Assembly (NCBI GenBank): GCA_001768565.1
Contig: MEOE01000019.1
Span: 238-64,237, forward strand
Source: Bacteroidetes bacterium GWF2_33_16
GTDB taxonomy: Bacteria; Bacteroidota; Bacteroidia; Bacteroidales; UBA12077
Direction of reading: 5' to 3'
Length of the DNA: 64,000 bases
The notes beneath the pieces are model-generated. The model was not told where the DNA came from. It saw nothing but the letters and a program-made list of their open reading frames with translations, and made no database searches. The position numbers and the translations under genes were made by a program. Shown here in pieces: positions 1-64,000 of this stretch. Each line of letters begins with the position of its first letter. Position 1 is the first letter of the stretch.

Positions 1-996
1 ACTACCAGAAAGTTTGGTGGCACTGGTCTGGGAACAACTATCTCTAAACAACTTGTTGAGCTTATGGGAGGTAAAATATGGGTCGAAAGTCCATCTTCCA
101 TATCAACAGATCCTCAATATACAGGCTCAAAATTCTCGTTTACTATTCAGGTATATTCTAATGAAAGAATTAAGAAGGATGTTGATTTTTCTGAAATTAT
201 CGATTATGATGAGATAAATGTATTAATTGTTAATAATAATCCACAAGAAGACAAAATGCTTTTACATACATTTAAAAGCTTTGATACTAACAATTCAGAA
301 GTTACTCCCGACATTGATGTGATTGGCCGAATAGAAAGAGGATTGAAAAGTGAGAATAATAGATTTCATCTTTTAGTAATAAATGATTGCGCCGAATTCG
401 ATGGAATAAACTTTGCTCGAAAAATTCATGATAAAGGACTGTCTTCAAAATTGATTATAATTATTGTAAGCTCAAATGATCAGCCGGGCAATTATGTAAA
501 ATGTAAAATGTGTGGAGTTGATTATTACCTTATTAGACCTTATGAAGCATCTGAAGTTTATGAAGTTTTATTAGAGAACTTTACACATCTGAAAGTTACT
601 GATAAAGAATTACCGGAGCTAAACAAACTAAAGAAAAACATCAGGATATTGGTTGCCGAAGATAATATCATAAACCAAAAGGTGGCACAAACCATTTTTA
701 AAAATCTGGGATACGAAATAGTTTTGGCGCAAAATGGCAAAGATTGTGTAAAGAAAGTAAAAGAAGAAAAATACGATATCATCTTTATGGATATTATGAT
801 GCCCGAGCAAGATGGACTTGAAGCTACTGCCGAAATTCGAAGTATTGGTAATAAAATTCCTATTGTTGCCATGACAGCGAATGCCCGCGAAGAAGATAAA
901 ATGAAAGCAATTGATAGCGGAATGAATCACTATCTATCAAAACCTGTGCGAATTGAAGAAATTAAAGAAGTACTAATAAAATATTTTTCAGAATAA
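1..996 (+). CDS. Hybrid sensor histidine kinase, C-terminal part (5' truncated by window edge)
   Basis: The reading frame is open from base 1, so only the end of the protein (331 residues) is present. It starts in the ATP-binding domain: residues 4-11 read KFGGTGLG, the G2 box of HATPase_c. A receiver-like segment follows at about residues 70-195; it has the fold pattern (NVLIVNNN, then a DYYLIRP end) but no clear phospho-acceptor in the usual place. A canonical receiver follows at about 215-331, with acidic pair ED near its start, acceptor D264 (FMDIMMP) and K314 (LSKP). The family relays phosphate from a kinase histidine to such receivers. Input domains and the kinase histidine lie upstream of the window. 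Signal and target are unknown. The next gene begins about 70 bp downstream and looks unrelated. Confidence 0.93.
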   Translation, partial: TTRKFGGTGLGTTISKQLVELMGGKIWVESPSSISTDPQYTGSKFSFTIQVYSNERIKKDVDFSEIIDYDEINVLIVNNNPQEDKMLLHTFKSFDTNNSEVTPDIDVIGRIERGLKSENNRFHLLVINDCAEFDGINFARKIHDKGLSSKLIIIIVSSNDQPGNYVKCKMCGVDYYLIRPYEASEVYEVLLENFTHLKVTDKELPELNKLKKNIRILVAEDNIINQKVAQTIFKNLGYEIVLAQNGKDCVKKVKEEKYDIIFMDIMMPEQDGLEATAEIRSIGNKIPIVAMTANAREEDKMKAIDSGMNHYLSKPVRIEEIKEVLIKYFSE

Positions 997-1066
997 AGTC
1001 AATTTGTTGTAAGCGTTTAGTAATTAATAATTTGAAATTTTAGTCACTTAAAACTTTTTACTTGTT

Positions 1067-1834
1067 ATGATATCACACGAAATTGATTACAAAATTATTG
1101 GCGACGATATTCAATTGGTCGAAATTGAACTCGATCCACAAGAAACTGTTGTTGCCGAAGCTGGGGCTATGATGTTTATGGAAGATGGAATAACCTTCGA
1201 AACAAAATTTGGCGACGGCTCAACACCAAATCAGGGATTCATGGACAAACTCCTTTCTGCAGGAAGCCGTTTAATTACTGGGGAGTCGATATTTATGACC
1301 CATTTTACTAACAGAGGATATGGAAAACGAAAAGTGGCATTTGCAGCTCCTTATCCGGGTAAAATAATTCCCATTGACCTAAAACAAAGTCGTGGACAAA
1401 TAATTGTTCAGAAAGATGGGTTCTTATGTGCTGCAATGGGTACAAAAATATCTATTCATTTTAATCGTAAGTTGGGTGCCGGTTTAGTTGGAGGTGAAGG
1501 ATTCATCCTTCAAAAACTAGAAGGCGATGGAAAAGCATTTATTCATGCTGGAGGAACAATAGTTGAACGTACATTAAATAACGAAACATTACGAATCGAT
1601 ACAGGTTGTGTAGTGGCCTTTGAACCTCAAATTGATTTTGATATTGAAACCGTTGGCAGCTTAAAATCAATGGTTTTTGGTGGCGAAGGATTATTTGTTG
1701 CCACTCTCAGAGGAACCGGAAAAGTTTGGTTACAATCTATGCCTATACGCAAATTAATTCAGCTTTTATCTCCAATGGGTGGAAATGTTAAAAAAGGGAA
1801 TCAATCTATTTTAGGAAATTTTTTAGAGGGCTAG
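1067..1834 (+). CDS. AIM24 / TIGR00266 family protein
   Basis: This 255-residue protein matches the bacterial TIGR00266/AIM24 family in length and motifs: an early [12 protein letters not shown] segment, a central [14 protein letters not shown] stretch and a C-terminal [17 protein letters not shown] repeat. The family folds as a beta-rich barrel; its mitochondrial relative Aim24 affects inner-membrane organisation, but bacterial members have no settled role. There is no signal peptide or membrane segment, so a cytoplasmic location is likely. It appears to be transcribed alone: a strong hairpin terminator follows at 1855-1895. Family assignment is confident; function is not known. Confidence 0.88.
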
Positions 1835-1854
1835 AATATTAATTGCAATATCAG

Positions 1855-1895
1855 GAAGGAGTTCTTTATTTTTAAAAGAACTCCTTTATTTTATT
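1855..1895 (+). terminator. Rho-independent terminator after the AIM24-family gene
   Basis: A perfect 12-bp inverted repeat (arms 1856-1867 and 1875-1886, AAGGAGTTCTTT and its complement) is followed by a T-rich tail. It lies 21 bp after the stop codon and just before the mnmH promoter, so it separates the two units. Confidence 0.85.
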
Positions 1896-1903
1896 TACTT
1901 TTG
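1896..1903 (+). promoter_or_regulatory. Candidate -7 promoter element for mnmH
   Basis: The sequence TACTTTTG matches the Bacteroidota -7 consensus TAnnTTTG. It sits between the terminator hairpin and the ATG at 1921, giving a leader of about 10 bases. No clear -33 TTTG lies at the expected spacing, because that region is occupied by the terminator stem. Confidence 0.45.
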
Positions 1904-1920
1904 TGACGAAATTATTCCAA

Positions 1921-2955
1921 ATGGTTCAGAAAATCGATATAAAATCCTTTCTCAGCTTATCGAAAACTATTCCTGTAGTCGATGTTCGCTCTCCACGTGA
2001 GTTCGAAACAGGACACATTCCGGGAGCTATAAATATTCCTTTGTTCGATAACGAGGAGCGTGCTATAGTTGGTACTGCATACAAGCAAATAAATAGAAAC
2101 ACCTCTATATTAAAAGGACTCGAAATAGTTGGCCCCAAAATGAGGAATTATGCTGAAAAAGCAATGGCACTAGCAGTAAACAACCAACTATTAGTTTACT
2201 GTTGGCGAGGAGGAATGCGAAGTGCCAGCATGGCGTGGCTTTTCGATATCCTCGGAATTAAAACATATACTTTAGTTGGTGGATATAAGTCATATAGAAA
2301 ATATGGAAAAATGCAGCTTTCACAAGCTCGGAGATTAATAATTTTGGGCGGATTAACCGGAAGCGGCAAAACCGAAACTTTATATGAAATTAGGAAAAAA
2401 GGGGAGCAAGTTCTTGATCTCGAGTATCTGGCAAACCATAAAGGATCTGCATTTGGCTCTCTGGGTCAACATAATCAATTGCCCAACGAACAGTTTGAAA
2501 ACAACTTGATTTATGAGTTTTTACAGCTTGATTTATCAAAAACTATTTGGCTAGAAGACGAAAGTCATTCCATTGGCTCTAACTGGATACCCAACGAGTT
2601 GTTTCTAAAAATGCGTGAAGCTCCTGTTCTTAAAATGGAATTAGATAAAAATGTACGTATTAAAAGATTGGTTAAGGAATATGCTATTTTTGATAAAAAC
2701 CACCTTGAAAATTGCATTCTAAAAATAGGCAAGCGTTTGGGTGGACAACATGTAAAAAAGGCGCTGGAGTGCCTCAAAAACGACCAATTAGACGTTGTAG
2801 CAGACATTACTCTAGCCTATTATGATAAAAGCTATAGTTTCGGTGTCGATACCCGCGAACAAGAAAAAGTTTATCCTATTAAATTAGATTCCGATAATCC
2901 ACAAAGGAATGCCGAAATACTTATTGAATTTCTTAAGAAGAATATATATTGTTAG
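1921..2955 (+). CDS. mnmH: tRNA 2-selenouridine(34) synthase (MnmH/SelU)
   Basis: MnmH replaces the sulfur of 2-thiouridine at the wobble position of some tRNAs with selenium, through a geranylated intermediate. The protein has an N-terminal rhodanese domain (DVRSPREFETGHIPGA) with active-site Cys94 in YCWRGGMRS, and a second domain with a P-loop, GGLTGSGKTE, at about residue 150. Length (344 residues) is normal for the family. I chose the ATG at 1921. A GTG at 1903 would add six residues but overlaps the probable promoter box, and the ATG matches family starts. Full activity needs selenophosphate from SelD, which is not in this window; without selenium the enzyme can still geranylate tRNA. 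It converges on typA. Confidence 0.93.
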   Translation: MVQKIDIKSFLSLSKTIPVVDVRSPREFETGHIPGAINIPLFDNEERAIVGTAYKQINRNTSILKGLEIVGPKMRNYAEKAMALAVNNQLLVYCWRGGMRSASMAWLFDILGIKTYTLVGGYKSYRKYGKMQLSQARRLIILGGLTGSGKTETLYEIRKKGEQVLDLEYLANHKGSAFGSLGQHNQLPNEQFENNLIYEFLQLDLSKTIWLEDESHSIGSNWIPNELFLKMREAPVLKMELDKNVRIKRLVKEYAIFDKNHLENCILKIGKRLGGQHVKKALECLKNDQLDVVADITLAYYDKSYSFGVDTREQEKVYPIKLDSDNPQRNAEILIEFLKKNIYC

Positions 2956-3066
2956 TTTTAAAACAACGGTAGTAAACAACCCTAGATACAAAAGCAGCTT
3001 TTAAGCAAGGGCTTTTAATGCGACCTTATTTAGGTTACAAGCCAAAATCGTATTTTATAATTTACA

Positions 3067-4863
3067 CTATTTAGGTTGTCTTTTACGCTCGTGTTCTTTC
3101 AAGTAAATTTTACGTAATCTGATGAACTTAGGTGTCACTTCCACGTATTCATCTTCCTGAATATATTCAAGCGCTTCTTCGAGCGAGAATTTAATTGGTG
3201 GAGCCAACCTTACTTTGTCATCTGTTCCCGAAGCTCTGACATTGGTGAGTTTTTTGGTTTTGGTTAGGTTTACAACCAAGTCACCAGATTTGGTATTTTC
3301 ACCAATTACTTGTCCTTCGTAAATATCTTCCATTGGAGAAACAAAGAAACGACCACGATCTTGCAACTTGTCCATTGCATATGCAATTGCCATACCTGTT
3401 TCCATTGCAATAAGTGCTCCTACGTTTCTTTTTTCGAAATCGCCTTTATATGGCTCGAAAGCTTTAAAGCGGTGAGCAATAACTGCCTCTCCTGCAGTAG
3501 CAGTCATCATAATGTTTTTTAATCCTATTATTCCTCGCGATGGCATATAGAACTCAAGCAATATACGGTCATTTTTGCGTTCCAGATTAACCATCTCACC
3601 TCGTCGTTGCTGTATTATTTCAATAGCTTTTCCTGAGTAATCTTCGGGCAAATCAACAGTTAAATATTCTATTGGTTCGCACTTTTCTCCATCAATTTCT
3701 TTAATAATTACTCTGGGTTGTCCAACTTGTAACTCGTAACCTTCGCGGCGCATAGTCTCAATTAATACCGATAAATGTAAAACACCACGGCCAAAAACAG
3801 TGAATGAATCTGCAGAGTCAGTTTTTTCGACACGTAGAGCAAGGTTTTTTTCAAGTTCGCGATCGAGCCTGTCTTTTAAGTGACGCGAAGTAACAAATTT
3901 GCCATCACGACCAAAAAAAGGAGAGTTGTTAATAGTAAACAACATACTCATTGTTGGCTCATCAATAGCAATTGGATCTAGGCCTTCTGGATTTTCATAA
4001 TCGGCAATTGTATCGCCAATACTAAAATCATCAATACCAACCAATGCACAAATATCTCCTGAAGAAACCAATTCTGTCTTCTTTTTGCTTAATCCTTCGT
4101 AGGTAAGCAGATCCTTAATTTTTGTTCTTTGAATAGTTCCATCGCGCTTAACAAGCGATACCTGCATGCCTGGCTTTAATTTGCCACGAAGAAGCTTGCC
4201 AATAGCAATTCGACCGACATAAGGAGAATAATCCAATGATGTAATTAATAACTGTGGCGTACCTTCAAGCGATTGTGGAGCTGGAATATATTCAATAATT
4301 CGATCCATTAAAGGACTAATATCTGTTGATGGTTTTTTCCAGTCATCCGACATCCAGCTATGCTTTGCAGAACCATAAATAGTTGGAAAGTTTAACTGTT
4401 CTTCGTTAGCATCTAAATTAAACATCAGTTCAAAAACCTGTTCCTGTACTTCTTCGGGTCGGCAATTGGGCTTGTCAACTTTGTTTATTACAACAATTGG
4501 TTTTAAACCTAAAGAAAGCGCTTTTTGAAGTACAAAACGTGTTTGAGGCATTGTGCCTTCAAAAGCATCAACTAAAAGCAATACTCCATCGGCCATATTT
4601 AAAACCCGCTCGACCTCTCCGCCAAAATCGGCGTGTCCAGGGGTATCAATAATATTAATTTTATAGTCTTTATAGATAACAGATACATTCTTCGACAAGA
4701 TAGTAATCCCTCTTTCTCGTTCTAAATCGTTGCTGTCTAGAATTAAGTCGCCCGGATTTTCGTTTTCACGAAAAAGCTTGCCTAATACCAACATTTTGTC
4801 AACGAGAGTTGTTTTGCCATGATCAACGTGTGCAATAATGGCTATATTTCTGATTTTTTGCAT
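3067..4863 (-). CDS. typA: Translational GTPase TypA/BipA
   Basis: This is a ribosome-associated GTPase of the elongation-factor family, involved in ribosome assembly and stress or cold adaptation. The 598 residues match the usual length. GTPase motifs are intact: G1 [10 protein letters not shown] at residues 11-20, a RGITI switch I, G3 DTPGHADF and G4 NKVD. Domain 2 follows, then the EF-G-like domains and the BipA-specific C-terminal region ([17 protein letters not shown]). It stands alone on the minus strand, convergent with mnmH. A TAnnTTTG box lies about 20 bases upstream of the start. Confidence 0.98.
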
Positions 4864-4883
4864 GATTCCCTTTTTTGAGCGTG

Positions 4884-4891
4884 CAAAGGTA
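4884..4891 (-). promoter_or_regulatory. Candidate -7 promoter element for typA
   Basis: On the minus strand the sequence reads TACCTTTG, a match to TAnnTTTG, about 20 bases before the typA ATG. No -33 match is evident in the AT-only stretch upstream. Confidence 0.4.
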
Positions 4892-4973
4892 GTTGATTTT
4901 TAATATAATAATATAAAAAGCATATTATATTTTATTAAAACAATTAAATGCATTACTTGTTGTTAGAAAAAGA

Positions 4974-5002
4974 AAAAAGGTGAATCTCATGTTCACCTTT
5001 TT
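4974..5002 (-). terminator. Rho-independent terminator after the DUF2723 gene
   Basis: An 11-bp inverted repeat (AAAAAGGTGAA and its complement, arms 4974-4984 and 4992-5002) with a 7-base loop lies 20 bp beyond the stop of the minus-strand DUF2723 gene. On the minus strand it runs into TTTTTCT. Confidence 0.8.
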
Positions 5003-5021
5003 AAAATTAGAAAAGTTGTCA

Positions 5022-8000
5022 TTATCTCTGATATAGCGAAAAAGCATTGTTTAAGGCATTATCGATTTTTGTGCTTAGTTCAGCATTACCAAAATGATTT
5101 GTATAATCCTTTAAACGCTGTAAAATATGCATCGATAGTCTTTGTTCGTAATCAAGAGTAACAGCAAATTTATCGGGAACCGAGAAATAGTAATTTAGTT
5201 CTTGTTCTGTAATGTTTGCAAATTCCTCGGCATATTTATCTGCCTTTTCTTTTTCTCCTAGTAGATAATATGTTTCAATAATATCAAGGAAAAATAAATC
5301 ATAAGGGATATTATGATGAGGTGTAACTTCGCAGCAACGATCGAGAACTGCAATAGCTTTTTCTTTTTTTCCTTCAAGTAAAAGTTGCTGTGCTAACCGG
5401 TTAAAGTTATTTCTTATTCGCATTACAGAAACAGTGCGCACAATTGTATTGTCTAACCAAACATCTGGATCGTTAATATTGCCCCATTTAAATTCGTCCA
5501 TAAGTTTATTATACATTATTTCCGAATCAATACGACCAATATCCAGATATCCCTTTGCTGGAGTCTTTATTGGAACCAGCCTATAAGCAAAACCTTCTAA
5601 TTGCAAGTAATCGTCGATACCAATATTTGCATCACCACCTGTCGAAACAAAATAAATTGGTCGTTCCCAGTTATTATTGGCAAGCAAATCTAAAATCATA
5701 AGCTCGCTTTTCATAATTCGCTTTTGATCCAATGAAAAGCGAATTTCAGGGAGAATTTTATCAGCGTCTTCTGGTTTGACAGTTCCATTTGCCAATACTT
5801 TTTCTTTATTTACTGGAATAATAAACTTATTTCCAGGTAAATAGTCAATCCATTCGTCTTGTCCAACTTGTATTTTTGTTCTTCTGTCATCATCTGCAAC
5901 AAAGTCGACAACCTTTTTTAATTCAATATAATCAGGGATTCTTTCGTTTATATAAACCACATCACGCACTCCGTTTAAATACTGTTCATGCTCCATTCCA
6001 AAAGGTACAGGATCCGAATCATATGCTTTGCGTTTCATCTGGTCAATATACCAGTCGGTATTTAATAAAGAGAGATTAACAATTCGTACATCGGTTCTTA
6101 TTCCTTCAACCTCTTGAGCATACCAAAGAGGGAAAGTATCGTTGTCGCCATGTGTAAATAAAATAGCATTTGGAGCGCATGAATTTAAATAGTTGTATGC
6201 AAAATCGCGTGCAATATATCTGTTTGAGCGATCATGGTCATCCCAGTTTTCGCTTGCCATAATTCCGGGAACAAATGCAAGACATAAAAAGCTTACAAGG
6301 GTTGCACTCGCCACTGCGTTTAGTTTTTTACTCAGCAAATCATATAAAGCATAAACTCCTAATCCAATCCAGATGGTAAAAGCATAGAACGAACCGGCGT
6401 ATGCGTAATCTCGCTCACGTGGTTGCAGTGGATATTGATTAAGGTAAACAACAATAGCCAATCCTGTTAAAATAAATAGCAGGAATACAACTACAAAATC
6501 ATTAAAGTGTTTTCGAAGTTGAAAATAAAATCCTGCAAGGCCAAGCAAAAATGGCAGCAAGTAGTAAACGTTTTTCGATTTATGATTTTTCATCGAATCA
6601 GGTAAATTGTCCTGTGGACCGATAAGTTTGTCATCGATTCCTTTTATTCCGGTAATCCAGTTTCCGTTTAGCATCTCACCATGACTCTGAATATCGTTTT
6701 GTCTGCCAGAGAAATTCCACATAAAATATCGAACATACATATGTCCAATCTGGTATGTAAAGAAAAATCGCAAATTTTCACCAAAACTTGGTAATACAAG
6801 TGTCTCGGGTTTTCCATCATAACCGGTAACAGTTATTTTCTTTCCTTTAATGTTTCCCCACTTAATATACTCATTAATATGTTCTTGTTTTGGGCTATAC
6901 ATTCGAGGGAAAATAGTAGTAAATCTCTCATCATAAATGTATTTTGAATTTAATGAATACGATTTAACATATTTACCATCTTTTTGTCTGTATGTATAGG
7001 GTTCTTTGCTGTCAACTATTGGTGCACTATAATATTGTCCCTTTACCAAGGGTCTGTCACCATATTGTTCGCGATTTAAATAATGTAGCAGGTTAAATAC
7101 TGTTTCTGGATTATTCTCATCCATAGGTGGATCGGCTAACGAACGAATTACAATCATTGTAAAACTTGAATATCCAATAAGTATAACTGCAAAAGCAACA
7201 AGGATAGTATTTAAAACTACCTTTTGCTTTTTCGTTGTATAATAAATACCCCAAATAACTAGTCCGATTATAATAGCTGCATATAAGAAACTGCCCGAAT
7301 TATATGGCAAACCCAAACCATTAACAAATATCAATTCAAACCATGTTGCGACAGTTATTACTCCCGGAATGATAATATACATAATTGAACCTAAAATAAT
7401 AAGGGAAATGATAAATGCTGCAATTACTCCTCTTTTGGTAACCTCATATTTTCTAAAGTAGTAAACAAAAACAATGGCTGGAATAGCCAGCAGGTTTAGT
7501 AAATGCACTCCAATTGACAATCCCATCATATAGGCGATAAGAATTAACCATCGATTAGCATGTTTTTCGTTTGCCTCATTTTCCCATTTTAAAATAGCCC
7601 AGAAGACAAATGCAGTAAAAAAGGATGATAACGCATAAACTTCGCCCTCAACAGCCGAGAACCAGAAAGTATCAGAGAAAGTATAAGCTAATGATCCCAC
7701 TACTCCGCTTCCAATAACTGCTATTAGCTGGCCCATTGAAAGCTCATCAGTATTCGAAACAAATCTTTTAGCAAGATGAGTGATTGTCCAGAACAAAAAC
7801 AATATGGTAAACGAACTTGCGAAAGCCGACATGGCGTTTACCATCATTGCCACTTGGGTTACATCGCTAGTAAATAAAGAAAAAAATCGGGCAATAATCA
7901 TAAACATGGGAGCACCCGGAGGATGCCCTACTTCGAGTTTAAAAGCTGTTGCTATAAACTCACCGCAATCCCAAAAGCTTGTGGTAGGCTCAATAGTTAA

Positions 8001-8072
8001 TAAATATACTGCCGAGGCAATAATAAAAACGATCCAACCAGTTACCAGGTTTACAATTTTATATCTATTCAT
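5022..8072 (-). CDS. DUF2723 / glycosyltransferase family 117-type polytopic membrane protein
   Basis: The 1016-residue protein starts with a membrane helix followed by the DUF2723 signature SFWDCGEFIATAFKLEVGHPPGAP (the acidic DCGE and the HPPGAP loop are diagnostic). About 12 or more hydrophobic helices fill the first 620 residues. The soluble C-terminal third contains a DNDTFPLWYAQEVEG segment and ends in TPR-like helices. DUF2723 resembles the fold of protein O-mannosyltransferases and other GT-C enzymes, so an envelope glycosyltransferase using a lipid-linked donor is likely. The acidic pair in the first loop would be the catalytic candidate. The acceptor is unknown. The gene is monocistronic, with a terminator at 4974-5002 and a promoter box at 8099-8106. 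Confidence 0.85.
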   Translation of the reverse strand: MNRYKIVNLVTGWIVFIIASAVYLLTIEPTTSFWDCGEFIATAFKLEVGHPPGAPMFMIIARFFSLFTSDVTQVAMMVNAMSAFASSFTILFLFWTITHLAKRFVSNTDELSMGQLIAVIGSGVVGSLAYTFSDTFWFSAVEGEVYALSSFFTAFVFWAILKWENEANEKHANRWLILIAYMMGLSIGVHLLNLLAIPAIVFVYYFRKYEVTKRGVIAAFIISLIILGSIMYIIIPGVITVATWFELIFVNGLGLPYNSGSFLYAAIIIGLVIWGIYYTTKKQKVVLNTILVAFAVILIGYSSFTMIVIRSLADPPMDENNPETVFNLLHYLNREQYGDRPLVKGQYYSAPIVDSKEPYTYRQKDGKYVKSYSLNSKYIYDERFTTIFPRMYSPKQEHINEYIKWGNIKGKKITVTGYDGKPETLVLPSFGENLRFFFTYQIGHMYVRYFMWNFSGRQNDIQSHGEMLNGNWITGIKGIDDKLIGPQDNLPDSMKNHKSKNVYYLLPFLLGLAGFYFQLRKHFNDFVVVFLLFILTGLAIVVYLNQYPLQPRERDYAYAGSFYAFTIWIGLGVYALYDLLSKKLNAVASATLVSFLCLAFVPGIMASENWDDHDRSNRYIARDFAYNYLNSCAPNAILFTHGDNDTFPLWYAQEVEGIRTDVRIVNLSLLNTDWYIDQMKRKAYDSDPVPFGMEHEQYLNGVRDVVYINERIPDYIELKKVVDFVADDDRRTKIQVGQDEWIDYLPGNKFIIPVNKEKVLANGTVKPEDADKILPEIRFSLDQKRIMKSELMILDLLANNNWERPIYFVSTGGDANIGIDDYLQLEGFAYRLVPIKTPAKGYLDIGRIDSEIMYNKLMDEFKWGNINDPDVWLDNTIVRTVSVMRIRNNFNRLAQQLLLEGKKEKAIAVLDRCCEVTPHHNIPYDLFFLDIIETYYLLGEKEKADKYAEEFANITEQELNYYFSVPDKFAVTLDYEQRLSMHILQRLKDYTNHFGNAELSTKIDNALNNAFSLYQR

Positions 8073-8098
8073 AAGGAATGCTTTAAAAAATTAAAACT

Positions 8099-8106
8099 CA
8101 AAACTA
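8099..8106 (-). promoter_or_regulatory. Candidate -7 promoter element for the DUF2723 gene
   Basis: The minus strand reads TAGTTTTG, matching TAnnTTTG, 26 bases before the ATG at 8072. The upstream -33 element is not recognisable. Confidence 0.4.
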
Positions 8107-8269
8107 ATCCAATTTATTTTTATTAATGATTTTAAAATAAAAATATTGCCATAATTATAAAAAAAATATTCGAAAAGAACCAATTTGACTCGAAAATAAG
8201 TAAATTAGCCAAATTCAAAAACGAGGTATTTGTTATTGTCATTCAAATCATTACAAAAAAAGATTGGCT

Positions 8270-8617
8270 ATGAAATCTAATAAGTGGAAAGAGAGAAAAG
8301 ATATTGTTTATAGTACAAATCCGGATTTTAAATACGATTACGAAGCCACAGAAAACCAACAGGTAACAATTGAACCGGGCAAACAGAAATTAAAAGTTTA
8401 TATGGACTCAAAGGCTCGCTCTAAAGGAAAACAAGCAACGGTAATTAATGGATTTGTTGGAACAGAAGAGGATTTAAAAGAGTTGGCAAAACTTCTAAAA
8501 ACAAAATGCGCAGTTGGGGGTTCAATTAAGGATCAGGAAATAATTATTCAGGGAGATTTTCGTGATAAGGTTGTTCAGATTTTATCATCGCAAGGATACA
8601 AGGCAACAAAACTGTAA
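8270..8617 (+). CDS. SUI1/eIF1-family translation factor (YciH-like)
   Basis: A 115-residue protein with a C-terminal SUI1 domain: GKQATVINGFVGTEEDLKELAKLLKTKCAVGGSIKD, then IIIQGDFRDKVVQILSSQGY. The GGS-x-KD and QGD motifs are those of eIF1 and bacterial YciH. In E. coli YciH is thought to influence start-site selection or act in stress; the bacterial role is not settled. I chose the ATG at 8270; a TTG two codons earlier is less likely. The charged N-terminus (about 40 residues) is typical of Bacteroidota homologues. The next gene begins 19 bp downstream, so they may share a transcript. Confidence 0.9.
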   Translation: MKSNKWKERKDIVYSTNPDFKYDYEATENQQVTIEPGKQKLKVYMDSKARSKGKQATVINGFVGTEEDLKELAKLLKTKCAVGGSIKDQEIIIQGDFRDKVVQILSSQGYKATKL

Positions 8618-8636
8618 TGTGCAATAATTATTAATT

Positions 8637-10241
8637 ATGATGGGTAAAAGAATTTATTTGTTTGTTTGTTTTTCAATTTTTAGTTTTTATACTAATGCCC
8701 AGGATACAATCAAGGTAATGCATTACAACTTGTTATATTATGGAAAAAACATTTATGGTTGTACTAGTGTAACAAATGCTGTTGATGCCAAAAACGGCTA
8801 TTTAAAAGCCATTATTAAACATGTTAAGCCAGATATTTTTACAGTAAACGAACTCGATGGAGAAAATGCTTATCCAGTCACTGATGATGCATCCTACTTA
8901 TTAGCTAACGCATTAAATGTTGATGGAGTAAATTATTATAGCCGGACTAGTTTTCCAAAAACATTTCTGGCCAACACAGTTTTTTATAATACACAAAAAC
9001 TAAAACTTAAAAGCCATACTCCAATTAGCTTTTCTATTTCAACCAGTAAAGTTTTTAATGCATATACTTTTTATTATAATGCACCAGATCTTGAGGTTAC
9101 AAACGACACTGTTTTTTTTACTTGTGTTATTGCTCATTTAAAAGCAGGTAGTTACTCGAGCGATATTGAAGAACGAAATTCTGAAGCCGGCATAATAATG
9201 GATTACTTTATGAGTCTGGGTCAAGCTGGAAATTATCTTTTTATGGGTGATTTAAACTTATATACTTCAACCGAAGGAGCTTTTCAAAAGTTTATTAATC
9301 CTGCAAATCCTGTATATAAACTATATGATCCTGCAAATCAAATAGGGGAGTGGAATAATAATTATGATTACCGATTTGTTCATACTCAATCAACTCATAC
9401 TAGCGGAGATTGTCATTCGACCGGCGGAATGGATGATCGGTTCGATTTTATTTTGGCTTCTGATTACATAATGAATGGTACGCAGAAGATACAGTATGTT
9501 CCAAATTCTTATAAAGTTATTGGTCAGGATGGGAGTTCTTTTAATAACTCTTTAAATGCTACAAGTAATACTTCGGTTCCAACGGATGTTGCACAGGCGT
9601 TATACAATATGTCTGACCATTTGCCGGTTTATCTCGAACTTAAAATTGATCAAACTTCGGTTACCGAACTTAATATTAACAATATATATACAAATCCCTC
9701 AAATCCAAATTCAACAAGCATTACAACTATTTATGCAACACTTACCGATGTTGCAAATAAAGTTGATCAGATGAAGATTTTATGGGGAAATACTTCTGGT
9801 AATTATCCAAACCGTGTAAGCATGACTGCTTCAGAAAATCTATATACCGGTCCAATTAGCCAGTTTCCTATAGGAACGGAAATTTATTATAAAATAGCCG
9901 GGTATAATTCATCCGATGAAATTGTCATTATTAGTAATGAGAATCATTTTACAGTTTCTGATCCATTAAATTATAATTCAATAGAAAACATAATCGAAAA
10001 GTTAAATGTTTCGTCTCTTGTTTTTGAAAACATTACTATTTCGGGGAATCTGTTAAAAGACAGCAACTTAAAAATTGAATTGATAAGCTTAAATGGAGAA
10101 ACTAAAATTTCGAATTCAACTTTTATTACAAAGGGATATTTTAAAATCAATATACCGATCGAAAATATAGCGAAAGGGATATACCTATTACGTTTATCGA
10201 CTAGCAATTTTACAACAAGTGAAAAAATAATTATTCAGTAA
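8637..10241 (+). CDS. Secreted endonuclease/exonuclease/phosphatase-family protein with T9SS sorting domain
   Basis: The protein (534 residues) has a signal peptide (residues 1-21, cut after TNA). An endonuclease/exonuclease/phosphatase fold covers roughly residues 25-340, with the expected catalytic points: N31 in MHYNLL, E72 in VNELDG, GDLNLY in the middle and SDHLPV near the end of the domain. A beta-rich linker domain (about 345-440) follows. The last about 80 residues look like a type A T9SS sorting domain (LISLNGE, then GIYLLRLSTSNFTTSEKIIIQ). It is therefore likely exported through the outer membrane and anchored or released. Substrate could be extracellular nucleic acid or a phosphoester; the sequence does not decide. 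Only 7 bp separates it from the next exported protein. Confidence 0.87.
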   Translation: MMGKRIYLFVCFSIFSFYTNAQDTIKVMHYNLLYYGKNIYGCTSVTNAVDAKNGYLKAIIKHVKPDIFTVNELDGENAYPVTDDASYLLANALNVDGVNYYSRTSFPKTFLANTVFYNTQKLKLKSHTPISFSISTSKVFNAYTFYYNAPDLEVTNDTVFFTCVIAHLKAGSYSSDIEERNSEAGIIMDYFMSLGQAGNYLFMGDLNLYTSTEGAFQKFINPANPVYKLYDPANQIGEWNNNYDYRFVHTQSTHTSGDCHSTGGMDDRFDFILASDYIMNGTQKIQYVPNSYKVIGQDGSSFNNSLNATSNTSVPTDVAQALYNMSDHLPVYLELKIDQTSVTELNINNIYTNPSNPNSTSITTIYATLTDVANKVDQMKILWGNTSGNYPNRVSMTASENLYTGPISQFPIGTEIYYKIAGYNSSDEIVIISNENHFTVSDPLNYNSIENIIEKLNVSSLVFENITISGNLLKDSNLKIELISLNGETKISNSTFITKGYFKINIPIENIAKGIYLLRLSTSNFTTSEKIIIQ

Positions 10242-10248
10242 CTTTATT

Positions 10249-13155
10249 ATGAAAAAGGGCCTGATTTTAATAATACTTTTTTTTATTTTTTTTCAGGGGA
10301 ATAAATTATTTGCCCAGTTTTATTCTACTGGTCAGGATCCATCGTCGGTTAAATGGAAGCAAATAAAAACAGAACATTTTCAGATTTTGTTTGATAAGGA
10401 ATTTCAGGATAAGGCACAAGAAATTGCCAATATTCTTGAATACTACTACGAATTAGCTAGTCAATCGCTAGATTATAAACCAAGTAAAATTTCGGTAATA
10501 ATACATAATCAAACAATTTGGTCAAATGGATATGTTAGTTGGGCTCCCAAACGAATGGAACTTTATGCTACACCGCCTCAGGATATTTTACCCGATCTCT
10601 GGCTCGAGCATTTATGCTTGCACGAATTAAGGCATGTTGTTCAAATAGACAAGCTTAATCAGGGGATAACAAAAATTTTATCTGCCATATTCGGCCAACA
10701 AGCCACCGGACTTGCAGCAGGTCAATTACCGATGTGGTATTATGAAGGAGATGCTGTTTGTACCGAAACAGCTCTTGGAAAGTTTGGACGAGGAAGATCT
10801 CCATCTTTCGAAAAAAACATAAAAACGCATTTGTTGAGCGACGAGAAAAGATTTACTCTCGATCAATTTCTCTTCGGCTCATATAAATCAAATATACCTG
10901 ATCATTACGAATTTGGATATCAGGTAACTGCTTATCTTCGAACTAATTACGATGAAAATATATGGAGCTTAGTTCATAATCATGTAGCTAAAAATTCATA
11001 TACCTTAGCTCCAACTCCACTTGCCTTCTCATGGGGACTGAAAAAATACGCTGGAGTAAACCAAAAGCAGCTTTTTAATGAAGCAATGAATTATGCTGAT
11101 AGTATTTATACAGTGAGTGAATTAAATTATAACGCGATTCAATCGCCACTATTTCAGTTGTATAGAATAAAAGATTACGAAGATTATCTTAATCCGGTAT
11201 TTGCTGATAACCAAAAAGTTATTGTACTAAAAAAGGGGCTGGGTCATTTACCTCGTTTTGTATTTGTTACGCCAGAAAAAGAGACCCCTATTCATGAGCC
11301 TGGAGTTTTAATTTCTGATGATTTTTCATTTGCTAAAAATTTTATCGTGTGGGCCGAGTACAAACCTCATTTTCGCTGGCAAAACAAAGAGTATACAACA
11401 ATAAAAATGTTTAATACCGAAACTAAAAGAGAGCGAATAGTTATTGATAAAAGTCGCTATTTTAGCCCAGATATTTCTGCCGATGCGAATAAAATAGCGG
11501 TTATCGAAGTTACATCAAACAATAATTATTTTCTTACAATTATTAGCTCATACAAAGGAGATGTAATAGAAACAATTCCCTCTAACAATTTTATTCAAAG
11601 GCCCAAATGGTCACCTGATCAGAAGTTTATTTATGTAATAGAGTTATCGGAGCAAGGAAAGCAAATCTCCCGATATAACATGGAAAATAAAAATTGGGAA
11701 ATTCTTTTTGATGTGTTCGGAGCAGATATACAGAGAGTTATTCCTCAGAACGATTATGTTTTTTTTAATTCAACACAAAACGGCCGAGACGAAATATATT
11801 TGTTTGATCAAATGACTTCTGCAAAATATCAGATATCCCAATCATCATCAGGAATTGTCGATTTTTGTATTGATACGAATAACAAAACAATTATTGCTGC
11901 CGAACACACATCGCAGGGAAATAGATTAGTGAAAATTCCAATTGAAAGAGGACTTTGGAGAAAAACGTCAGATAAAATACAAACTCAGGGAGCTTTTTCG
12001 GAACAATTATCCTCTCAGGAAGGATTTAATTCAGAAAAAATAGATATTCCAAACGAGGAATATACCATTAAATCATATTCAAAATTATTAAATCTCTTTA
12101 ATTTTCACAGTTGGGTTCCATTTTACTTCGACTATAATCAAAACTCAGTAAATGGGTTTTTATCAGATCCAACACAGGTTTTTAATCAGGTTTATCCTGG
12201 CATAATGTTGCTATCACAAAATAAACTAAGTACAGCAGAGTCTATTTTAAGCTATGCATATAAAAACGGACATCATTATTTGCAGACTTCTTTTATTTAT
12301 AAGGGATTTTTACCAATAATTTCGTTTACAGCAAATTATGGTGATCTGCACCAATACTTTGCGCCTCAGGATACTTATTGGAATCCAATTTTAAATTACG
12401 ATGATTTTTCATATAACCTTACTCTTTATTTGCCAATAAACTTCTCGACAGGCAAAATGTATGGAGGATTTATGCCACGAATTAATATTGATTATCGTAA
12501 TACCTTTTATTACAATTATCAAAAGGATTATTATGTTAAAGGGAATGAGTTTGTGACTAGCGAATTATTCTTTTACTGGTTAAAACGACGATCGCATCGA
12601 GATATTCAATCCCCAGCAGGAGTAATTCTAGATTTTAAATTACACAATACTCCTTTCGAAAAAGAACTATTTGGTTATATGTCGAACATTGAAGGTACTT
12701 TTTATTTGCCAGGGTTTTATTTAAACCACGGTTTTAAGATTAATGTAGGTTACCAGTTTCAAAATCCACAACTATATTTATATAACAGCTATTTTGATTT
12801 TCCTCATGGTATAGAAAAGTTCCGCACCGATGAATTTACAAAGATTTATGCCGATTATGTTTTTCCAATAGTTTATCCAGACTTAAGCTTAGGACCAATA
12901 GCATATATAAAAAGATTAAAAGGAGATCTGTATTTTAATTATGCGTATAATAAATTTAGAGCTTACGATCAGGAAACAAACTCAGTATATTGGGCTAAAT
13001 ATAGCTTATTAAGTTATGGGCTTGAGATATCAGTAGACTATCATTTATTTCGTATGATTTTCCCATTAAATACAGGTGTACGAGTAGGTTATACAAACCT
13101 ATTTGATCAGGTTTTTTATGAAGCAGTTTTCGGGATAGATATTTCAGGTTATTAG
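10249..13155 (+). CDS. Exported HEXXH metalloprotease-like protein with predicted beta-propeller and C-terminal outer-membrane barrel
   Basis: The 968-residue product begins with a signal peptide (cut after A22). A peptidase-MA-like domain covers about residues 35-290: zinc motif H125-E-L-R-H129, and E166 in MWYYEGDAV as a plausible third ligand. From about 300 to 600 come repeated short beta segments of the PD40/TolB kind (SPDISADANKIAVIEV, PKWSPDQKFIYVIEL, NDYVFFNSTQNGRDEIYLFD). The last 300 residues are rich in alternating aromatic strands and end in an aromatic-rich strand with a C-terminal Tyr, as expected of an outer-membrane barrel. I infer a surface or periplasmic protease anchored by a barrel. 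The domain reading is from motifs only. The gene lies 7 bp after the T9SS substrate and is probably co-transcribed. Confidence 0.75.
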   Translation: MKKGLILIILFFIFFQGNKLFAQFYSTGQDPSSVKWKQIKTEHFQILFDKEFQDKAQEIANILEYYYELASQSLDYKPSKISVIIHNQTIWSNGYVSWAPKRMELYATPPQDILPDLWLEHLCLHELRHVVQIDKLNQGITKILSAIFGQQATGLAAGQLPMWYYEGDAVCTETALGKFGRGRSPSFEKNIKTHLLSDEKRFTLDQFLFGSYKSNIPDHYEFGYQVTAYLRTNYDENIWSLVHNHVAKNSYTLAPTPLAFSWGLKKYAGVNQKQLFNEAMNYADSIYTVSELNYNAIQSPLFQLYRIKDYEDYLNPVFADNQKVIVLKKGLGHLPRFVFVTPEKETPIHEPGVLISDDFSFAKNFIVWAEYKPHFRWQNKEYTTIKMFNTETKRERIVIDKSRYFSPDISADANKIAVIEVTSNNNYFLTIISSYKGDVIETIPSNNFIQRPKWSPDQKFIYVIELSEQGKQISRYNMENKNWEILFDVFGADIQRVIPQNDYVFFNSTQNGRDEIYLFDQMTSAKYQISQSSSGIVDFCIDTNNKTIIAAEHTSQGNRLVKIPIERGLWRKTSDKIQTQGAFSEQLSSQEGFNSEKIDIPNEEYTIKSYSKLLNLFNFHSWVPFYFDYNQNSVNGFLSDPTQVFNQVYPGIMLLSQNKLSTAESILSYAYKNGHHYLQTSFIYKGFLPIISFTANYGDLHQYFAPQDTYWNPILNYDDFSYNLTLYLPINFSTGKMYGGFMPRINIDYRNTFYYNYQKDYYVKGNEFVTSELFFYWLKRRSHRDIQSPAGVILDFKLHNTPFEKELFGYMSNIEGTFYLPGFYLNHGFKINVGYQFQNPQLYLYNSYFDFPHGIEKFRTDEFTKIYADYVFPIVYPDLSLGPIAYIKRLKGDLYFNYAYNKFRAYDQETNSVYWAKYSLLSYGLEISVDYHLFRMIFPLNTGVRVGYTNLFDQVFYEAVFGIDISGY

Positions 13156-13241
13156 TTAATTCATTTAGATAGAATAGTTTTCACGAGGAGAGACATTAGA
13201 TTTGATTTAAATTTAAACATCCTATTAAAAAATATTTTAAT

Positions 13242-13249
13242 TATATTTG
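13242..13249 (+). promoter_or_regulatory. Candidate -7 promoter element for the bactofilin gene
   Basis: TATATTTG matches TAnnTTTG and lies 49 bases before the ATG. No convincing -33 element is visible at a spacing of about 19. Confidence 0.4.
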
Positions 13250-13298
13250 TCGTTTTCTGTAATGTTTAAAATAAGTATAACCATAAAATCTAAATACA

Positions 13299-13703
13299 AT
13301 GGCAAAAAATAATGATACTGAAACCACAGCAGCTATAAATCTAATTGGAGTAGGTACCGACATAAAAGGGGATATTGTTTCAAACGGCGATCTCAGAATC
13401 GATGGATCTTTAACAGGCAATCTTAATACATCAGGCAAGCTTGTTATTGGCGAAACAGGTAAAATTAATGGAGAAATAACTTGTAAAAACTCCGAAGTAC
13501 TTGGCGAAATAAAAGGCAAGATTAAAGTAAGTGAACTACTTTCCCTAAAAGCAACAGCAAAAATTTTTGGTGATATTATTACTAAAAAGTTAGCAATTGA
13601 ACCTGGGTCAAAATTTACTGGAAACTGTAATATGGGTGAAGAATCCGTATCGTCAGTTAAACCAGAAAACACCTTTATTTCTAAAGATTCAAAGAGTGCC
13701 TAA
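13299..13703 (+). CDS. Bactofilin (polymer-forming cytoskeletal protein)
   Basis: Bactofilins polymerise without nucleotide into filaments that scaffold cell-wall and envelope proteins. The 134 residues contain the DUF583 core at about 17-115, a right-handed beta-helix made of short repeats (GDIVSNGDLRIDGSLTG, LVIGETGKINGEI, SEVLGEIKGKI, LKATAKIFGDI). The N- and C-terminal tails are short and polar, as usual. In many Bacteroidota a bactofilin gene precedes the F-ATPase genes, and that context is kept here, except that a V-ATPase operon lies between it and atpB. Confidence 0.94.
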   Translation: MAKNNDTETTAAINLIGVGTDIKGDIVSNGDLRIDGSLTGNLNTSGKLVIGETGKINGEITCKNSEVLGEIKGKIKVSELLSLKATAKIFGDIITKKLAIEPGSKFTGNCNMGEESVSSVKPENTFISKDSKSA

Positions 13704-13889
13704 CAGGTAAATCAAACATTACTTTAGAAGTTAGAATGGTTCTCTTCTTAAAACTAAGGTAGTAGTATAAACGAGTATTAGATAAGAAAATGGCTGTGAA
13801 AGGTTCTAGTTGATTGGTTTTCGAGTTTAACTTCTTGTGATTTATTTGTAATAAAGCTTATAATTTTTGATTTTCTAATTTTTTAGTTA

Positions 13890-14279
13890 ATGCAACCAAT
13901 AGGCAAAATTCTTTTTAAAAATGCGATATTTAGTTTTTTTATTGCGTTGATTTCTATAGTTTTTTTTAAAACAATTTTTACTAATCATTATCTTCCTGTA
14001 TTTTGGATACTATTAGTTGGGCTTGCATTGATTACTGCATTTATTCACATTATTCTTATAAAACTAACCGAATCAAGTATTTCAAAATTTGCAACCAGGT
14101 TTATTCTTATTACAGGAATAAAAATGATCGTTTTATTGACTATTATTTTAACATATTCTTTTCTATACAAAGAGCAAGCAGTTTCCTTTTTAGTTTCGTT
14201 TCTTGTTTTGTATTTATTATATACTTCCTTTGAGGTTTATATAATTATCCCCTTTTTTAAGAAACCACTCAAACAATAA
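13890..14279 (+). CDS. Small four-helix membrane protein, AtpI-like (ATP synthase subunit I candidate)
   Basis: The protein has 129 residues and four predicted membrane helices (about 12-32, 37-58, 70-92, 97-118) with basic loops and a basic C-terminus. Sequence alone is weakly diagnostic. Position is the main argument: in related genomes an AtpI-like gene sits between bactofilin and atpB, and AtpI helps assemble the c-ring. Here atpB is 7.8 kb away, with the V-ATPase operon in between, so it could serve either enzyme or both. The 186 bases before it contain no AtpZ-like reading frame. AtpI is an inference; an unrelated small membrane protein is possible. Confidence 0.6.
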   Translation: MQPIGKILFKNAIFSFFIALISIVFFKTIFTNHYLPVFWILLVGLALITAFIHIILIKLTESSISKFATRFILITGIKMIVLLTIILTYSFLYKEQAVSFLVSFLVLYLLYTSFEVYIIIPFFKKPLKQ

Positions 14280-14437
14280 TTCTTATTATTAAGTTCTCAA
14301 TATATTTGGATTTAAAAATTTCTCATTTACATTTGACAGGGTAAAAAACAAATTTGCCTATTTTGAAAACTAGTAAAAAGTTTTGGAAATTATTTGAGAA
14401 TAGAGGATAAACCAATTCATTTTATTTTTTTATTTAT

Positions 14438-14445
14438 TAAATTTG
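14438..14445 (+). promoter_or_regulatory. Candidate -7 promoter element for the V-ATPase operon
   Basis: TAAATTTG lies 41 bases before the ATG of the first V-ATPase gene, in a 206-bp intergenic region. The position expected for -33 (14415-14418) reads ATTC, only a partial match to TTTG. Confidence 0.45.
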
Positions 14446-14485
14446 CAATACCGTTTTAATAAATGCACAAAAAAGACATTACGAT

Positions 14486-15103
14486 ATGGAAAACAAGTTA
14501 CAGGAATTAACACAAAAGCTTTATAGCGAGGGAGTTGAAAAAGCAAGAGAAGAAGCCAACAAAATTCTTGCAGAAGCTCAGGCAGAAGCATTGAAAGTTA
14601 AGCAGAATGCCGAAAAAGAAGCTACAACAATTGTTGCTAAAGCAGAGCAAAAAGCAACTGAAGCAAAAAGAACAGCTGATGCAGAAATAAAGCTTGCTGC
14701 AAAGCAAACGATAAGAACTGTAAAACAACAAATTACTGAATTAATTATTGCCAATATTATCGATCAACCTGTAAAAAAATCTCTTGACGATCAGAAGTTT
14801 GTTAAGGAAATTATCGAAACGGTTATAAAAAACTGGAATCCTCAGAAACACGAAACAATAAACCTATCTGTTTTACTTCCTGCAAATCTCGAAAAAGAAT
14901 TTTTAACATATTTTACTGACAAAGTACAAAAAGAATTAAATGCAAATCTCCAGCTAACATTCAGTGATTCTATTAAGGGAGGTTTTAAAATTGGTCCAGC
15001 CGACAATTCATATAAAATCAGCTTTAGTGACGAGGATTTTGAAAACTTCTTTAAAAGCTATTTGAGACCCAAAACCATTGAAATGTTATACCTGGGAGAA
15101 TAA
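14486..15103 (+). CDS. V-type ATPase subunit E (peripheral stalk)
   Basis: Subunit E forms the peripheral stalk that holds the catalytic head still while the rotor turns. The first 95 of 205 residues form one long charged helix rich in Ala, Glu and Lys (EKAREEANKILAEAQAEALK), ready for coiled coil. The remainder is the globular head-binding domain, with ENFFKSYLRP near the end. It opens a tight operon: the next gene starts 2 bp later. No separate subunit G/H, its usual helical partner, is visible here, so E may pair with itself or with an unrecognised partner. Confidence 0.88.
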   Translation: MENKLQELTQKLYSEGVEKAREEANKILAEAQAEALKVKQNAEKEATTIVAKAEQKATEAKRTADAEIKLAAKQTIRTVKQQITELIIANIIDQPVKKSLDDQKFVKEIIETVIKNWNPQKHETINLSVLLPANLEKEFLTYFTDKVQKELNANLQLTFSDSIKGGFKIGPADNSYKISFSDEDFENFFKSYLRPKTIEMLYLGE

Positions 15104-15105
15104 AT

Positions 15106-15957
15106 ATGTTTCGTACTTACTATCATTATTTTATTGCAGGACTTCCCGAAATATTCTTCGATGATTCGGAAATTAGTTTTCGAATGCCCGAATTTAAGAA
15201 AGAACTAGAAGAGAACATAAAACCAAAGGATTATAAGCTCCTAGAATTAATCTTTCTTGCCTACGATAACGAAAACCTGTTACATTTCTTAAAAGAAGAG
15301 TTTAAACAGTTTAATCCTCTCGGTAAGTATACAATAGCTGATTTTGAAATAGAATTTTCTGATGACAGAAAAAATATTCTGCCAAATTATATGTACCAGT
15401 TCTATTCTATTTATAAAGATGAAGAACAAAATCAAAAAATCAACAGAAGCTGGGAAAATTTGTTAACAGAATTATATTTTGATTATGTTTTGCAAACAAA
15501 GAATAGCTTTTTAAAGCAGTGGTTTGAGTTTAATCAGAATATTAAAAATATTTTAACAGGTATAAATTGTCGAAAGTTTAATTTAAATCCTGAAAGACAA
15601 CTAATTGGTAAAAGTTTTATTACCGATTCTATTCTAAAAAACACATCAAAAGATTTTGGTTTAGATGTTGAATTTCCTGTCGTAATAGAGCTTTTAAATA
15701 TTACTGAAAAAGATAATTTGCTTACCCGCGAGAGAGATCTTGATATTTTACGATGGAAGAAAATAGATGAATTAACCTTGTTCGAGTATTTTACTATCGA
15801 TGTTGTACTCGCATTTACTATTAAGCTTGATATAGCTTACCGATGGTTATTACTCGACGAAGAGACCGGAAGAAAAATCTTTAAACAGATTATAATAGAC
15901 TTAAAAAAGAGTTTTGAATTTCCAAAAGAATTTACACTAAATGGAAAAAACAGATAA
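15106..15957 (+). CDS. DUF2764 family protein, V-ATPase operon (candidate subunit C equivalent)
   Basis: This 283-residue soluble, helix-rich protein starts with MFRTYYHYFIAGLPEI, the hallmark of DUF2764, a family found in second place of bacterial V-ATPase operons in Bacteroidota, chlamydiae and spirochaetes. No classical subunit C gene is present in this operon. C (eukaryotic d) is the socket that couples the central shaft to the membrane ring. I infer that DUF2764 fills that role, supported by position and the helical composition; this is not shown by sequence identity. The stop codon lies 1 bp before the chosen start of subunit A (TAATATG), so the two are probably translationally coupled. 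Confidence 0.82.
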   Translation: MFRTYYHYFIAGLPEIFFDDSEISFRMPEFKKELEENIKPKDYKLLELIFLAYDNENLLHFLKEEFKQFNPLGKYTIADFEIEFSDDRKNILPNYMYQFYSIYKDEEQNQKINRSWENLLTELYFDYVLQTKNSFLKQWFEFNQNIKNILTGINCRKFNLNPERQLIGKSFITDSILKNTSKDFGLDVEFPVVIELLNITEKDNLLTRERDLDILRWKKIDELTLFEYFTIDVVLAFTIKLDIAYRWLLLDEETGRKIFKQIIIDLKKSFEFPKEFTLNGKNR

Positions 15958-15958
15958 T

Positions 15959-17713
15959 ATGACAAGAGGAAAAGTTGCAGGCATAATTGCTAACCTTGTA
16001 TTTGTTGAGGTTGATGGACCTGTTCATCAGAATGAAATATGTTACATCAAGTTAGGTGAAATCAAGTTGATGGCAGAGATTATTAAAGTTATGGGAACTC
16101 AGGCGTATGTTCAGGTTTTCGAGAGTACACGAGGCCTAAAAATTAACGACACTGTTGAGTTTACTGGTCACATGCTTGAGGTTACTTTGGGCCCCGGAAT
16201 TCTTTCTAAGAATTTTGATGGTTTACAGAACGACCTCGACAAAATGGAAGGAGTTTTTCTTAAAAGAGGTGAACAGACAAATCCGTTAGAAGATGATAAA
16301 CTTTGGGAGTTTAAACCCCTGGCAAAACCAGGAGATGTTGTAATTGCTGGTAGTTGGCTTGGCGAGGTTAAAGAAAATTGGATGCCTCACAAAATTATGG
16401 TTCCTTTTAAATTTGATGGAAAATTCACAGTTAAAAGTGTTACTGCTGAGGGCAATTATAAAATCAATGATACAATAGCAGTTGTTACCGATGCCAATGG
16501 AAAGGATATTAACATTACAATGGTTCAGAAATGGCCAGTAAAAATCCCAATAAAAGCTTACAAAGAAAAACCACGCCCATTTAAATTACTAGAAACAGGT
16601 GTGCGAGTTATCGACACACTAAATCCTATTGCTGAAGGTGGAACCGGATTTATTCCTGGTCCATTTGGAACAGGAAAAACAGTATTGCAACATGCAATAT
16701 CCAAACAAGCCGAAGCCGATATGATTATTGTTGCTGCTTGCGGCGAACGGGCCAATGAGGTAGTGGAAATATTCACAGAGTTTCCTGAATTAGATGACCC
16801 CAGAACTGGTCGAAAATTAATGGAACGAACAACCATTATTGCAAATACATCAAATATGCCCGTTGCTGCCCGCGAAGCATCTGTTTATACTGCAATGACT
16901 TTAGGAGAGTATTATCGTGCGATGGGTTTAAAAGTTCTTATGCTTGCAGATTCTACCTCACGGTGGGCACAAGCTCTTCGCGAAATGTCAAACAGGATGG
17001 AAGAACTTCCCGGACAGGATGCTTTCCCAATGGATTTACCTGCTATTATTTCGAATTTCTATTCACGTGCTGGATTTGTTTATCTAAATAACGGTGCATC
17101 TGGATCAATTACATTTATTGGAACTGTATCCCCTGCAGGTGGTAACTTAAAAGAACCAGTTACTGAATCTACTAAAAAAGCAGCTCGTTGTTTTTATGCA
17201 CTTTCACAGCAACGTGCCGATAGCAAGCGATATCCTGCAATCGATCCTCTCGATAGCTATTCGAAATATGCTGAGTATCCGGAAGTAATAGAATATTTTG
17301 TAAAAAACATTGAACCTGAATGGCCTCAAAAAATTACCCTTGCTCGCGATATTCTTATTCGTGGCCGTGAGGTTGCAGAACAGATTAATATTTTAGGTGA
17401 TGATGGTGTTCCAATTGAATATCATGAAAGATTCTGGAAAGCTGAAGTAATTGATTTTGTTATTTTGCAGCAAGACGCCTTCGATAAAATTGATGCTTCA
17501 TGCCCGATGGAAAGGCAAAAATATATGCTTACCAGTGTATTGAACATATATAAAACAAAATTCTCTTTCGAAACATTTGATGAGGTTAGTTCTTATTTTA
17601 AAAGAATTATAAATCAAATGAAACAGATGAATTATTCTGAATTTGATTCTGAAAAATTCATTAAAAATGAAAAAGAACTAAATACAATTATTGACGAAAG
17701 AAAAACAGCATAA
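15959..17713 (+). CDS. V-type ATPase catalytic subunit A
   Basis: Subunit A carries the catalytic sites that make or split ATP. The protein has the N-terminal beta barrel (GKVAGIIANLVFVEVDGPV), the long non-homologous insert typical of A subunits (about 110-190), Walker A GPFGTGKTVL at about residues 233-242, and the SRWAQALREMSNR segment. Length (584 residues) is normal. I chose the ATG at 15959 because family members start at this point; an in-frame ATG at 15941 would overlap the DUF2764 gene by 17 bases. The stop overlaps the start of subunit B by one base (TAATG). Confidence 0.97.
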   Translation: MTRGKVAGIIANLVFVEVDGPVHQNEICYIKLGEIKLMAEIIKVMGTQAYVQVFESTRGLKINDTVEFTGHMLEVTLGPGILSKNFDGLQNDLDKMEGVFLKRGEQTNPLEDDKLWEFKPLAKPGDVVIAGSWLGEVKENWMPHKIMVPFKFDGKFTVKSVTAEGNYKINDTIAVVTDANGKDINITMVQKWPVKIPIKAYKEKPRPFKLLETGVRVIDTLNPIAEGGTGFIPGPFGTGKTVLQHAISKQAEADMIIVAACGERANEVVEIFTEFPELDDPRTGRKLMERTTIIANTSNMPVAAREASVYTAMTLGEYYRAMGLKVLMLADSTSRWAQALREMSNRMEELPGQDAFPMDLPAIISNFYSRAGFVYLNNGASGSITFIGTVSPAGGNLKEPVTESTKKAARCFYALSQQRADSKRYPAIDPLDSYSKYAEYPEVIEYFVKNIEPEWPQKITLARDILIRGREVAEQINILGDDGVPIEYHERFWKAEVIDFVILQQDAFDKIDASCPMERQKYMLTSVLNIYKTKFSFETFDEVSSYFKRIINQMKQMNYSEFDSEKFIKNEKELNTIIDERKTA

Positions 17714-19035
17714 TGGAAACAAAAGCATTTCAGAAAATTTACACCAAAATTAGCCAGATTACGAAAGCGACATGTTCGCTCAAGGCAACTAATATTGGTT
17801 ATGAGGAAATGGCTATCGTTCATGGCCGATTAGCCCAGGTTGTAAAAATCGTTGGAGAAAATGTAACTCTTCAGATTTTTTCTGGCACGGAGGGTATTCC
17901 TACAAATGCCGAAGTTATTTTCTTAGGTCATCCACCTGTTCTAAAAGTTAGTGATGAATTATCTGGAAGGTTCTTTAACGCTTATGGAGAGCCAATTGAT
18001 GGAGGACCTGTAATTGATGGTGAAGAACGCCAAATCGGAGGCCCATCAGTAAATCCTGTTCGTCGTAAACAACCCTCAGAATTTATTCCTACCGGAATCG
18101 CTGGTATTGATTTAAATAACGCACTTGTTACTGGACAAAAAATTCCATTTTTTGCCGATCCAGACCAACCTTTTAATCAGGTTATGGCAATGGTTGCTTT
18201 GCGTGCCGATGCCGACAAAATCATTCTAGGTGGTATGGGATTGACTAACGATGATTACTTATATTATAAAAATGTTTTCGATAACGCTGGAGCTCTGGAT
18301 CGTATTATAAGTTTTGTAAATACTACCGAAAATCCACCAGTAGAGCGACTCTTGGTTCCAGATATGGCACTTACTGCTGCTGAATATTTTGCTGTAGATA
18401 AAAATCAGAAGGTGTTGGTATTATTAACGGATATGACACTTTATGCCGATGCATTAAGTATAGTATCTAATCGTATGGATCAGATTCCTTCGAAAGATAG
18501 TATGCCCGGTTCGCTATATAGCGATTTGGCAAAGATCTATGAAAAAGCAGTTCAGTTTCCCGATGGCGGCTCAATCACAATTATTGCAGTTACTACCTTG
18601 TCGGGAGGTGATATTACCCATGCTATTCCTGATAATACTGGATATATAACCGAAGGTCAGTTATTCCTTCGTAAAGATACCGATATAGGTAAGGTTATTG
18701 TTGATCCATTCCGTAGTTTATCTCGTTTAAAACAATTAGTTATTGGTAAAAAAACCAGAGCAGATCATCCTCAGGTTATGAATGCAGCAATTCGTCTTTA
18801 TGCCGATGCTGCAAACGCAAAAACAAAACTCGAAAATGGGTTTGATCTTACTGACTATGATGAACGTACATTGCATTTTGCAAAAGATTACTCAGAAAAA
18901 CTCTTGGCTATTGATGTTAATATAGAGGTTGATAAAATGCTTTCTACAACCTGGGATTTATTTAATATACATTTTAAACCTGCTGAGGTAGGAATTAAAC
19001 AAGAGTTTGTTGATAAATATTGGCCTAAAAATTAA
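17713..19035 (+). CDS. V-type ATPase non-catalytic subunit B
   Basis: Subunit B alternates with A in the hexameric head and binds nucleotide without catalysis. The 440 residues follow the family: N-terminal barrel, FNAYGEPIDGGP, ATP-interface segments LLTDMTLYADALSIVSNR and SMPGSLYSDLAKIYEKA, and a C-terminal helical domain. There is no P-loop lysine motif where A has one, as expected for B. It overlaps A by one base, and subunit D starts 57 bp downstream. Confidence 0.97.
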   Translation: METKAFQKIYTKISQITKATCSLKATNIGYEEMAIVHGRLAQVVKIVGENVTLQIFSGTEGIPTNAEVIFLGHPPVLKVSDELSGRFFNAYGEPIDGGPVIDGEERQIGGPSVNPVRRKQPSEFIPTGIAGIDLNNALVTGQKIPFFADPDQPFNQVMAMVALRADADKIILGGMGLTNDDYLYYKNVFDNAGALDRIISFVNTTENPPVERLLVPDMALTAAEYFAVDKNQKVLVLLTDMTLYADALSIVSNRMDQIPSKDSMPGSLYSDLAKIYEKAVQFPDGGSITIIAVTTLSGGDITHAIPDNTGYITEGQLFLRKDTDIGKVIVDPFRSLSRLKQLVIGKKTRADHPQVMNAAIRLYADAANAKTKLENGFDLTDYDERTLHFAKDYSEKLLAIDVNIEVDKMLSTTWDLFNIHFKPAEVGIKQEFVDKYWPKN

Positions 19036-19092
19036 TTGGGTTCAAGGTACGGGTTTCTAGTTTAATAGTTTTTAAAAACAGAACAAAATAGA

Positions 19093-19692
19093 ATGGCAAT
19101 TAAGTTTCAATATAATAAAACAGCATTACAGCAGCTAAATAAACAACTCAAAGTTAGGTTGCGTGCTTTACCCACTCTTCAGAGTAAAGAAGCAGCTTTA
19201 CGAATGGAAGTAAAAAGAGCTAAAGATCAGTCTGACGAGTTGCTTCGAAAGCTTACTGCCCGAATGAATGAGTACGAAACAATGGTTCGTCTTTGGGGCG
19301 AATTCGATACAAGTCTGGTAGTAGTAAAAGATGTTCAAATGTCTGTGAAAAAAATTGCTGGTGTAAAAATCCCATTATTCGAAAATGTATTATTTGATAT
19401 TAAAGAATTTAGCCTTTTTAACAATCCTAGCTGGTATTTAAGTGGTGTTCAGATTATTGAATCGCTGGTGAAAATATCTCTTGAAAGTGAATTCTTTTTA
19501 TATAAAATGCAGTTACTTGATTTTGCACGAAAGAAAACTACTCAAAAAGTGAATCTTTACGAAAAGGTACAGATTCCTGGATACGAAGAAGCAATTTCGA
19601 AAATTAAACGATTCCTCGAGGATGAAGAAAATCTTTCGAAATCAGCTCAAAAAATTGTTAAAACTAGACAACAACAGAGGGAGGTAGCATAA
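19093..19692 (+). CDS. V-type ATPase subunit D (central shaft)
   Basis: Subunit D is the rotating shaft inside the A3B3 head. The 199 residues show the expected long N-terminal helix (KTALQQLNKQLKVRLRALPT), a middle globular part and a long C-terminal helix. No gene for subunit F, which normally caps D, is found in the operon. The last codons overlap a strong ribosome site: GGAGGT at 19680-19685, six bases before the ATG of subunit I, and the stop overlaps that ATG by one base. Confidence 0.92.
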   Translation: MAIKFQYNKTALQQLNKQLKVRLRALPTLQSKEAALRMEVKRAKDQSDELLRKLTARMNEYETMVRLWGEFDTSLVVVKDVQMSVKKIAGVKIPLFENVLFDIKEFSLFNNPSWYLSGVQIIESLVKISLESEFFLYKMQLLDFARKKTTQKVNLYEKVQIPGYEEAISKIKRFLEDEENLSKSAQKIVKTRQQQREVA

Positions 19693-21473
19693 TGGTTTCT
19701 CCAATGATAAAATATTCGTTTCTGATTTATTATAAAGAGTATATAACGTTTCTCGAAGAACTCCAGAAACTAGGAATGCTTCATATAATTGAAAAAACGA
19801 AAGAAATAAATGATCATATCAAACAATCTTTATTTGAAGTTAACGAAATAACTAAAGTCATTAAATTTCTTGAAAAACGAAATCAACTTCCTGCTACATT
19901 TGACGATCAGGTTGACGGAATAGCAATTGTTGAGAAAACAAGAAATATGATTGAAGAATTATCATTAATTGATCAGGAACAAATAACATTAAACAAAGAA
20001 ATACAGAAAGCAAAACCATTCGGGAATTTTTCTTTAGAGACCAAAGAAAAATTTGAGAAATTGAAAATCAGGTTTCGGTTTTTTATATGCAATGAGAAAA
20101 AATTTAAAGAATCATGGAAGACCGATTATTATCTTGAGGTAATAAATAAAATTGGTGGATCTATATATTTTGTTGTTCTTCAGCTAGAAGATCAACTGAT
20201 CGAAATTGATGCTGAAGAAATAAAAATGCCAGACGAAACATTGTTGGATCTGCAGAATAAATACAATAAAAACAACGAGCGAGTTGAAATAATTCAAAAT
20301 GAATTTGATGATTTTGCCGCAAACTATATAGAAATACTTTACAAAACGAGAGGAAAAGTTCAAGCAAAAACCGATTTTCATCTAGCAATTAATCATACCG
20401 AAATGCAAGCAGAAGAAAAGGTTATGTTTCTTGAAGGATGGATCCCAGAGGAAAAGAAAGAAGACCTCGAGAGGTTTCTAAATCAACAAACTGTTGTTTA
20501 TTTATCTGCAAAACCAACAAAAGACGATAAGGTGCCAATTCTTTTGAAAAACAATAAGTTTGCCAAATTATTTGAGCCAATTGGAAGTCTGTTCTCATTA
20601 CCGGATTATGCAGAATTAGATTTAACACCATTTTTCGCACCATTTTTTATGCTTTTTTTTGGTTTTTGTGTGGGTGATACTGGGTATGGACTAATTATGT
20701 TAATTGCTACTTTGGTTTTAAGAAATAAAGTAAAACCATCATTTAAACCCTATTTAACACTTGCCTCTTATTTGGGAATATCAACAATAATTATGGGGAT
20801 GGTTTCAGGAACTTTTTTTGGACTTAACCTTGCCGATTTTGAATTTATAAAGTTTAAGGATCTATTCTTACAACCATTGATGATGTTTTATCTTGCTGTA
20901 GCTATCGGCTTGGTGCAGATAATTTTCGGTATGTGCATTAAAGCAGCAAATCAAATTAAACAAAATGGATTTAAATATGGTTTATCAACCATTGGATGGA
21001 TTACTCTTATTTTAACATTAGTAGTTTTTGTTGGCGGGGATAAAGCTGGTATTAATCTGGCTGGATTGTCAATTATAAAGACAATTTTATTAATTCTAAG
21101 TATGGGATTGATTTTATTATTTAATAACCCTGATAAGAATATTTTTGCGAATCTAGGTCTGGGAATATACGACTCCTATAATATGATAACAGGTGTTTTT
21201 GGTGATTTACTTTCGTATATTCGGTTATTTGCATTAGGTATTTCCAGTTCAATATTAGGCCTGGTATTTAATCAAATTGCATCTCAATTTTTAAATATTA
21301 AATATTGGGGATGGTTACCATTTATTTTATTATTACTAATAGGTCATGGATTAAATATATTTTTAGCATGTTTGGGTGCATTTGTTCACCCCTTGCGATT
21401 AACATTTGTTGAATTTTATAAAAACGCTGGTTTTAATGGCGGAGGAAAACAATACAAACCATTTTCAAAATAA
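19692..21473 (+). CDS. V-type ATPase subunit I (membrane stator, subunit a homologue)
   Basis: Subunit I provides the two half-channels through which ions reach the rotating ring. The first 310 residues are a soluble arm with coiled-coil stretches; the rest holds about seven membrane helices. The C-terminal domain has the family signature PFFMLFFGFCVGDTGYG and, in LSYIRLFALGISSS, the arginine that faces the ion-binding glutamate of the ring. At 593 residues it is slightly shorter than many homologues but has all parts. The start overlaps the stop of subunit D by one base and has a Shine-Dalgarno-like GGAGGT upstream. Confidence 0.95.
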   Translation: MVSPMIKYSFLIYYKEYITFLEELQKLGMLHIIEKTKEINDHIKQSLFEVNEITKVIKFLEKRNQLPATFDDQVDGIAIVEKTRNMIEELSLIDQEQITLNKEIQKAKPFGNFSLETKEKFEKLKIRFRFFICNEKKFKESWKTDYYLEVINKIGGSIYFVVLQLEDQLIEIDAEEIKMPDETLLDLQNKYNKNNERVEIIQNEFDDFAANYIEILYKTRGKVQAKTDFHLAINHTEMQAEEKVMFLEGWIPEEKKEDLERFLNQQTVVYLSAKPTKDDKVPILLKNNKFAKLFEPIGSLFSLPDYAELDLTPFFAPFFMLFFGFCVGDTGYGLIMLIATLVLRNKVKPSFKPYLTLASYLGISTIIMGMVSGTFFGLNLADFEFIKFKDLFLQPLMMFYLAVAIGLVQIIFGMCIKAANQIKQNGFKYGLSTIGWITLILTLVVFVGGDKAGINLAGLSIIKTILLILSMGLILLFNNPDKNIFANLGLGIYDSYNMITGVFGDLLSYIRLFALGISSSILGLVFNQIASQFLNIKYWGWLPFILLLLIGHGLNIFLACLGAFVHPLRLTFVEFYKNAGFNGGGKQYKPFSK

Positions 21474-21483
21474 AAATAATTAA

Positions 21484-21489
21484 AAGGAG
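21484..21489 (+). promoter_or_regulatory. Strong Shine-Dalgarno site before V-ATPase subunit K
   Basis: AAGGAG lies 8 bases before the ATG at 21498. Most genes in this window lack such a site, which is normal in Bacteroidota. Subunit K is needed in about ten copies per enzyme, so a translation boost here makes sense. Confidence 0.6.
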
Positions 21490-21494
21490 AATAA

Positions 21495-21968
<474 letters not shown>

Positions 21969-21998
21969 GTAGAAACATCTATATATTTTTTTCGTATG

Positions 21999-22036
21999 AA
22001 AAGGCAGTACCTGAAAAAGGATTGCCTTTTTTATTC
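21999..22036 (+). terminator. Rho-independent terminator closing the V-ATPase operon
   Basis: Arms AAAAGGCA (21999-22006) and TGCCTTTT (22023-22030) with a 16-base loop are followed by more T residues. The hairpin stands between the V-type and F-type gene sets and so supports two transcription units. Confidence 0.75.
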
Positions 22037-22066
22037 ATTATAAAAACAATTTTACTTATTATTAGT

Positions 22067-22074
22067 TAAATTTG
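22067..22074 (+). promoter_or_regulatory. Candidate -7 promoter element for the F-ATPase operon
   Basis: TAAATTTG lies 21 bases before the atpB ATG, just after the V-ATPase terminator. It is identical to the box before the V-ATPase operon. The -33 region has no clear TTTG. Confidence 0.45.
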
Positions 22075-22094
22075 TATACCCCAACAGCAATTTT

Positions 22095-23192
22095 ATGATT
22101 AAAGCTTGGCTTAAAATATTTTCTGTTTTGCTTCTATTGTTATTCTTTTCAAACATATCATTGGGAGAAGAAAAGCAAATAATTGCAGATACTTCTGAAC
22201 ATAAATTAGAGGAGAAGAAAAAATTCGATGTTGGTGAATTTATCTTTGATCATATTCTCGATCATTATGGCTGGCACATAATTACTTACAATCATAAGCA
22301 TATATCAATACCTCTACCGGTTATACTTTATAGCAATAATCAAGGCTGGATTAGTTTCTGGTCGTCAAAAATCGATCATGGTCATGTATATAAAGGATTT
22401 AAAATAGACTTAGAGGGTAAAAATAAAGGTAAAATTATTGAAATAAACCAAGATGGCGTATTTTTGGAAAAACCCTTTGATATTTCAATAACAAAAAACG
22501 TTTTAGCAATACTTATTAGTTCAACAATATTGTTATTTGTGTTTGTCTCAGTTGCCAAAACCTATAAGCAAAGGGTTGATATGCCTCCAAAGGGGTTGCA
22601 GTCGTTTCTTGAACCAGTAATATTATTTGTGCGTGATGATATTGCAAAATCATCTATAAATGAAAAAAATTACGAAAAATTTACTCCTTTTTTACTAACA
22701 ATTTTCTTTTTCATTTTGTTGAACAATTTAATGGGATTGGTACCATTTTTCCCTGGAGGTGCTAATGTAACTGGAAATATTACTGTTACGCTTGTATTGG
22801 CTTTGTTTACTTTTGTTATTACAACAATTAATGGAAACAAAGGATATTGGAAGCATATTTTTAATGCACCAGGAGTTCCTTGGTGGTTAAAAGTGCCACT
22901 TCCCCTTATCCCATTCATTGAATTAGCTGGCCTGCTTACAAAACCATTTGTTTTGATGATAAGGCTTTTTGCGAATATTTCTGCAGGTCATATTATTGTA
23001 TTAGGATTCTTTAGTTTGATATTTATTTTTGGAAACATAAATGCATATGCTGGATTTGGAGCATCTCCTGTAAGTATATTATTTACTATATTTATGTCAA
23101 TACTTGAATTACTTGTATCTTTTATACAAGCATATGTCTTTACTTTTTTATCAGCATTATATTTTGGAATGGCTGTTGAAGAGCATCATTAA
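22095..23192 (+). CDS. atpB: F-type ATP synthase subunit a
   Basis: Subunit a forms the proton half-channels next to the c ring. The C-terminal two thirds has five or six membrane helices and the essential arginine R290 in PFVLMIRLFANISAGH. At 365 residues it is about 100 longer than the E. coli protein: it begins with a signal-peptide-like helix (residues 1-24) and a hydrophilic, His-rich extension up to the next helix at about residue 136, which would lie outside the membrane on the periplasmic side. Long a subunits of this type are common in Bacteroidota. The gene opens the F-type operon after a terminator. Confidence 0.97.
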   Translation: MIKAWLKIFSVLLLLLFFSNISLGEEKQIIADTSEHKLEEKKKFDVGEFIFDHILDHYGWHIITYNHKHISIPLPVILYSNNQGWISFWSSKIDHGHVYKGFKIDLEGKNKGKIIEINQDGVFLEKPFDISITKNVLAILISSTILLFVFVSVAKTYKQRVDMPPKGLQSFLEPVILFVRDDIAKSSINEKNYEKFTPFLLTIFFFILLNNLMGLVPFFPGGANVTGNITVTLVLALFTFVITTINGNKGYWKHIFNAPGVPWWLKVPLPLIPFIELAGLLTKPFVLMIRLFANISAGHIIVLGFFSLIFIFGNINAYAGFGASPVSILFTIFMSILELLVSFIQAYVFTFLSALYFGMAVEEHH

Positions 23193-23221
23193 GAAGTTTT
23201 AATTCACTTAATAATTATATT

Positions 23222-23479
23222 ATGAGTACATTAGGTTTTATTTTATTAGCAATTGAAGGAGCTGCCATAGCAAAGCTTGGAGCTGGATTTGGAGCTGCAG
23301 TAGCAGCAATTGCTGCTGCATTAGGTATTGGCAGAATTGGTAGTTCTGCTATGGAGTCTATTGCCCGTCAGCCAGAAGCTGCCGGCGATATTCGCTCAAA
23401 CATGATTGTGGCTGCAGCTCTTATAGAAGGAGTTGCTTTCTTCGCAATTGTTGTATGTTTCCTTATTCTTTTTGTTTAA
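23222..23479 (+). CDS. atpE: F-type ATP synthase subunit c, predicted proton type
   Basis: An 85-residue hairpin of two membrane helices with the polar loop ARQPEA (48-53) that touches the rotor foot. The ion carrier is E69 in ALIEGVAFF. Sodium-type c subunits such as that of Ilyobacter have Q32, E65, S66, T67 and Y70; aligned on the loop and carrier, this protein has I36, E69, G70, V71 and F74. The sodium ligands are thus absent and proton coupling is predicted. A strong hairpin follows the stop codon before atpF. Confidence 0.97.
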   Translation: MSTLGFILLAIEGAAIAKLGAGFGAAVAAIAAALGIGRIGSSAMESIARQPEAAGDIRSNMIVAAALIEGVAFFAIVVCFLILFV

Positions 23480-23486
23480 GGATTAT

Positions 23487-23526
23487 ACTTTACAGCCTAG
23501 CGATTGGCTGGCTGTAAAGTTTTTTT
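23487..23526 (+). terminator. Terminator-like hairpin between atpE and atpF
   Basis: A perfect 11-bp stem (ACTTTACAGCC at 23487-23497 with its complement at 23510-23520) and 12-base loop is followed directly by a T-run. It has every mark of an intrinsic terminator but lies inside the F-ATPase operon, so it is probably a partial terminator or an mRNA 3'-end stabiliser for the upstream a and c genes. Confidence 0.75.
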
Positions 23527-23543
23527 AATTAATAGTATGAATT

Positions 23544-24038
23544 ATGGAACTTATTAAACCTGATATTGGACTACTCATCTGGATGATGGTATCCTTTGGT
23601 ATGGTAACTTTTCTATTGGTAAAATACGCATGGAAACCAATATTAAAGGCACTCAAGGAACGAGAAAACACCATTGAAAAAAGACTGTTGGCAGCAAAAA
23701 AAGCAAAAGACGAGCTGGCAAAAATTGAATTTGGAAACGAAAAAATTACGGCACTAGCAAAAATTGAGCGAGAAAATATGCTTAAAGAAGCCAAAGAGAT
23801 AAAAAATAGCATAATCGAAGAAGCTCGAACAGAAGCTAAAATAGAAGCTCGCAAAATTATTGAAGAGGCTAAAAAGGGAGTGGAAAAAGAAAAAGCTGAT
23901 GCCATTAATGAAATAAAAAACCAAATTTCTGAGTTATCAATAATTATTGCTCAGAAAATTCTTAAACACGAATTAGAACATAAAGAAAACCAAAAGCATC
24001 TAATTAATAAATTAATTGATGATATTGATCTAAACTGA
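23544..24038 (+). CDS. atpF: F-type ATP synthase subunit b
   Basis: Subunit b is the peripheral stalk that links the membrane part to the head. One N-terminal membrane helix (about residues 9-27) is followed by a long charged helix (KARE/AEAKIEARKIIEEAKK-type composition) to the end. Length of 164 is typical. Only one b gene is present, so a homodimer is expected. It begins 18 bp after the terminator-like hairpin and 15 bp separates it from atpH. Confidence 0.95.
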   Translation: MELIKPDIGLLIWMMVSFGMVTFLLVKYAWKPILKALKERENTIEKRLLAAKKAKDELAKIEFGNEKITALAKIERENMLKEAKEIKNSIIEEARTEAKIEARKIIEEAKKGVEKEKADAINEIKNQISELSIIIAQKILKHELEHKENQKHLINKLIDDIDLN

Positions 24039-24053
24039 TCCCAGTAACTATAT

Positions 24054-24620
24054 ATGTATCAGAGTCAAATAACAGTTCGATATGCAAAGGCATTATTTCT
24101 TCTAGCAAGTGAAAAAAATAAACTTGAAGAAGTAAAAAACGATATTGTCTTAATTTATGATACCTTAAAGCTTTCGTCAGACCTAAATACGTTACTTAAA
24201 CATCCGGTAATAAAATCATCAGAAAAAGTAAAAGCTCTTACTAATCTGTTCGGCTCACAAATAGACCCAATAACACTTACTTTTTTGGAATTGATTATAA
24301 ATAATAAAAGAGAAGCTTACATTGAACGTATGTTTCAAAATTTTATTAACATATATAAGAAAAGTAAAGATATAAATATAGCAGTGCTGACCACTGCACT
24401 TGAATTAACAAATGAAGAAAAGACAACTATTTTAAGAAATATTGAAAGCAAAACAAAATCTACAATTGAATTAAATCAAATAGTTGATGAGTCAATAATT
24501 GGAGGATTTATTCTTCAGATTGGTGACAAAGAAATAGATGTTAGCGTTTTAAAACAATTGCAAAGATTTAAGGAAAGTTTAATAGATATTGATTTGAATG
24601 TTAAAAAGAAAAAAAACTAA
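24054..24620 (+). CDS. atpH: F-type ATP synthase subunit delta
   Basis: Delta sits on top of the F1 head and binds subunit b. The 188-residue protein starts with the family pattern VRYAKALFLLASEKNKL, has the N-terminal helical bundle to about residue 105 and ends with the IVDESIIGGFILQIGDKEIDVSV segment typical of the C-terminal domain. It lies between atpF and atpA in the normal order. Confidence 0.95.
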   Translation: MYQSQITVRYAKALFLLASEKNKLEEVKNDIVLIYDTLKLSSDLNTLLKHPVIKSSEKVKALTNLFGSQIDPITLTFLELIINNKREAYIERMFQNFINIYKKSKDINIAVLTTALELTNEEKTTILRNIESKTKSTIELNQIVDESIIGGFILQIGDKEIDVSVLKQLQRFKESLIDIDLNVKKKKN

Positions 24621-24631
24621 AATAATACTAT

Positions 24632-26215
24632 ATGGCAGGAATTAAACCCGGCGAAGTATCAAAAATACTAAAACTTCAGCTCGAAGGATTTACTTCAAAT
24701 GCAGAACTTGAAGAAGTTGGTAGTGTTTTGCAGGTTGGGGATGGTATAGCCCGTATTTATGGACTATCATCGGTTCAATCTAATGAGTTAATTGAGTTTC
24801 AGAATGGAATGAAAGGGATTGTTTTAAATCTCGAAGAAGACAATGTGGGTGCCGTTCTTTTAGGATCATCTCAGGAAATTAAGGAGGGAGATAAGGTACG
24901 TAGAACTCGAAAAATAGCATCAATTAAGGTTGGTGAAAGCCTGCTAGGAAGAGTTATTAACACAATTGGTGAACCAATAGATGGAAAAGGTCCAATTAGC
25001 GGTGATTTATACGAAATGCCTTTAGAAAGGAAAGCACCTGGCGTAATCTTTAGACAACCTGTAAATCAGCCTATTCAAACCGGTATTAAACCAATCGATG
25101 CGATGATTCCTATAGGAAGAGGACAACGCGAACTTATTATTGGTGACCGCCAAACTGGTAAAACTGCGATTGCTATTGATACTATTATTAATCAACGCGA
25201 ATTTTACGACAAAGGAGAGCCCGTTTTTTGCATATATGTAGCAATTGGACAAAAGGGTTCTACAGTTGCAAATATTGCTCAAATACTTGAAAAACATGGA
25301 GCAATGGAGTATACTGTTATTGTTTGCGCCACCGCTTCCGAATCAGCAGCATTGCAGTTTTATGCTCCTTTTGCAGGCACATGTATTGGTGAGTATTTCA
25401 GAGATACTGGTCGCGATGCTTTAATAATCTATGATGACCTTTCGAAACAGGCTGTTGCATATCGTGAAGTATCATTATTACTTCGTAGGCCACCTGGCAG
25501 AGAAGCATATCCAGGAGATATCTTCTATTTACATTCCCGTTTATTGGAGCGTGCAGCACGTGTAATTGCATCTGATGAAATAGCGGCTCAAATGAACGAT
25601 TTGCCCGACTCAATAAGAAAAATAGTAAAAGGTGGAGGATCTCTAACCGCGCTGCCTATTATCGAAACACAAGCTGGTGATGTTTCAGCATATATTCCAA
25701 CGAATGTAATTTCGATTACTGATGGCCAAATTTTCCTTGAATCAGATCTCTTTAACTCAGGTATTCGACCTGGAATTAATGTAGGTATTTCTGTTTCTCG
25801 TGTTGGTGGCAATGCACAGATTAAAGCAATGAAAAAAGTCGCTGGTACACTGAAGCTAGATCAGGCTCAATATAGAGAATTGGAAGCTTTTTCAAAATTT
25901 GGATCAGACCTTGATGATGCTACAATGGCAATTCTCGATAAAGGATCAAAGAATGTTGAAATACTTAAACAAGGGCAATATTCTCCTATGCCAGTTGAAA
26001 AGCAAATAGCCATAATATATTGTGGTACAAAAGGACTGTTAAAAGATATTCCATTGGTAAAAGTTAAAGCATTCGAAAAGGATTTTCTTGAATTGCTCGA
26101 AATAGAATATCAGAGCATCTTAAGTCAATTAAAACAAGGTATTATTAATGATGAAATTACTCAAACTCTCGAGAGTGTTGCAAAAACAATAACATTGAGA
26201 TTTCAGAGTAAGTAA
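24632..26215 (+). CDS. atpA: F-type ATP synthase subunit alpha
   Basis: Alpha is the non-catalytic nucleotide-binding subunit of the F1 head. It has the N-terminal barrel ([14 protein letters not shown]), the P-loop [11 protein letters not shown], the ELIIGDRQ segment before it and the [17 protein letters not shown] stretch. Length (527 residues) is normal. The catalytic beta partner is not encoded in the window; in Bacteroidota atpD and atpC usually lie together elsewhere. Confidence 0.98.
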
Positions 26216-26228
26216 GCGAAACAAATAA

Positions 26229-27107
26229 ATGGGCAATTTAAAGGAAATACGATCGCGAATAACTTCAGTAAAATCAACACGGCAAATTACAAGTGCCATG
26301 AAAATGGTTTCTGCGGCTAAGCTTAAAAAAGCTCAGGATGCTGTTATTAATCTGCGTCCTTATTCTCATAAATTACATTTTATTTTAAAAGATATCTCAC
26401 AAACAATTGAAGGTGAAATTGAGAATATTTTTGCCCGAACCGACGAACCAGAAAAAATATTAATTGTTGCTGTTACATCAAATAAGGGCTTATGTGGAGC
26501 GTTTAATGCTAATGTTATAAAACAAGTTGTAAACCTTATATCAATTGATTTTGCAGGAGAATTTGCTGAAGGTAAAGGATCTATTATTTCGTTTGGCAAA
26601 AAAGGAACTGAATATTTTAATTCGAAGAATTACCCTGTTTTATTCTCAAATAATCATTTAATAGATCAGCTTAGTTATGAAAAAGCTCTTCCTTATATTG
26701 AGCAAATAATGAACTTATATATAACAAAGAAGATTGATAAAATTGTGTTAGTTTATAATAAATTTAAAAATGCTGGTGTACAGGTTTTAACAGTAGACAA
26801 TTTTTTGCCAATAGAAATAACTAAGCAGGAAGTTACGGAGGAACATTTCGATTATATTTTCGAACCTTCAAAAGAATATATTGTTAAAGAACTAATTCCC
26901 CGATCGCTTCGGCTACAATTATTTGAAGCGTTACTTGATTCGCTTGCAGCTGAACATGGTGCACGAATGACTGCGATGCATAAAGCTACAGACAATGCCT
27001 CCGAAATGATTAAATCACTTCAGTTAAACTATAATAAGGCCAGACAAGCATCTATAACAGGAGAAATTCTAGAAATTGTAGGTGGAGCCGAAGCATTAAA
27101 AAAATAA
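26229..27107 (+). CDS. atpG: F-type ATP synthase subunit gamma
   Basis: Gamma is the rotating shaft of F1. The 292-residue protein has both conserved helices: N-terminal LKEIRSRITSVKSTRQITSAMKMV-like start and C-terminal SEMIKSLQLNYNKARQASITGEILEIVGGAEAL. The middle has TSNKGLCGAFNANVI. It closes this F-ATPase cluster: 69 bp later an unrelated AlbA_2 gene starts, and there is no beta or epsilon gene. Confidence 0.97.
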   Translation: MGNLKEIRSRITSVKSTRQITSAMKMVSAAKLKKAQDAVINLRPYSHKLHFILKDISQTIEGEIENIFARTDEPEKILIVAVTSNKGLCGAFNANVIKQVVNLISIDFAGEFAEGKGSIISFGKKGTEYFNSKNYPVLFSNNHLIDQLSYEKALPYIEQIMNLYITKKIDKIVLVYNKFKNAGVQVLTVDNFLPIEITKQEVTEEHFDYIFEPSKEYIVKELIPRSLRLQLFEALLDSLAAEHGARMTAMHKATDNASEMIKSLQLNYNKARQASITGEILEIVGGAEALKK

Positions 27108-27176
27108 AAAATCTAGCTAACTCGATCTTCTAAGAAAGAGGTTTTTATTTAAAGTGAATAGGGCTATTCTAAAGTA

Positions 27177-27815
27177 ATGAACCATTATATTCAGAATCTA
27201 ATTAGGCAGGGTGAGCATCAGCAACTTGACTTTAAACATTCCATTACTGATTCGAAAAAAATTGCACGTTCGCTGGTTGCTTTTGCAAATACCGATGGGG
27301 GAAAGTTGTTGGTCGGTGTTAAGGATAATGGGTCAATTTCAGGAGTGCGCGACGAGGAGGAGTTTTACATGGTGCAGGCTGCTGCGCAAATGTATTGCAA
27401 ACCTCCTTTAAACTTCGAATCGAAAATTTGGGAAGTAAATGATAAAACGATTCTTGAAATTACTATAGCAAAAAGCAATAATATAGTTTATGAAGCCCCA
27501 AATAAGGAGGGGAAGTGGATGGTTTATATACGTGTTAACGACCAAAATTTTACTGCAAACAAAATTTTATTAAAAGTTTGGCAAAAAAAGAAAAGTAAGA
27601 ATGGTGTATTGGTGCGATATTCTGAAATAGAAAAACAATTGTTCGAATATCTTTTAATAAGCCAGAAGATTACATTCTCAAAATTTAAGAAAATGACAAA
27701 AATATCTAAACCAAAGGCCGAAAAAATTCTTATAAACCTTATTGTTCTTAATTTGATTGAAATTGAATTTACAGAAAATCAAGTGTATTATAAAACATCA
27801 ACAAAACAGCAATAA
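27177..27815 (+). CDS. AlbA_2 (Schlafen-like) domain ATP-binding protein
   Basis: The first about 135 of 212 residues match the AlbA_2 domain: E/Q-x-LDFK near residue 17, IARSLVAFANTDGGKLLVGVKDNG and ISGVRDEEE. Such proteins are often called putative DNA-binding or ATP-binding; their biochemical role is mostly unknown, and some Schlafen relatives act on nucleic acids. A basic linker (WQKKKSKNG) and a winged-helix-like C-terminus (SQKITFSKFKKMTKISKPKAEKI) suggest DNA binding. It follows atpG by 69 bp on the same strand, which may be no more than proximity. Confidence 0.83.
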   Translation: MNHYIQNLIRQGEHQQLDFKHSITDSKKIARSLVAFANTDGGKLLVGVKDNGSISGVRDEEEFYMVQAAAQMYCKPPLNFESKIWEVNDKTILEITIAKSNNIVYEAPNKEGKWMVYIRVNDQNFTANKILLKVWQKKKSKNGVLVRYSEIEKQLFEYLLISQKITFSKFKKMTKISKPKAEKILINLIVLNLIEIEFTENQVYYKTSTKQQ

Positions 27816-27861
27816 ATTGATTTAAAAATCATTAAATAAACAAATTGAATTGAAAAATAGT

Positions 27862-27889
27862 TTTGTTTTATCGATCAATTTTATATTTT
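27862..27889 (+). promoter_or_regulatory. Candidate promoter for the secreted TPR protein gene
   Basis: TTTG at 27862-27865 and TATATTTT at 27882-27889 (seven of eight matches to TAnnTTTG) are 16 bases apart, close to the usual spacing. The ATG is about 50 bases downstream. Confidence 0.4.
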
Positions 27890-27938
27890 TAAGCCGAACT
27901 AATCAGAAAAAATCAAGTATTAATTAAAATTTACTATT

Positions 27939-28919
27939 ATGAAATTGAATTTATTAAAAAGTGCAGCCATTGTTTTATTATTTTTTGCTGGATTTACTAT
28001 GTCTTTAAATGCTCAAACAGTAAACGATGCATTAGCTGCGTTTAATAAAGGAGTAGAATTATCACAAGTTGATAATTATGATGAAGCTATTGCTTCTTTT
28101 AAAAGTGCAATTGAAATTTTAGATCAAGTAGAACCAGAAAATGAAAATAAAATTAAAGCACAAGAGCAAATACTGGTTGTTTTGTATAAGAAAGCCAGTA
28201 CACAACTTAAAGGGAAAAAATACACTGAGTGTTTATCATCATTTCAAACACTTGTAGAATACTCAACTGAGTATAATAATGATAAGTATTTAAAAAGAGC
28301 TAATGGAGCAATACCCAAGGTTTACTATGCACAAGGGAAAGAACTATTAGATGCAAAAAAATACGATGAGGCATTGGTTTCGCTGAATAAGTCAATTGAA
28401 TTAGATCCAAATTATCCAACGGCCTATATTAGAAAAGCACAGGTTTATGACGAAATAAACAAGGATGTTGAGTTTAAAGAAACAATTGATAAAGCGATTG
28501 ATGTTGCAATTCAATCGAATGATAATAAATCTGAAGAGATAGCAAAACAACTAGCTGGCAATTTCTTCTTGCGATCTGCTGCCGACGCTATTAATGCAAA
28601 AAAAGATGAAGCTGCTGCTCAGTGTTTTAATAATGTGTTGAATTATAAAGAAGGTGATACCGATATATATTACCAATTAGCCGCTATTTATAATAGATTA
28701 TCAAAATGGGATGATGCTATAAATGCAGCAAACAAAGCCCTTGAATTATTTAAAGAACAAGGAACAACAAAAGATGCCCGCATTTATTTTGAATTAGGTA
28801 ATGCGTTTGTTGGTAAACAAGATAATGCTTCTGCTTGCGATGCATTTAATAAAGCAAATAAAGGAGATTATGCTGCACAAGCAAAATATCAAATTGAAAC
28901 TGTATTAAAATGCCAATAA
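27939..28919 (+). CDS. Secreted tetratricopeptide-repeat protein
   Basis: The 326-residue protein has a signal peptide (residues 1-25, cut after LNA) and is otherwise made of TPR helices. Recognisable repeats include AFNKGVELSQVDNYDEAIASFK, a clean one with YDEALVSLNKSIELDPNYPTAY at about residue 145, and YNRLSKWDDAINAANKALEL near 265. Such repeats bind partner proteins; the location is the periplasm or outer membrane. It has its own candidate promoter and terminator, so it seems monocistronic. The partner is unknown. Confidence 0.88.
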   Translation: MKLNLLKSAAIVLLFFAGFTMSLNAQTVNDALAAFNKGVELSQVDNYDEAIASFKSAIEILDQVEPENENKIKAQEQILVVLYKKASTQLKGKKYTECLSSFQTLVEYSTEYNNDKYLKRANGAIPKVYYAQGKELLDAKKYDEALVSLNKSIELDPNYPTAYIRKAQVYDEINKDVEFKETIDKAIDVAIQSNDNKSEEIAKQLAGNFFLRSAADAINAKKDEAAAQCFNNVLNYKEGDTDIYYQLAAIYNRLSKWDDAINAANKALELFKEQGTTKDARIYFELGNAFVGKQDNASACDAFNKANKGDYAAQAKYQIETVLKCQ

Positions 28920-29001
28920 CAATTAGGCAATTTTGATCATTTACCTATGATATTTTGAATTTAAATAGCAAGCGTTAATAAATGTGCTATTGGAAAAAAA
29001 A

Positions 29002-29036
29002 CAAAAAATCCTGCTTAAAAAGCGGGATTTTTTGTT
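29002..29036. terminator. Bidirectional terminator between the TPR gene and the receptor cluster
   Basis: Arms CAAAAAATCCTGCTT and AAGCGGGATTTTTTG form a 15-bp stem with one G-T pair. T-runs follow on both strands, so it can end the plus-strand TPR gene and the minus-strand receptor gene that stops at 29055. Confidence 0.8.
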
Positions 29037-29054
29037 GTCTGAAATTTTTGTCTT

Positions 29055-31364
29055 TTATTTTATTTGAAAGTCGGTAATATTATTTGAGATTTTGAGAATC
29101 TTATAAATTTCACCTTCGGAATTTCTTATAGGGGTATATGTTTCGGCAAAAACAAACTGTTTTCCACGAATATTAGCTTTACTAGTTTCTTTACGTACTT
29201 TGCCTGAACGTAAATCTTTCCAAAACTTATCATATTCTTCTTGCTGTTGTTCTGTAAAGTCCATGTCGGTTGAGTGATGGGTTCCAACTACCTGTTGTCT
29301 TGTTAAACCAATAAGGGTTAAAAAGTTTTCATTGATATCTTGAATATATCCATCAACATCATATTCAATTACATAGCTCGATGTATTAAGGGCTTCTATT
29401 AAACCCTCCATTTCAGCAGTTTTTCGAGCAGATTCCTCTTGTGTTGCTTGTAATTCCTCCATGTTTTGACGAACCTCTTCTTCTTGTGCAGCCATTTCTT
29501 CTGCTTGTTGCTGCGATCGTTCAAGAAGCTCAGTTGTTCTGATGTTTATTCTTACTGACGAAAGAGTAGAGGCTATACTTTCCGCTAATTTTTCAACAAA
29601 TTCAATTTCATGCTTTTCGAAAATATTAAATGATGCAATTTCAAGAACACCCAAGACTGTTTCTTCTAGTTTTAAAGGCACAATAAGTAAACAACTTGGA
29701 TTTGAACCACCTAATCCAGATGTAATTTCAATATAATCTTGTGGAAGAGAAGTCATAAAAATGGTTCTTTTTTCAATAGCACATGTACCAACTAAACCTT
29801 CTCCTAATTCGATTGTTTTTTGCAGATATTTGCGACGATCATATGCAAAGGCAGATAACATTGATAAATAAATATGTTCTTTATCATCATCATTTAGAAT
29901 AAATACGCCCCCCTGATTTGCATCTAAGTAATTCACCAGATTCATTACTATTTCTGTTGCAAGAGTTTCTAGATTATCATTGTTTTGTCTTAAAATATCT
30001 GCAAATTTAGCCAGCCCTTCATTTGCCCAACGACGTTTATCATCTTCAATTTTGCGTTTTTCTTCCTCTTCTTTAGCTCGTATAAGGCTGTTGCGCATAT
30101 CAATGAGAGATTTGCCTAAAACATCATCATCGCTTAATAATTCAAATTCATGGTTTAATTCTCCTTTGCCTATATGATTAGCAAAATCAACCTTGTCATT
30201 TAACCCTTCAATCGAATTGTTTAATGCATTTGCCATTTCCTCTATTTCGTCACCTGTTTCTATTTTAATTCTCATATCATTATCAATATATCCTTTAGAA
30301 ACATTGTTTAACATACGAGTTATTTTTGTTAAGGGATTGGTAATATTTCGGCCAATTATAGCAATAACAAAAACCATAATTAGGATACCCATAACACCCA
30401 CAAGAATAGAGATTTTAAAATTATCGTTTGCTTCCTTCATAATCGTTTTGACAGGAACAGAAATAGCGATCGACCAGGGAGTATTTGTTGTACTTATTTT
30501 TATTGATGCATAAGAAACGTAGTGTACGATTCCATTTTCATCCTCAGTTGTGTAGCTAAAGTTCAAACCCTCACTAATTTTTCTGGTTATTTGCTGTTTT
30601 TCTTCATCTTTTGGGAAAACCTCGGCAATAGATTTGTTAAACAATTCTTTATCAGGATGACCGGCAATAAAACCTTTATTTGAGATTAAAAAAGCATAAC
30701 TTCCCTCATATGGTTTAATTTTGTCTACAATTTGCTGTAATTGAAGGAGGGTGATGTCATAAGAAATAACAGCAACAAATTTTCCGTTATCTACTACCGG
30801 GGCATTTAAACTTGTCATAAGCAACGATTCTTTTTTGTCGCCAGTTAAAACATCAAAATAGGGTTCATTAATATTGGGTTGGAGTTGCGATTTTGTTTCT
30901 GCATATAATTCAGAATCTCCGGTTAAGCTTCTCGTCTCAATATTATCCTTAAGAACGCCATTTTCTCTCCACAGAGAATGACTAATTCTTCCATAGGGTT
31001 TTTTCCAGTCGGGGTCAATTTCACTTAGTTCCCAACTATCCCAGAGGGCATAAATATTTGGATTATTCTTAAAGATATTAAGATACATTTTATGAATCAG
31101 GTCCTGCCATTCATCTTTTTCAAACTCTTTATATACTTTAAAAGCATTACTAATTGCAATAACAGCAGAAAACTGGGCGTCAATTATAGATTTAATATCT
31201 TTAGCCGATTCCAGAACTTGTTTGTCGGTAATCTTTGTAGCATCATTATAGGCCATTTTTCGCGCATTAAAGCTAATATATCCGATGGCAATCAGATAAA
31301 TAATGATGGTCGAAGAAATTATAAAAACTTGTATTTTCTGCTGTATTTTAAGTTTTAGCCTCAT
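29055..31364 (-). CDS. Cache-HAMP-GAF-PAS receptor, paralogue 1 (no recognised output domain)
   Basis: Domains in the 769 residues, by position: membrane helix 12-33, large extracytoplasmic Cache-type sensor 40-310 (with LWDSWEL and a GRISHSLW segment), membrane helix about 318-338, HAMP about 340-395, linker RRWANEGLAKFADILRQNN, GAF about 455-600, coiled coil with QQAEEMAAQEEEVRQNMEEL about 605-655, and a C-terminal PAS to residue 769. No histidine-kinase, methyl-accepting, GGDEF or phosphatase domain follows. It presumably senses a small molecule outside the cell and passes the signal to a partner by its coiled coil. It lies 27 bp after paralogue 2 and is the last gene of the cluster. Confidence 0.85.
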   Translation of the reverse strand: MRLKLKIQQKIQVFIISSTIIIYLIAIGYISFNARKMAYNDATKITDKQVLESAKDIKSIIDAQFSAVIAISNAFKVYKEFEKDEWQDLIHKMYLNIFKNNPNIYALWDSWELSEIDPDWKKPYGRISHSLWRENGVLKDNIETRSLTGDSELYAETKSQLQPNINEPYFDVLTGDKKESLLMTSLNAPVVDNGKFVAVISYDITLLQLQQIVDKIKPYEGSYAFLISNKGFIAGHPDKELFNKSIAEVFPKDEEKQQITRKISEGLNFSYTTEDENGIVHYVSYASIKISTTNTPWSIAISVPVKTIMKEANDNFKISILVGVMGILIMVFVIAIIGRNITNPLTKITRMLNNVSKGYIDNDMRIKIETGDEIEEMANALNNSIEGLNDKVDFANHIGKGELNHEFELLSDDDVLGKSLIDMRNSLIRAKEEEEKRKIEDDKRRWANEGLAKFADILRQNNDNLETLATEIVMNLVNYLDANQGGVFILNDDDKEHIYLSMLSAFAYDRRKYLQKTIELGEGLVGTCAIEKRTIFMTSLPQDYIEITSGLGGSNPSCLLIVPLKLEETVLGVLEIASFNIFEKHEIEFVEKLAESIASTLSSVRINIRTTELLERSQQQAEEMAAQEEEVRQNMEELQATQEESARKTAEMEGLIEALNTSSYVIEYDVDGYIQDINENFLTLIGLTRQQVVGTHHSTDMDFTEQQQEEYDKFWKDLRSGKVRKETSKANIRGKQFVFAETYTPIRNSEGEIYKILKISNNITDFQIK

Positions 31365-31391
31365 AGCTTATATTTTTTACAAATAAAATCA

Positions 31392-33698
31392 TTAAACAAA
31401 ATCAGATAACTCGTGAGAAATTTTTAGGATTTTTGTAACACTTCCATTCTCGTCGAAAAGAGGTGAATATATTTCTAAAAAACTATATGTTTTACCATTA
31501 ACAATTGCTTTGGTTTTTTCTTTACGGATTTTACCAAGTCGCAGATCGGTCCAGAATTTTTTATAATCTGATTTTTGCTGATCGTCAAATTCCATTTTAT
31601 CAGAATGGTGAATACCAATAACATCCGATCGTTTCAAGTTTAAAAGAGTCAGGTAATTATCATTGACTTTGGTGATGTATCCATCAAGGTCATATTCAAT
31701 AACATAACTTGATTGATCAAGGGCTTGAATAAGGCTCTCCATTTCAGCGCCTTTACGAGCAGCTTCCTCTTGTGTTGCCTGCAACTCTTCCATGTTTTGG
31801 CGCATTTCTTCTTCTTGTGCCGCCATTTCCTCTGATTGTTGCTGAAATTTCTCGAGCAATTCGTTTGTTTTAATATTTATTTGAACTGAAGATAATGTTG
31901 ATGCAATGTTTTGCCCAACTTTCTCAACAAATTCTATTTGGTAATCTTCAAACCTTTTAAATGATGCAATTTCAATAACTCCATATACAGTATCCTCCAT
32001 ATTTAAAGGAACTATTAATAATGAATCTGGACTGGCTCCACCCAGACCAGATGTTATTGAAATATAATCTTGTGGAATATCGGTCATGTATATCGTCTCT
32101 TTTTCAACAGCACAGGTTCCAACAAGACCATCGCCAAGTTCAATCGTTCTTTCAATAAATTTTTTGTAATCATAAGCAAATGCTGAAATTAATTTAAGAT
32201 AAACGTTATTTTTGTCGTCATCGTTTAAAAGGAATAGGCCTCCCTGATTTGCTCCAAGATAATATACTAGGTTTTTAATAATCTCAGTTGATAGCTTTTC
32301 GAGATCGTTGTTATTTTGCCTTAATATATCGGCAAATTTTGCTAAGCCTTCGTTTGTCCATCGTCTTTTTTCATCTTCAATTTTGCGTTTTTCTTCTTCA
32401 GTTCTTGCGGTGGTTAAGCTATTTCGCATATTTATTAATGCCTGCCCCAATTCATCTTCGTCACTAACTAAATTAAACTCATGATTAAGGTTTCCTAGTC
32501 CAATCTGGTTGGCAAAGTCTGTTTTTTTGTTTAATTCAATTATTGATGTATTAAGTGCCTTGGACATTTCTTCAATCTCGTCGCCAGTATTAAAGTTAAA
32601 AGCCATTTTAACACTTGTTTTCCCTTTTGCTAGCAGATTTAAAAATTCTGTAATTTTTTGAATAGGATCAGAAATATTTTTAGTAATTAAATAGATAACA
32701 GAACTTAAAATTATTATTCCAATAATTCCAACAATAATTGAGATCATAAAATTACGATCAGCCATAGCCATTATTGAGTTGGTAGGAACAGAAAGGCCTA
32801 TATACCAAGGAGTATTTGTTCTTCCAATTTTAATTGGAGCGAAAGCAATAAAATGAGATGAATTATTTTGGTCTTTTACAATAATGGAAAACTGATCACC
32901 TTTTTCAATTTCTTTTAACAAATTAAATTTTTCACCAGTTTTTAAGGTAAACTCTGCAACCTGATTTAGTAATTCTGTCTTTGGGTGTCCTGCATATTTT
33001 GCCTCTTGGCTGAGTAAAAATGCATAAGAACCAGAGAACTGCTGGAGTCTTATTTTTTCAACCATATCTTGGAATTTTTCAAGAATAAGGTCGATCCCAA
33101 TCATTCCATGATATTGATTATTAACAATAATAGGTGATACAAGGCTGGTCATTAACTTTGTGTCTTCCAGTTCTTCTGTAAAAACATCAAAATAAATTGG
33201 TAAGACAAGATCTGTCGCATTATTCTTTATGTAGCTATAAACTGCAGGATCTCCATCAAGGCTTCTAATATCCTGTTTAAAATGAACAGCTCCATTAATT
33301 CGGGAATAAACATTTGCAATTCTTCCTGTAGATTTTGTCCAAGTACTGTCAAATTTATTTAGCTCCCAGCTATCCCACAATTTATAAAAATCAGGATTAT
33401 CGCGATATACTTTATCATACATCTTATTGAATAAGGGATCCCACGTTTTTCTAGGCATGGTATTATATATGGAAAAAGCTTTAGATAAGGTTCTTACTGT
33501 TGAGAAGTATTCATTTAAGTCGGATTGAATTTGAAATGCATACTTTTCTGCATATGTATTTACAATTTCTACAGAATCGTTATAAGCGGCTCTTTTTGCA
33601 TTTATGCTTATATATCCAATTGCAGTAGCATATATTGCTACCGAAAGACTTATCAGATACAATTGCATCTTATTTTTTAGGTTGAGTCGAATCTTCAT
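31392..33698 (-). CDS. Cache-HAMP-GAF-PAS receptor, paralogue 2 (no recognised output domain)
   Basis: This 768-residue protein is collinear with both neighbours: membrane helix, Cache-type sensor (LWDSWELN, then FDSTWTKSTGRIANVYSR), second helix at about 320-340, HAMP, the RRWTNEGLAKFADILRQNN linker, GAF, EEMAAQEEEMRQNMEELQ coiled coil and terminal PAS. The GAF and linker are more alike among the three than the sensors are, which fits different ligands feeding one pathway. A TAnnTTTG box stands at 33769-33776 before it, so paralogues 2 and 1 may form a two-gene unit. The C-terminal PAS resembles that of paralogue 1. Confidence 0.85.
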   Translation of the reverse strand: MKIRLNLKNKMQLYLISLSVAIYATAIGYISINAKRAAYNDSVEIVNTYAEKYAFQIQSDLNEYFSTVRTLSKAFSIYNTMPRKTWDPLFNKMYDKVYRDNPDFYKLWDSWELNKFDSTWTKSTGRIANVYSRINGAVHFKQDIRSLDGDPAVYSYIKNNATDLVLPIYFDVFTEELEDTKLMTSLVSPIIVNNQYHGMIGIDLILEKFQDMVEKIRLQQFSGSYAFLLSQEAKYAGHPKTELLNQVAEFTLKTGEKFNLLKEIEKGDQFSIIVKDQNNSSHFIAFAPIKIGRTNTPWYIGLSVPTNSIMAMADRNFMISIIVGIIGIIILSSVIYLITKNISDPIQKITEFLNLLAKGKTSVKMAFNFNTGDEIEEMSKALNTSIIELNKKTDFANQIGLGNLNHEFNLVSDEDELGQALINMRNSLTTARTEEEKRKIEDEKRRWTNEGLAKFADILRQNNNDLEKLSTEIIKNLVYYLGANQGGLFLLNDDDKNNVYLKLISAFAYDYKKFIERTIELGDGLVGTCAVEKETIYMTDIPQDYISITSGLGGASPDSLLIVPLNMEDTVYGVIEIASFKRFEDYQIEFVEKVGQNIASTLSSVQINIKTNELLEKFQQQSEEMAAQEEEMRQNMEELQATQEEAARKGAEMESLIQALDQSSYVIEYDLDGYITKVNDNYLTLLNLKRSDVIGIHHSDKMEFDDQQKSDYKKFWTDLRLGKIRKEKTKAIVNGKTYSFLEIYSPLFDENGSVTKILKISHELSDFV

Positions 33699-33768
33699 AC
33701 GTAAATATTTTAATTCTTTGTTGGGCGTATGTATTGAATATTATTTATTATATGATTTTTATATAGCT

Positions 33769-33776
33769 CAAATGTA
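33769..33776 (-). promoter_or_regulatory. Candidate -7 promoter element for receptor paralogue 2
   Basis: The minus strand reads TACATTTG, matching TAnnTTTG. At a spacing of 19 bases upstream stands TTTT (33796-33799), three of four matches to the -33 TTTG. The ATG is 71 bases downstream. Confidence 0.5.
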
Positions 33777-33821
33777 AAATTTCTATATTAATCTGAAAAC
33801 TAAATATCATCATTCTTATTA

Positions 33822-36122
33822 TTAATTACTAAAAGAGTCTAAATCAACAGCCATTAAAATTATTTTATCAATTTCATCATCAATATAAACTGGATTGATT
33901 GATACTGCAAATGGTATTGATTTGCCCGATTTTAGTTTTAAATTCATTCTCTCCTGGTGTTCAGATCCAGACATAACTGAGTTCCATATTTCCTGAAAAT
34001 TTTTAATTTCCTTTTCAGGAATAAAAGCAATATGCTTTAATCCCTTAATTTCATTAAGGGTATAGTCGAATTTATGCAAGAATTGATTGTTTGCATTTAG
34101 TAAATCACCATTAAAAGTAAATTCAGCTTTTAATAAAAAATGGTCAATGGCATCAAGAGTTCCTTTAAATTCTGCCTCCCGGCGAGCCGATTCCTCCTGA
34201 GTAGCTTGTAATTCTTCCATGTTTTGTCGCATTTCTTCTTCTTGTGCGGCCATTTCTTCTGATTGCTGTTGTGACTGCTCTAATAATTGAGAAGTGCGAA
34301 TATTTATGCGAACAGATTTTAATGTAGATGCAATACTCTGTGCAACTTTCTCAACAAATTCAATTTCGTGTTTTTCGAATTTGTTAAACGAGGCTATTTC
34401 AATAACGCCAAGCATATCATTTTCGATTAATAGAGGTACAAGTAGTAGGCTAGTTGGATTCGAACCTCCAAGACCACTTGTAATTTTCACATAATCCTGA
34501 GGGATCTCTATTAAATGAATTGTTTCTTTTTCAACAGCACAAGCTCCAACCAAGCCTTCTCCAATTTGAATGTGCTTTTTAAGGAATTTTTTTCTATTAA
34601 AAGCAAAGGCTGCTAATAATTCGAGAACAACATTATTTCTATCCTGATCGTTTATGATAAAAATACCACCTTGGTTGGCATTAATATAATAAATGAGGTT
34701 CTTAATTATTTCGTTAGCTAATATATCTAAATTATTATTGTTCTGACGAAGAATTTCAGCAAATTTTGCTAATCCTTCATTTGTCCATCTTCGTTTTTCA
34801 TCTTCAATTCTTCTTTTTTCTTCTTCTTCGCGAGCTTTTAAAAGGCTATTACGCATTTCAATAAGTGACTGTCCAAGTACATCTTCATTGCTTAACAGAT
34901 CAAATGAAGAATTTAGTTCCCCTGCTCCTATATGGTTTGCAAACTCAACTTTTTTATTTAATCCCCCAATTGAAAAATTTAATGCGTCGGCCATCTCTTC
35001 AATCTCGTCTCCAGAGTTGAGTTTAACAGCCATTTTTTCATCAATATGTCCTTTTGATAAAAGAGTTAAAAGATTCGTTATTTGCGATATAGGATTTGTT
35101 ATATTTTTACTTATAATAAAAATTATATAAATTAAAACAAGAATACCAATAAGCCCAACAATAATAGAAATTATAAAATTTTTATTTGCTTTTTCCATTA
35201 TTACATTAACAGGAACAGACAGTATTATGGACCATGGAGTATTGTTATTTTTAATAAAAACAGGAACTACAGACGAAAAGATTTCATTACCGGAATTATC
35301 TATATAAATAAAATTAAAAAATTCGCCTTTCTTAATTTTTTCTGTTAGTTTATATTTGGTTTCCAAATCAGGATAAACTTCAACAAAAGGCTTGCTGTGA
35401 AATTCCTTATTTGGATGTCCTGCAATTAGCCCTCCATTAGAAATCATGATTGCATAGCTTCCTTCAAATGGATGTATTTTATTAAGGTAATTTTGAATTT
35501 CAGCTAGTGTAATATCCATTGCCACCATACCAGTGTATCTTCCGTCTACCATTATTGGAACATCGAGCGTTGTCATAAGAAAAAGTTCAGACTTGTCACC
35601 TTGAACCTGATCAATATAAGGTTCCCATATTGATGGACTATAAATATATTTATATTTGCCATAAATAGGTGGATCTCCATTAAGGCTTCGCAGTTCGTAA
35701 TTGCTTTTTATTTGTCCATCTTCACGCCAATGAATTGTTACAAATCTGCCTGTTGGCTGTTTCCATTCTGGATCAACAACACTTAATTCCCAACTATCCC
35801 ACAAACTATAAACATCTGGATTTTCACTAAAAACGTCATAATAAAAATCCTTTAAATGACTTTTCCATTCTTCAATCGGAAATTTGGTATAATTGCGATA
35901 AGCTTCTGCCAATGTTTTAACTATCGCCATGTTTGCATCAAATATTGCTTTAATCTCTTTTGATGCATTGGAAGCCTGAAGTTTAACAATTTCTGTTTCC
36001 ATTGTATAGGACATATTACGCGCATTTAAGCTAATATATCCAATTGCTATAATGTAAATTAGAATAGATGATGAAATAATAAACAACTGTATTTTTTGCT
36101 GGATTTTAAGCTTTACTTTCAT
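33822..36122 (-). CDS. Cache-HAMP-GAF-PAS receptor, paralogue 3 (no recognised output domain)
   Basis: The 766 residues have the same order as the two paralogues downstream: helix 12-33, Cache-type sensor (LWDSWELSVVDPEWKQPTGR), helix about 318-340, HAMP, linker RRWTNEGLAKFAEILRQNN, GAF, EEMAAQEEEMRQNMEEL coiled coil and PAS. The N-terminal membrane helix is close to paralogue 1, but the final PAS is clearly different (starting near GTLDAIDHFLLKAEF, ending VDLDSFSN). The 123 bp between it and paralogue 2 contain a separate promoter box. As with the others, no output domain is visible. Confidence 0.85.
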   Translation of the reverse strand: MKVKLKIQQKIQLFIISSSILIYIIAIGYISLNARNMSYTMETEIVKLQASNASKEIKAIFDANMAIVKTLAEAYRNYTKFPIEEWKSHLKDFYYDVFSENPDVYSLWDSWELSVVDPEWKQPTGRFVTIHWREDGQIKSNYELRSLNGDPPIYGKYKYIYSPSIWEPYIDQVQGDKSELFLMTTLDVPIMVDGRYTGMVAMDITLAEIQNYLNKIHPFEGSYAIMISNGGLIAGHPNKEFHSKPFVEVYPDLETKYKLTEKIKKGEFFNFIYIDNSGNEIFSSVVPVFIKNNNTPWSIILSVPVNVIMEKANKNFIISIIVGLIGILVLIYIIFIISKNITNPISQITNLLTLLSKGHIDEKMAVKLNSGDEIEEMADALNFSIGGLNKKVEFANHIGAGELNSSFDLLSNEDVLGQSLIEMRNSLLKAREEEEKRRIEDEKRRWTNEGLAKFAEILRQNNNNLDILANEIIKNLIYYINANQGGIFIINDQDRNNVVLELLAAFAFNRKKFLKKHIQIGEGLVGACAVEKETIHLIEIPQDYVKITSGLGGSNPTSLLLVPLLIENDMLGVIEIASFNKFEKHEIEFVEKVAQSIASTLKSVRINIRTSQLLEQSQQQSEEMAAQEEEMRQNMEELQATQEESARREAEFKGTLDAIDHFLLKAEFTFNGDLLNANNQFLHKFDYTLNEIKGLKHIAFIPEKEIKNFQEIWNSVMSGSEHQERMNLKLKSGKSIPFAVSINPVYIDDEIDKIILMAVDLDSFSN

Positions 36123-36299
36123 AGCTTTTTCAATTTTTTGAGCGCATTATTAAACCAAATAAGGAAAACAGAGTAATTTAAAAATATAATTGTATTCAAT
36201 AAAACCAAAAGAAACGGTCCCTTATTATCTAAAATAAACCTCTAAACTTACATTTTTTTGTGAAAAAATCAAACAATTAACTTCCATTTGTTTTTGCAA

Positions 36300-37019
36300 T
36301 TAGTAAATCTGTGTTGAATATGATTTTAATTCTTTGGAGAGTTCTTTAGGATTTGGTATAAATTTTTGCATAAATTCCCAGAATTTTGGCCCATGATTTT
36401 TTTCAACAGTATGACATAATTCATGAATAATTACATAATCAATCAGATAATCAGGGAGCCTTACAAGATGGATATTTAAATTTATATTATTTATCGCAGA
36501 ACAACTTCCCCAATTGGTTTTGTTATTTTTCAAGAAGAGTTTATTGAACTTTAGGTTATGGTTAGCAGATATTGTTCTAATTCGATTTGGAAGATATTCT
36601 TTTGCTTCGGCTTTTAAAGCCCATTGAATAGATGTACGAATAAGTTTTTGTATGTTTGGGCTAGTAACATTATAATCCAACGGGTATCTAAGATTAATTG
36701 TATTTTCAGTTAAGTCTGCCGTGAATTTTGGACCTGTATGACCAGCTATATTAAGAACCCTTGATCGTGTTTTAAATTCAGACGTTTCGTTAAATTGTGT
36801 AATTTTATTTTCGATTATTTTTATTCGAGGAAGATTTTTCTGAATCCAGTTTTTTCGAAGTTCAACAATACGAATTGCTTCACTAAAAGGTAAAAAAAAC
36901 GGGAAGTTTACAATTATACCCTTGATTGGACGAATAGAAATGCTAATGGCCCTTGAACGCTTGTTTCTTTTAAATTTTACATCTCCGATTCCTTCAAATG
37001 GAATGATTTTTTCTACCAT
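36300..37019 (-). CDS. YgjP-like metallopeptidase domain protein (DUF45)
   Basis: The protein (239 residues) has a zinc motif H-E-L-C-H (YVIIHELCHTVEKNHGPKFWEFM), with a third His in KNHGPKFW as expected for the YgjP/WLM-like group. An upstream NWGSCSAINNINLNIHLV segment is also diagnostic (WGSCS). The N-terminal half has the family's beta-rich region with basic residues (KFKRNKRSRAISISIRP). Members are predicted cytoplasmic metallopeptidases, often linked with restriction systems or DNA repair; substrates are unknown. It ends a probable two-gene unit, starting 12 bp after the hybrid kinase gene. Confidence 0.9.
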   Translation of the reverse strand: MVEKIIPFEGIGDVKFKRNKRSRAISISIRPIKGIIVNFPFFLPFSEAIRIVELRKNWIQKNLPRIKIIENKITQFNETSEFKTRSRVLNIAGHTGPKFTADLTENTINLRYPLDYNVTSPNIQKLIRTSIQWALKAEAKEYLPNRIRTISANHNLKFNKLFLKNNKTNWGSCSAINNINLNIHLVRLPDYLIDYVIIHELCHTVEKNHGPKFWEFMQKFIPNPKELSKELKSYSTQIY

Positions 37020-37031
37020 TAAAACAAAAAT

Positions 37032-39875
37032 TTATTTATTAAGAAACTTCGATATTTTATTCAAAAGCAGATTAATCTCAATGGGCTTAATTATATAATC
37101 ATCATATCCCAGGTCGATTATTTCCTGTCGGTCGGTTTCCATTGCATATGCCGTTTGTGCAATAATGGGTATTTGTATTCCTTTAAGTTTTAATTGTTTC
37201 AAAGCTTCATGTCCATTTAAAATAGGCATTTGAATATCCATTAAAATCAGATCAAAGTCCGGTGTTTTATCAACATTATCGAGAACTTCTTTACCATCTT
37301 TAGCCCAGGTTATTTGAGCATTGGTTCTTTCAAGTACTGCTTCTAGAAACTTAAAATTAGTAACAGCATCTTCAGCTATTAAGATTCGTTTATTTTTCCA
37401 ATTATTCTGTGATATTATGTCTGGTTTTGCATCCTGTTCTGTACTAATTTTTGCTGAATCTTCAAACGGTATCGAAAAATAAAACGAAGAACCAACTCCT
37501 GTTTCTGATTCAAACCACATTTTACCCCCAAGATTCTCAATTAATTTTTTAGAAATAGATAGCCCTAATCCGGTTCCCCCATATTTCCTTGTATCAGATT
37601 CATCGGCCTGTCTGAAGGGTTTTACAACAAAAGGTTTTTTCTCTTCTGGAATGCCAATGCCGGTGTCTTTTACAAAGCAAATTAAGGTTGACTCCTGCGT
37701 ATAATAACCAAATTCAATTTTTCCTTGTTCAGTAAATTTTAGAGAGTTATCGAGCAAGTGCGAAAAAACTTGTTTAAATCTTTTGGGATCTGTATTTACT
37801 ATAAAATCTTTATTGGGAAAACCTTTTTTAGCATATAAACGAATGTTTTTTATTTCATTCGATTTCTTATGTTCCTCGAAACTCATTAATAGTTCATCGA
37901 TTATTGTATTGATATTCGTATTTATTTTATTAATTGATAATTGCTCCGCTTCAAGTTTCGATACATCAATAATATCATCAATAATAGTAAGTAAATTATA
38001 AGCACTTTTATCAATTATATTTAAATATTCAATCCTGTCCTCCACAGGAAGACTTGGATTTTTAATTAAAGTTGAAAAACCAATAATGGCATTCATTGGG
38101 GTACGAATTTCGTGCGACATATTGGTTAAAAACGAGGTTTTTAATCTATCGGATTCCTCTGCTCTTAATTTTGCTTCACTTAAAGATTGTTCGGTTAATT
38201 TCTGTTGTGAGATATCTCTATAAATGATATAAGTTCCTATTTTACCCTGTTTATTAATGATTGGTGTTGCAAGAATAGACACATAAATTCTTTTACCATC
38301 CTTGCACATCCTTATAGTTTCAATAGATACATTTGAGCCGCTTTCGGTTCGCTGAAAATTTTCTTTTGCCTCATCTATAAGTTCCGGTGGAACAATAAAA
38401 TCATCAACATTTTTATGATGAATTTCAGTTTTTGTAAAACCAAATAATTTTGTAAATTCTTTGTTAACCCGAATAACATTCCCACTATTTCCTGTTAAAA
38501 CAATTGCTTCTGGAGCACTTTCGAAAAGACCCTCGAAATATACCTCTTCCTCAATTTTCAATAATTGAGTCTTCTTCATTTCTCTCACCATATTATTAGC
38601 CGAGTTGGCAAGTGATTTAAATTCAGAAAAATAAATTTTCTTTTCATCAATTAAGATAAAATCATGCGAGGCCTTCTTAAAAAAATGTAGAAACGATTCA
38701 ATGCTACTATTTGCTTTTTTGGATATATAAAATGAAAAAAATGACAATAGAAAGAGGATAGTCAACAAAACTGAAAGAATAATAATTATATCTTTCTGGA
38801 TGGTTTTTATTAATGTGTCTTTATACTGCTTTAGTGTTGAATCAATTTCGTCTGTATATACTCCTGCACCCACCATCCATTGCCATTCAGGGATTCCTTT
38901 AACAAAAGACATTTTTTTGGTAATTTCTGTGGTCGTAAGTTTTCTCCAGGAGTAATAAATATAATCACCTTCGGGATTTTTAACAGCATTTCTTTCTTCT
39001 TGTATTACTTTAACTCCGGTTGGATCTTCAAGCTCCCATAAGTTCTTATTAATTGCTACAAGAGCACCATCAGTGATCAGAGCATCACCATTATATGTAT
39101 TTATAAAAATGTAACCCTCTTTTCCATACCGTATTTTCGAAATCCTATCGAGAACATCTTTCTGAACATCCTTAGTAAAATCATCAATATACTCTCCTGT
39201 TCCGATGTACCAATCATAAGGAGTAAATAACTTGACATAAGATATTTTTTGTGCAGATTGATTTTCTTTTCCTGGTTTTTTCCAATAGCCATGACAAAAC
39301 CCCTCGCCATATGTTTTAACTACAGATATTTCATCACGAACAATAAAATTACCCATATCGTCCTGTAAATCGAAAAGATTTTTTCCTTCGCTCGAAATTT
39401 CTCCCGGATATAATATTTCAATGCCGGTAAGTGATCCGATAAAATAATAGCCTCTTCCATTATTAAATCTTATTGGACGAAGAGCATCAATTATTAGTTT
39501 CTTGATTTCGGCCTGACTTTTTTGATTTTTATTCTCATTATATAGGTTTTGGGCAATGCTAAACCCTTCGTAAGTTCTGTTTTTTAAAAGTTCTTTTAAA
39601 GCATTATCAGTTTGATGCCTCCTATAATTAATAAAATCTATTGCATCAAGAGTCTCCTTTTTTATAAACTTTTTCTGGGTTTCCAGATAGTCTTGTTGTA
39701 CACGATGGCTCTCTTCTTTATATGCTGTATACTTCTGAAAAATCCAAAAATAGCCTATAACAAGAAAAAAAAGCACAACTAAAAAATAAGTTTCGAACAG
39801 TAAAACGCCTACTAATTTTCGTTCTTTACCAGAAAATAATCTGAAATATTTGAAATTTGGCTTTTTGGCTTTCAT
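37032..39875 (-). CDS. Hybrid sensor histidine kinase (Cache, PAS, HisKA, HATPase, receiver)
   Basis: This membrane sensor has 947 residues. A helix at about 22-45 leads into a sensor of two similar Cache halves (GRGYYFIGSLTGIEILYPG and GKEGYIFINTYNGDALI; each followed by a W-x-x-G-G/A pattern: DWYIGTGEYID and EWQWMVGAGVYTDE). A second helix lies near 371. A PAS follows at about 455-570, then HisKA with H588 (SHEIRTPMNAIIGF), HATPase_c with KYGGTGLGLSI, and a receiver with D880 (LMDIQMPIL). Phosphate would pass from H588 to D880 and then to an unlinked partner. Repeated small-molecule Cache modules of this kind often bind organic acids; the ligand is not known. Confidence 0.93.
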   Translation of the reverse strand: MKAKKPNFKYFRLFSGKERKLVGVLLFETYFLVVLFFLVIGYFWIFQKYTAYKEESHRVQQDYLETQKKFIKKETLDAIDFINYRRHQTDNALKELLKNRTYEGFSIAQNLYNENKNQKSQAEIKKLIIDALRPIRFNNGRGYYFIGSLTGIEILYPGEISSEGKNLFDLQDDMGNFIVRDEISVVKTYGEGFCHGYWKKPGKENQSAQKISYVKLFTPYDWYIGTGEYIDDFTKDVQKDVLDRISKIRYGKEGYIFINTYNGDALITDGALVAINKNLWELEDPTGVKVIQEERNAVKNPEGDYIYYSWRKLTTTEITKKMSFVKGIPEWQWMVGAGVYTDEIDSTLKQYKDTLIKTIQKDIIIILSVLLTILFLLSFFSFYISKKANSSIESFLHFFKKASHDFILIDEKKIYFSEFKSLANSANNMVREMKKTQLLKIEEEVYFEGLFESAPEAIVLTGNSGNVIRVNKEFTKLFGFTKTEIHHKNVDDFIVPPELIDEAKENFQRTESGSNVSIETIRMCKDGKRIYVSILATPIINKQGKIGTYIIYRDISQQKLTEQSLSEAKLRAEESDRLKTSFLTNMSHEIRTPMNAIIGFSTLIKNPSLPVEDRIEYLNIIDKSAYNLLTIIDDIIDVSKLEAEQLSINKINTNINTIIDELLMSFEEHKKSNEIKNIRLYAKKGFPNKDFIVNTDPKRFKQVFSHLLDNSLKFTEQGKIEFGYYTQESTLICFVKDTGIGIPEEKKPFVVKPFRQADESDTRKYGGTGLGLSISKKLIENLGGKMWFESETGVGSSFYFSIPFEDSAKISTEQDAKPDIISQNNWKNKRILIAEDAVTNFKFLEAVLERTNAQITWAKDGKEVLDNVDKTPDFDLILMDIQMPILNGHEALKQLKLKGIQIPIIAQTAYAMETDRQEIIDLGYDDYIIKPIEINLLLNKISKFLNK

Positions 39876-39974
39876 AGTTTAAATCAAAGTTCAATAATAG
39901 GGATAATTATTTACTTTCTGAAAATGAATACTAAAAAAGTAAATAGTATTTTATAACCAAATGGTTTTCTTAAA

Positions 39975-40005
39975 TTTGATGCGTAAAAATGACAATATAA
40001 ATTTG
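39975..40005 (+). promoter_or_regulatory. Consensus Bacteroidota promoter for the efflux adaptor gene
   Basis: TTTG at 39975-39978, 19 bases, then TAAATTTG at 39998-40005: an exact match to TTTG-N19-TAnnTTTG. The ATG at 40056 leaves a leader of roughly 45 bases. This is the best promoter match I found. Confidence 0.7.
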
Positions 40006-40055
40006 TATAAATTTACAAAATAGGTAGAACAAAGTAAATTTCTAATCGAAATACA

Positions 40056-41372
40056 ATGAAAAACAATAAATTACTTCAATATCTGATAATTGCAGCAGTA
40101 TTATTAATTATAGTTGCTGTAATAGGTAAAAAGGCTGGTTGGTTTGGTGGCGAAGTTTTAATAAAAGTGAGTGTAGAAAAACCGGAAAAGAGAGAGATTA
40201 ATGAATTGGTGACAGCAAGTGGTAAGGTACAACCTGAAACGGAAGTGAAAATATCACCTGATGTTTCTGGTGAAATTGTTGAGCTAAATATTGCTGAGGG
40301 AGATGATGTTCAAAAAGGAGATTTATTGCTTAAAATAAAACCCGATATTTATTTGTCGGCTGTAGATCGCACAAGAGCTTCAGTTAATTCTACCAAAGCC
40401 AACTATGCAAACTCGCAATCAATGTTAGAACAGGTTGTAAGCAAACATAACCAAACCCAAAAATCATTTGAACGAAGCAAAATACTTTGGGAACAAAAAA
40501 CTATTTCAGAAGCAGATTATGAGGCAGCTCTTTCAGCATTCGAAATGATACAGTCTGAACTTGAAGCAGCAAAGAAGTCGGTTGAAGCAGCTAAATATGC
40601 AGTGCAAAGTGCTGATGCTACCTTAAAAGAGGCCGAAGAGAATCTGAAAAAAACTACGATATATGCTCCCATGAGTGGAACAATTTCAAAGTTAAATGTA
40701 GAAAAGGGAGAACGTGTTGTGGGAACAATGCAAATGCCCGGAACTGAGATACTTCGAATCGCAGACCTCAATCGAATGGAAGTAAAAGTAGAAGTAAACG
40801 AAAATGATATCATTAAGGTTAAACTTAATGACACTGCATTTATTGAGATTGATGCATATTTGGGGGAATCTTTTAAGGGGATTGTTACTGAAATAGCCAA
40901 TTCTGCAAATGTTTCAGGAATGTCAGTTGATCAGGTTACCAGCTTTGATGTAAAGGTGTTGTTATTAAAAGAATCATACGAACATCTAAAAAATAAAGGC
41001 AAATTAAATCCTTTTCGCCCCGGAATGTCTGCTTCGGTTGATATTCAAACAAATACCAAACAAGGTATTTTAACAATTCCTATTCAGGCTGTTACCACAA
41101 GAGTTGATTCGGTTGAGATAAAAGGAGAAATGCAGCTTGAAAAATCAAACAACGAAGCCAAAGAAATGGTGTTTGTTATTGCTGGTGATTCAGTTGTTTT
41201 ACAACCTGTTAAAACGGGTATTCAGGACAATAAATATATTGAGATAGTTTCAGGTCTAAGCCCAGAAGATCAAGTTGTAATAGCTCCATATAGTGCCATT
41301 TCGCGGAAACTTAAGAAAGGCTCAAAAGTTACCATAGTTGATAAGGACAAATTATTCGAAGAAAAAGACTAA
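40056..41372 (+). CDS. HlyD/MacA-type efflux periplasmic adaptor protein
   Basis: Adaptors of this type bridge an inner-membrane transporter and an outer-membrane TolC channel. The 438-residue protein has a membrane anchor (about 8-26), a biotinyl-lipoyl half-motif (GKVQPETEVKISPDVSGEIVEL at 58-80), a long Ala-rich coiled-coil hairpin (about 105-205), the second half-motif (IYAPMSGTISKLNVEKGERV) and a beta-barrel and membrane-proximal domain after it. It resembles MacA more than RND adaptors, but no ABC transporter (MacB) or TolC gene is within this window. A consensus promoter stands before it, and tsaB follows 35 bp later. Confidence 0.88.
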   Translation: MKNNKLLQYLIIAAVLLIIVAVIGKKAGWFGGEVLIKVSVEKPEKREINELVTASGKVQPETEVKISPDVSGEIVELNIAEGDDVQKGDLLLKIKPDIYLSAVDRTRASVNSTKANYANSQSMLEQVVSKHNQTQKSFERSKILWEQKTISEADYEAALSAFEMIQSELEAAKKSVEAAKYAVQSADATLKEAEENLKKTTIYAPMSGTISKLNVEKGERVVGTMQMPGTEILRIADLNRMEVKVEVNENDIIKVKLNDTAFIEIDAYLGESFKGIVTEIANSANVSGMSVDQVTSFDVKVLLLKESYEHLKNKGKLNPFRPGMSASVDIQTNTKQGILTIPIQAVTTRVDSVEIKGEMQLEKSNNEAKEMVFVIAGDSVVLQPVKTGIQDNKYIEIVSGLSPEDQVVIAPYSAISRKLKKGSKVTIVDKDKLFEEKD

Positions 41373-41407
41373 TTTCGACTCGTTAAAACAATGAAGAGCT
41401 TTAATTT

Positions 41408-42124
41408 ATGGCATTAATTCTTACAATTGAAACATCTACCCGAGTTTGTTCTGTTGCCCTTTCTGACAACGGAAAGATCATTAGTAAAAAAGAGAGTAAT
41501 GATGAAAAATCACATGCAAAATTACTTACTCTTTTTATTGATGATGTGCTAAAAGAATCATCTGTTAATTATAATCAACTAGATGCAATTGCAGTAAGCA
41601 AAGGACCAGGTTCGTATACAGGTTTGCGTATTGGCGTTTCTGTCGCAAAGGGATTATGCTATGCTCTTGACAAACCATTAATAGCAATTAATACTCTTCA
41701 GTTAATGTGTTTTGGCGTAATTCGCAGAGTTAGTTTGGGAGATCTTCAATTAGATGGATTCTCCGATGCAATTTTAGTACCAATGATTGATGCAAGAAGA
41801 ATGGAGGTTTATACCGCTTTATATAATTCTAAAGCCGAGAAGATAAGGGATGTAACTGCCGAAATTATAACTGAAAATTCATTTTATGAATTGCTCAAAA
41901 TAAAAAAACTAATATGCTTTGGTGATGGAGCACAAAAGGCAAAAGAAGTAATTGAGCATTCAAACCTTATCTATATTGCAGATGTTACTCCATTAGCAAT
42001 TGATATGGTAACTTTGTCTGATATAGCCTTTAGTCAGCAACATTTCGAAAACACCGCTTACTTTGAGCCATTTTACCTTAAAGATTTCGTTGCTACTATT
42101 CCCAAAAAGAATATCTTTAGTTAA
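41408..42124 (+). CDS. tsaB: tRNA N6-threonylcarbamoyladenosine biosynthesis protein TsaB
   Basis: TsaB supports TsaD and TsaE in adding threonylcarbamoyl to A37 of ANN-decoding tRNAs. The 238-residue protein has the ASKHA-type start LTIETSTRVCSVAL and the signature SKGPGSYTGLRIGVSVAKGLCYAL at about 65-88. It lacks the metal-binding histidine pair of TsaD, as is usual for TsaB. Followed by DUF3108 (39 bp) on the same strand; these with the adaptor likely form one transcript. Confidence 0.95.
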   Translation: MALILTIETSTRVCSVALSDNGKIISKKESNDEKSHAKLLTLFIDDVLKESSVNYNQLDAIAVSKGPGSYTGLRIGVSVAKGLCYALDKPLIAINTLQLMCFGVIRRVSLGDLQLDGFSDAILVPMIDARRMEVYTALYNSKAEKIRDVTAEIITENSFYELLKIKKLICFGDGAQKAKEVIEHSNLIYIADVTPLAIDMVTLSDIAFSQQHFENTAYFEPFYLKDFVATIPKKNIFS

Positions 42125-42163
42125 TTTGCATACAATTTGTTTTAATTGTTTTAAACAATTTTA

Positions 42164-42943
42164 ATGAAGAAAGTTATAAAAATAGGTATACTGGTTTTAT
42201 TTATAAGCTTGGTAACAAAACCCATCGGAAGCCAGAATAATGCTTCGAAAAGCGCTTTTATACCAGGAGAAACATTAAAGTATATTGCGTATTTTGGACT
42301 AATAAATGCAGGAACAGCCACCTTGCATATAAAGGACTCGGTTTACCTGGGGGAAAATGTTTTTCATGCAATAGCAGAAGCTAAAACCATTGGACTTGCA
42401 AATAAATTATATAAAGTACGCGATATTTACGAAAGCCTTTTTGATACTTTATCTGGACTGCCTTATTTCTCTATTCGCAACATAAGAGAAGGAGGGTATA
42501 AATATTATAATGAGGTTCAGTTTTTTCACGATGAGAATAAGTTAATTAGCAAAAAATCGGGCGAAAAAGATGTTCCTGAGAATATTCTCGATATGCTTTC
42601 GGCATTTTATTATATGCGAAATGCAATGTTTAATAAAATTAAAAAAGTTGGCGATGCTGTAGTTTTAGATACTTATTTTGCCGACGAAATTTTCCCTTTA
42701 AAAATGAGATATGTTGGCGATGAAAAAGTAAAAACAAAAATGGGGAAATTTATAGCTATGAAATTTTCTCCTGTAGTTGAGCCAGGAAGAGTTTTTGACT
42801 CGGAAGATGATGTTACCATATGGATTTCAAAAGACAAGAATTATATCCCATTGCAAATAAGGATTGATCTAGTTATAGGATCCATTAAATGTGATTTGAT
42901 TGAATATTCTGGATTAAAACATGAGTTGGTTCAAATAAAATAG
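42164..42943 (+). CDS. DUF3108 domain protein, exported
   Basis: The protein (259 residues) has an N-terminal signal peptide (cut near residue 23, after IGS) and a beta-rich body that matches DUF3108: GETLKYIAYFGLINAGTATLHI at the start and a VTIWISKDKNYIPLQIRIDL-type ending. Similar proteins are periplasmic, with a lipocalin-like predicted fold, and their role is not known. The position between tsaB and efp is probably operonic with tsaB only, because a promoter box stands before efp. Confidence 0.85.
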   Translation: MKKVIKIGILVLFISLVTKPIGSQNNASKSAFIPGETLKYIAYFGLINAGTATLHIKDSVYLGENVFHAIAEAKTIGLANKLYKVRDIYESLFDTLSGLPYFSIRNIREGGYKYYNEVQFFHDENKLISKKSGEKDVPENILDMLSAFYYMRNAMFNKIKKVGDAVVLDTYFADEIFPLKMRYVGDEKVKTKMGKFIAMKFSPVVEPGRVFDSEDDVTIWISKDKNYIPLQIRIDLVIGSIKCDLIEYSGLKHELVQIK

Positions 42944-43006
42944 TAAGTACTAAAAAAAAATATTGCAAATTGCTTTTTTTTAGATAGTTATTTTAATGAT
43001 TTACAC

Positions 43007-43014
43007 TATTTTTG
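43007..43014 (+). promoter_or_regulatory. Candidate -7 promoter element for efp
   Basis: TATTTTTG matches TAnnTTTG, 31 bases before the efp ATG. No TTTG is found at the expected upstream spacing. Confidence 0.5.
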
Positions 43015-43044
43015 CATCCTAAAATTGTAAAAAAATAATTTTTT

Positions 43045-43611
43045 ATGGCAACAACAGCAGACTTTAAAAACGGATTATGTTTAGAGTATAATAATGATTT
43101 ATATACGATTGTTCAGTTTCAGCATGTTAAACCCGGTAAAGGAGCAGCTTTTGTAAGAACAAAGCTAAAAAACCTAAAAACAGGTAAGGTTATTGAGAAT
43201 ACTTTTAATGCCGGAGTTAAAATCAATGTTCAGCGAATTGAACGTCGCCCATATCAGTTCCTTTATACTGATGATCTAGGGTATCATTTTATGCATCTCG
43301 AAACATTTGAACAGGTTTCGTTCGATAAAGAGTTAATTAATGCTCCCGATTTATTAAAAGAAGGACAAAGCGTTGAAGTTGTTTATCATGCAGATACAGA
43401 AACTCCTTTATATTGCGAGTTACCCCCTTTTGTTGAGCTAGAGGTAACATATACCGAACCCGGACTAAAAGGAGATACGGCATCTAGTAATACACTTAAA
43501 CCAGCCACAGTTGATACTGGAGCAACAGTAATGGTTCCTCTTTTTATTGTTACCGGAGAAAAGATAAAAGTTGATACACGCGATAAGTCATATAGCGAAA
43601 GAGTGAAATAA
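43045..43611 (+). CDS. efp: Elongation factor P
   Basis: EF-P relieves ribosome stalling at consecutive prolines. The 188-residue protein has all three beta domains. The tip loop reads KPGKGAA with K32 at the site that is beta-lysylated in E. coli (K34) and is Arg in the EarP type, so a lysine-modifying or unmodified form is expected. No EpmA, EpmB or EarP gene is seen here. Interestingly, a homologue of deoxyhypusine synthase, the enzyme that modifies the eukaryotic counterpart eIF5A, lies 1.4 kb away on the other strand. Confidence 0.97.
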
Positions 43612-43674
43612 TATTTTCATTTAATTAGTATTTTTTATATATTTATTCAGAATACAAATTAAAGCTTCTGAAAA

Positions 43675-44913
43675 ATGGATATTTCGAGCAAAGCATCAAT
43701 AAACAGATTAAAGCTTTCAACATTTAAGCTAAATACATTGCTTGCTATTACCAAAGCGATAAACGCAAATCTTTCAACTGATGAATTGCTTAAAAGCTAT
43801 GAGAAAATCCTTAAAGAAGATTTAAATATTGGCAAAATCCTGATTTTTAAATTTGATAAAACATGGCATCTCATTTTAAGCTCAGGATGTTCTGACGAAA
43901 TTATTGAACAAATAAGTGTAGAAAAGGACCTGATTGAGCATAAAGAAATTTCTTTTATAACAGCCTCTCCAAATCCATCACTTCGGGTATTTGATAATAT
44001 AATACCTGTTTTTAACAATAATGTTCCTATCGCATTTGTGTTAATTGGCGATATTGAGGAGGAAAGTGAAGGCGTAAGCCCTACAATAAAACATTTGCAT
44101 TTTATTCAAACTTTATCAAATATTATTATTGTTGCTATCGAGAATATTCGATTGTATAAAGAGTCGTTACGCCAGGAAGCCCTAAAAAAGGAGCTTGAGC
44201 TTGCAAAAAAAATGCAGGCTATGCTTATTCCTGAAAACGACCTTTTACCTCATAATGATAAAATATTTGTATCAACTTTTTATCATCCTCACCTCGAGGT
44301 TGGTGGTGATTATTATGATTTTATTAAACTAAGTGAGGATGAGTTTGGATTTTGTATAGCTGATGTTTCAGGAAAAGGAATCTCTGCTGCACTTCTAATG
44401 TCTAATTTTCAAGCTAATTTGCAGGCTCTTTTTACTTCTGGTGCAAGCTTACCGGATTTATTAAAAAAACTGAACGAGCGTGTTATGGCCAGTGCAAAGG
44501 GAGAAAAGTTTATAACCTTGTTTATTGGAAAATACAGCTACAAAACAAACAGACTGGATTACGTAAATGCAGGACATAATCAACCCTTGTTTTATAAAGT
44601 TAAAGATAAAGAGCTTGTCTTTTTAAGCGAAGGATGTGTTGGAATGGGAATGCTCGATGAAATTCCTGGTATTATTCAAGGGTCAATAATTATTGATCAA
44701 AGATCCAAACTTTTTTGCTATACAGATGGATTGGTAGAGCTTACTGACGAAGATGGAGTTACTTTTGGAACCGAAGAGGTTGAGAAATGTCTCACAAACG
44801 AAGACGAAATAGATCAAAATATTAATGGAATAATTAAAAGCCAGAAAATTCTTGAAGGGAGCATTGCTATTTTCGACGATATTTCTATTATTGGAATTGA
44901 GTTCTATTCCTAG
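43675..44913 (+). CDS. GAF-domain SpoIIE-type protein phosphatase (PP2C family)
   Basis: The first about 165 of 412 residues resemble a GAF module (TFKLNTLLAITKAINANLSTDELL). A short coiled coil (EALKKELELAKKMQAMLIPE) leads to a SpoIIE/PP2C domain: metal-binding VGGDYYDF, CIADVSGKGISAALLMS, NAGHNQPL and CYTDGLVEL are all there. Such enzymes dephosphorylate anti-anti-sigma factors or other Ser/Thr proteins. No STAS, anti-sigma or sigma gene is adjacent, so its target is elsewhere. It is soluble and follows efp by 63 bp. A bidirectional terminator ends it. Confidence 0.92.
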   Translation: MDISSKASINRLKLSTFKLNTLLAITKAINANLSTDELLKSYEKILKEDLNIGKILIFKFDKTWHLILSSGCSDEIIEQISVEKDLIEHKEISFITASPNPSLRVFDNIIPVFNNNVPIAFVLIGDIEEESEGVSPTIKHLHFIQTLSNIIIVAIENIRLYKESLRQEALKKELELAKKMQAMLIPENDLLPHNDKIFVSTFYHPHLEVGGDYYDFIKLSEDEFGFCIADVSGKGISAALLMSNFQANLQALFTSGASLPDLLKKLNERVMASAKGEKFITLFIGKYSYKTNRLDYVNAGHNQPLFYKVKDKELVFLSEGCVGMGMLDEIPGIIQGSIIIDQRSKLFCYTDGLVELTDEDGVTFGTEEVEKCLTNEDEIDQNINGIIKSQKILEGSIAIFDDISIIGIEFYS

Positions 44914-44921
44914 AATAAAAC

Positions 44922-44954
44922 AAAAAAGACCCCAAAAAACAAGGGTCTTTTTTT
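44922..44954. terminator. Bidirectional terminator between the SpoIIE gene and the polyamine operon
   Basis: An 11-bp stem (AAAAAAGACCC, arms 44922-44932 and 44943-44953) with a 10-base loop lies 9 bp after one gene and 18 bp from the other. A- and T-runs on both sides allow it to work in both directions. Confidence 0.85.
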
Positions 44955-44971
44955 ATAGTATTTTTCTTATT

Positions 44972-45946
44972 TTACCAGTTTAGCAGCCAGGCAAAAATTA
45001 ACGGAGCAACAATCGTGGCATCCGATTCAACAATATATTTTGGCGTATTAATATCCAACTTTCCCCAGGTAATTTTTTCATTTGGCACCGCACCTGAATA
45101 TGAACCATAACTAGTTGTAGAATCAGAAATCTGGCAGAAATAGCTCCAGAAAGGAATTTCATGCATTTCCATATCCTGGTAAAGCATTGGTACAACACAA
45201 ATAGGGAAATCGCCGGCAATACCACCACCAATCTGAAAAAATCCAACGCCTTTTCCTCCTGAATTTTTAATGTACCAATCAGCAAGTGTTGTCATGTACT
45301 CAATACCTGATTTCATGGTTGAGGGTTTAAGATCGCCTTTAATACAATATGAAGCAAAAATATTACCCATGGTGCTGTCTTCCCATCCAGGTACTATAAT
45401 TGGCAGGTTTTTCTCTGCTGCAGCTATCATCCACGAGTTTTTGGGATCTATTTCGTAATATTGCTCCAAAACTCCCGAAAGAATCATTTTATACATATAT
45501 TCATGTGGGAAATATCTTTCTCCTTTATCATTGGCTTCTTTCCACAATTTGTAAATATGTTTTTGCAATCTTCTGAATGCTTCTTCTTCGGGAATGCAGG
45601 TATCTGTTACTCTGTTTAATCCTTTTTCCAATAGCTCCCATTCTTGTTCTGGTGTAAGGTCTCGATAGTTTGGAACTCTTTTGTAATGACTATGAGCAAC
45701 AAGATTCATTAAATCCTCTTCGAGATTTGCTCCTGTACACGAAATAATTTGTACTTTATCCTGACGAATCATTTCGGCCAAACTTTTTCCCAATTCCGCC
45801 GTACTCATTGCTCCAGCTAAGGTAATCATCATTTTTCCACCCTCGGCAAGATGGGTCTCATATCCTTTGGCTGCATCTTTTAATGCGGCTGAGTTAAAAT
45901 GCAAATAATGATCTTCGATAAATTGAGATATTGTATTTCTTTTCAT
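44972..45946 (-). CDS. Deoxyhypusine-synthase-like protein (candidate homospermidine synthase)
   Basis: The 324-residue protein is a DHS-family enzyme: NAD-site segments LAGAMSTAELGKSLAEMI and CTGANLEED, the FFQIGGGIAGDFP motif, and near the end TWGKLDI with K296, which aligns with the catalytic lysine of human DHS (K329). DHS moves the aminobutyl group of spermidine to eIF5A; bacterial relatives can transfer it to putrescine to make homospermidine. It is the last gene after arginine decarboxylase and agmatinase, whose product is putrescine, so a polyamine synthase role is favoured. Modification of EF-P is a remote alternative. The family assignment is firm; the reaction is inferred. Confidence 0.88.
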   Translation of the reverse strand: MKRNTISQFIEDHYLHFNSAALKDAAKGYETHLAEGGKMMITLAGAMSTAELGKSLAEMIRQDKVQIISCTGANLEEDLMNLVAHSHYKRVPNYRDLTPEQEWELLEKGLNRVTDTCIPEEEAFRRLQKHIYKLWKEANDKGERYFPHEYMYKMILSGVLEQYYEIDPKNSWMIAAAEKNLPIIVPGWEDSTMGNIFASYCIKGDLKPSTMKSGIEYMTTLADWYIKNSGGKGVGFFQIGGGIAGDFPICVVPMLYQDMEMHEIPFWSYFCQISDSTTSYGSYSGAVPNEKITWGKLDINTPKYIVESDATIVAPLIFAWLLNW

Positions 45947-46000
45947 ATTTAATAAGTTTTAAATTGTTCTTAGCCCCAAAAATACTTTGTGGTTAATTGG

Positions 46001-46846
46001 TTATTTTTTATTAAAAACGTAGCTGAGTATTTTATAATAGAGTTTGGCTGCAAGAAAATCAGGCCCTTTATTCACTTTGTTCGGACAAAGTTCCATGATA
46101 TCGAATCCAACAATATTTTTATGCTGTGCCACTAGCCTAATAAAATCAACAATCTGAAACCAATTCAACCCACCAGGTTCTGGAGTGCCTGTTGATGGCA
46201 TAATAGAAGAATCAAATGCATCCAGATCAATTGTAATAAATACATTATCAGTTATTTTTGACAATGCTTCTTTCATCCAGTTAGGGTTTGCATGAATCTG
46301 ATGCGAGAAAAAACAATTTTCGTCTTTCATGTATTGCTTTTCTTCTATATCCATACTGCGAATTCCAATCTGAACCAGGTTTGTGGTAAATTGAGCTTCG
46401 TGAACAGCACAAGCATGATTGCAGCTAGAATCTTCGTATTCTTTTCTTAAATCCGCATGAGCGTCAAACTGAAGTACGGTTAAGTTCACAAATTTATCTT
46501 TGAAAGCTCTGATTGAACCGATACTTACTGAGTGTTCGCCACCAAAAAGAGTTACGAATTTTCCCTTGTTTAAATAGTCAAGAGCTGTTTTATGTACAGC
46601 ATCAACCATTTTTTCGGGAGAGCTATTTTCATTAACAGGATTAGCAAGATAAACGCCTTGTTTATAAACCTCAGAGTTGGTTTCAATATCGTACAACTCC
46701 ATATTGGCTGATGCATCCAAAAATGCTTCTGGCCCTTTGTCAGAGCCTTTTATCCAGGTACTAGTCCCATCGTATGGAACGGGAATAAGTACAATTTTGG
46801 CCACATCAAGAGTTGAATATTCTTCTGGTATTCCAGCGTAAGTCAT
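46001..46846 (-). CDS. speB: Agmatinase (ureohydrolase)
   Basis: Agmatinase splits agmatine into putrescine and urea. The protein (281 residues) has the two-manganese site of the arginase family: GGEHSVSIG, FDAHADLR and TIDLDAFDSSIMP, plus the substrate loop STGTPEPGGL, which resembles agmatinases rather than arginases. It lies 21 bp after the arginine decarboxylase gene and 54 bp before the DHS-like gene, all on the minus strand, so the three very likely form one operon from arginine to polyamine. Confidence 0.93.
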   Translation of the reverse strand: MTYAGIPEEYSTLDVAKIVLIPVPYDGTSTWIKGSDKGPEAFLDASANMELYDIETNSEVYKQGVYLANPVNENSSPEKMVDAVHKTALDYLNKGKFVTLFGGEHSVSIGSIRAFKDKFVNLTVLQFDAHADLRKEYEDSSCNHACAVHEAQFTTNLVQIGIRSMDIEEKQYMKDENCFFSHQIHANPNWMKEALSKITDNVFITIDLDAFDSSIMPSTGTPEPGGLNWFQIVDFIRLVAQHKNIVGFDIMELCPNKVNKGPDFLAAKLYYKILSYVFNKK

Positions 46847-46867
46847 GTGTAATAAAGTTGATATAAA

Positions 46868-48259
46868 TTAGTAACCTAGAATTTGAAGCATATCTAAAGG
46901 CGTTTGCTCATCGGAAAATAAATTATAACTGAACTTTCCCTTTTTGTCTTTATCAATTATTATTTGTTTTGGAAAAGGTATAAGACAATGCTGAATACCT
47001 CCAAATCCTCCTAGAGAATCCTGATATGCACCTGTATTAAAAAATCCGATATAAAGTGTTTCTCCCGACGAAACTTTAGGCAAATAAATAGCATTACTAT
47101 GTTGCTCAGAGTTATAATAATCGTCGCTATCGCAAGTTAACCCACCCAGAAATACACGTTCGTAAGTATTGTTCCATTTATTTATTGGCAACATAATAAA
47201 CCGCTTGTTAATAGCCCAACTATCTGGGAGTGTTGTCATAAAAGAACTATCAATCATATTCCAAACCTCACGATCGTTTTGTTTTTTCTGACCTAAAACA
47301 GAGTAAATTAAACCACCACTTTCGCCAACTGTAAAAGATCCAAACTCAGTAAAAAGATTGGGCTCTTTCAAATTATTTGCTTCACAATATATTTTGATCT
47401 GAGAAACGATTTCTTCAACCATATATTCGTAGTCGTAATCAAAAGAGAGCGTGTTTTTAATTGGAAATCCACCACCAATATTTAACGAATCGAGCTCAGG
47501 ACAAACCTTTTTTAGCTCACCATAAACATTCAAACATTTTCCTAATTCACTCCAATAATAGGCATTGTCTTTTATTCCGGTATTAATAAAGAAGTGAAGC
47601 ATTTTGAGCTTAATATTTGGATTCTCGCGGATTTTCTTTTTGTAAAAAGGTACAATGTCTTTATATCCAATACCAAGTCTTGATGTATAAAACTCAAACT
47701 TAGGTTCTTCTTCTGATGCAATTCTTATCCCAACTTGAAAAGGTACTTCTACCTTTTCTTCAAATTGGTTAATCTCGTTAATATTATCAATTACAGGAAT
47801 AGTATTTTTAAATCCGTTGTTTATTAATCTTGCAATATTGTCGATATAAGCCTCGCGCTTATACCCATTGCAGATTATATATGTTGATTTGTCAAGTTTT
47901 TTTTCTTCAAAAAGTTTTTCAACTATATTAATATCAAATGCCGATGATGTCTCAATATGGATATCGTTCTTTAATGCTTCGTGTAACACATGTTTAAAAT
48001 GTGAACTTTTTGTACAATAACAATAAAAATAATCACTTTTGTAGTCGACTTTTTCCATTGCATTTACAAACCACTTTTTTGCTCTTTTTATTTGATTTGA
48101 GATTTGGGGTAAATAAGTAAACTTAATTGGGGTTCCATACTGTTCAATTATTTCCATTAAGGGGATTTTATGGAATAGGAGGTTGTCATCGTCTAACTCA
48201 AACTCTTTTTGAGGAAAGTCAAAGGTTTGTTCAATAAGATCAGCGTATTTAATTTTCAT
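46868..48259 (-). CDS. Arginine decarboxylase (PLP fold III, short form)
   Basis: The 463-residue enzyme belongs to the alanine-racemase-fold decarboxylases. The PLP lysine is in YCYCTKSSHFKHV, the phosphate site is SLNIGGGFP, and the substrate cysteine-aspartate pair is in GLTCDSDDYY. It is shorter than E. coli SpeA (about 660 residues) but is of the form usual in Bacteroidota. Arginine as substrate is inferred from the following agmatinase gene; a diaminopimelate or carboxynorspermidine decarboxylase would not fit that context. It opens the polyamine operon. Confidence 0.88.
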   Translation of the reverse strand: MKIKYADLIEQTFDFPQKEFELDDDNLLFHKIPLMEIIEQYGTPIKFTYLPQISNQIKRAKKWFVNAMEKVDYKSDYFYCYCTKSSHFKHVLHEALKNDIHIETSSAFDINIVEKLFEEKKLDKSTYIICNGYKREAYIDNIARLINNGFKNTIPVIDNINEINQFEEKVEVPFQVGIRIASEEEPKFEFYTSRLGIGYKDIVPFYKKKIRENPNIKLKMLHFFINTGIKDNAYYWSELGKCLNVYGELKKVCPELDSLNIGGGFPIKNTLSFDYDYEYMVEEIVSQIKIYCEANNLKEPNLFTEFGSFTVGESGGLIYSVLGQKKQNDREVWNMIDSSFMTTLPDSWAINKRFIMLPINKWNNTYERVFLGGLTCDSDDYYNSEQHSNAIYLPKVSSGETLYIGFFNTGAYQDSLGGFGGIQHCLIPFPKQIIIDKDKKGKFSYNLFSDEQTPLDMLQILGY

Positions 48260-48371
48260 TCATAAAAAGTATAATTGATTAATAAAGCGCAAATTAAAGA
48301 AAATTTGTTCATAAAATTTGCATAAATAAAATTAAATTAAAAAATCAATAATATCCAGTCAATTAAATAAT

Positions 48372-48396
48372 AAAAGCCACATAAAATGTGGCTTTA
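48372..48396 (-). terminator. Rho-independent terminator after the HU-SPOR gene
   Basis: A 9-bp perfect stem (AAAGCCACA, arms 48373-48381 and 48387-48395) with a tiny AAAA-type loop lies 22 bp after the minus-strand stop. The flanking A-T pairs lengthen the stem; the downstream T-run is short. Confidence 0.55.
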
Positions 48397-48417
48397 TAAC
48401 AATGCTAAAATTAATTC

Positions 48418-49551
48418 TTAGTAATACAAGATCCAAACAGTAAGGCCTTTTTCCTGAGTAATTACTTTATACTCGGCAAGAGCTTGAGATTTGTCGGAAA
48501 ATGAATTAAAGCTAACTGCATACATTCCATTTCTTTCGGCTAATTTTTCAGCGGGAAATCCTTTTTCGCGAAGAGATTTTAAATAGGTTTCGGCATATGC
48601 TTCGTTTTTAAAACTGCCTGCAATTAAATAATATTTCTTGCCATCTAATGGGACTTGTGCTTGTTCTGCAATGGGTTGCTGTACTTCTTTTAATTGCTCA
48701 ACCTGATCTGGTTTTATTTCTTCACTAAGGGTGGTTGTTTGTTCAATCTCAGATTCTTTTTCAACAGGTTTTATTGTTGCTTTTTTTTCTATCTTTTGAG
48801 CTTGATTAGTATTTTTCTTTAAAACCTTATTTATCGTATCAAAATTTAAAAGAGCCCATATAAATATAGCAGCCAAAGGTAATCCTATTGCAATAGACCA
48901 AACCAATCCCTTATTTACGGATGATTCTTTTTTCTTTATAGTTTGTTTAATTTCAGTTTTGGCTGGTATAACAGGAATCTTTTCTTCAGGTTTTATTTCT
49001 GGTTTTGTCTCAACTTTAATTTCTTTTTTTATTTCATCTTTAGCCGGTTCAACTTTGGATTTAACTTCTAAAACAAGTTCCTTTTCAGGTTCTTTGGTTG
49101 TTTTTGTTTTAGCAGTTGATTTTTTAGCAGGTTCTTTTGCTGTTTTCGCTGTTTGTTTTTTTGTTTCTGTCACTTCTTCTTTTTGAATTTCTGATACCTC
49201 CTTTACAATAGGTAAGAATTGAACCTTGCCTTGTTTATCCATAGTAAATTGGCCAAAGTCTTTAATATTATATGGTGACTCGGCGCTTAATTTTTCTTTT
49301 ATTTCTTCTATAAAATTTTTTATTTTCTCGGCTGCCTGTTCTTTCGATATACTTTCTTTCTTAGTTATAAATCTTTCTAAAAGTTCATCATTAAACTTTA
49401 AAAAAGGGCTAAAATAAACATCACTTAATTTTTCTTCAAGATTATTTGAGTCTTTTCCCTTTGATGTTGCTCTTACCAAAAAAGCCCCATAGTTTGGTAT
49501 AATAACCCTGTTGTTAGTGGCCAAGAGCTCTTGAATGTAACTAGTTATCAT
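48418..49551 (-). CDS. HU-CCDC81-like and SPOR domain membrane protein
   Basis: The N-terminal about 115 of 377 residues look like the bacterial CCDC81-type HU domain pair (LLATNNRVIIPNYGAFLVR, then IKDFGQFTMDKQGKV). A long low-complexity stretch rich in Lys, Glu, Thr and Pro follows (about 120-215), then a membrane helix at about 215-237 and a C-terminal SPOR domain (KKYYLIAGSFKNEAYAETYLKSLREKGF). SPOR binds peptidoglycan stripped of stem peptides at division sites. The HU part would be cytoplasmic, the SPOR part periplasmic, so the protein may link an inner partner to septal wall. It is not clearly in an operon. Confidence 0.87.
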   Translation of the reverse strand: MITSYIQELLATNNRVIIPNYGAFLVRATSKGKDSNNLEEKLSDVYFSPFLKFNDELLERFITKKESISKEQAAEKIKNFIEEIKEKLSAESPYNIKDFGQFTMDKQGKVQFLPIVKEVSEIQKEEVTETKKQTAKTAKEPAKKSTAKTKTTKEPEKELVLEVKSKVEPAKDEIKKEIKVETKPEIKPEEKIPVIPAKTEIKQTIKKKESSVNKGLVWSIAIGLPLAAIFIWALLNFDTINKVLKKNTNQAQKIEKKATIKPVEKESEIEQTTTLSEEIKPDQVEQLKEVQQPIAEQAQVPLDGKKYYLIAGSFKNEAYAETYLKSLREKGFPAEKLAERNGMYAVSFNSFSDKSQALAEYKVITQEKGLTVWILYY

Positions 49552-49693
49552 AATATAGTTAATTAAGGGTTTACAATTGAAAGCATAAATGTAAAAAATT
49601 TATTATTAATATGATAATGAATTGTATAACGATATGTGATAAATATTAAAATTACTGTAAAAAAGTATAAGACAATACAAACTGTTAAGTCGG

Positions 49694-52600
49694 TTAGTTT
49701 TGAGAGAAGGCCTGATTTATTGCATACAGAAGGCTTTCAATAGTAATTGGTTTTGATATATAATTATAGAAACCTGCATCCTTGCTTTGGATTTCTTCGT
49801 TATTATGGACATATGCTGATTGTCCTATAATTTTCAGGTTTTTATTAAATTGTTTTATTTTACGAGTGGCTTCAAAGCCATCCATCACTGGCATTTTTAT
49901 GTCCATTAGAACAAGATCGATTTGGTCATTCTGCATACACATTTCAACAGCTTGTTTTCCATCTTTGACCCAAATTATTTTTGCTTTTGTTGGCTCTAAG
50001 GCTTCTTCAATAAATGTATAGTTTGTTAATAAATCTTCTGCAACTAAAACTACTTTGTTTTGCCAATTGAAATTAAAATCATGGATTTTCTCTGAATCGG
50101 GCTTTTCAAATTTATGGTCTATTGATTCAAGAGGTAGTGTAAAATATATGGTTGTTCCCTGGTTAGGTGTTGATTGTGCCCAAATATCTCCTCCAAGATG
50201 TTGAACGATTTTTTTAGCAATTGTTAGTCCAATACCCATTCCACCGTACTCACGTGTAAACGATTCGTCGGCTTGTCGGAAAAGGTCATAAATATGCTCG
50301 AATTTTTCATGTGCAATACCAATACCTGAATCAATTACATAAAACTGAATTGAATTATTTTCAATTATTGAATAGCCAAATTCAACAAATCCTTTTGATG
50401 TAAATTTTATTGCATTTTCGATAAGATTATACAATACCTGACGTAATCTTCGCTGATCAGTTAAAATAACAAATCCTTTTTTTCTAACGCCTATATTTAC
50501 TGATAATCGAATATCTTTTTGTTCGCTATTCTGAATTCTATTATTAAATTCCGAATAGAGCTCGTTGAGTATTTTGTTAACTTGACAATCGGATTTTTGA
50601 ATCTCAAATTTCCCAGATTGAATTTTAGAAATATCAATTACATCGTCAATTATCTTAAGGAGGTTAAAACCATTTTCGTTGATAAGGTTGTTTAGTTTTA
50701 CTCTTTCATCATATGCAAGGTCTTCGTCGAGTAAAAGATTAGAGAAGCCGATAATGGCATTCATTGGAGTACGTATTTCGTGCGAAAGATTAGATAAGAA
50801 AGCCGATTTGAGGCGATCTGCTTCTTCTGCTTTTTCCTTTGCTGCAACAAGCTCTTTTTCACTATGTTTTCGTGTTGTTATATCTTCTGATATAAACACA
50901 AAATGAGTTATTTCTCCTTTTTCATTTTTTACTGGAGATATGGATGCCAATTCCCAGTATTTTTCTCCATTTTTCTTAATATTCTGAAACTCTCCCTGCC
51001 AATCACCACCTGTAATAACAATATCCATAATATCCTGGTAGATGCTTTTAGAGAGTTCTTCGGATCGAAGAATGCTTATTTCTTTTCCTATAACATCACT
51101 TGAAGAATAACCAGTAATTTGAGTAAAGCTTAAGTTTACAAATTCAATTTCACCTTTTAAATTAGTAATAATTAAACATGTGGGTGAGTGCTGAATTGCA
51201 TTCGATAGTATTTTAAGCTGTAATTCAGTCCTCTTTTTATTGGTTATATCGAGCATCACTCCGCCAATTTGCCATCTGTTGTCTGCATTTCTAAAGCGGA
51301 ACTTATGTGTTAAAAAGGAGTTTATATTACCAGAGAAATCAGGAAGTTCTTCTTCAAGTACCAAAATTTGGCCAGCAATAGTTTTTTGATCTTCGCTTAG
51401 TATTCGTGATGCGTATTTTTCGGAGAATAATTCTTGTGGTAGCTTCCCAATGCTTGAGTCAGACAAGACAGATCTCTTCACATATTTGTTGATATAAAGC
51501 AATTTCCCAAATTCATCTTTAATAAAAACCCCTACAGGTATATTATCCATGAAAAGCGAAAATTGTTGTTCAGTACGTTTCAACGCCTCTTCAATTTCTA
51601 CTCTTTTTGAGATATCCTTAAAATCTTCAATAACACCAAGAATTTCTCCGTTCTCGCCTTTAAAAGCTACAGATGTTATTAATCCAGGAATAACTATACC
51701 GGCACTATTCTTTTTGGATATATCCTGTTCAACTCTTTCTTCACCATTCTTGATTCTCACCAATGGACATTCGGCAGTATGACAATATGGTCCTGGGAAA
51801 ACTTCAAAACACTTTTTGCCTTCAGCATTTTCTTTGCTTATACCCGACATCATTGAAAAGGTTCGGTTTACGCGTAAAATGATGAAGTTAGTATCGATAA
51901 GCCGCATACTGTTTCCAGTAGTATTAAATATCTGATTTAATTCAGCATTAGTTTTTAGGATTTCTTTCGATTTTTCTTCTAATCTTCTATCAATACTATC
52001 TTGCAGGTTGAATAGCTTATGTAAAATAATATTAAATGAAAAATGCAGAATAAGCGAAATGGCAATTAATATTACAATGATGATTAATAAAGACCGATAA
52101 ACAGTTACCTGAAATTGATTTTCTAGCTGTGTAATATCTTTAGCAAATACAATACCAGCAAATCCTTCAGTACGGAATTGATTTTGAATATCAACTAAAT
52201 TTGAGAAGTAGTACTTATCGTTAAACTTAAATCGTCCGGTTACGATTTTCTGATCTTGAAATGTTATATTTGAAAATAGGGGGCTGTTATAAAGAGTATG
52301 AATAATAAAATGTTGGTTTTGATTTTGACTTGCTGAGTTCTCAATAAAAGATTGGTCAACAGTTTTTTTATCAAACACAGAAGCTACAAAAACATTGTGT
52401 TTTTTAGCTATTTGGTCGGCAACTTCGTTTTCACGTAATCCAAATTCTATACAACCAAGGTATTTGCCTTCGTAATAAATAGGTTCAACAATTTTATAAA
52501 AAAGCTGAGAGTTATAATATTCAAATCCCGAAGTAGGCTCTTTTGTTTTATTTACTTGAGAAATAAATGATCCGGGCTGTGCAGTTTCTATTGAAGCGTT

Positions 52601-52981
52601 AGGACCAATATCAAGAAGTAAAATGGAATTATTGTCGGGACCATAAAAATTGATGACAAAATAATATGGATTTTCAGATTTTAAAACAGAATAAAGGGGA
52701 AGAGCTTTTTTATATAGTTCATCAATCTTACTGGTTGCAAGCCCATTTTTAAGATCCTGGTTATTAACGAAATACTTTATCTTTTCGCGGTATATAGCGT
52801 TTGTATTGTACAGTAGATTTTTAATTTCAAGACATACTATCTCATTATCCTTCTGTATTTGCCAATCGCGAAATTGTCTCTGATTTTGTATTCCAAGGTA
52901 AAAATATACCGAACACAATACGAGTATTACAGTAAGTACTGAAAAAATGGTTTTGGTTTTTAATCTTTTTTCGAATTCCAT
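49694..52981 (-). CDS. Hybrid sensor histidine kinase (periplasmic sensor, three PAS, receiver)
   Basis: From the ATG at 52981, 1095 residues. A helix near 15-33, a periplasmic sensor of the double-Cache type to about 285 (YYFVINFYGPDNNSILLLDIGP, YEGKYLGCIEFGLRENEVA), a second helix near 307, three PAS domains at about 345-710 (the first has CPLVRIKNGEERVEQD; the third YSSSDVIGKEISILRSEE), HisKA with H734 (SHEIRTPMNAIIGF), HATPase_c with EYGGMGIGLTI, and a receiver with D1027 (LVLMDIKMP). I chose the ATG with AAGGAG upstream over a TTG 13 codons earlier. The PagL-like gene is divergent from it. Signal unknown. Confidence 0.92.
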   Translation of the reverse strand: MEFEKRLKTKTIFSVLTVILVLCSVYFYLGIQNQRQFRDWQIQKDNEIVCLEIKNLLYNTNAIYREKIKYFVNNQDLKNGLATSKIDELYKKALPLYSVLKSENPYYFVINFYGPDNNSILLLDIGPNASIETAQPGSFISQVNKTKEPTSGFEYYNSQLFYKIVEPIYYEGKYLGCIEFGLRENEVADQIAKKHNVFVASVFDKKTVDQSFIENSASQNQNQHFIIHTLYNSPLFSNITFQDQKIVTGRFKFNDKYYFSNLVDIQNQFRTEGFAGIVFAKDITQLENQFQVTVYRSLLIIIVILIAISLILHFSFNIILHKLFNLQDSIDRRLEEKSKEILKTNAELNQIFNTTGNSMRLIDTNFIILRVNRTFSMMSGISKENAEGKKCFEVFPGPYCHTAECPLVRIKNGEERVEQDISKKNSAGIVIPGLITSVAFKGENGEILGVIEDFKDISKRVEIEEALKRTEQQFSLFMDNIPVGVFIKDEFGKLLYINKYVKRSVLSDSSIGKLPQELFSEKYASRILSEDQKTIAGQILVLEEELPDFSGNINSFLTHKFRFRNADNRWQIGGVMLDITNKKRTELQLKILSNAIQHSPTCLIITNLKGEIEFVNLSFTQITGYSSSDVIGKEISILRSEELSKSIYQDIMDIVITGGDWQGEFQNIKKNGEKYWELASISPVKNEKGEITHFVFISEDITTRKHSEKELVAAKEKAEEADRLKSAFLSNLSHEIRTPMNAIIGFSNLLLDEDLAYDERVKLNNLINENGFNLLKIIDDVIDISKIQSGKFEIQKSDCQVNKILNELYSEFNNRIQNSEQKDIRLSVNIGVRKKGFVILTDQRRLRQVLYNLIENAIKFTSKGFVEFGYSIIENNSIQFYVIDSGIGIAHEKFEHIYDLFRQADESFTREYGGMGIGLTIAKKIVQHLGGDIWAQSTPNQGTTIYFTLPLESIDHKFEKPDSEKIHDFNFNWQNKVVLVAEDLLTNYTFIEEALEPTKAKIIWVKDGKQAVEMCMQNDQIDLVLMDIKMPVMDGFEATRKIKQFNKNLKIIGQSAYVHNNEEIQSKDAGFYNYISKPITIESLLYAINQAFSQN

Positions 52982-53020
52982 GAATTCTTTAAACTCCTTA
53001 ATGCAAAAAACAACTCGCAA

Positions 53021-53362
53021 ATAAAGTAAAAAATTCTAAACAAAAAAACCTACGGTTAATAGGTTTGTAAACTTTTTATTAAAAGCATGATATAAGTCAT
53101 GTATGATGAATGTTAATAAACCAGTTTAATATATGTAAATATTATTAAATGAGCCGATTACAAAATATGACACGCTAAATTTTATTTACAAATTTTTGAC
53201 GAATAACGTTATACATTTGCAAGCAAAGAATAAACAAGGCTGATAATACGCTTATTTCCCATATGAGCCTTAGAAAAAAATGAATTTTAAAACTGATTGT
53301 ATTTTTTGGAAAAGGATCTAAAATGTAATTACTTTATTAACTGTATATATTGATTAAACAAA
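53021..53362. other. Intergenic region between the hybrid kinase and the PagL-like gene
   Basis: The only gap above 300 bp. It holds a TAnnTTTG match (TACATTTG, 53212-53219) facing the PagL-like gene, with a TTTTTG 13 bases before it, a shorter spacing than usual. A small stem (AAGGCT at about 53236 and AGCCTT near 53272) follows within the would-be leader. I see no ORF, RNA gene or repeat in it. Confidence 0.5.
53212..53219 (+). promoter_or_regulatory. Candidate -7 promoter element for the PagL-like gene
   Basis: TACATTTG matches TAnnTTTG, 143 bases before the ATG, which would leave a long 5' leader. The closest TTTG upstream is at a spacing of only 13. Confidence 0.4.
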
Positions 53363-54445
53363 ATGTTAAAATCTCAAAAGGGCATTTTATTATTGTTATT
53401 AATTCAAACAAACCTTTTGGTTGGTAACGATTCAATTCAGAATCCGATTCAATATGCCATAAAACCACAGTATGGACTAATACTTGCCCATTCGAGTAAA
53501 ATAGAACAGCTTACTTATACAAATCCATTTGGATTAGAAGTTGAGATATCCTGGCTCAGGATTAAAGATAAAAACTATCAGCAATGCAATTGTTTTGCAA
53601 AAGCAGGAATATCTTTTTTGTATATTAATTATGCAAATCCTGAAATTGTTGGTAGTTCGTATAATTTTATTGGTTTTGCTGAGCCGTTTTTAGTACGATC
53701 GAAACGTTTTTTGCTTTCAGCTCGAATGGGAATTGGACTTACCTATCTCGATCATATTTATAATGAGAAAGTCAATCCGGATAATTTGTTTTTCTCGACT
53801 CATTTTGCATTTATTACACATATTGATTTAAATGCTTATTACAAATTGAACGAAACTTTTTCTTTAATGGCTTTTGCTAAATATAACCATATTTCGAATG
53901 GAGGGACCAAATCGCCAAATTATGGAATGAATTTTCCGACTTTTGGTTTGGGTTTAAACTATACCGGAGATGATTTTAATTTCCCTGCATTTGAGAAACA
54001 AAAATTTATTCCGTCATGGTTTTATAATTTGTGCACCTTTGGGACAATTAAAACGATTGAAAAAGATAGTATATATCCTGAAGAGTCGAAGTTTATTTTT
54101 GGTTTTTATGGGGTTATCGGTCGTACCATTAGCAAAATAAATGGGCTTAGTGTAGGACTTGAATATATTAATGATGGTGCAGCAAAGGAAAAAATTGACA
54201 GGCAAGATTTGGAAAAGGATCATCAGCAGGTTTCGCTATTAGTTGGTCATCATTTGCTATTTGGGAGATTTGATTTTTCTCAATATTGGGGAACATATAT
54301 TTATGCACCATATAAGGTCAGAAATTTTCATCAACGATACTCCTTATCCTATCGATTTACAAATCATTTATTAATTGGAGCCACACTAAAGGTTCATGGC
54401 GATTGGGCTGATAATTTTAATTTATTAATTGGATATTCGTTTTGA
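53363..54445 (+). CDS. PagL-like lipid A 3-O-deacylase (acyloxyacyl hydrolase family)
   Basis: PagL enzymes remove the 3-O acyl chain from lipid A at the outer membrane. The 360 residues have an N-terminal signal peptide (about 1-21), repeated amphipathic strands of a barrel, and YNHISNGG with H176, S178 and N179, matching the H-x-S-N catalytic motif. The protein is about twice as long as Pseudomonas PagL, the extra being mostly C-terminal strands (SLLVGHHLLFGRFDFSQYWG), as in other Bacteroidota homologues. It ends in a Phe, as do many outer-membrane proteins. The next gene starts 44 bp later. Confidence 0.82.
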   Translation: MLKSQKGILLLLLIQTNLLVGNDSIQNPIQYAIKPQYGLILAHSSKIEQLTYTNPFGLEVEISWLRIKDKNYQQCNCFAKAGISFLYINYANPEIVGSSYNFIGFAEPFLVRSKRFLLSARMGIGLTYLDHIYNEKVNPDNLFFSTHFAFITHIDLNAYYKLNETFSLMAFAKYNHISNGGTKSPNYGMNFPTFGLGLNYTGDDFNFPAFEKQKFIPSWFYNLCTFGTIKTIEKDSIYPEESKFIFGFYGVIGRTISKINGLSVGLEYINDGAAKEKIDRQDLEKDHQQVSLLVGHHLLFGRFDFSQYWGTYIYAPYKVRNFHQRYSLSYRFTNHLLIGATLKVHGDWADNFNLLIGYSF

Positions 54446-54489
54446 CAAATTGTAAATTAGCAAATAATTAATATTTAACTCTATTTATT

Positions 54490-55368
54490 ATGGAATGGAA
54501 TCTTACCCCTGAGCAAATCAAGTTAATCAAGCAATTTCAATCTAATGAGATTACAGAACATTATATTTATACCCGTTTATCACGAAAAATTAAAAATAAG
54601 AAAAACAGTAAATTGCTTGAGGATATTGGAAATGACGAAATGCGTCATTATCTTTTCTGGAAGAATATAAGCAAATCAGATGTAGGACCTAACTGGTTTA
54701 AGGTTTCAATGTTTTACTGGATAACCCGAATATTTGGAATTACTTTTGGAATTAAGCTTATGGAGCGTGGCGAAGAAGGAGCTCATGAATCGTATATGAA
54801 TGCTGCATCTTTTGTTCCCGAAGCCCTTCAGATTGCAAACGAAGAAGGTGGTCACGAAAAAGAACTCATCGCAATGATTGAGGAAAAAAAACTTGAATAT
54901 GTTGGATCAATTGTTTTGGGACTAAATGATGCATTGGTAGAGCTTACCGGAACGCTGGCAGGATTAACCTTTGCTTTGCAAAACACCAGGTTAATAGCAA
55001 TAGCCGGATTAATTACGGGTATTGCCGCTTCGTTTTCAATGGCCGCATCTCAGTATTTATCAACTAAAACAGAAAATAATGGTTCGAATGCTTTGGCATC
55101 TTCCTTTTATACAGGTCTAGCCTATATTTTTACTGTAATAATTCTAATTCTTCCGTATTTCTTATTTACCAATTACTTTGTTTGCCTGGGATTAACGTTG
55201 ACTTTTGCCGTTTTAGTTATTCTATTTTTTAACTATTACATTTCTGTTGCAAAAGATCTGAATTTTAGTAAACGTTTCTGGGAAATGTTTGCAATTAGTA
55301 TGGGTGTTGCTGCATTTACTTTTGGGATTGGTTATTTGGTGAGAATTTTTTTAGGAGTAGATATTTAA
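54490..55368 (+). CDS. Ferritin-like/VIT1 fusion membrane protein (iron or manganese transporter)
   Basis: The first about 130 of 292 residues are a ferritin-like (rubrerythrin) helical domain with di-metal carboxylates: EITEHYIYTRL, DIGNDEMRHYLFW and ANEEGGHEKEL provide Glu and His ligands. The remainder is a VIT1/CCC1-type transporter with about five membrane helices and the GLNDALVELTGTLAGLTFAL signature. The same architecture occurs in MbfA, which exports iron in Bradyrhizobium. I infer metal export or storage control at the cytoplasmic membrane. It stands between the PagL-like gene and dgt without a known regulator. Confidence 0.9.
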   Translation: MEWNLTPEQIKLIKQFQSNEITEHYIYTRLSRKIKNKKNSKLLEDIGNDEMRHYLFWKNISKSDVGPNWFKVSMFYWITRIFGITFGIKLMERGEEGAHESYMNAASFVPEALQIANEEGGHEKELIAMIEEKKLEYVGSIVLGLNDALVELTGTLAGLTFALQNTRLIAIAGLITGIAASFSMAASQYLSTKTENNGSNALASSFYTGLAYIFTVIILILPYFLFTNYFVCLGLTLTFAVLVILFFNYYISVAKDLNFSKRFWEMFAISMGVAAFTFGIGYLVRIFLGVDI

Positions 55369-55428
55369 TAGCTTTTAAAAACAGATAAACCTTCAGGGTT
55401 TTTAAAATATACTTTATTTATAAATTTT

Positions 55429-56766
55429 ATGATGCAGTGGGATAAACTACTTTCAGCCAAACGACTTGGTCAGGAGAACAAAGAAATATCTAATGTAGAC
55501 GAAATCCGGTCGCAGTTTCAGCGCGATTATGACCGGATAATTTTTTCATCCCCTTTCCGCCGTTTGCAAAATAAAACACAGGTTTTTCCATTGCCGGGGA
55601 GTGTTTTTGTTCATAACCGATTAACCCATAGTTTAGAAGTTGCAAGTGTTGGTCGGTCGTTAGCAAATTTGGTTGCTTTGGAATTAAAAAACAAAAGTGA
55701 TATCAAGCATAAAAGTATTTTGGATGAACTTGGATCAATTGTATCGGCAGCTTGTTTAGCGCATGATCTGGGTAATCCTCCCTTTGGTCATGCAGGCGAA
55801 GATGCAATCTCAAGATTCTTTTCTCAGGGCAAAGGTCTAGCCATAAAAGAGCAAGTTTCTGCTAATGAATGGTTAGACTTAACGAGTTTTGAAGGAAATG
55901 CAAACGCACTACGATTACTTACACACCAATTTAATGGAAGAAGAAAAGGAGGATTTGCACTTACCTATTCTACTTTGGCTGCATTAATCAAATATCCGCA
56001 TGGTTCTGATGCTTTAAGTTCTGGCAAGAAAAAATATGGTTATTTTCAGTCAGAAAAGGAGACATTTATAGCTATTGCAAACGAGCTAGGATTGAAAAAG
56101 AAAAGCGAAAATCCGATTTGTTTTGCGCGTCATCCATTGGTTTTTCTTGTTGAGGCTGCCGACGATATTTGTTACGAAATTATGGATATCGAAGATGCAC
56201 ATAAATTAAAAATTCTGAGTACACAAAAAACCTTTGATCTTTTGCTCGGATTCTTTGATACGACAGAGGATAGCAGTTTTTATGAGCAGAAAGAAATTGT
56301 ATTTAAAGAAGTTACAGATATAAATGAGCAAGTTTCTTACCTTAGAGCTTCTGTAATAAGCAAGCTAATTAAAGAAACAGCAGATGTTTTTATTGCTTAC
56401 CATGATCAAATTCTTGAAGGTGAGTACAATTCAAATCTTATAAAGGATTTGCAGGGAAACAGCAAAATTGCTTTTGAGAAATGTAAGAATCTGGCAATTA
56501 AGGAAATATACAACCATCCATCGGTAGTAAAAATTGAATTAAGTGGATTTAATGTATTGGGTACGCTTTTAGATGAATTTATTACTGCGCTTATTAGGCC
56601 CGATAGCGAATATTCAAAAAAAATACTATCAATTATTCCTTCGCAATTTAATATCGAAGACCAGTGTATTTATAAAAAAACAATGGCCGTCGTAGATTTT
56701 GTTTCAGGAATGACAGATTTGTATGCCGTTGATTTATATAAAGATATAAAAGGGATTAATCTATAA
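55429..56766 (+). CDS. dgt: Deoxyguanosinetriphosphate triphosphohydrolase (dGTPase)
   Basis: The enzyme hydrolyses dGTP (or other dNTPs) to the nucleoside and triphosphate. Its HD-domain metal ligands are visible: HNRLTHSLEV (first His) and ACLAHDLGNPPFGHAGE (HD pair), and later VEAADDICYEIMDIED with the final Asp. The 445-residue length fits the bacterial Dgt type-1 group. Two adjacent ATGs at 55429 and 55432 are possible starts. It converges on the small membrane protein at 56845. Confidence 0.95.
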   Translation: MMQWDKLLSAKRLGQENKEISNVDEIRSQFQRDYDRIIFSSPFRRLQNKTQVFPLPGSVFVHNRLTHSLEVASVGRSLANLVALELKNKSDIKHKSILDELGSIVSAACLAHDLGNPPFGHAGEDAISRFFSQGKGLAIKEQVSANEWLDLTSFEGNANALRLLTHQFNGRRKGGFALTYSTLAALIKYPHGSDALSSGKKKYGYFQSEKETFIAIANELGLKKKSENPICFARHPLVFLVEAADDICYEIMDIEDAHKLKILSTQKTFDLLLGFFDTTEDSSFYEQKEIVFKEVTDINEQVSYLRASVISKLIKETADVFIAYHDQILEGEYNSNLIKDLQGNSKIAFEKCKNLAIKEIYNHPSVVKIELSGFNVLGTLLDEFITALIRPDSEYSKKILSIIPSQFNIEDQCIYKKTMAVVDFVSGMTDLYAVDLYKDIKGINL

Positions 56767-56844
56767 ATTCAATTGGAAACAGAATTAAGCCATTCGTTTT
56801 TAAGCACTTAATTCATTATTAATCTCCTTATACCAAAAAATAGC

Positions 56845-57423
56845 TTAGTTATTTTGAGTTAGATAATGCCTCCCCCATTTTTTTCTACTATCGAAATAAA
56901 GGAGGATGCTTAAAATAAGTAATAATGCACTCATAAACAATGGAATAAGATGCATTTTCTGGGCAGATAGGATCAATCCTAGCACTAATGCTCCTACAGA
57001 AATCAATCCAGCAAAAATTGCATAAAGTTTCGTTTTATAAAACCAAGCATAAGGGAAAAAATGCGCTCCGGTAATTATAACATAAACCATTACAAAGTAT
57101 TCTGGCATTTTTATAAGGGCAAAAATTAAAAATGGGAAATAAAATAATTGAGCAAAATTTAACCAAAGCCCGAATGGCTGCAATGGATTCTCTTTATTTG
57201 TCCATGTTGTTTTAAGTAATTTTGATAGTAAAAGCGCCAATGGAAGCATAACTCCTCCAACCATAAAAGTTAATATTGACTTGTCGTATGCTTTTATATT
57301 TAGCATCCATATTAATGAAATTACCAACCAAACAATGCTTGCAGAAAAAGTAAAGTCGATTCCATTTTTTGACTTGATGGATAATTCTGTTCGTAATGAG
57401 TCGAATTTTTCTTTTGTAATCAT
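56845..57423 (-). CDS. Small polytopic membrane protein, DUF7010-like
   Basis: The protein has 192 residues and five or six hydrophobic helices after a charged N-terminus (MITKEKFDSLRTEL). I believe it belongs to DUF7010, by the GIDFTFSASIVWLVI start and the PLALLLSKLL segment, but this is a memory-based match. No function is known. It starts 51 bp after the LytTR regulator gene on the same strand, so it may be regulated by, or co-transcribed with, that two-component pair. An 8-bp inverted repeat follows between it and dgt, too weak to call. Confidence 0.65.
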   Translation of the reverse strand: MITKEKFDSLRTELSIKSKNGIDFTFSASIVWLVISLIWMLNIKAYDKSILTFMVGGVMLPLALLLSKLLKTTWTNKENPLQPFGLWLNFAQLFYFPFLIFALIKMPEYFVMVYVIITGAHFFPYAWFYKTKLYAIFAGLISVGALVLGLILSAQKMHLIPLFMSALLLILSILLYFDSRKKWGRHYLTQNN

Positions 57424-57474
57424 AAATTTTTTTTAATTAAGCTGGTAAAAATATTCTTTAAAATTAGAAAACCA

Positions 57475-58239
57475 TTACGAATTCAACCATTTTTTAAAAT
57501 CAGACGACCTGTCGATACTAACAATTGTATCTAGATCCGATTCGACTTTAGGATTAAGATCTAATCTCACACGTCCTCGGGAGTATGCAAACATATTCGA
57601 AATAGAAGTAATATTTACTATGTACTTTCTGTTAATACGAAAGAAATTTGTTGGATCGAGAATCTCTACTAATTTATCAAGTGTAAATTCAACAGGATAA
57701 GATCCTCCCTGGAAAGTTTTAAAGTAGATATCTTTTTCCAGCACATAAAAATAGGCTATTTCTGATATATCAACGAGTTTTATTTTATTTCCAACGGGTA
57801 CAGTAAAGCGCTCACGGAATTTTTTTTCTTTGTTTAACATCAGACTATAAAGTGATCTCAAATCAACAGACTCCGAATGCAAACCACTAAATTCTTCATA
57901 TTTTTTTAATGCTGCTGCAAGCTCTTCATGAACAATAGGCTTTAGCAGATAATCAATACTTTTAAGTTTGAAAGCTTTAATGGCATATTCATCAAAAGCG
58001 GTTGTAAAAATTACAGGACTGGAAATATTTACCTGTTCAAAAATAGCAAAGCTTAAATCATCTTCAAGATGAATATCAAGAAAAATTAAATCGGGTTCGG
58101 GATTTGACTTAAACCATTTTACTGATTCTGACACGGATTCCAACTCAGCAAGGATTTTAATTTCCGGATTATACTCCAGAATCATTTTTTTTAATCGTAA
58201 AGCAGCAAATGCTTCGTCTTCTATAATTACAACTTTCAT
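57475..58239 (-). CDS. LytTR-family response regulator
   Basis: The 254-residue protein has a receiver (residues 1-120) with D8, acceptor D55 (LIFLDIHLED) and K104-region KSIDYLLKP, and a LytTR DNA-binding domain from about 150 (RFTVPVGNKIKLVDISEIAYFYV, then FFRINRKYIVNITSI). LytTR regulators bind direct repeats and often control surface or exported proteins. It lies 26 bp after the LytS-type kinase gene and is the obvious partner. Confidence 0.95.
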   Translation of the reverse strand: MKVVIIEDEAFAALRLKKMILEYNPEIKILAELESVSESVKWFKSNPEPDLIFLDIHLEDDLSFAIFEQVNISSPVIFTTAFDEYAIKAFKLKSIDYLLKPIVHEELAAALKKYEEFSGLHSESVDLRSLYSLMLNKEKKFRERFTVPVGNKIKLVDISEIAYFYVLEKDIYFKTFQGGSYPVEFTLDKLVEILDPTNFFRINRKYIVNITSISNMFAYSRGRVRLDLNPKVESDLDTIVSIDRSSDFKKWLNS

Positions 58240-58265
58240 ATTTGTATATTTCTATTTTCAATTTT

Positions 58266-60371
58266 TTATTTCAGCAAGGGGAGCTTGGCAATAAAATGCT
58301 CTTTTGTTTTGCTGAACTCTGGTTTTTTATCTGAAACGAGTGCATATCTCCGACTTATATTTTCGAGACCCACGCCAGTAGAAACAAATTTTGTTTCACG
58401 AATATTCAGATTATTAATTATGTTTAGTTTTTGCTCATCATCAACAAATATTTCAATTTTTAAGGGATCGAGCTTCGAAAATGTATTATGCTTTATTGCA
58501 TTTTCAATAAGCAATTGAATTGCGATTGGCAGTATTTGGTAATCGTAATAAGATTTATCTATTCGTATATCGATGCTTATTTTATTCATAAAACGTATCT
58601 CGAGCAAGAAGAGGTAGGCATTTAAAAACTCCAATTCTGTGCTTAATGAAACAACGTCTTTTTCTTTATTCTCGAGCACATAACGATAAACTTTAGACAG
58701 CCTTTCGGTAAAAGATTCTGCCAGATCGGGATCAATTTTTATAAGAGATGTAAGTACATTTAGGCTATTGAACAAAAAGTGGGGGTTAACCTGTTGCTTT
58801 AGTACTTCAAACTGCGATTGCAGATTTTCTTTCTGGACTTTCAATAGCTGGGTATTTGCTTTGGTTAACTGTTTTGTTCTTTCTGCAACGCTTTGCTCAA
58901 GCGTGTCGTTAATTCGTTCCAATTCTTCTTTTGCATTTAATAATTTTAGTTCCTGTTTTTTTCTCTCAGAGATGTCTACAATAATTCCTCTTCTGCCTAC
59001 AATCTCTCCATTTCGGATTATTGGATTGCCAAATACCATAACTGGGCAATGGGATCCATCTTTCCTTATTGCAGTAAATTCGCCTGGCTCTGTTTTAATT
59101 CCCAGACTTGATTTTTTAAAATTTTCAATAATTCTGGGTATGTCTTCTTTAATAAAACAATCGAGAGCTGAAATTTTTTCATCAGGATTACTGGGCAATG
59201 GTCCAAAAAACTCGTCTCCAGCCTTGTTGCTTAAAATAATTTTTCCATCCAGATTCAATTCAAAAATGGGTTGAGGAAGCAAGTCCATTAGATCTTTGTA
59301 TTTTTTTTCGCTTTCATTAGCAGCTAATTCCGCAGCTTTTCTTCGAGTAACATCCACAATAATTCCATCCAGAAACTCGACATTTCCATCGCTGTTGTAT
59401 ATTCCCTTGCCATTTTCGCTAACCCATACAATGGCTCCATCTTTATGCAAAATTCTGTACTCAAACTCGTAATGTCTTTTCTCGCCAGTTGCTTCGAGTA
59501 TATTATTTTTGCATAGTTCTTGATCTTCGGGGTGAATAATTGAAGCAAATGTACGGTTGGCATTTTCGATTAATTCTGATGCATGATAACCTGAAATATC
59601 AAAGATTTTCTCGCTGATATATTTCATTGTATAATGCTCATCGAAATAACAACGATAGGCTGCACCTGCAAGGTTTGTTAATATGCTGTTCAGCTGCTCC
59701 CGACTTTCGTTTAGCTCCTGGGTAATTATTTCCCGATTTTTTATTTCCTCTTCCAAATGTTTATTAAGCCTTTTCTCCTGTTCTATAAGCTGTTCTGCAT
59801 ACCTATTCTTCTCTTCTTCAATCCTAATTTGTGCCTCATACATTGCGCGGTTTGCAGCTTCCATGATGAGTTCCTTCTGCAACTTTTCTGTTTTAATTTT
59901 TTCCTTCATGCTCTCATCAAGATAGATCCATGCTTCGAGGATCGACATAAAAAAAGCGTTTACAACAGAGTAAATCAGTATGTTATTAAAGAGAACGTTT
60001 TGCAAGGGTTGCCTGTAATTCCTTACCCAATGAGCAAAAAGAGTTAAGAGTGCAGAAATTACAATTGCAATTATAAGCATAAGAATAAGTTGAAGAACAA
60101 CTCTTTTTATAACTCCTTTATTCCAGGGGAATGATTTATTTAGGTATTGAATCACATAAAGATCGGTGTATGCAATAATAAAACCTGCAACCATACTGTA
60201 AATTATTCCTCTTATTACTCTAAGAACAAACTCTGTTATTCCGCTTAGTTCATGGTATCCGCTAAAATGATTATATGTAATTACAACTAGCTGCAGAAAA
60301 ATAGCCATTCCAAGTACAAGCTTAAACAGCTTGTTGAAAGGAAAGTGTTTGTGTATTTGACGGAATATCAT
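58266..60371 (-). CDS. LytS-type sensor histidine kinase with two PAS domains
   Basis: This protein of 701 residues has four membrane helices at about 18-150, a charged coiled coil (about 160-225), two PAS domains at about 225-345 and 355-475 (WVSENGKGIYNSDGNVEFLDGIIVDVT and IIRNGEIVGRRGIIVDISERK ends), a second coiled coil, then a His_kinase domain with H531 in QQVNPHFLFNSLNVL and an HATPase_c ending (VGLENISRRYALV). The adjacent LytTR regulator is the likely target. No signal is recognisable. Confidence 0.94.
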   Translation of the reverse strand: MIFRQIHKHFPFNKLFKLVLGMAIFLQLVVITYNHFSGYHELSGITEFVLRVIRGIIYSMVAGFIIAYTDLYVIQYLNKSFPWNKGVIKRVVLQLILMLIIAIVISALLTLFAHWVRNYRQPLQNVLFNNILIYSVVNAFFMSILEAWIYLDESMKEKIKTEKLQKELIMEAANRAMYEAQIRIEEEKNRYAEQLIEQEKRLNKHLEEEIKNREIITQELNESREQLNSILTNLAGAAYRCYFDEHYTMKYISEKIFDISGYHASELIENANRTFASIIHPEDQELCKNNILEATGEKRHYEFEYRILHKDGAIVWVSENGKGIYNSDGNVEFLDGIIVDVTRRKAAELAANESEKKYKDLMDLLPQPIFELNLDGKIILSNKAGDEFFGPLPSNPDEKISALDCFIKEDIPRIIENFKKSSLGIKTEPGEFTAIRKDGSHCPVMVFGNPIIRNGEIVGRRGIIVDISERKKQELKLLNAKEELERINDTLEQSVAERTKQLTKANTQLLKVQKENLQSQFEVLKQQVNPHFLFNSLNVLTSLIKIDPDLAESFTERLSKVYRYVLENKEKDVVSLSTELEFLNAYLFLLEIRFMNKISIDIRIDKSYYDYQILPIAIQLLIENAIKHNTFSKLDPLKIEIFVDDEQKLNIINNLNIRETKFVSTGVGLENISRRYALVSDKKPEFSKTKEHFIAKLPLLK

Positions 60372-60542
60372 ACTAGGTATATTCGTTTAAATTGCAATAA
60401 AAGTACTCAAGCCAATTCATAAATAAAAGAATATTGCGTTGAAGGTGAAAAAATGGGTGCTGAAAGTGTTAAATACTGGTTTATATGTGTATTTCATTAT
60501 AGTCTTAGTATTAGTTTTTATGTTGGTAAAAGAATGGTAAAC

Positions 60543-60959
60543 CTAGATTTTATAAAGATTTACTACGACTTCGCTTTTATTTTTATTTATTAATATCTTG
60601 TGTCGTTTAAAATTACCTGGTACCCTTTTACCATCGTAGTTGGTAAATCCAAATTTTTCTTTTGGAATTCCTACTAGATTTGTGTCAAGAATTCCATTGT
60701 TATTACTATCCTGATAGATGGAAAAAAGATATTCTCCCTCGGGCAATTTCAACAAAGTATTAATGCTTGTTGCATTTGGATCGAGAGTGAACGACTTAAA
60801 AACAGCCCTGTTATTATATGATTGTTCGGAATTAAATACCGAGACATAGACTTTCCCTCCATTTTTCTCAACACCGGCTATTTCAAGCTTAAAATTTACT
60901 TGTGCCATGGAGCCGATTGAAAGGAGTAACATCAATATACTTGTAAAAATTATTTTCAT
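60543..60959 (-). CDS. DUF2141 domain protein, exported
   Basis: The protein (138 residues) has a signal peptide (about 1-19, cut after SMA) and the DUF2141 pattern: GGKVYVSVFNS, LPEGEYLFSIYQDSNNNGILDTN and GIPKEKFGFTNYDG. The DSNNNGILD stretch is like a calcium-binding loop. The function is unknown; such proteins are often periplasmic in Bacteroidota. It starts 3 bp after the EFR1 gene and is surely co-transcribed. Confidence 0.9.
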   Translation of the reverse strand: MKIIFTSILMLLLSIGSMAQVNFKLEIAGVEKNGGKVYVSVFNSEQSYNNRAVFKSFTLDPNATSINTLLKLPEGEYLFSIYQDSNNNGILDTNLVGIPKEKFGFTNYDGKRVPGNFKRHKILINKNKSEVVVNLYKI

Positions 60960-60962
60960 AGC

Positions 60963-61769
60963 TTACGATTGTTTAAGTGAGTACTTTTTTCCATGTCTTC
61001 TGGCAACGTTTATTGCGTTCTTCCAATTGTAATGCAAATGAATAGCTCTTTCTCTGCAATTGGCTATACATAGTTTGCACAAAGTGCAATCGAGCTCTCT
61101 GTTCGTTAAAGCTTTATTATTATTAATTTCGATTAATCTAAGTGGGCATACGGCAGCACATTTGCCACAGCCAATACATAAACTGTGATTTATGGTAACA
61201 ATATCACCTTTTAATAAAATATATGAACCATTTAATTTAACAGTGTAAGTATTTACGCATCCGTCTTTAACTGGCAATTTTGGCTTGACCAGATCATAAA
61301 AATCGGAAACACAATATTCGGGTAAGGTTTTCTTTATAAAACGTTGCGCTTTTTTTAAGTCTGTTTCATCAGGCTTGCCACAAGCGCCTCCACCAACAAT
61401 TACAAAAGGACCTGTTTCGTCGTAGCCTCTGACCGAAAAATCGCAGATAAATGTTTTTCCTTTTTGCAAAAGCAATTTTTTTATTGGCTCATGGTACTTG
61501 CCAAGGAAAGGGTTTCCGCGACTTGAAAAAACAAATACCTCTTGGTTCGATGTATCCATCTTTTCTATCACTTCGAAGATTCCGTGATGATGACATCCGA
61601 AGTATATTCCAGAACCCAGTCCGATTACTTTGTAAATACTCAAATCTGTTTCAAGTGCTTTTGCAGATGAAATAATTTCACATCCAAGTGTTTGTGCCAT
61701 GGCTTTTGCCAATTTGTAAGTGTTTCCGTTATAAATAGACTCACAAATAATTATGCAATCTTTATTCAT
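60963..61769 (-). CDS. EFR1-family flavodoxin/ferredoxin protein
   Basis: The first about 150 of 268 residues are flavodoxin-like (CESIYNGNTYKLAKAMAQ and VIGLGSGIYFGCHHHGIFEV). The C-terminal part has two 4Fe-4S motifs: CIGCGKCAAVCP and CTLCKLCIANC, seven to eight cysteines in all. EFR1 proteins are predicted electron carriers between flavin and iron-sulfur partners; the partner is unknown. The protein is soluble. It begins 43 bp after the broken hydrolase gene, and DUF2141 follows 3 bp later. Confidence 0.92.
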   Translation of the reverse strand: MNKDCIIICESIYNGNTYKLAKAMAQTLGCEIISSAKALETDLSIYKVIGLGSGIYFGCHHHGIFEVIEKMDTSNQEVFVFSSRGNPFLGKYHEPIKKLLLQKGKTFICDFSVRGYDETGPFVIVGGGACGKPDETDLKKAQRFIKKTLPEYCVSDFYDLVKPKLPVKDGCVNTYTVKLNGSYILLKGDIVTINHSLCIGCGKCAAVCPLRLIEINNNKALTNRELDCTLCKLCIANCRERAIHLHYNWKNAINVARRHGKKYSLKQS

Positions 61770-61812
61770 ATTTTTATTCTTTTTGTTTATACCAGTTGTG
61801 TACTATTATGTA

Positions 61813-62924
61813 TTATTTTTCATCAGTAAGATTATTTTCTCCCATCAAAACATCCTTAACTAAAATCTCCCTGAATCTATCGGGTTCTTCAAACATCGGA
61901 CTATGAGCCGATTTTTCAAATGTGTAAAACCCTTTCAGAGGAGCCTTTAACTTCTCGAAATAATCATTAGCCAAAATGTAAGAAACCGTATAATCGTAAA
62001 TACCATGTAAAAAATAGACCGGAATTTTTAGTTCAGGAACTTGTTTAGCTAAATCAGTAGCTAGGATCGTATTCCATAGAGGGTGAACACCTGTCTGGGC
62101 TTTACCTCGCCACAGATTTATCTTCTCAGAAAATGTGTAGTCTTTGCATGTAAGCGATGGTAAAAAAACGCCAATTATAATTGAATGCATGTCACGTGTT
62201 GTTCCAACACCAATGCTATGCATGGCTTTATCGCGTAGCTTTAGGTATCCGTAAGGAATTATGTCTGTTATAGGTGAGGCTTCTAGTTTTCTTACCATTT
62301 TACTGTTCCCTGAATCCCTATATTCTTTCAACATAAAATCATAAGCCAATCTTTCTGATTTTAAGTGGTTCGACATCTGAGCAATCCCAATGTAAGCGTG
62401 ATATAATTCAGGGGCCTTTTTTGCCGTATGAATGGCAATAAAGGTTCCTCCTGACCGTCCCATGAGGTAAATCTTGTTTTGCCCAAAGCGCTTACATGGT
62501 AGTTCGTCACCTCCTTTGTATCCGATATCATTTGTTCCAGTGTCGTCGAATCCTTAGGTCTGTTTGAGTTGTATGAAAGACCAGCCCATCGTTGATCCCA
62601 CCAAACTACAGTAAAGTAGTTTTCAAGTACTGTTGGGTATTTCTTTGTCAGGAAATAATCTGGGATTCCACCATGAAGGTAAAGCAAAACGGGATTAGTA
62701 GAATCTTTGCTCTGAATAAACATCCCTTGTTTAACTCCGCCTATTTGGACAAATATTTTCTCGGAGATGCTTCCTTTCAGGATATTTCCATTCTTATCCG
62801 TAAAAGCACTGGGCTTTCCTGGGCTAACTATTACCAGATAAACTAGCAATGAAATAAATAGACCCACAATTGTTAGCAGCGTATAAAACATAATTTTTAC
62901 CATTAATTGATTATTTGTTTTCAT
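61813..62924 (-). pseudogene. Alpha/beta hydrolase (proline-iminopeptidase-like) with an internal frameshift
   Basis: Two overlapping frames together give one protein of about 370 residues. The N-terminal part (62924 to about 62496) has a membrane anchor, LYLHGG (oxyanion loop) and WWDQRWAGLSY. The C-terminal part has the nucleophile elbow GRSGGTF, an acid in HGIYDYTV and the His in KSAHSP. The frames switch at about 62494-62500: TNY in the first frame should continue as CKRFGQNKIYLMGRSGG in the other, so one base is missing. There is no homopolymer at the site, which makes a real mutation as likely as a read error. The start is the ATG at 62924; the TTG at 62945 overlaps the preceding gene. 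Confidence 0.82.
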
Positions 62925-62935
62925 AATAAATTGAT

Positions 62936-63589
62936 TTAATTGCAACTACAAGAACCTAATAGAAAGGCAATGTAAAATGACGGTCCACTAATTTTTTGAT
63001 TACTGATATATGAAAAGTTTGCCCCGGTTACAAAACGATAGGTAATGCCAATATCAAGGTGTACTAATTTCCCTAACGAGATTTGAGAATAAAGAGATGG
63101 TTCAAATACGGGAAATATGTTAAAATCTCCATCAGTTGATTTTGGAACGGTTTCTTTAAAACCTACGCCACACGCGACTAACAAATTAGAACCAAAGCTG
63201 AATTTCTCTCCCGCATAAAAAATGTATCCAAACTCAAGACCACCATATCCAAACTTAAAAAATTCAAACGTATCTGTATTGCTGCTTTCAATTTCAACTC
63301 CATTGGGCATTCCCCACCCGGCACCACCAAATGTATAGCAGTTATTGAATGTTGCAGAACCTCTGCCTCCAGTCATAATTGTTGATTTTCCATTAACATT
63401 CGAAATTAAAACTCCTGTTCCGCCAAAAGCCAAAGAAGTCATTTTTATTCTTGATCTTTTTGTAGAATCCTGGACGCTAATTTCCTGTGCATTTAGTTTA
63501 TAAAAATTTAAAACCAAAGCTATTATTAAGAGCAGAATTGTTTTCGGATTTATGTAAAGAGGTTTGTTTATTAGGCTCATGAATTTCAT
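62936..63589 (-). CDS. Exported beta-rich protein of unknown function
   Basis: I do not recognise the family. The protein (217 residues) has a signal peptide (about residues 17-34, cut after LNA) and is then composed of glycine-rich, aromatic alternating strands (TSLAFGGTGVLIS, FKFGYGGLEFGYIFYAGEKFSFG, VHLDIGITYRF), like a small outer-membrane or periplasmic barrel. It ends with SCSCN, two cysteines unusual for a barrel end. It stands 12 bp before the hydrolase start on the same strand, so it may share a transcript with it. Confidence 0.7.
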   Translation of the reverse strand: MKFMSLINKPLYINPKTILLLIIALVLNFYKLNAQEISVQDSTKRSRIKMTSLAFGGTGVLISNVNGKSTIMTGGRGSATFNNCYTFGGAGWGMPNGVEIESSNTDTFEFFKFGYGGLEFGYIFYAGEKFSFGSNLLVACGVGFKETVPKSTDGDFNIFPVFEPSLYSQISLGKLVHLDIGITYRFVTGANFSYISNQKISGPSFYIAFLLGSCSCN

Positions 63590-63602
63590 TCGTAATTTTA
63601 TT

Positions 63603-64000
63603 TTAGTTTAAAAGTGGTTTGGCTTTCGGAAGAAACAAATCTCTGGTTTTTAATCCTCCAAATATTGCAAACACAACATATAACACTGTAAAAGCACCAT
63701 CAATTATACCGGTAAACCAGAATGTTGAAGGAAAATCTTTTACAAATCCCATATATACAAAAAGCAAAACAACGTAGAATAATCGTCCAATAATTAAACA
63801 GCCAACATTAAAGGCATATCGTTTAATATTAAATGCCGACAGAAACTGTAAATAAGCAAAGCAGATAAAGAATGAGCCCAAAAAGATCGAGTAGAAAGGA
63901 TCTATTGGAGGATTATCAATTTTTCGACCTGTACCAATAATAAAAAGATACATGATACCAGCAACCAAATCCCAAATTCCACTTAAAAAGAAAGTTGCTG
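63603..64000 (-). CDS. Polytopic membrane protein, N-terminus outside the window
   Basis: The frame is open to the right edge: the residues before the first internal Met (ATFFLSGIWDLVAGIM) continue without a stop, so the start is beyond base 64000. About 132 residues are present, with four hydrophobic helices (FLSGIWDLVAGIMYLFII, FYSIFLGSFFICFAYLQFL, VGCLIIGRLFYVVLLFVYMGF, WFTGIIDGAFTVLYVVFAIFG). I do not recognise the family. It precedes the exported beta-rich gene by 13 bp. Confidence 0.7.
   Translation of the reverse strand, partial: ATFFLSGIWDLVAGIMYLFIIGTGRKIDNPPIDPFYSIFLGSFFICFAYLQFLSAFNIKRYAFNVGCLIIGRLFYVVLLFVYMGFVKDFPSTFWFTGIIDGAFTVLYVVFAIFGGLKTRDLFLPKAKPLLN

Follow-up and report, generated by a model that had tools for sequence, protein, structure and literature searches.

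The hairpin that stands between atpE and atpF in the ATP synthase operon of the window (the whole 64,000-nt stretch of DNA analysed) is, on comparative grounds, a cis-acting RNA element of the ATP synthase messenger that is widespread in the class Bacteroidia. Comparison of its copies has shown that the stem is kept by compensatory change, that the C(GNUUG)G pentaloop is nearly invariant, that place and strand are fixed and that there is usually one copy per genome. A stem whose sequence is free, combined with a five-base tip that hardly changes, speaks for a site that is specifically recognised rather than for a plain transcriptional stop, and the hairpin probably helps the cell to make more c than b.

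The genes around the hairpin are ordered atpB-atpE-atpF-atpH-atpA-atpG, and it sits between an abundantly needed gene (c) and a weakly needed one (b), as is expected of an intercistronic stability element. In the window the outer stem consists of 11 perfect base pairs, to which sequence and fold add three inner pairs (Table 1); the earlier note was right in describing a perfect 11-bp stem followed by a T-run, here of seven residues, between atpE and atpF. The 12-nt loop it had placed on this stem does exist as a stretch, but it folds again into a bulge, an AGC/GCT stem and a GATTG pentaloop. Folding of the RNA from position 23470 to 23560 yielded −22.3 kcal/mol compared to −13.3 ± 2.6 kcal/mol for shuffled sequences (z = −3.5; none of 200 shuffles was as good), and related copies reach −20 to −25 kcal/mol, which is the kind of stable stem-loop that a rho-independent terminator would also have. 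The hairpin begins 8 nt past the atpE stop codon, ends 23 nt ahead of the atpF start and is present in a single copy in this genome. It was listed neither by a simple terminator scan of the window, most likely because the 12-nt stretch between the outer arms was counted as too long a loop, nor by an inverted-repeat search, probably owing to the chosen distance limit. With the covariance models of Rfam 15, neither the window nor five strong relatives gave a match at the hairpin, and a literature search, with most subscription papers outside its reach, found no described RNA motif of the atp operon in Bacteroidota.

The F-type operon itself (window 22095-27107) comprises the a, c, b, delta, alpha and gamma genes, with no beta or epsilon gene within the stretch. 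Directly upstream on the same strand lie V-type ATPase I and K genes (window 19692-21968 region), separated from the F-type operon by a T-run hairpin at about 21990-22040, and an AlbA/Schlafen-domain gene (PF04326; window 27177-27815) follows behind atpG, again on the same strand.

Table 1. Components of the atpE-atpF hairpin and the two adjoining genes, in window positions
Feature	Position	Strand	Basis and remarks
Upstream gene atpE (subunit c of the F-type ATP synthase, 85 aa)	23222..23479	+	ORF; PF00137, E 2.9e-15
Outer stem, 5′ arm ACTTTACAGCC	23487..23497	+	Sequence, fold; CTTTACAG unchanged in all 18 genus loci
Single-base bulge on the 5′ side (T)	23498..23498	+	Alignment, pair counts in both registers
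Inner 3-bp stem AGC (23499-23501)/GCT (23507-23509) with pentaloop GATTG (23502-23506), GNUUG family	23499..23509	+	
Outer stem, 3′ arm GGCTGTAAAGT	23510..23520	+	Sequence, fold
Run of seven T, the first T paired in the stem	23520..23526	+	Sequence; found in most of the genus, missing or weak in many of the other copies
Downstream gene atpF (subunit b)	23544..24038	+	ORF; PF00430, E 7e-22

Within the genus, the hairpin was found behind atpE on the same strand and in the same place in 18 of 20 genomes, that of the window included. One locus among the 20 (L021) is cut off at a contig end, and one genome (G013, locus L006) is without the hairpin; its gap instead holds an unrelated weak TGCCCAA/TTGGGCA hairpin. 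In the 18 copies the outer arm CTTTACAG/CTGTAAAG and the loop frame are invariant; a stem not conserved among close relatives, on which the earlier note would have abandoned its reading, is thus not what we find. In every copy the 5′ side of the stem has one base more than the 3′ side, at a position that shifts, and according to the pair counts the inner pairs vary with compensation. A model built from this set of hairpins (R1) detected one strong place per genome, always the atpE-atpF site, the other matches listed being either weak or due to the same palindrome on the opposite strand. The hairpin of the sister genus has one pair added. A second, divergent atpE-atpF locus in genome G007 (L022, G007:C75), whose c protein is 68% identical, has no hairpin and represents a possible contamination or second operon.

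In the order, the c protein served as query against 157 genomes, and the stretch downstream of c was inspected in the 28 loci returned and in 60 more. The stems are unrelated in sequence between genera yet perfectly or nearly perfectly paired, often over 12-19 bp, and carry the loop GGUUG or, more rarely, GAUUG, GUUUG or GCUUG, closed by a C-G pair inside an R-Y pair. A GNTTG pentaloop was present in 49 of the 64 order genomes in which atpE and atpF are at least 40 nt apart, a count for which the loci were picked by the c protein alone so that the loop was not selected for. The 41 hairpins of a further alignment (A4) were picked by their CGNTTGG core; the loop is therefore fixed by choice in this set and only the stem is a test. 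Here 93% of the stem cells are paired, with 230 two-sided changes, and the covariation score of 1.04 compares to 0.235 after shuffling and at most 0.24 in slid controls. Nearly all order-wide model matches with E<1e-3 (39/41) adjoin atpE. Conservation of the hairpin between c and b and covariation in its stem, which had been suggested as a check in related species, are consequently both observed, and far beyond close relatives.

A model built from the order hairpins (R2) was run on 218 genomes of the phylum and 296 of the class. In the phylum set, matches with E<1e-3 occurred only between atpE and atpF, and in the class set 26 of 28 newly fetched loci lay between c and b; weak matches (E>1e-3), located in unrelated genes, were taken as chance. 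Named carriers include Flavobacterium hydrocarbonoxydans, a Chitinophaga pinensis MAG and a Sphingobacteriales MAG. Cytophagales (Algoriphagus, Belliella, Marinoscillum) possess the same kind of hairpin with a GUUAG loop, and the loops of family f121 are GUUAG or GCUAG among others. Family f115 (L251, L257, L258, L263, L266, L267) has a separate conserved version of the atpE-atpF hairpin with ACAGG/AAAGG-type loops; most of its copies share the stem CTGCATCC/GGATGCAG and an inner GC(ACAGG or similar)GC loop, the sequence of the stem being conserved in this family in contrast to the GNUUG group. Mostly gaps of less than 40 nt and no hairpin are found in Bacteroides, Prevotella, Phocaeicola and Dysgonamonadaceae, and a hairpin of this pattern was not seen in 20 loci taken from other classes of the phylum. 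Since Bacteroides, Prevotella and their relatives do without it and one genome of the genus (G013) has lost it, the hairpin is not essential.

Hairpins and terminators in these genomes do not in general have a constant loop. Against a background drawn from the window and the fetched loci, none of 296 other strong hairpins of the same loci has a GNTTG loop, and the terminator that follows the V-type K gene within the genus has retained a strong T-run (at least five T in 15 of 15 scored copies) and has loops that vary in length and sequence. The pentaloop is, however, not exclusive to the atp operon, as a few T-run hairpins elsewhere carry it, and a stability advantage may hence be part of the reason for this loop. 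The few strong model matches at other places resemble sporadic terminators that share this loop, and the CGRTTGG type may also be a favoured terminator loop. Sporadic CGRTTGG-loop hairpins outside the atp operon, mostly followed by T-rich stretches, were noted in L302, L318, L319, L325 and L326; the genes upstream of such hairpins encode a sigma factor, an aspartase-like protein and others.

The resemblance to an intrinsic terminator, a strong stem followed by a T-run in many species, needs to be weighed carefully. If the hairpin were a partial (leaky) terminator, the polymerase would stop at the T-run in a fraction of passages, producing more a-c than b-gamma message, and the pentaloop would merely be fast-folding or stable. 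We consider this unlikely, although part of the evidence agrees with it. Besides the T7 of the window, T-runs of at least four residues follow the hairpin in 19 of 20 genus-group copies and in 50 of 85 copies outside the genus (about 59%; at least five residues in 26/85), compared to only 7 of 85 in the mirror stretch before the hairpin, so that leaky termination may contribute; the same loop also occurs now and then in hairpins with T-rich flanks outside the operon (L302, L318, L325, L326). Yet the U-tract is not kept across homologues as that of a rho-independent terminator would be: 35 of the 85 non-genus copies have no T-run of at least four, and many keep stem and loop with no U-tract at all (e.g. 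L052, L071, L086, L093, L101, L191). The true terminators in the neighbourhood, those of the K gene, behave in the opposite manner, with long T-runs throughout and freely variable loops, and not one of the 296 other strong hairpins uses the pentaloop. The hairpin also lies inside an operon, and a promoter-like TAnnTTTG of the Bacteroidota type was found behind it in none of 53 loci (11 of 263 in the background), which means that transcription of atpF to atpG has to pass through it. The earlier note had proposed a partial terminator or a 3′-stabilising hairpin, either of them giving an excess of a and c messages over the rest; conservation and covariation lend support to this pair of readings, and its terminator half is weakened by the incomplete T-runs and the missing promoter. 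The note had overlooked the nearly invariant GNUUG pentaloop, for which neither a bare terminator nor an exonuclease block has any need.

A translational element, separating the translation of atpE and atpF or binding a regulator that represses or activates atpF initiation, appears improbable. A position between a gene in very high demand and one in low demand would suit such a function, and a protein binding the loop would fit as well, but the geometry argues against it. The loop lies a median of 47 nt ahead of the atpF ATG (IQR 38-58), the stem of the window ends 23 nt before this codon and does not cover the start site, and the distance from the atpE stop codon to the loop varies less (median 25 nt, IQR 22-29), which anchors the hairpin to the c end and keeps the start of atpF unobstructed. 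Pairing of the loop with a CAACC site, either elsewhere in its own message or on a different RNA, has, in our estimate, only a very small probability. Complements of the loop do cluster in one upstream 60-nt bin inside the c gene (26 occurrences in 53 loci), but the cluster fits the Gln-Pro codons (CAA CCN) of the conserved RQPE motif and is thus explained by the protein sequence; in the window, CAGCCA at this place and a GATTG loop cannot pair, and in total 101 complements were seen where 78 are expected. A kissing partner within the same message was rejected, as the excess lies in these RQPE codons of c. Least probable of all, with a chance close to nil, is a mobile palindrome (REP or MITE-like) that settled between atpE and atpF by chance. 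The perfectly palindromic outer arms would be in keeping with such an origin, but instead of dispersed copies there is one copy per genome at the match level of the element, on the same strand and in the same place in several orders, with stem sequences unrelated between genera and none in viral contigs; this single-copy, fixed-place occurrence led us to reject it.

The explanation we favour, and which we hold to be about evenly balanced between right and wrong, is that of an intercistronic processing or 3′-protection hairpin, perhaps assisted by leaky termination, whose pentaloop would be read by a putative factor and which would raise a and c over b. The hairpin would mark where the a-c part of the message ends on its 3′ side, a role that its anatomy fits. 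The full atpBEFHAG transcript would be cleaved, or would partly terminate, immediately downstream of the hairpin, which would block 3′-5′ exonucleases, and the a-c (or c) piece would then outlive the b-delta-alpha-gamma piece, providing c in excess of b. Because neither an exonuclease block nor a bare terminator needs a conserved loop, the loop demands something more, most simply a reader protein or nuclease, and it could be the docking site by which a putative RNA-binding protein or nuclease singles out this hairpin among all others. More tentatively, and with clearly less than even confidence, we propose that a dedicated RNA-binding protein or nuclease of the Bacteroidia recognises the C(GNUUG)G hairpin behind atpE (of the GUUAG type in Cytophagales) and sets the c:b ratio. 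If true, this would amount to a class-specific post-transcriptional control of stoichiometry that is not in Rfam and was not found in the literature searched.

Hairpins that are read through a conserved loop are exemplified by the histone mRNA stem-loop and by the AGNN loops recognized by yeast Rnt1p. They likewise consist of a stem with a short conserved loop, and the histone stem-loop is also located just behind the coding region; these systems are eukaryotic, however, and their likeness to the atpE hairpin is one of working principle only. Among bacterial examples, the Rhodobacter puf operon also serves a ring-forming membrane protein. At malE-malF and in puf, the upstream gene is the one needed in abundance, and an intercistronic hairpin placed after it shields its segment of the message (PMC5927463). 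Those hairpins act as general exonuclease barriers, whereas the atpE hairpin has a pentaloop conserved across families and orders. Closest in gene and in logic of position is the F-ATPase c gene of Clostridium cellulolyticum, which undergoes selective RNA processing and stabilisation: it has processing sites at both ends and a message 3-5 times that of its neighbours, and stem-loops occur at the 3′ ends of abundant genes (PMC4423207). This organism belongs to another phylum, the accessible part of the report describes no conserved loop, and the mechanism was proven there by northern blot, whereas the evidence here is a comparison of sequences. The kind of element, an intercistronic hairpin that tunes expression, is thus already known, and the atp version with its GNUUG loop is absent from Rfam 15 and was not found in the literature searched.

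How ten or so c subunits per two b are obtained out of one operon is a classic question. In E. coli it is mostly answered by translation rates, and Bacteroidota depart from the usual rules of ribosome binding. In the Bacteroidia, an element kept across several orders is positioned exactly at the c/b border, and the constancy of its loop would imply a specific reader. The hairpin may accordingly provide a handle, by way of stem versus loop mutants, on message processing as a means of stoichiometry control, and could equally serve as a bait for a Bacteroidota RNA-binding factor.
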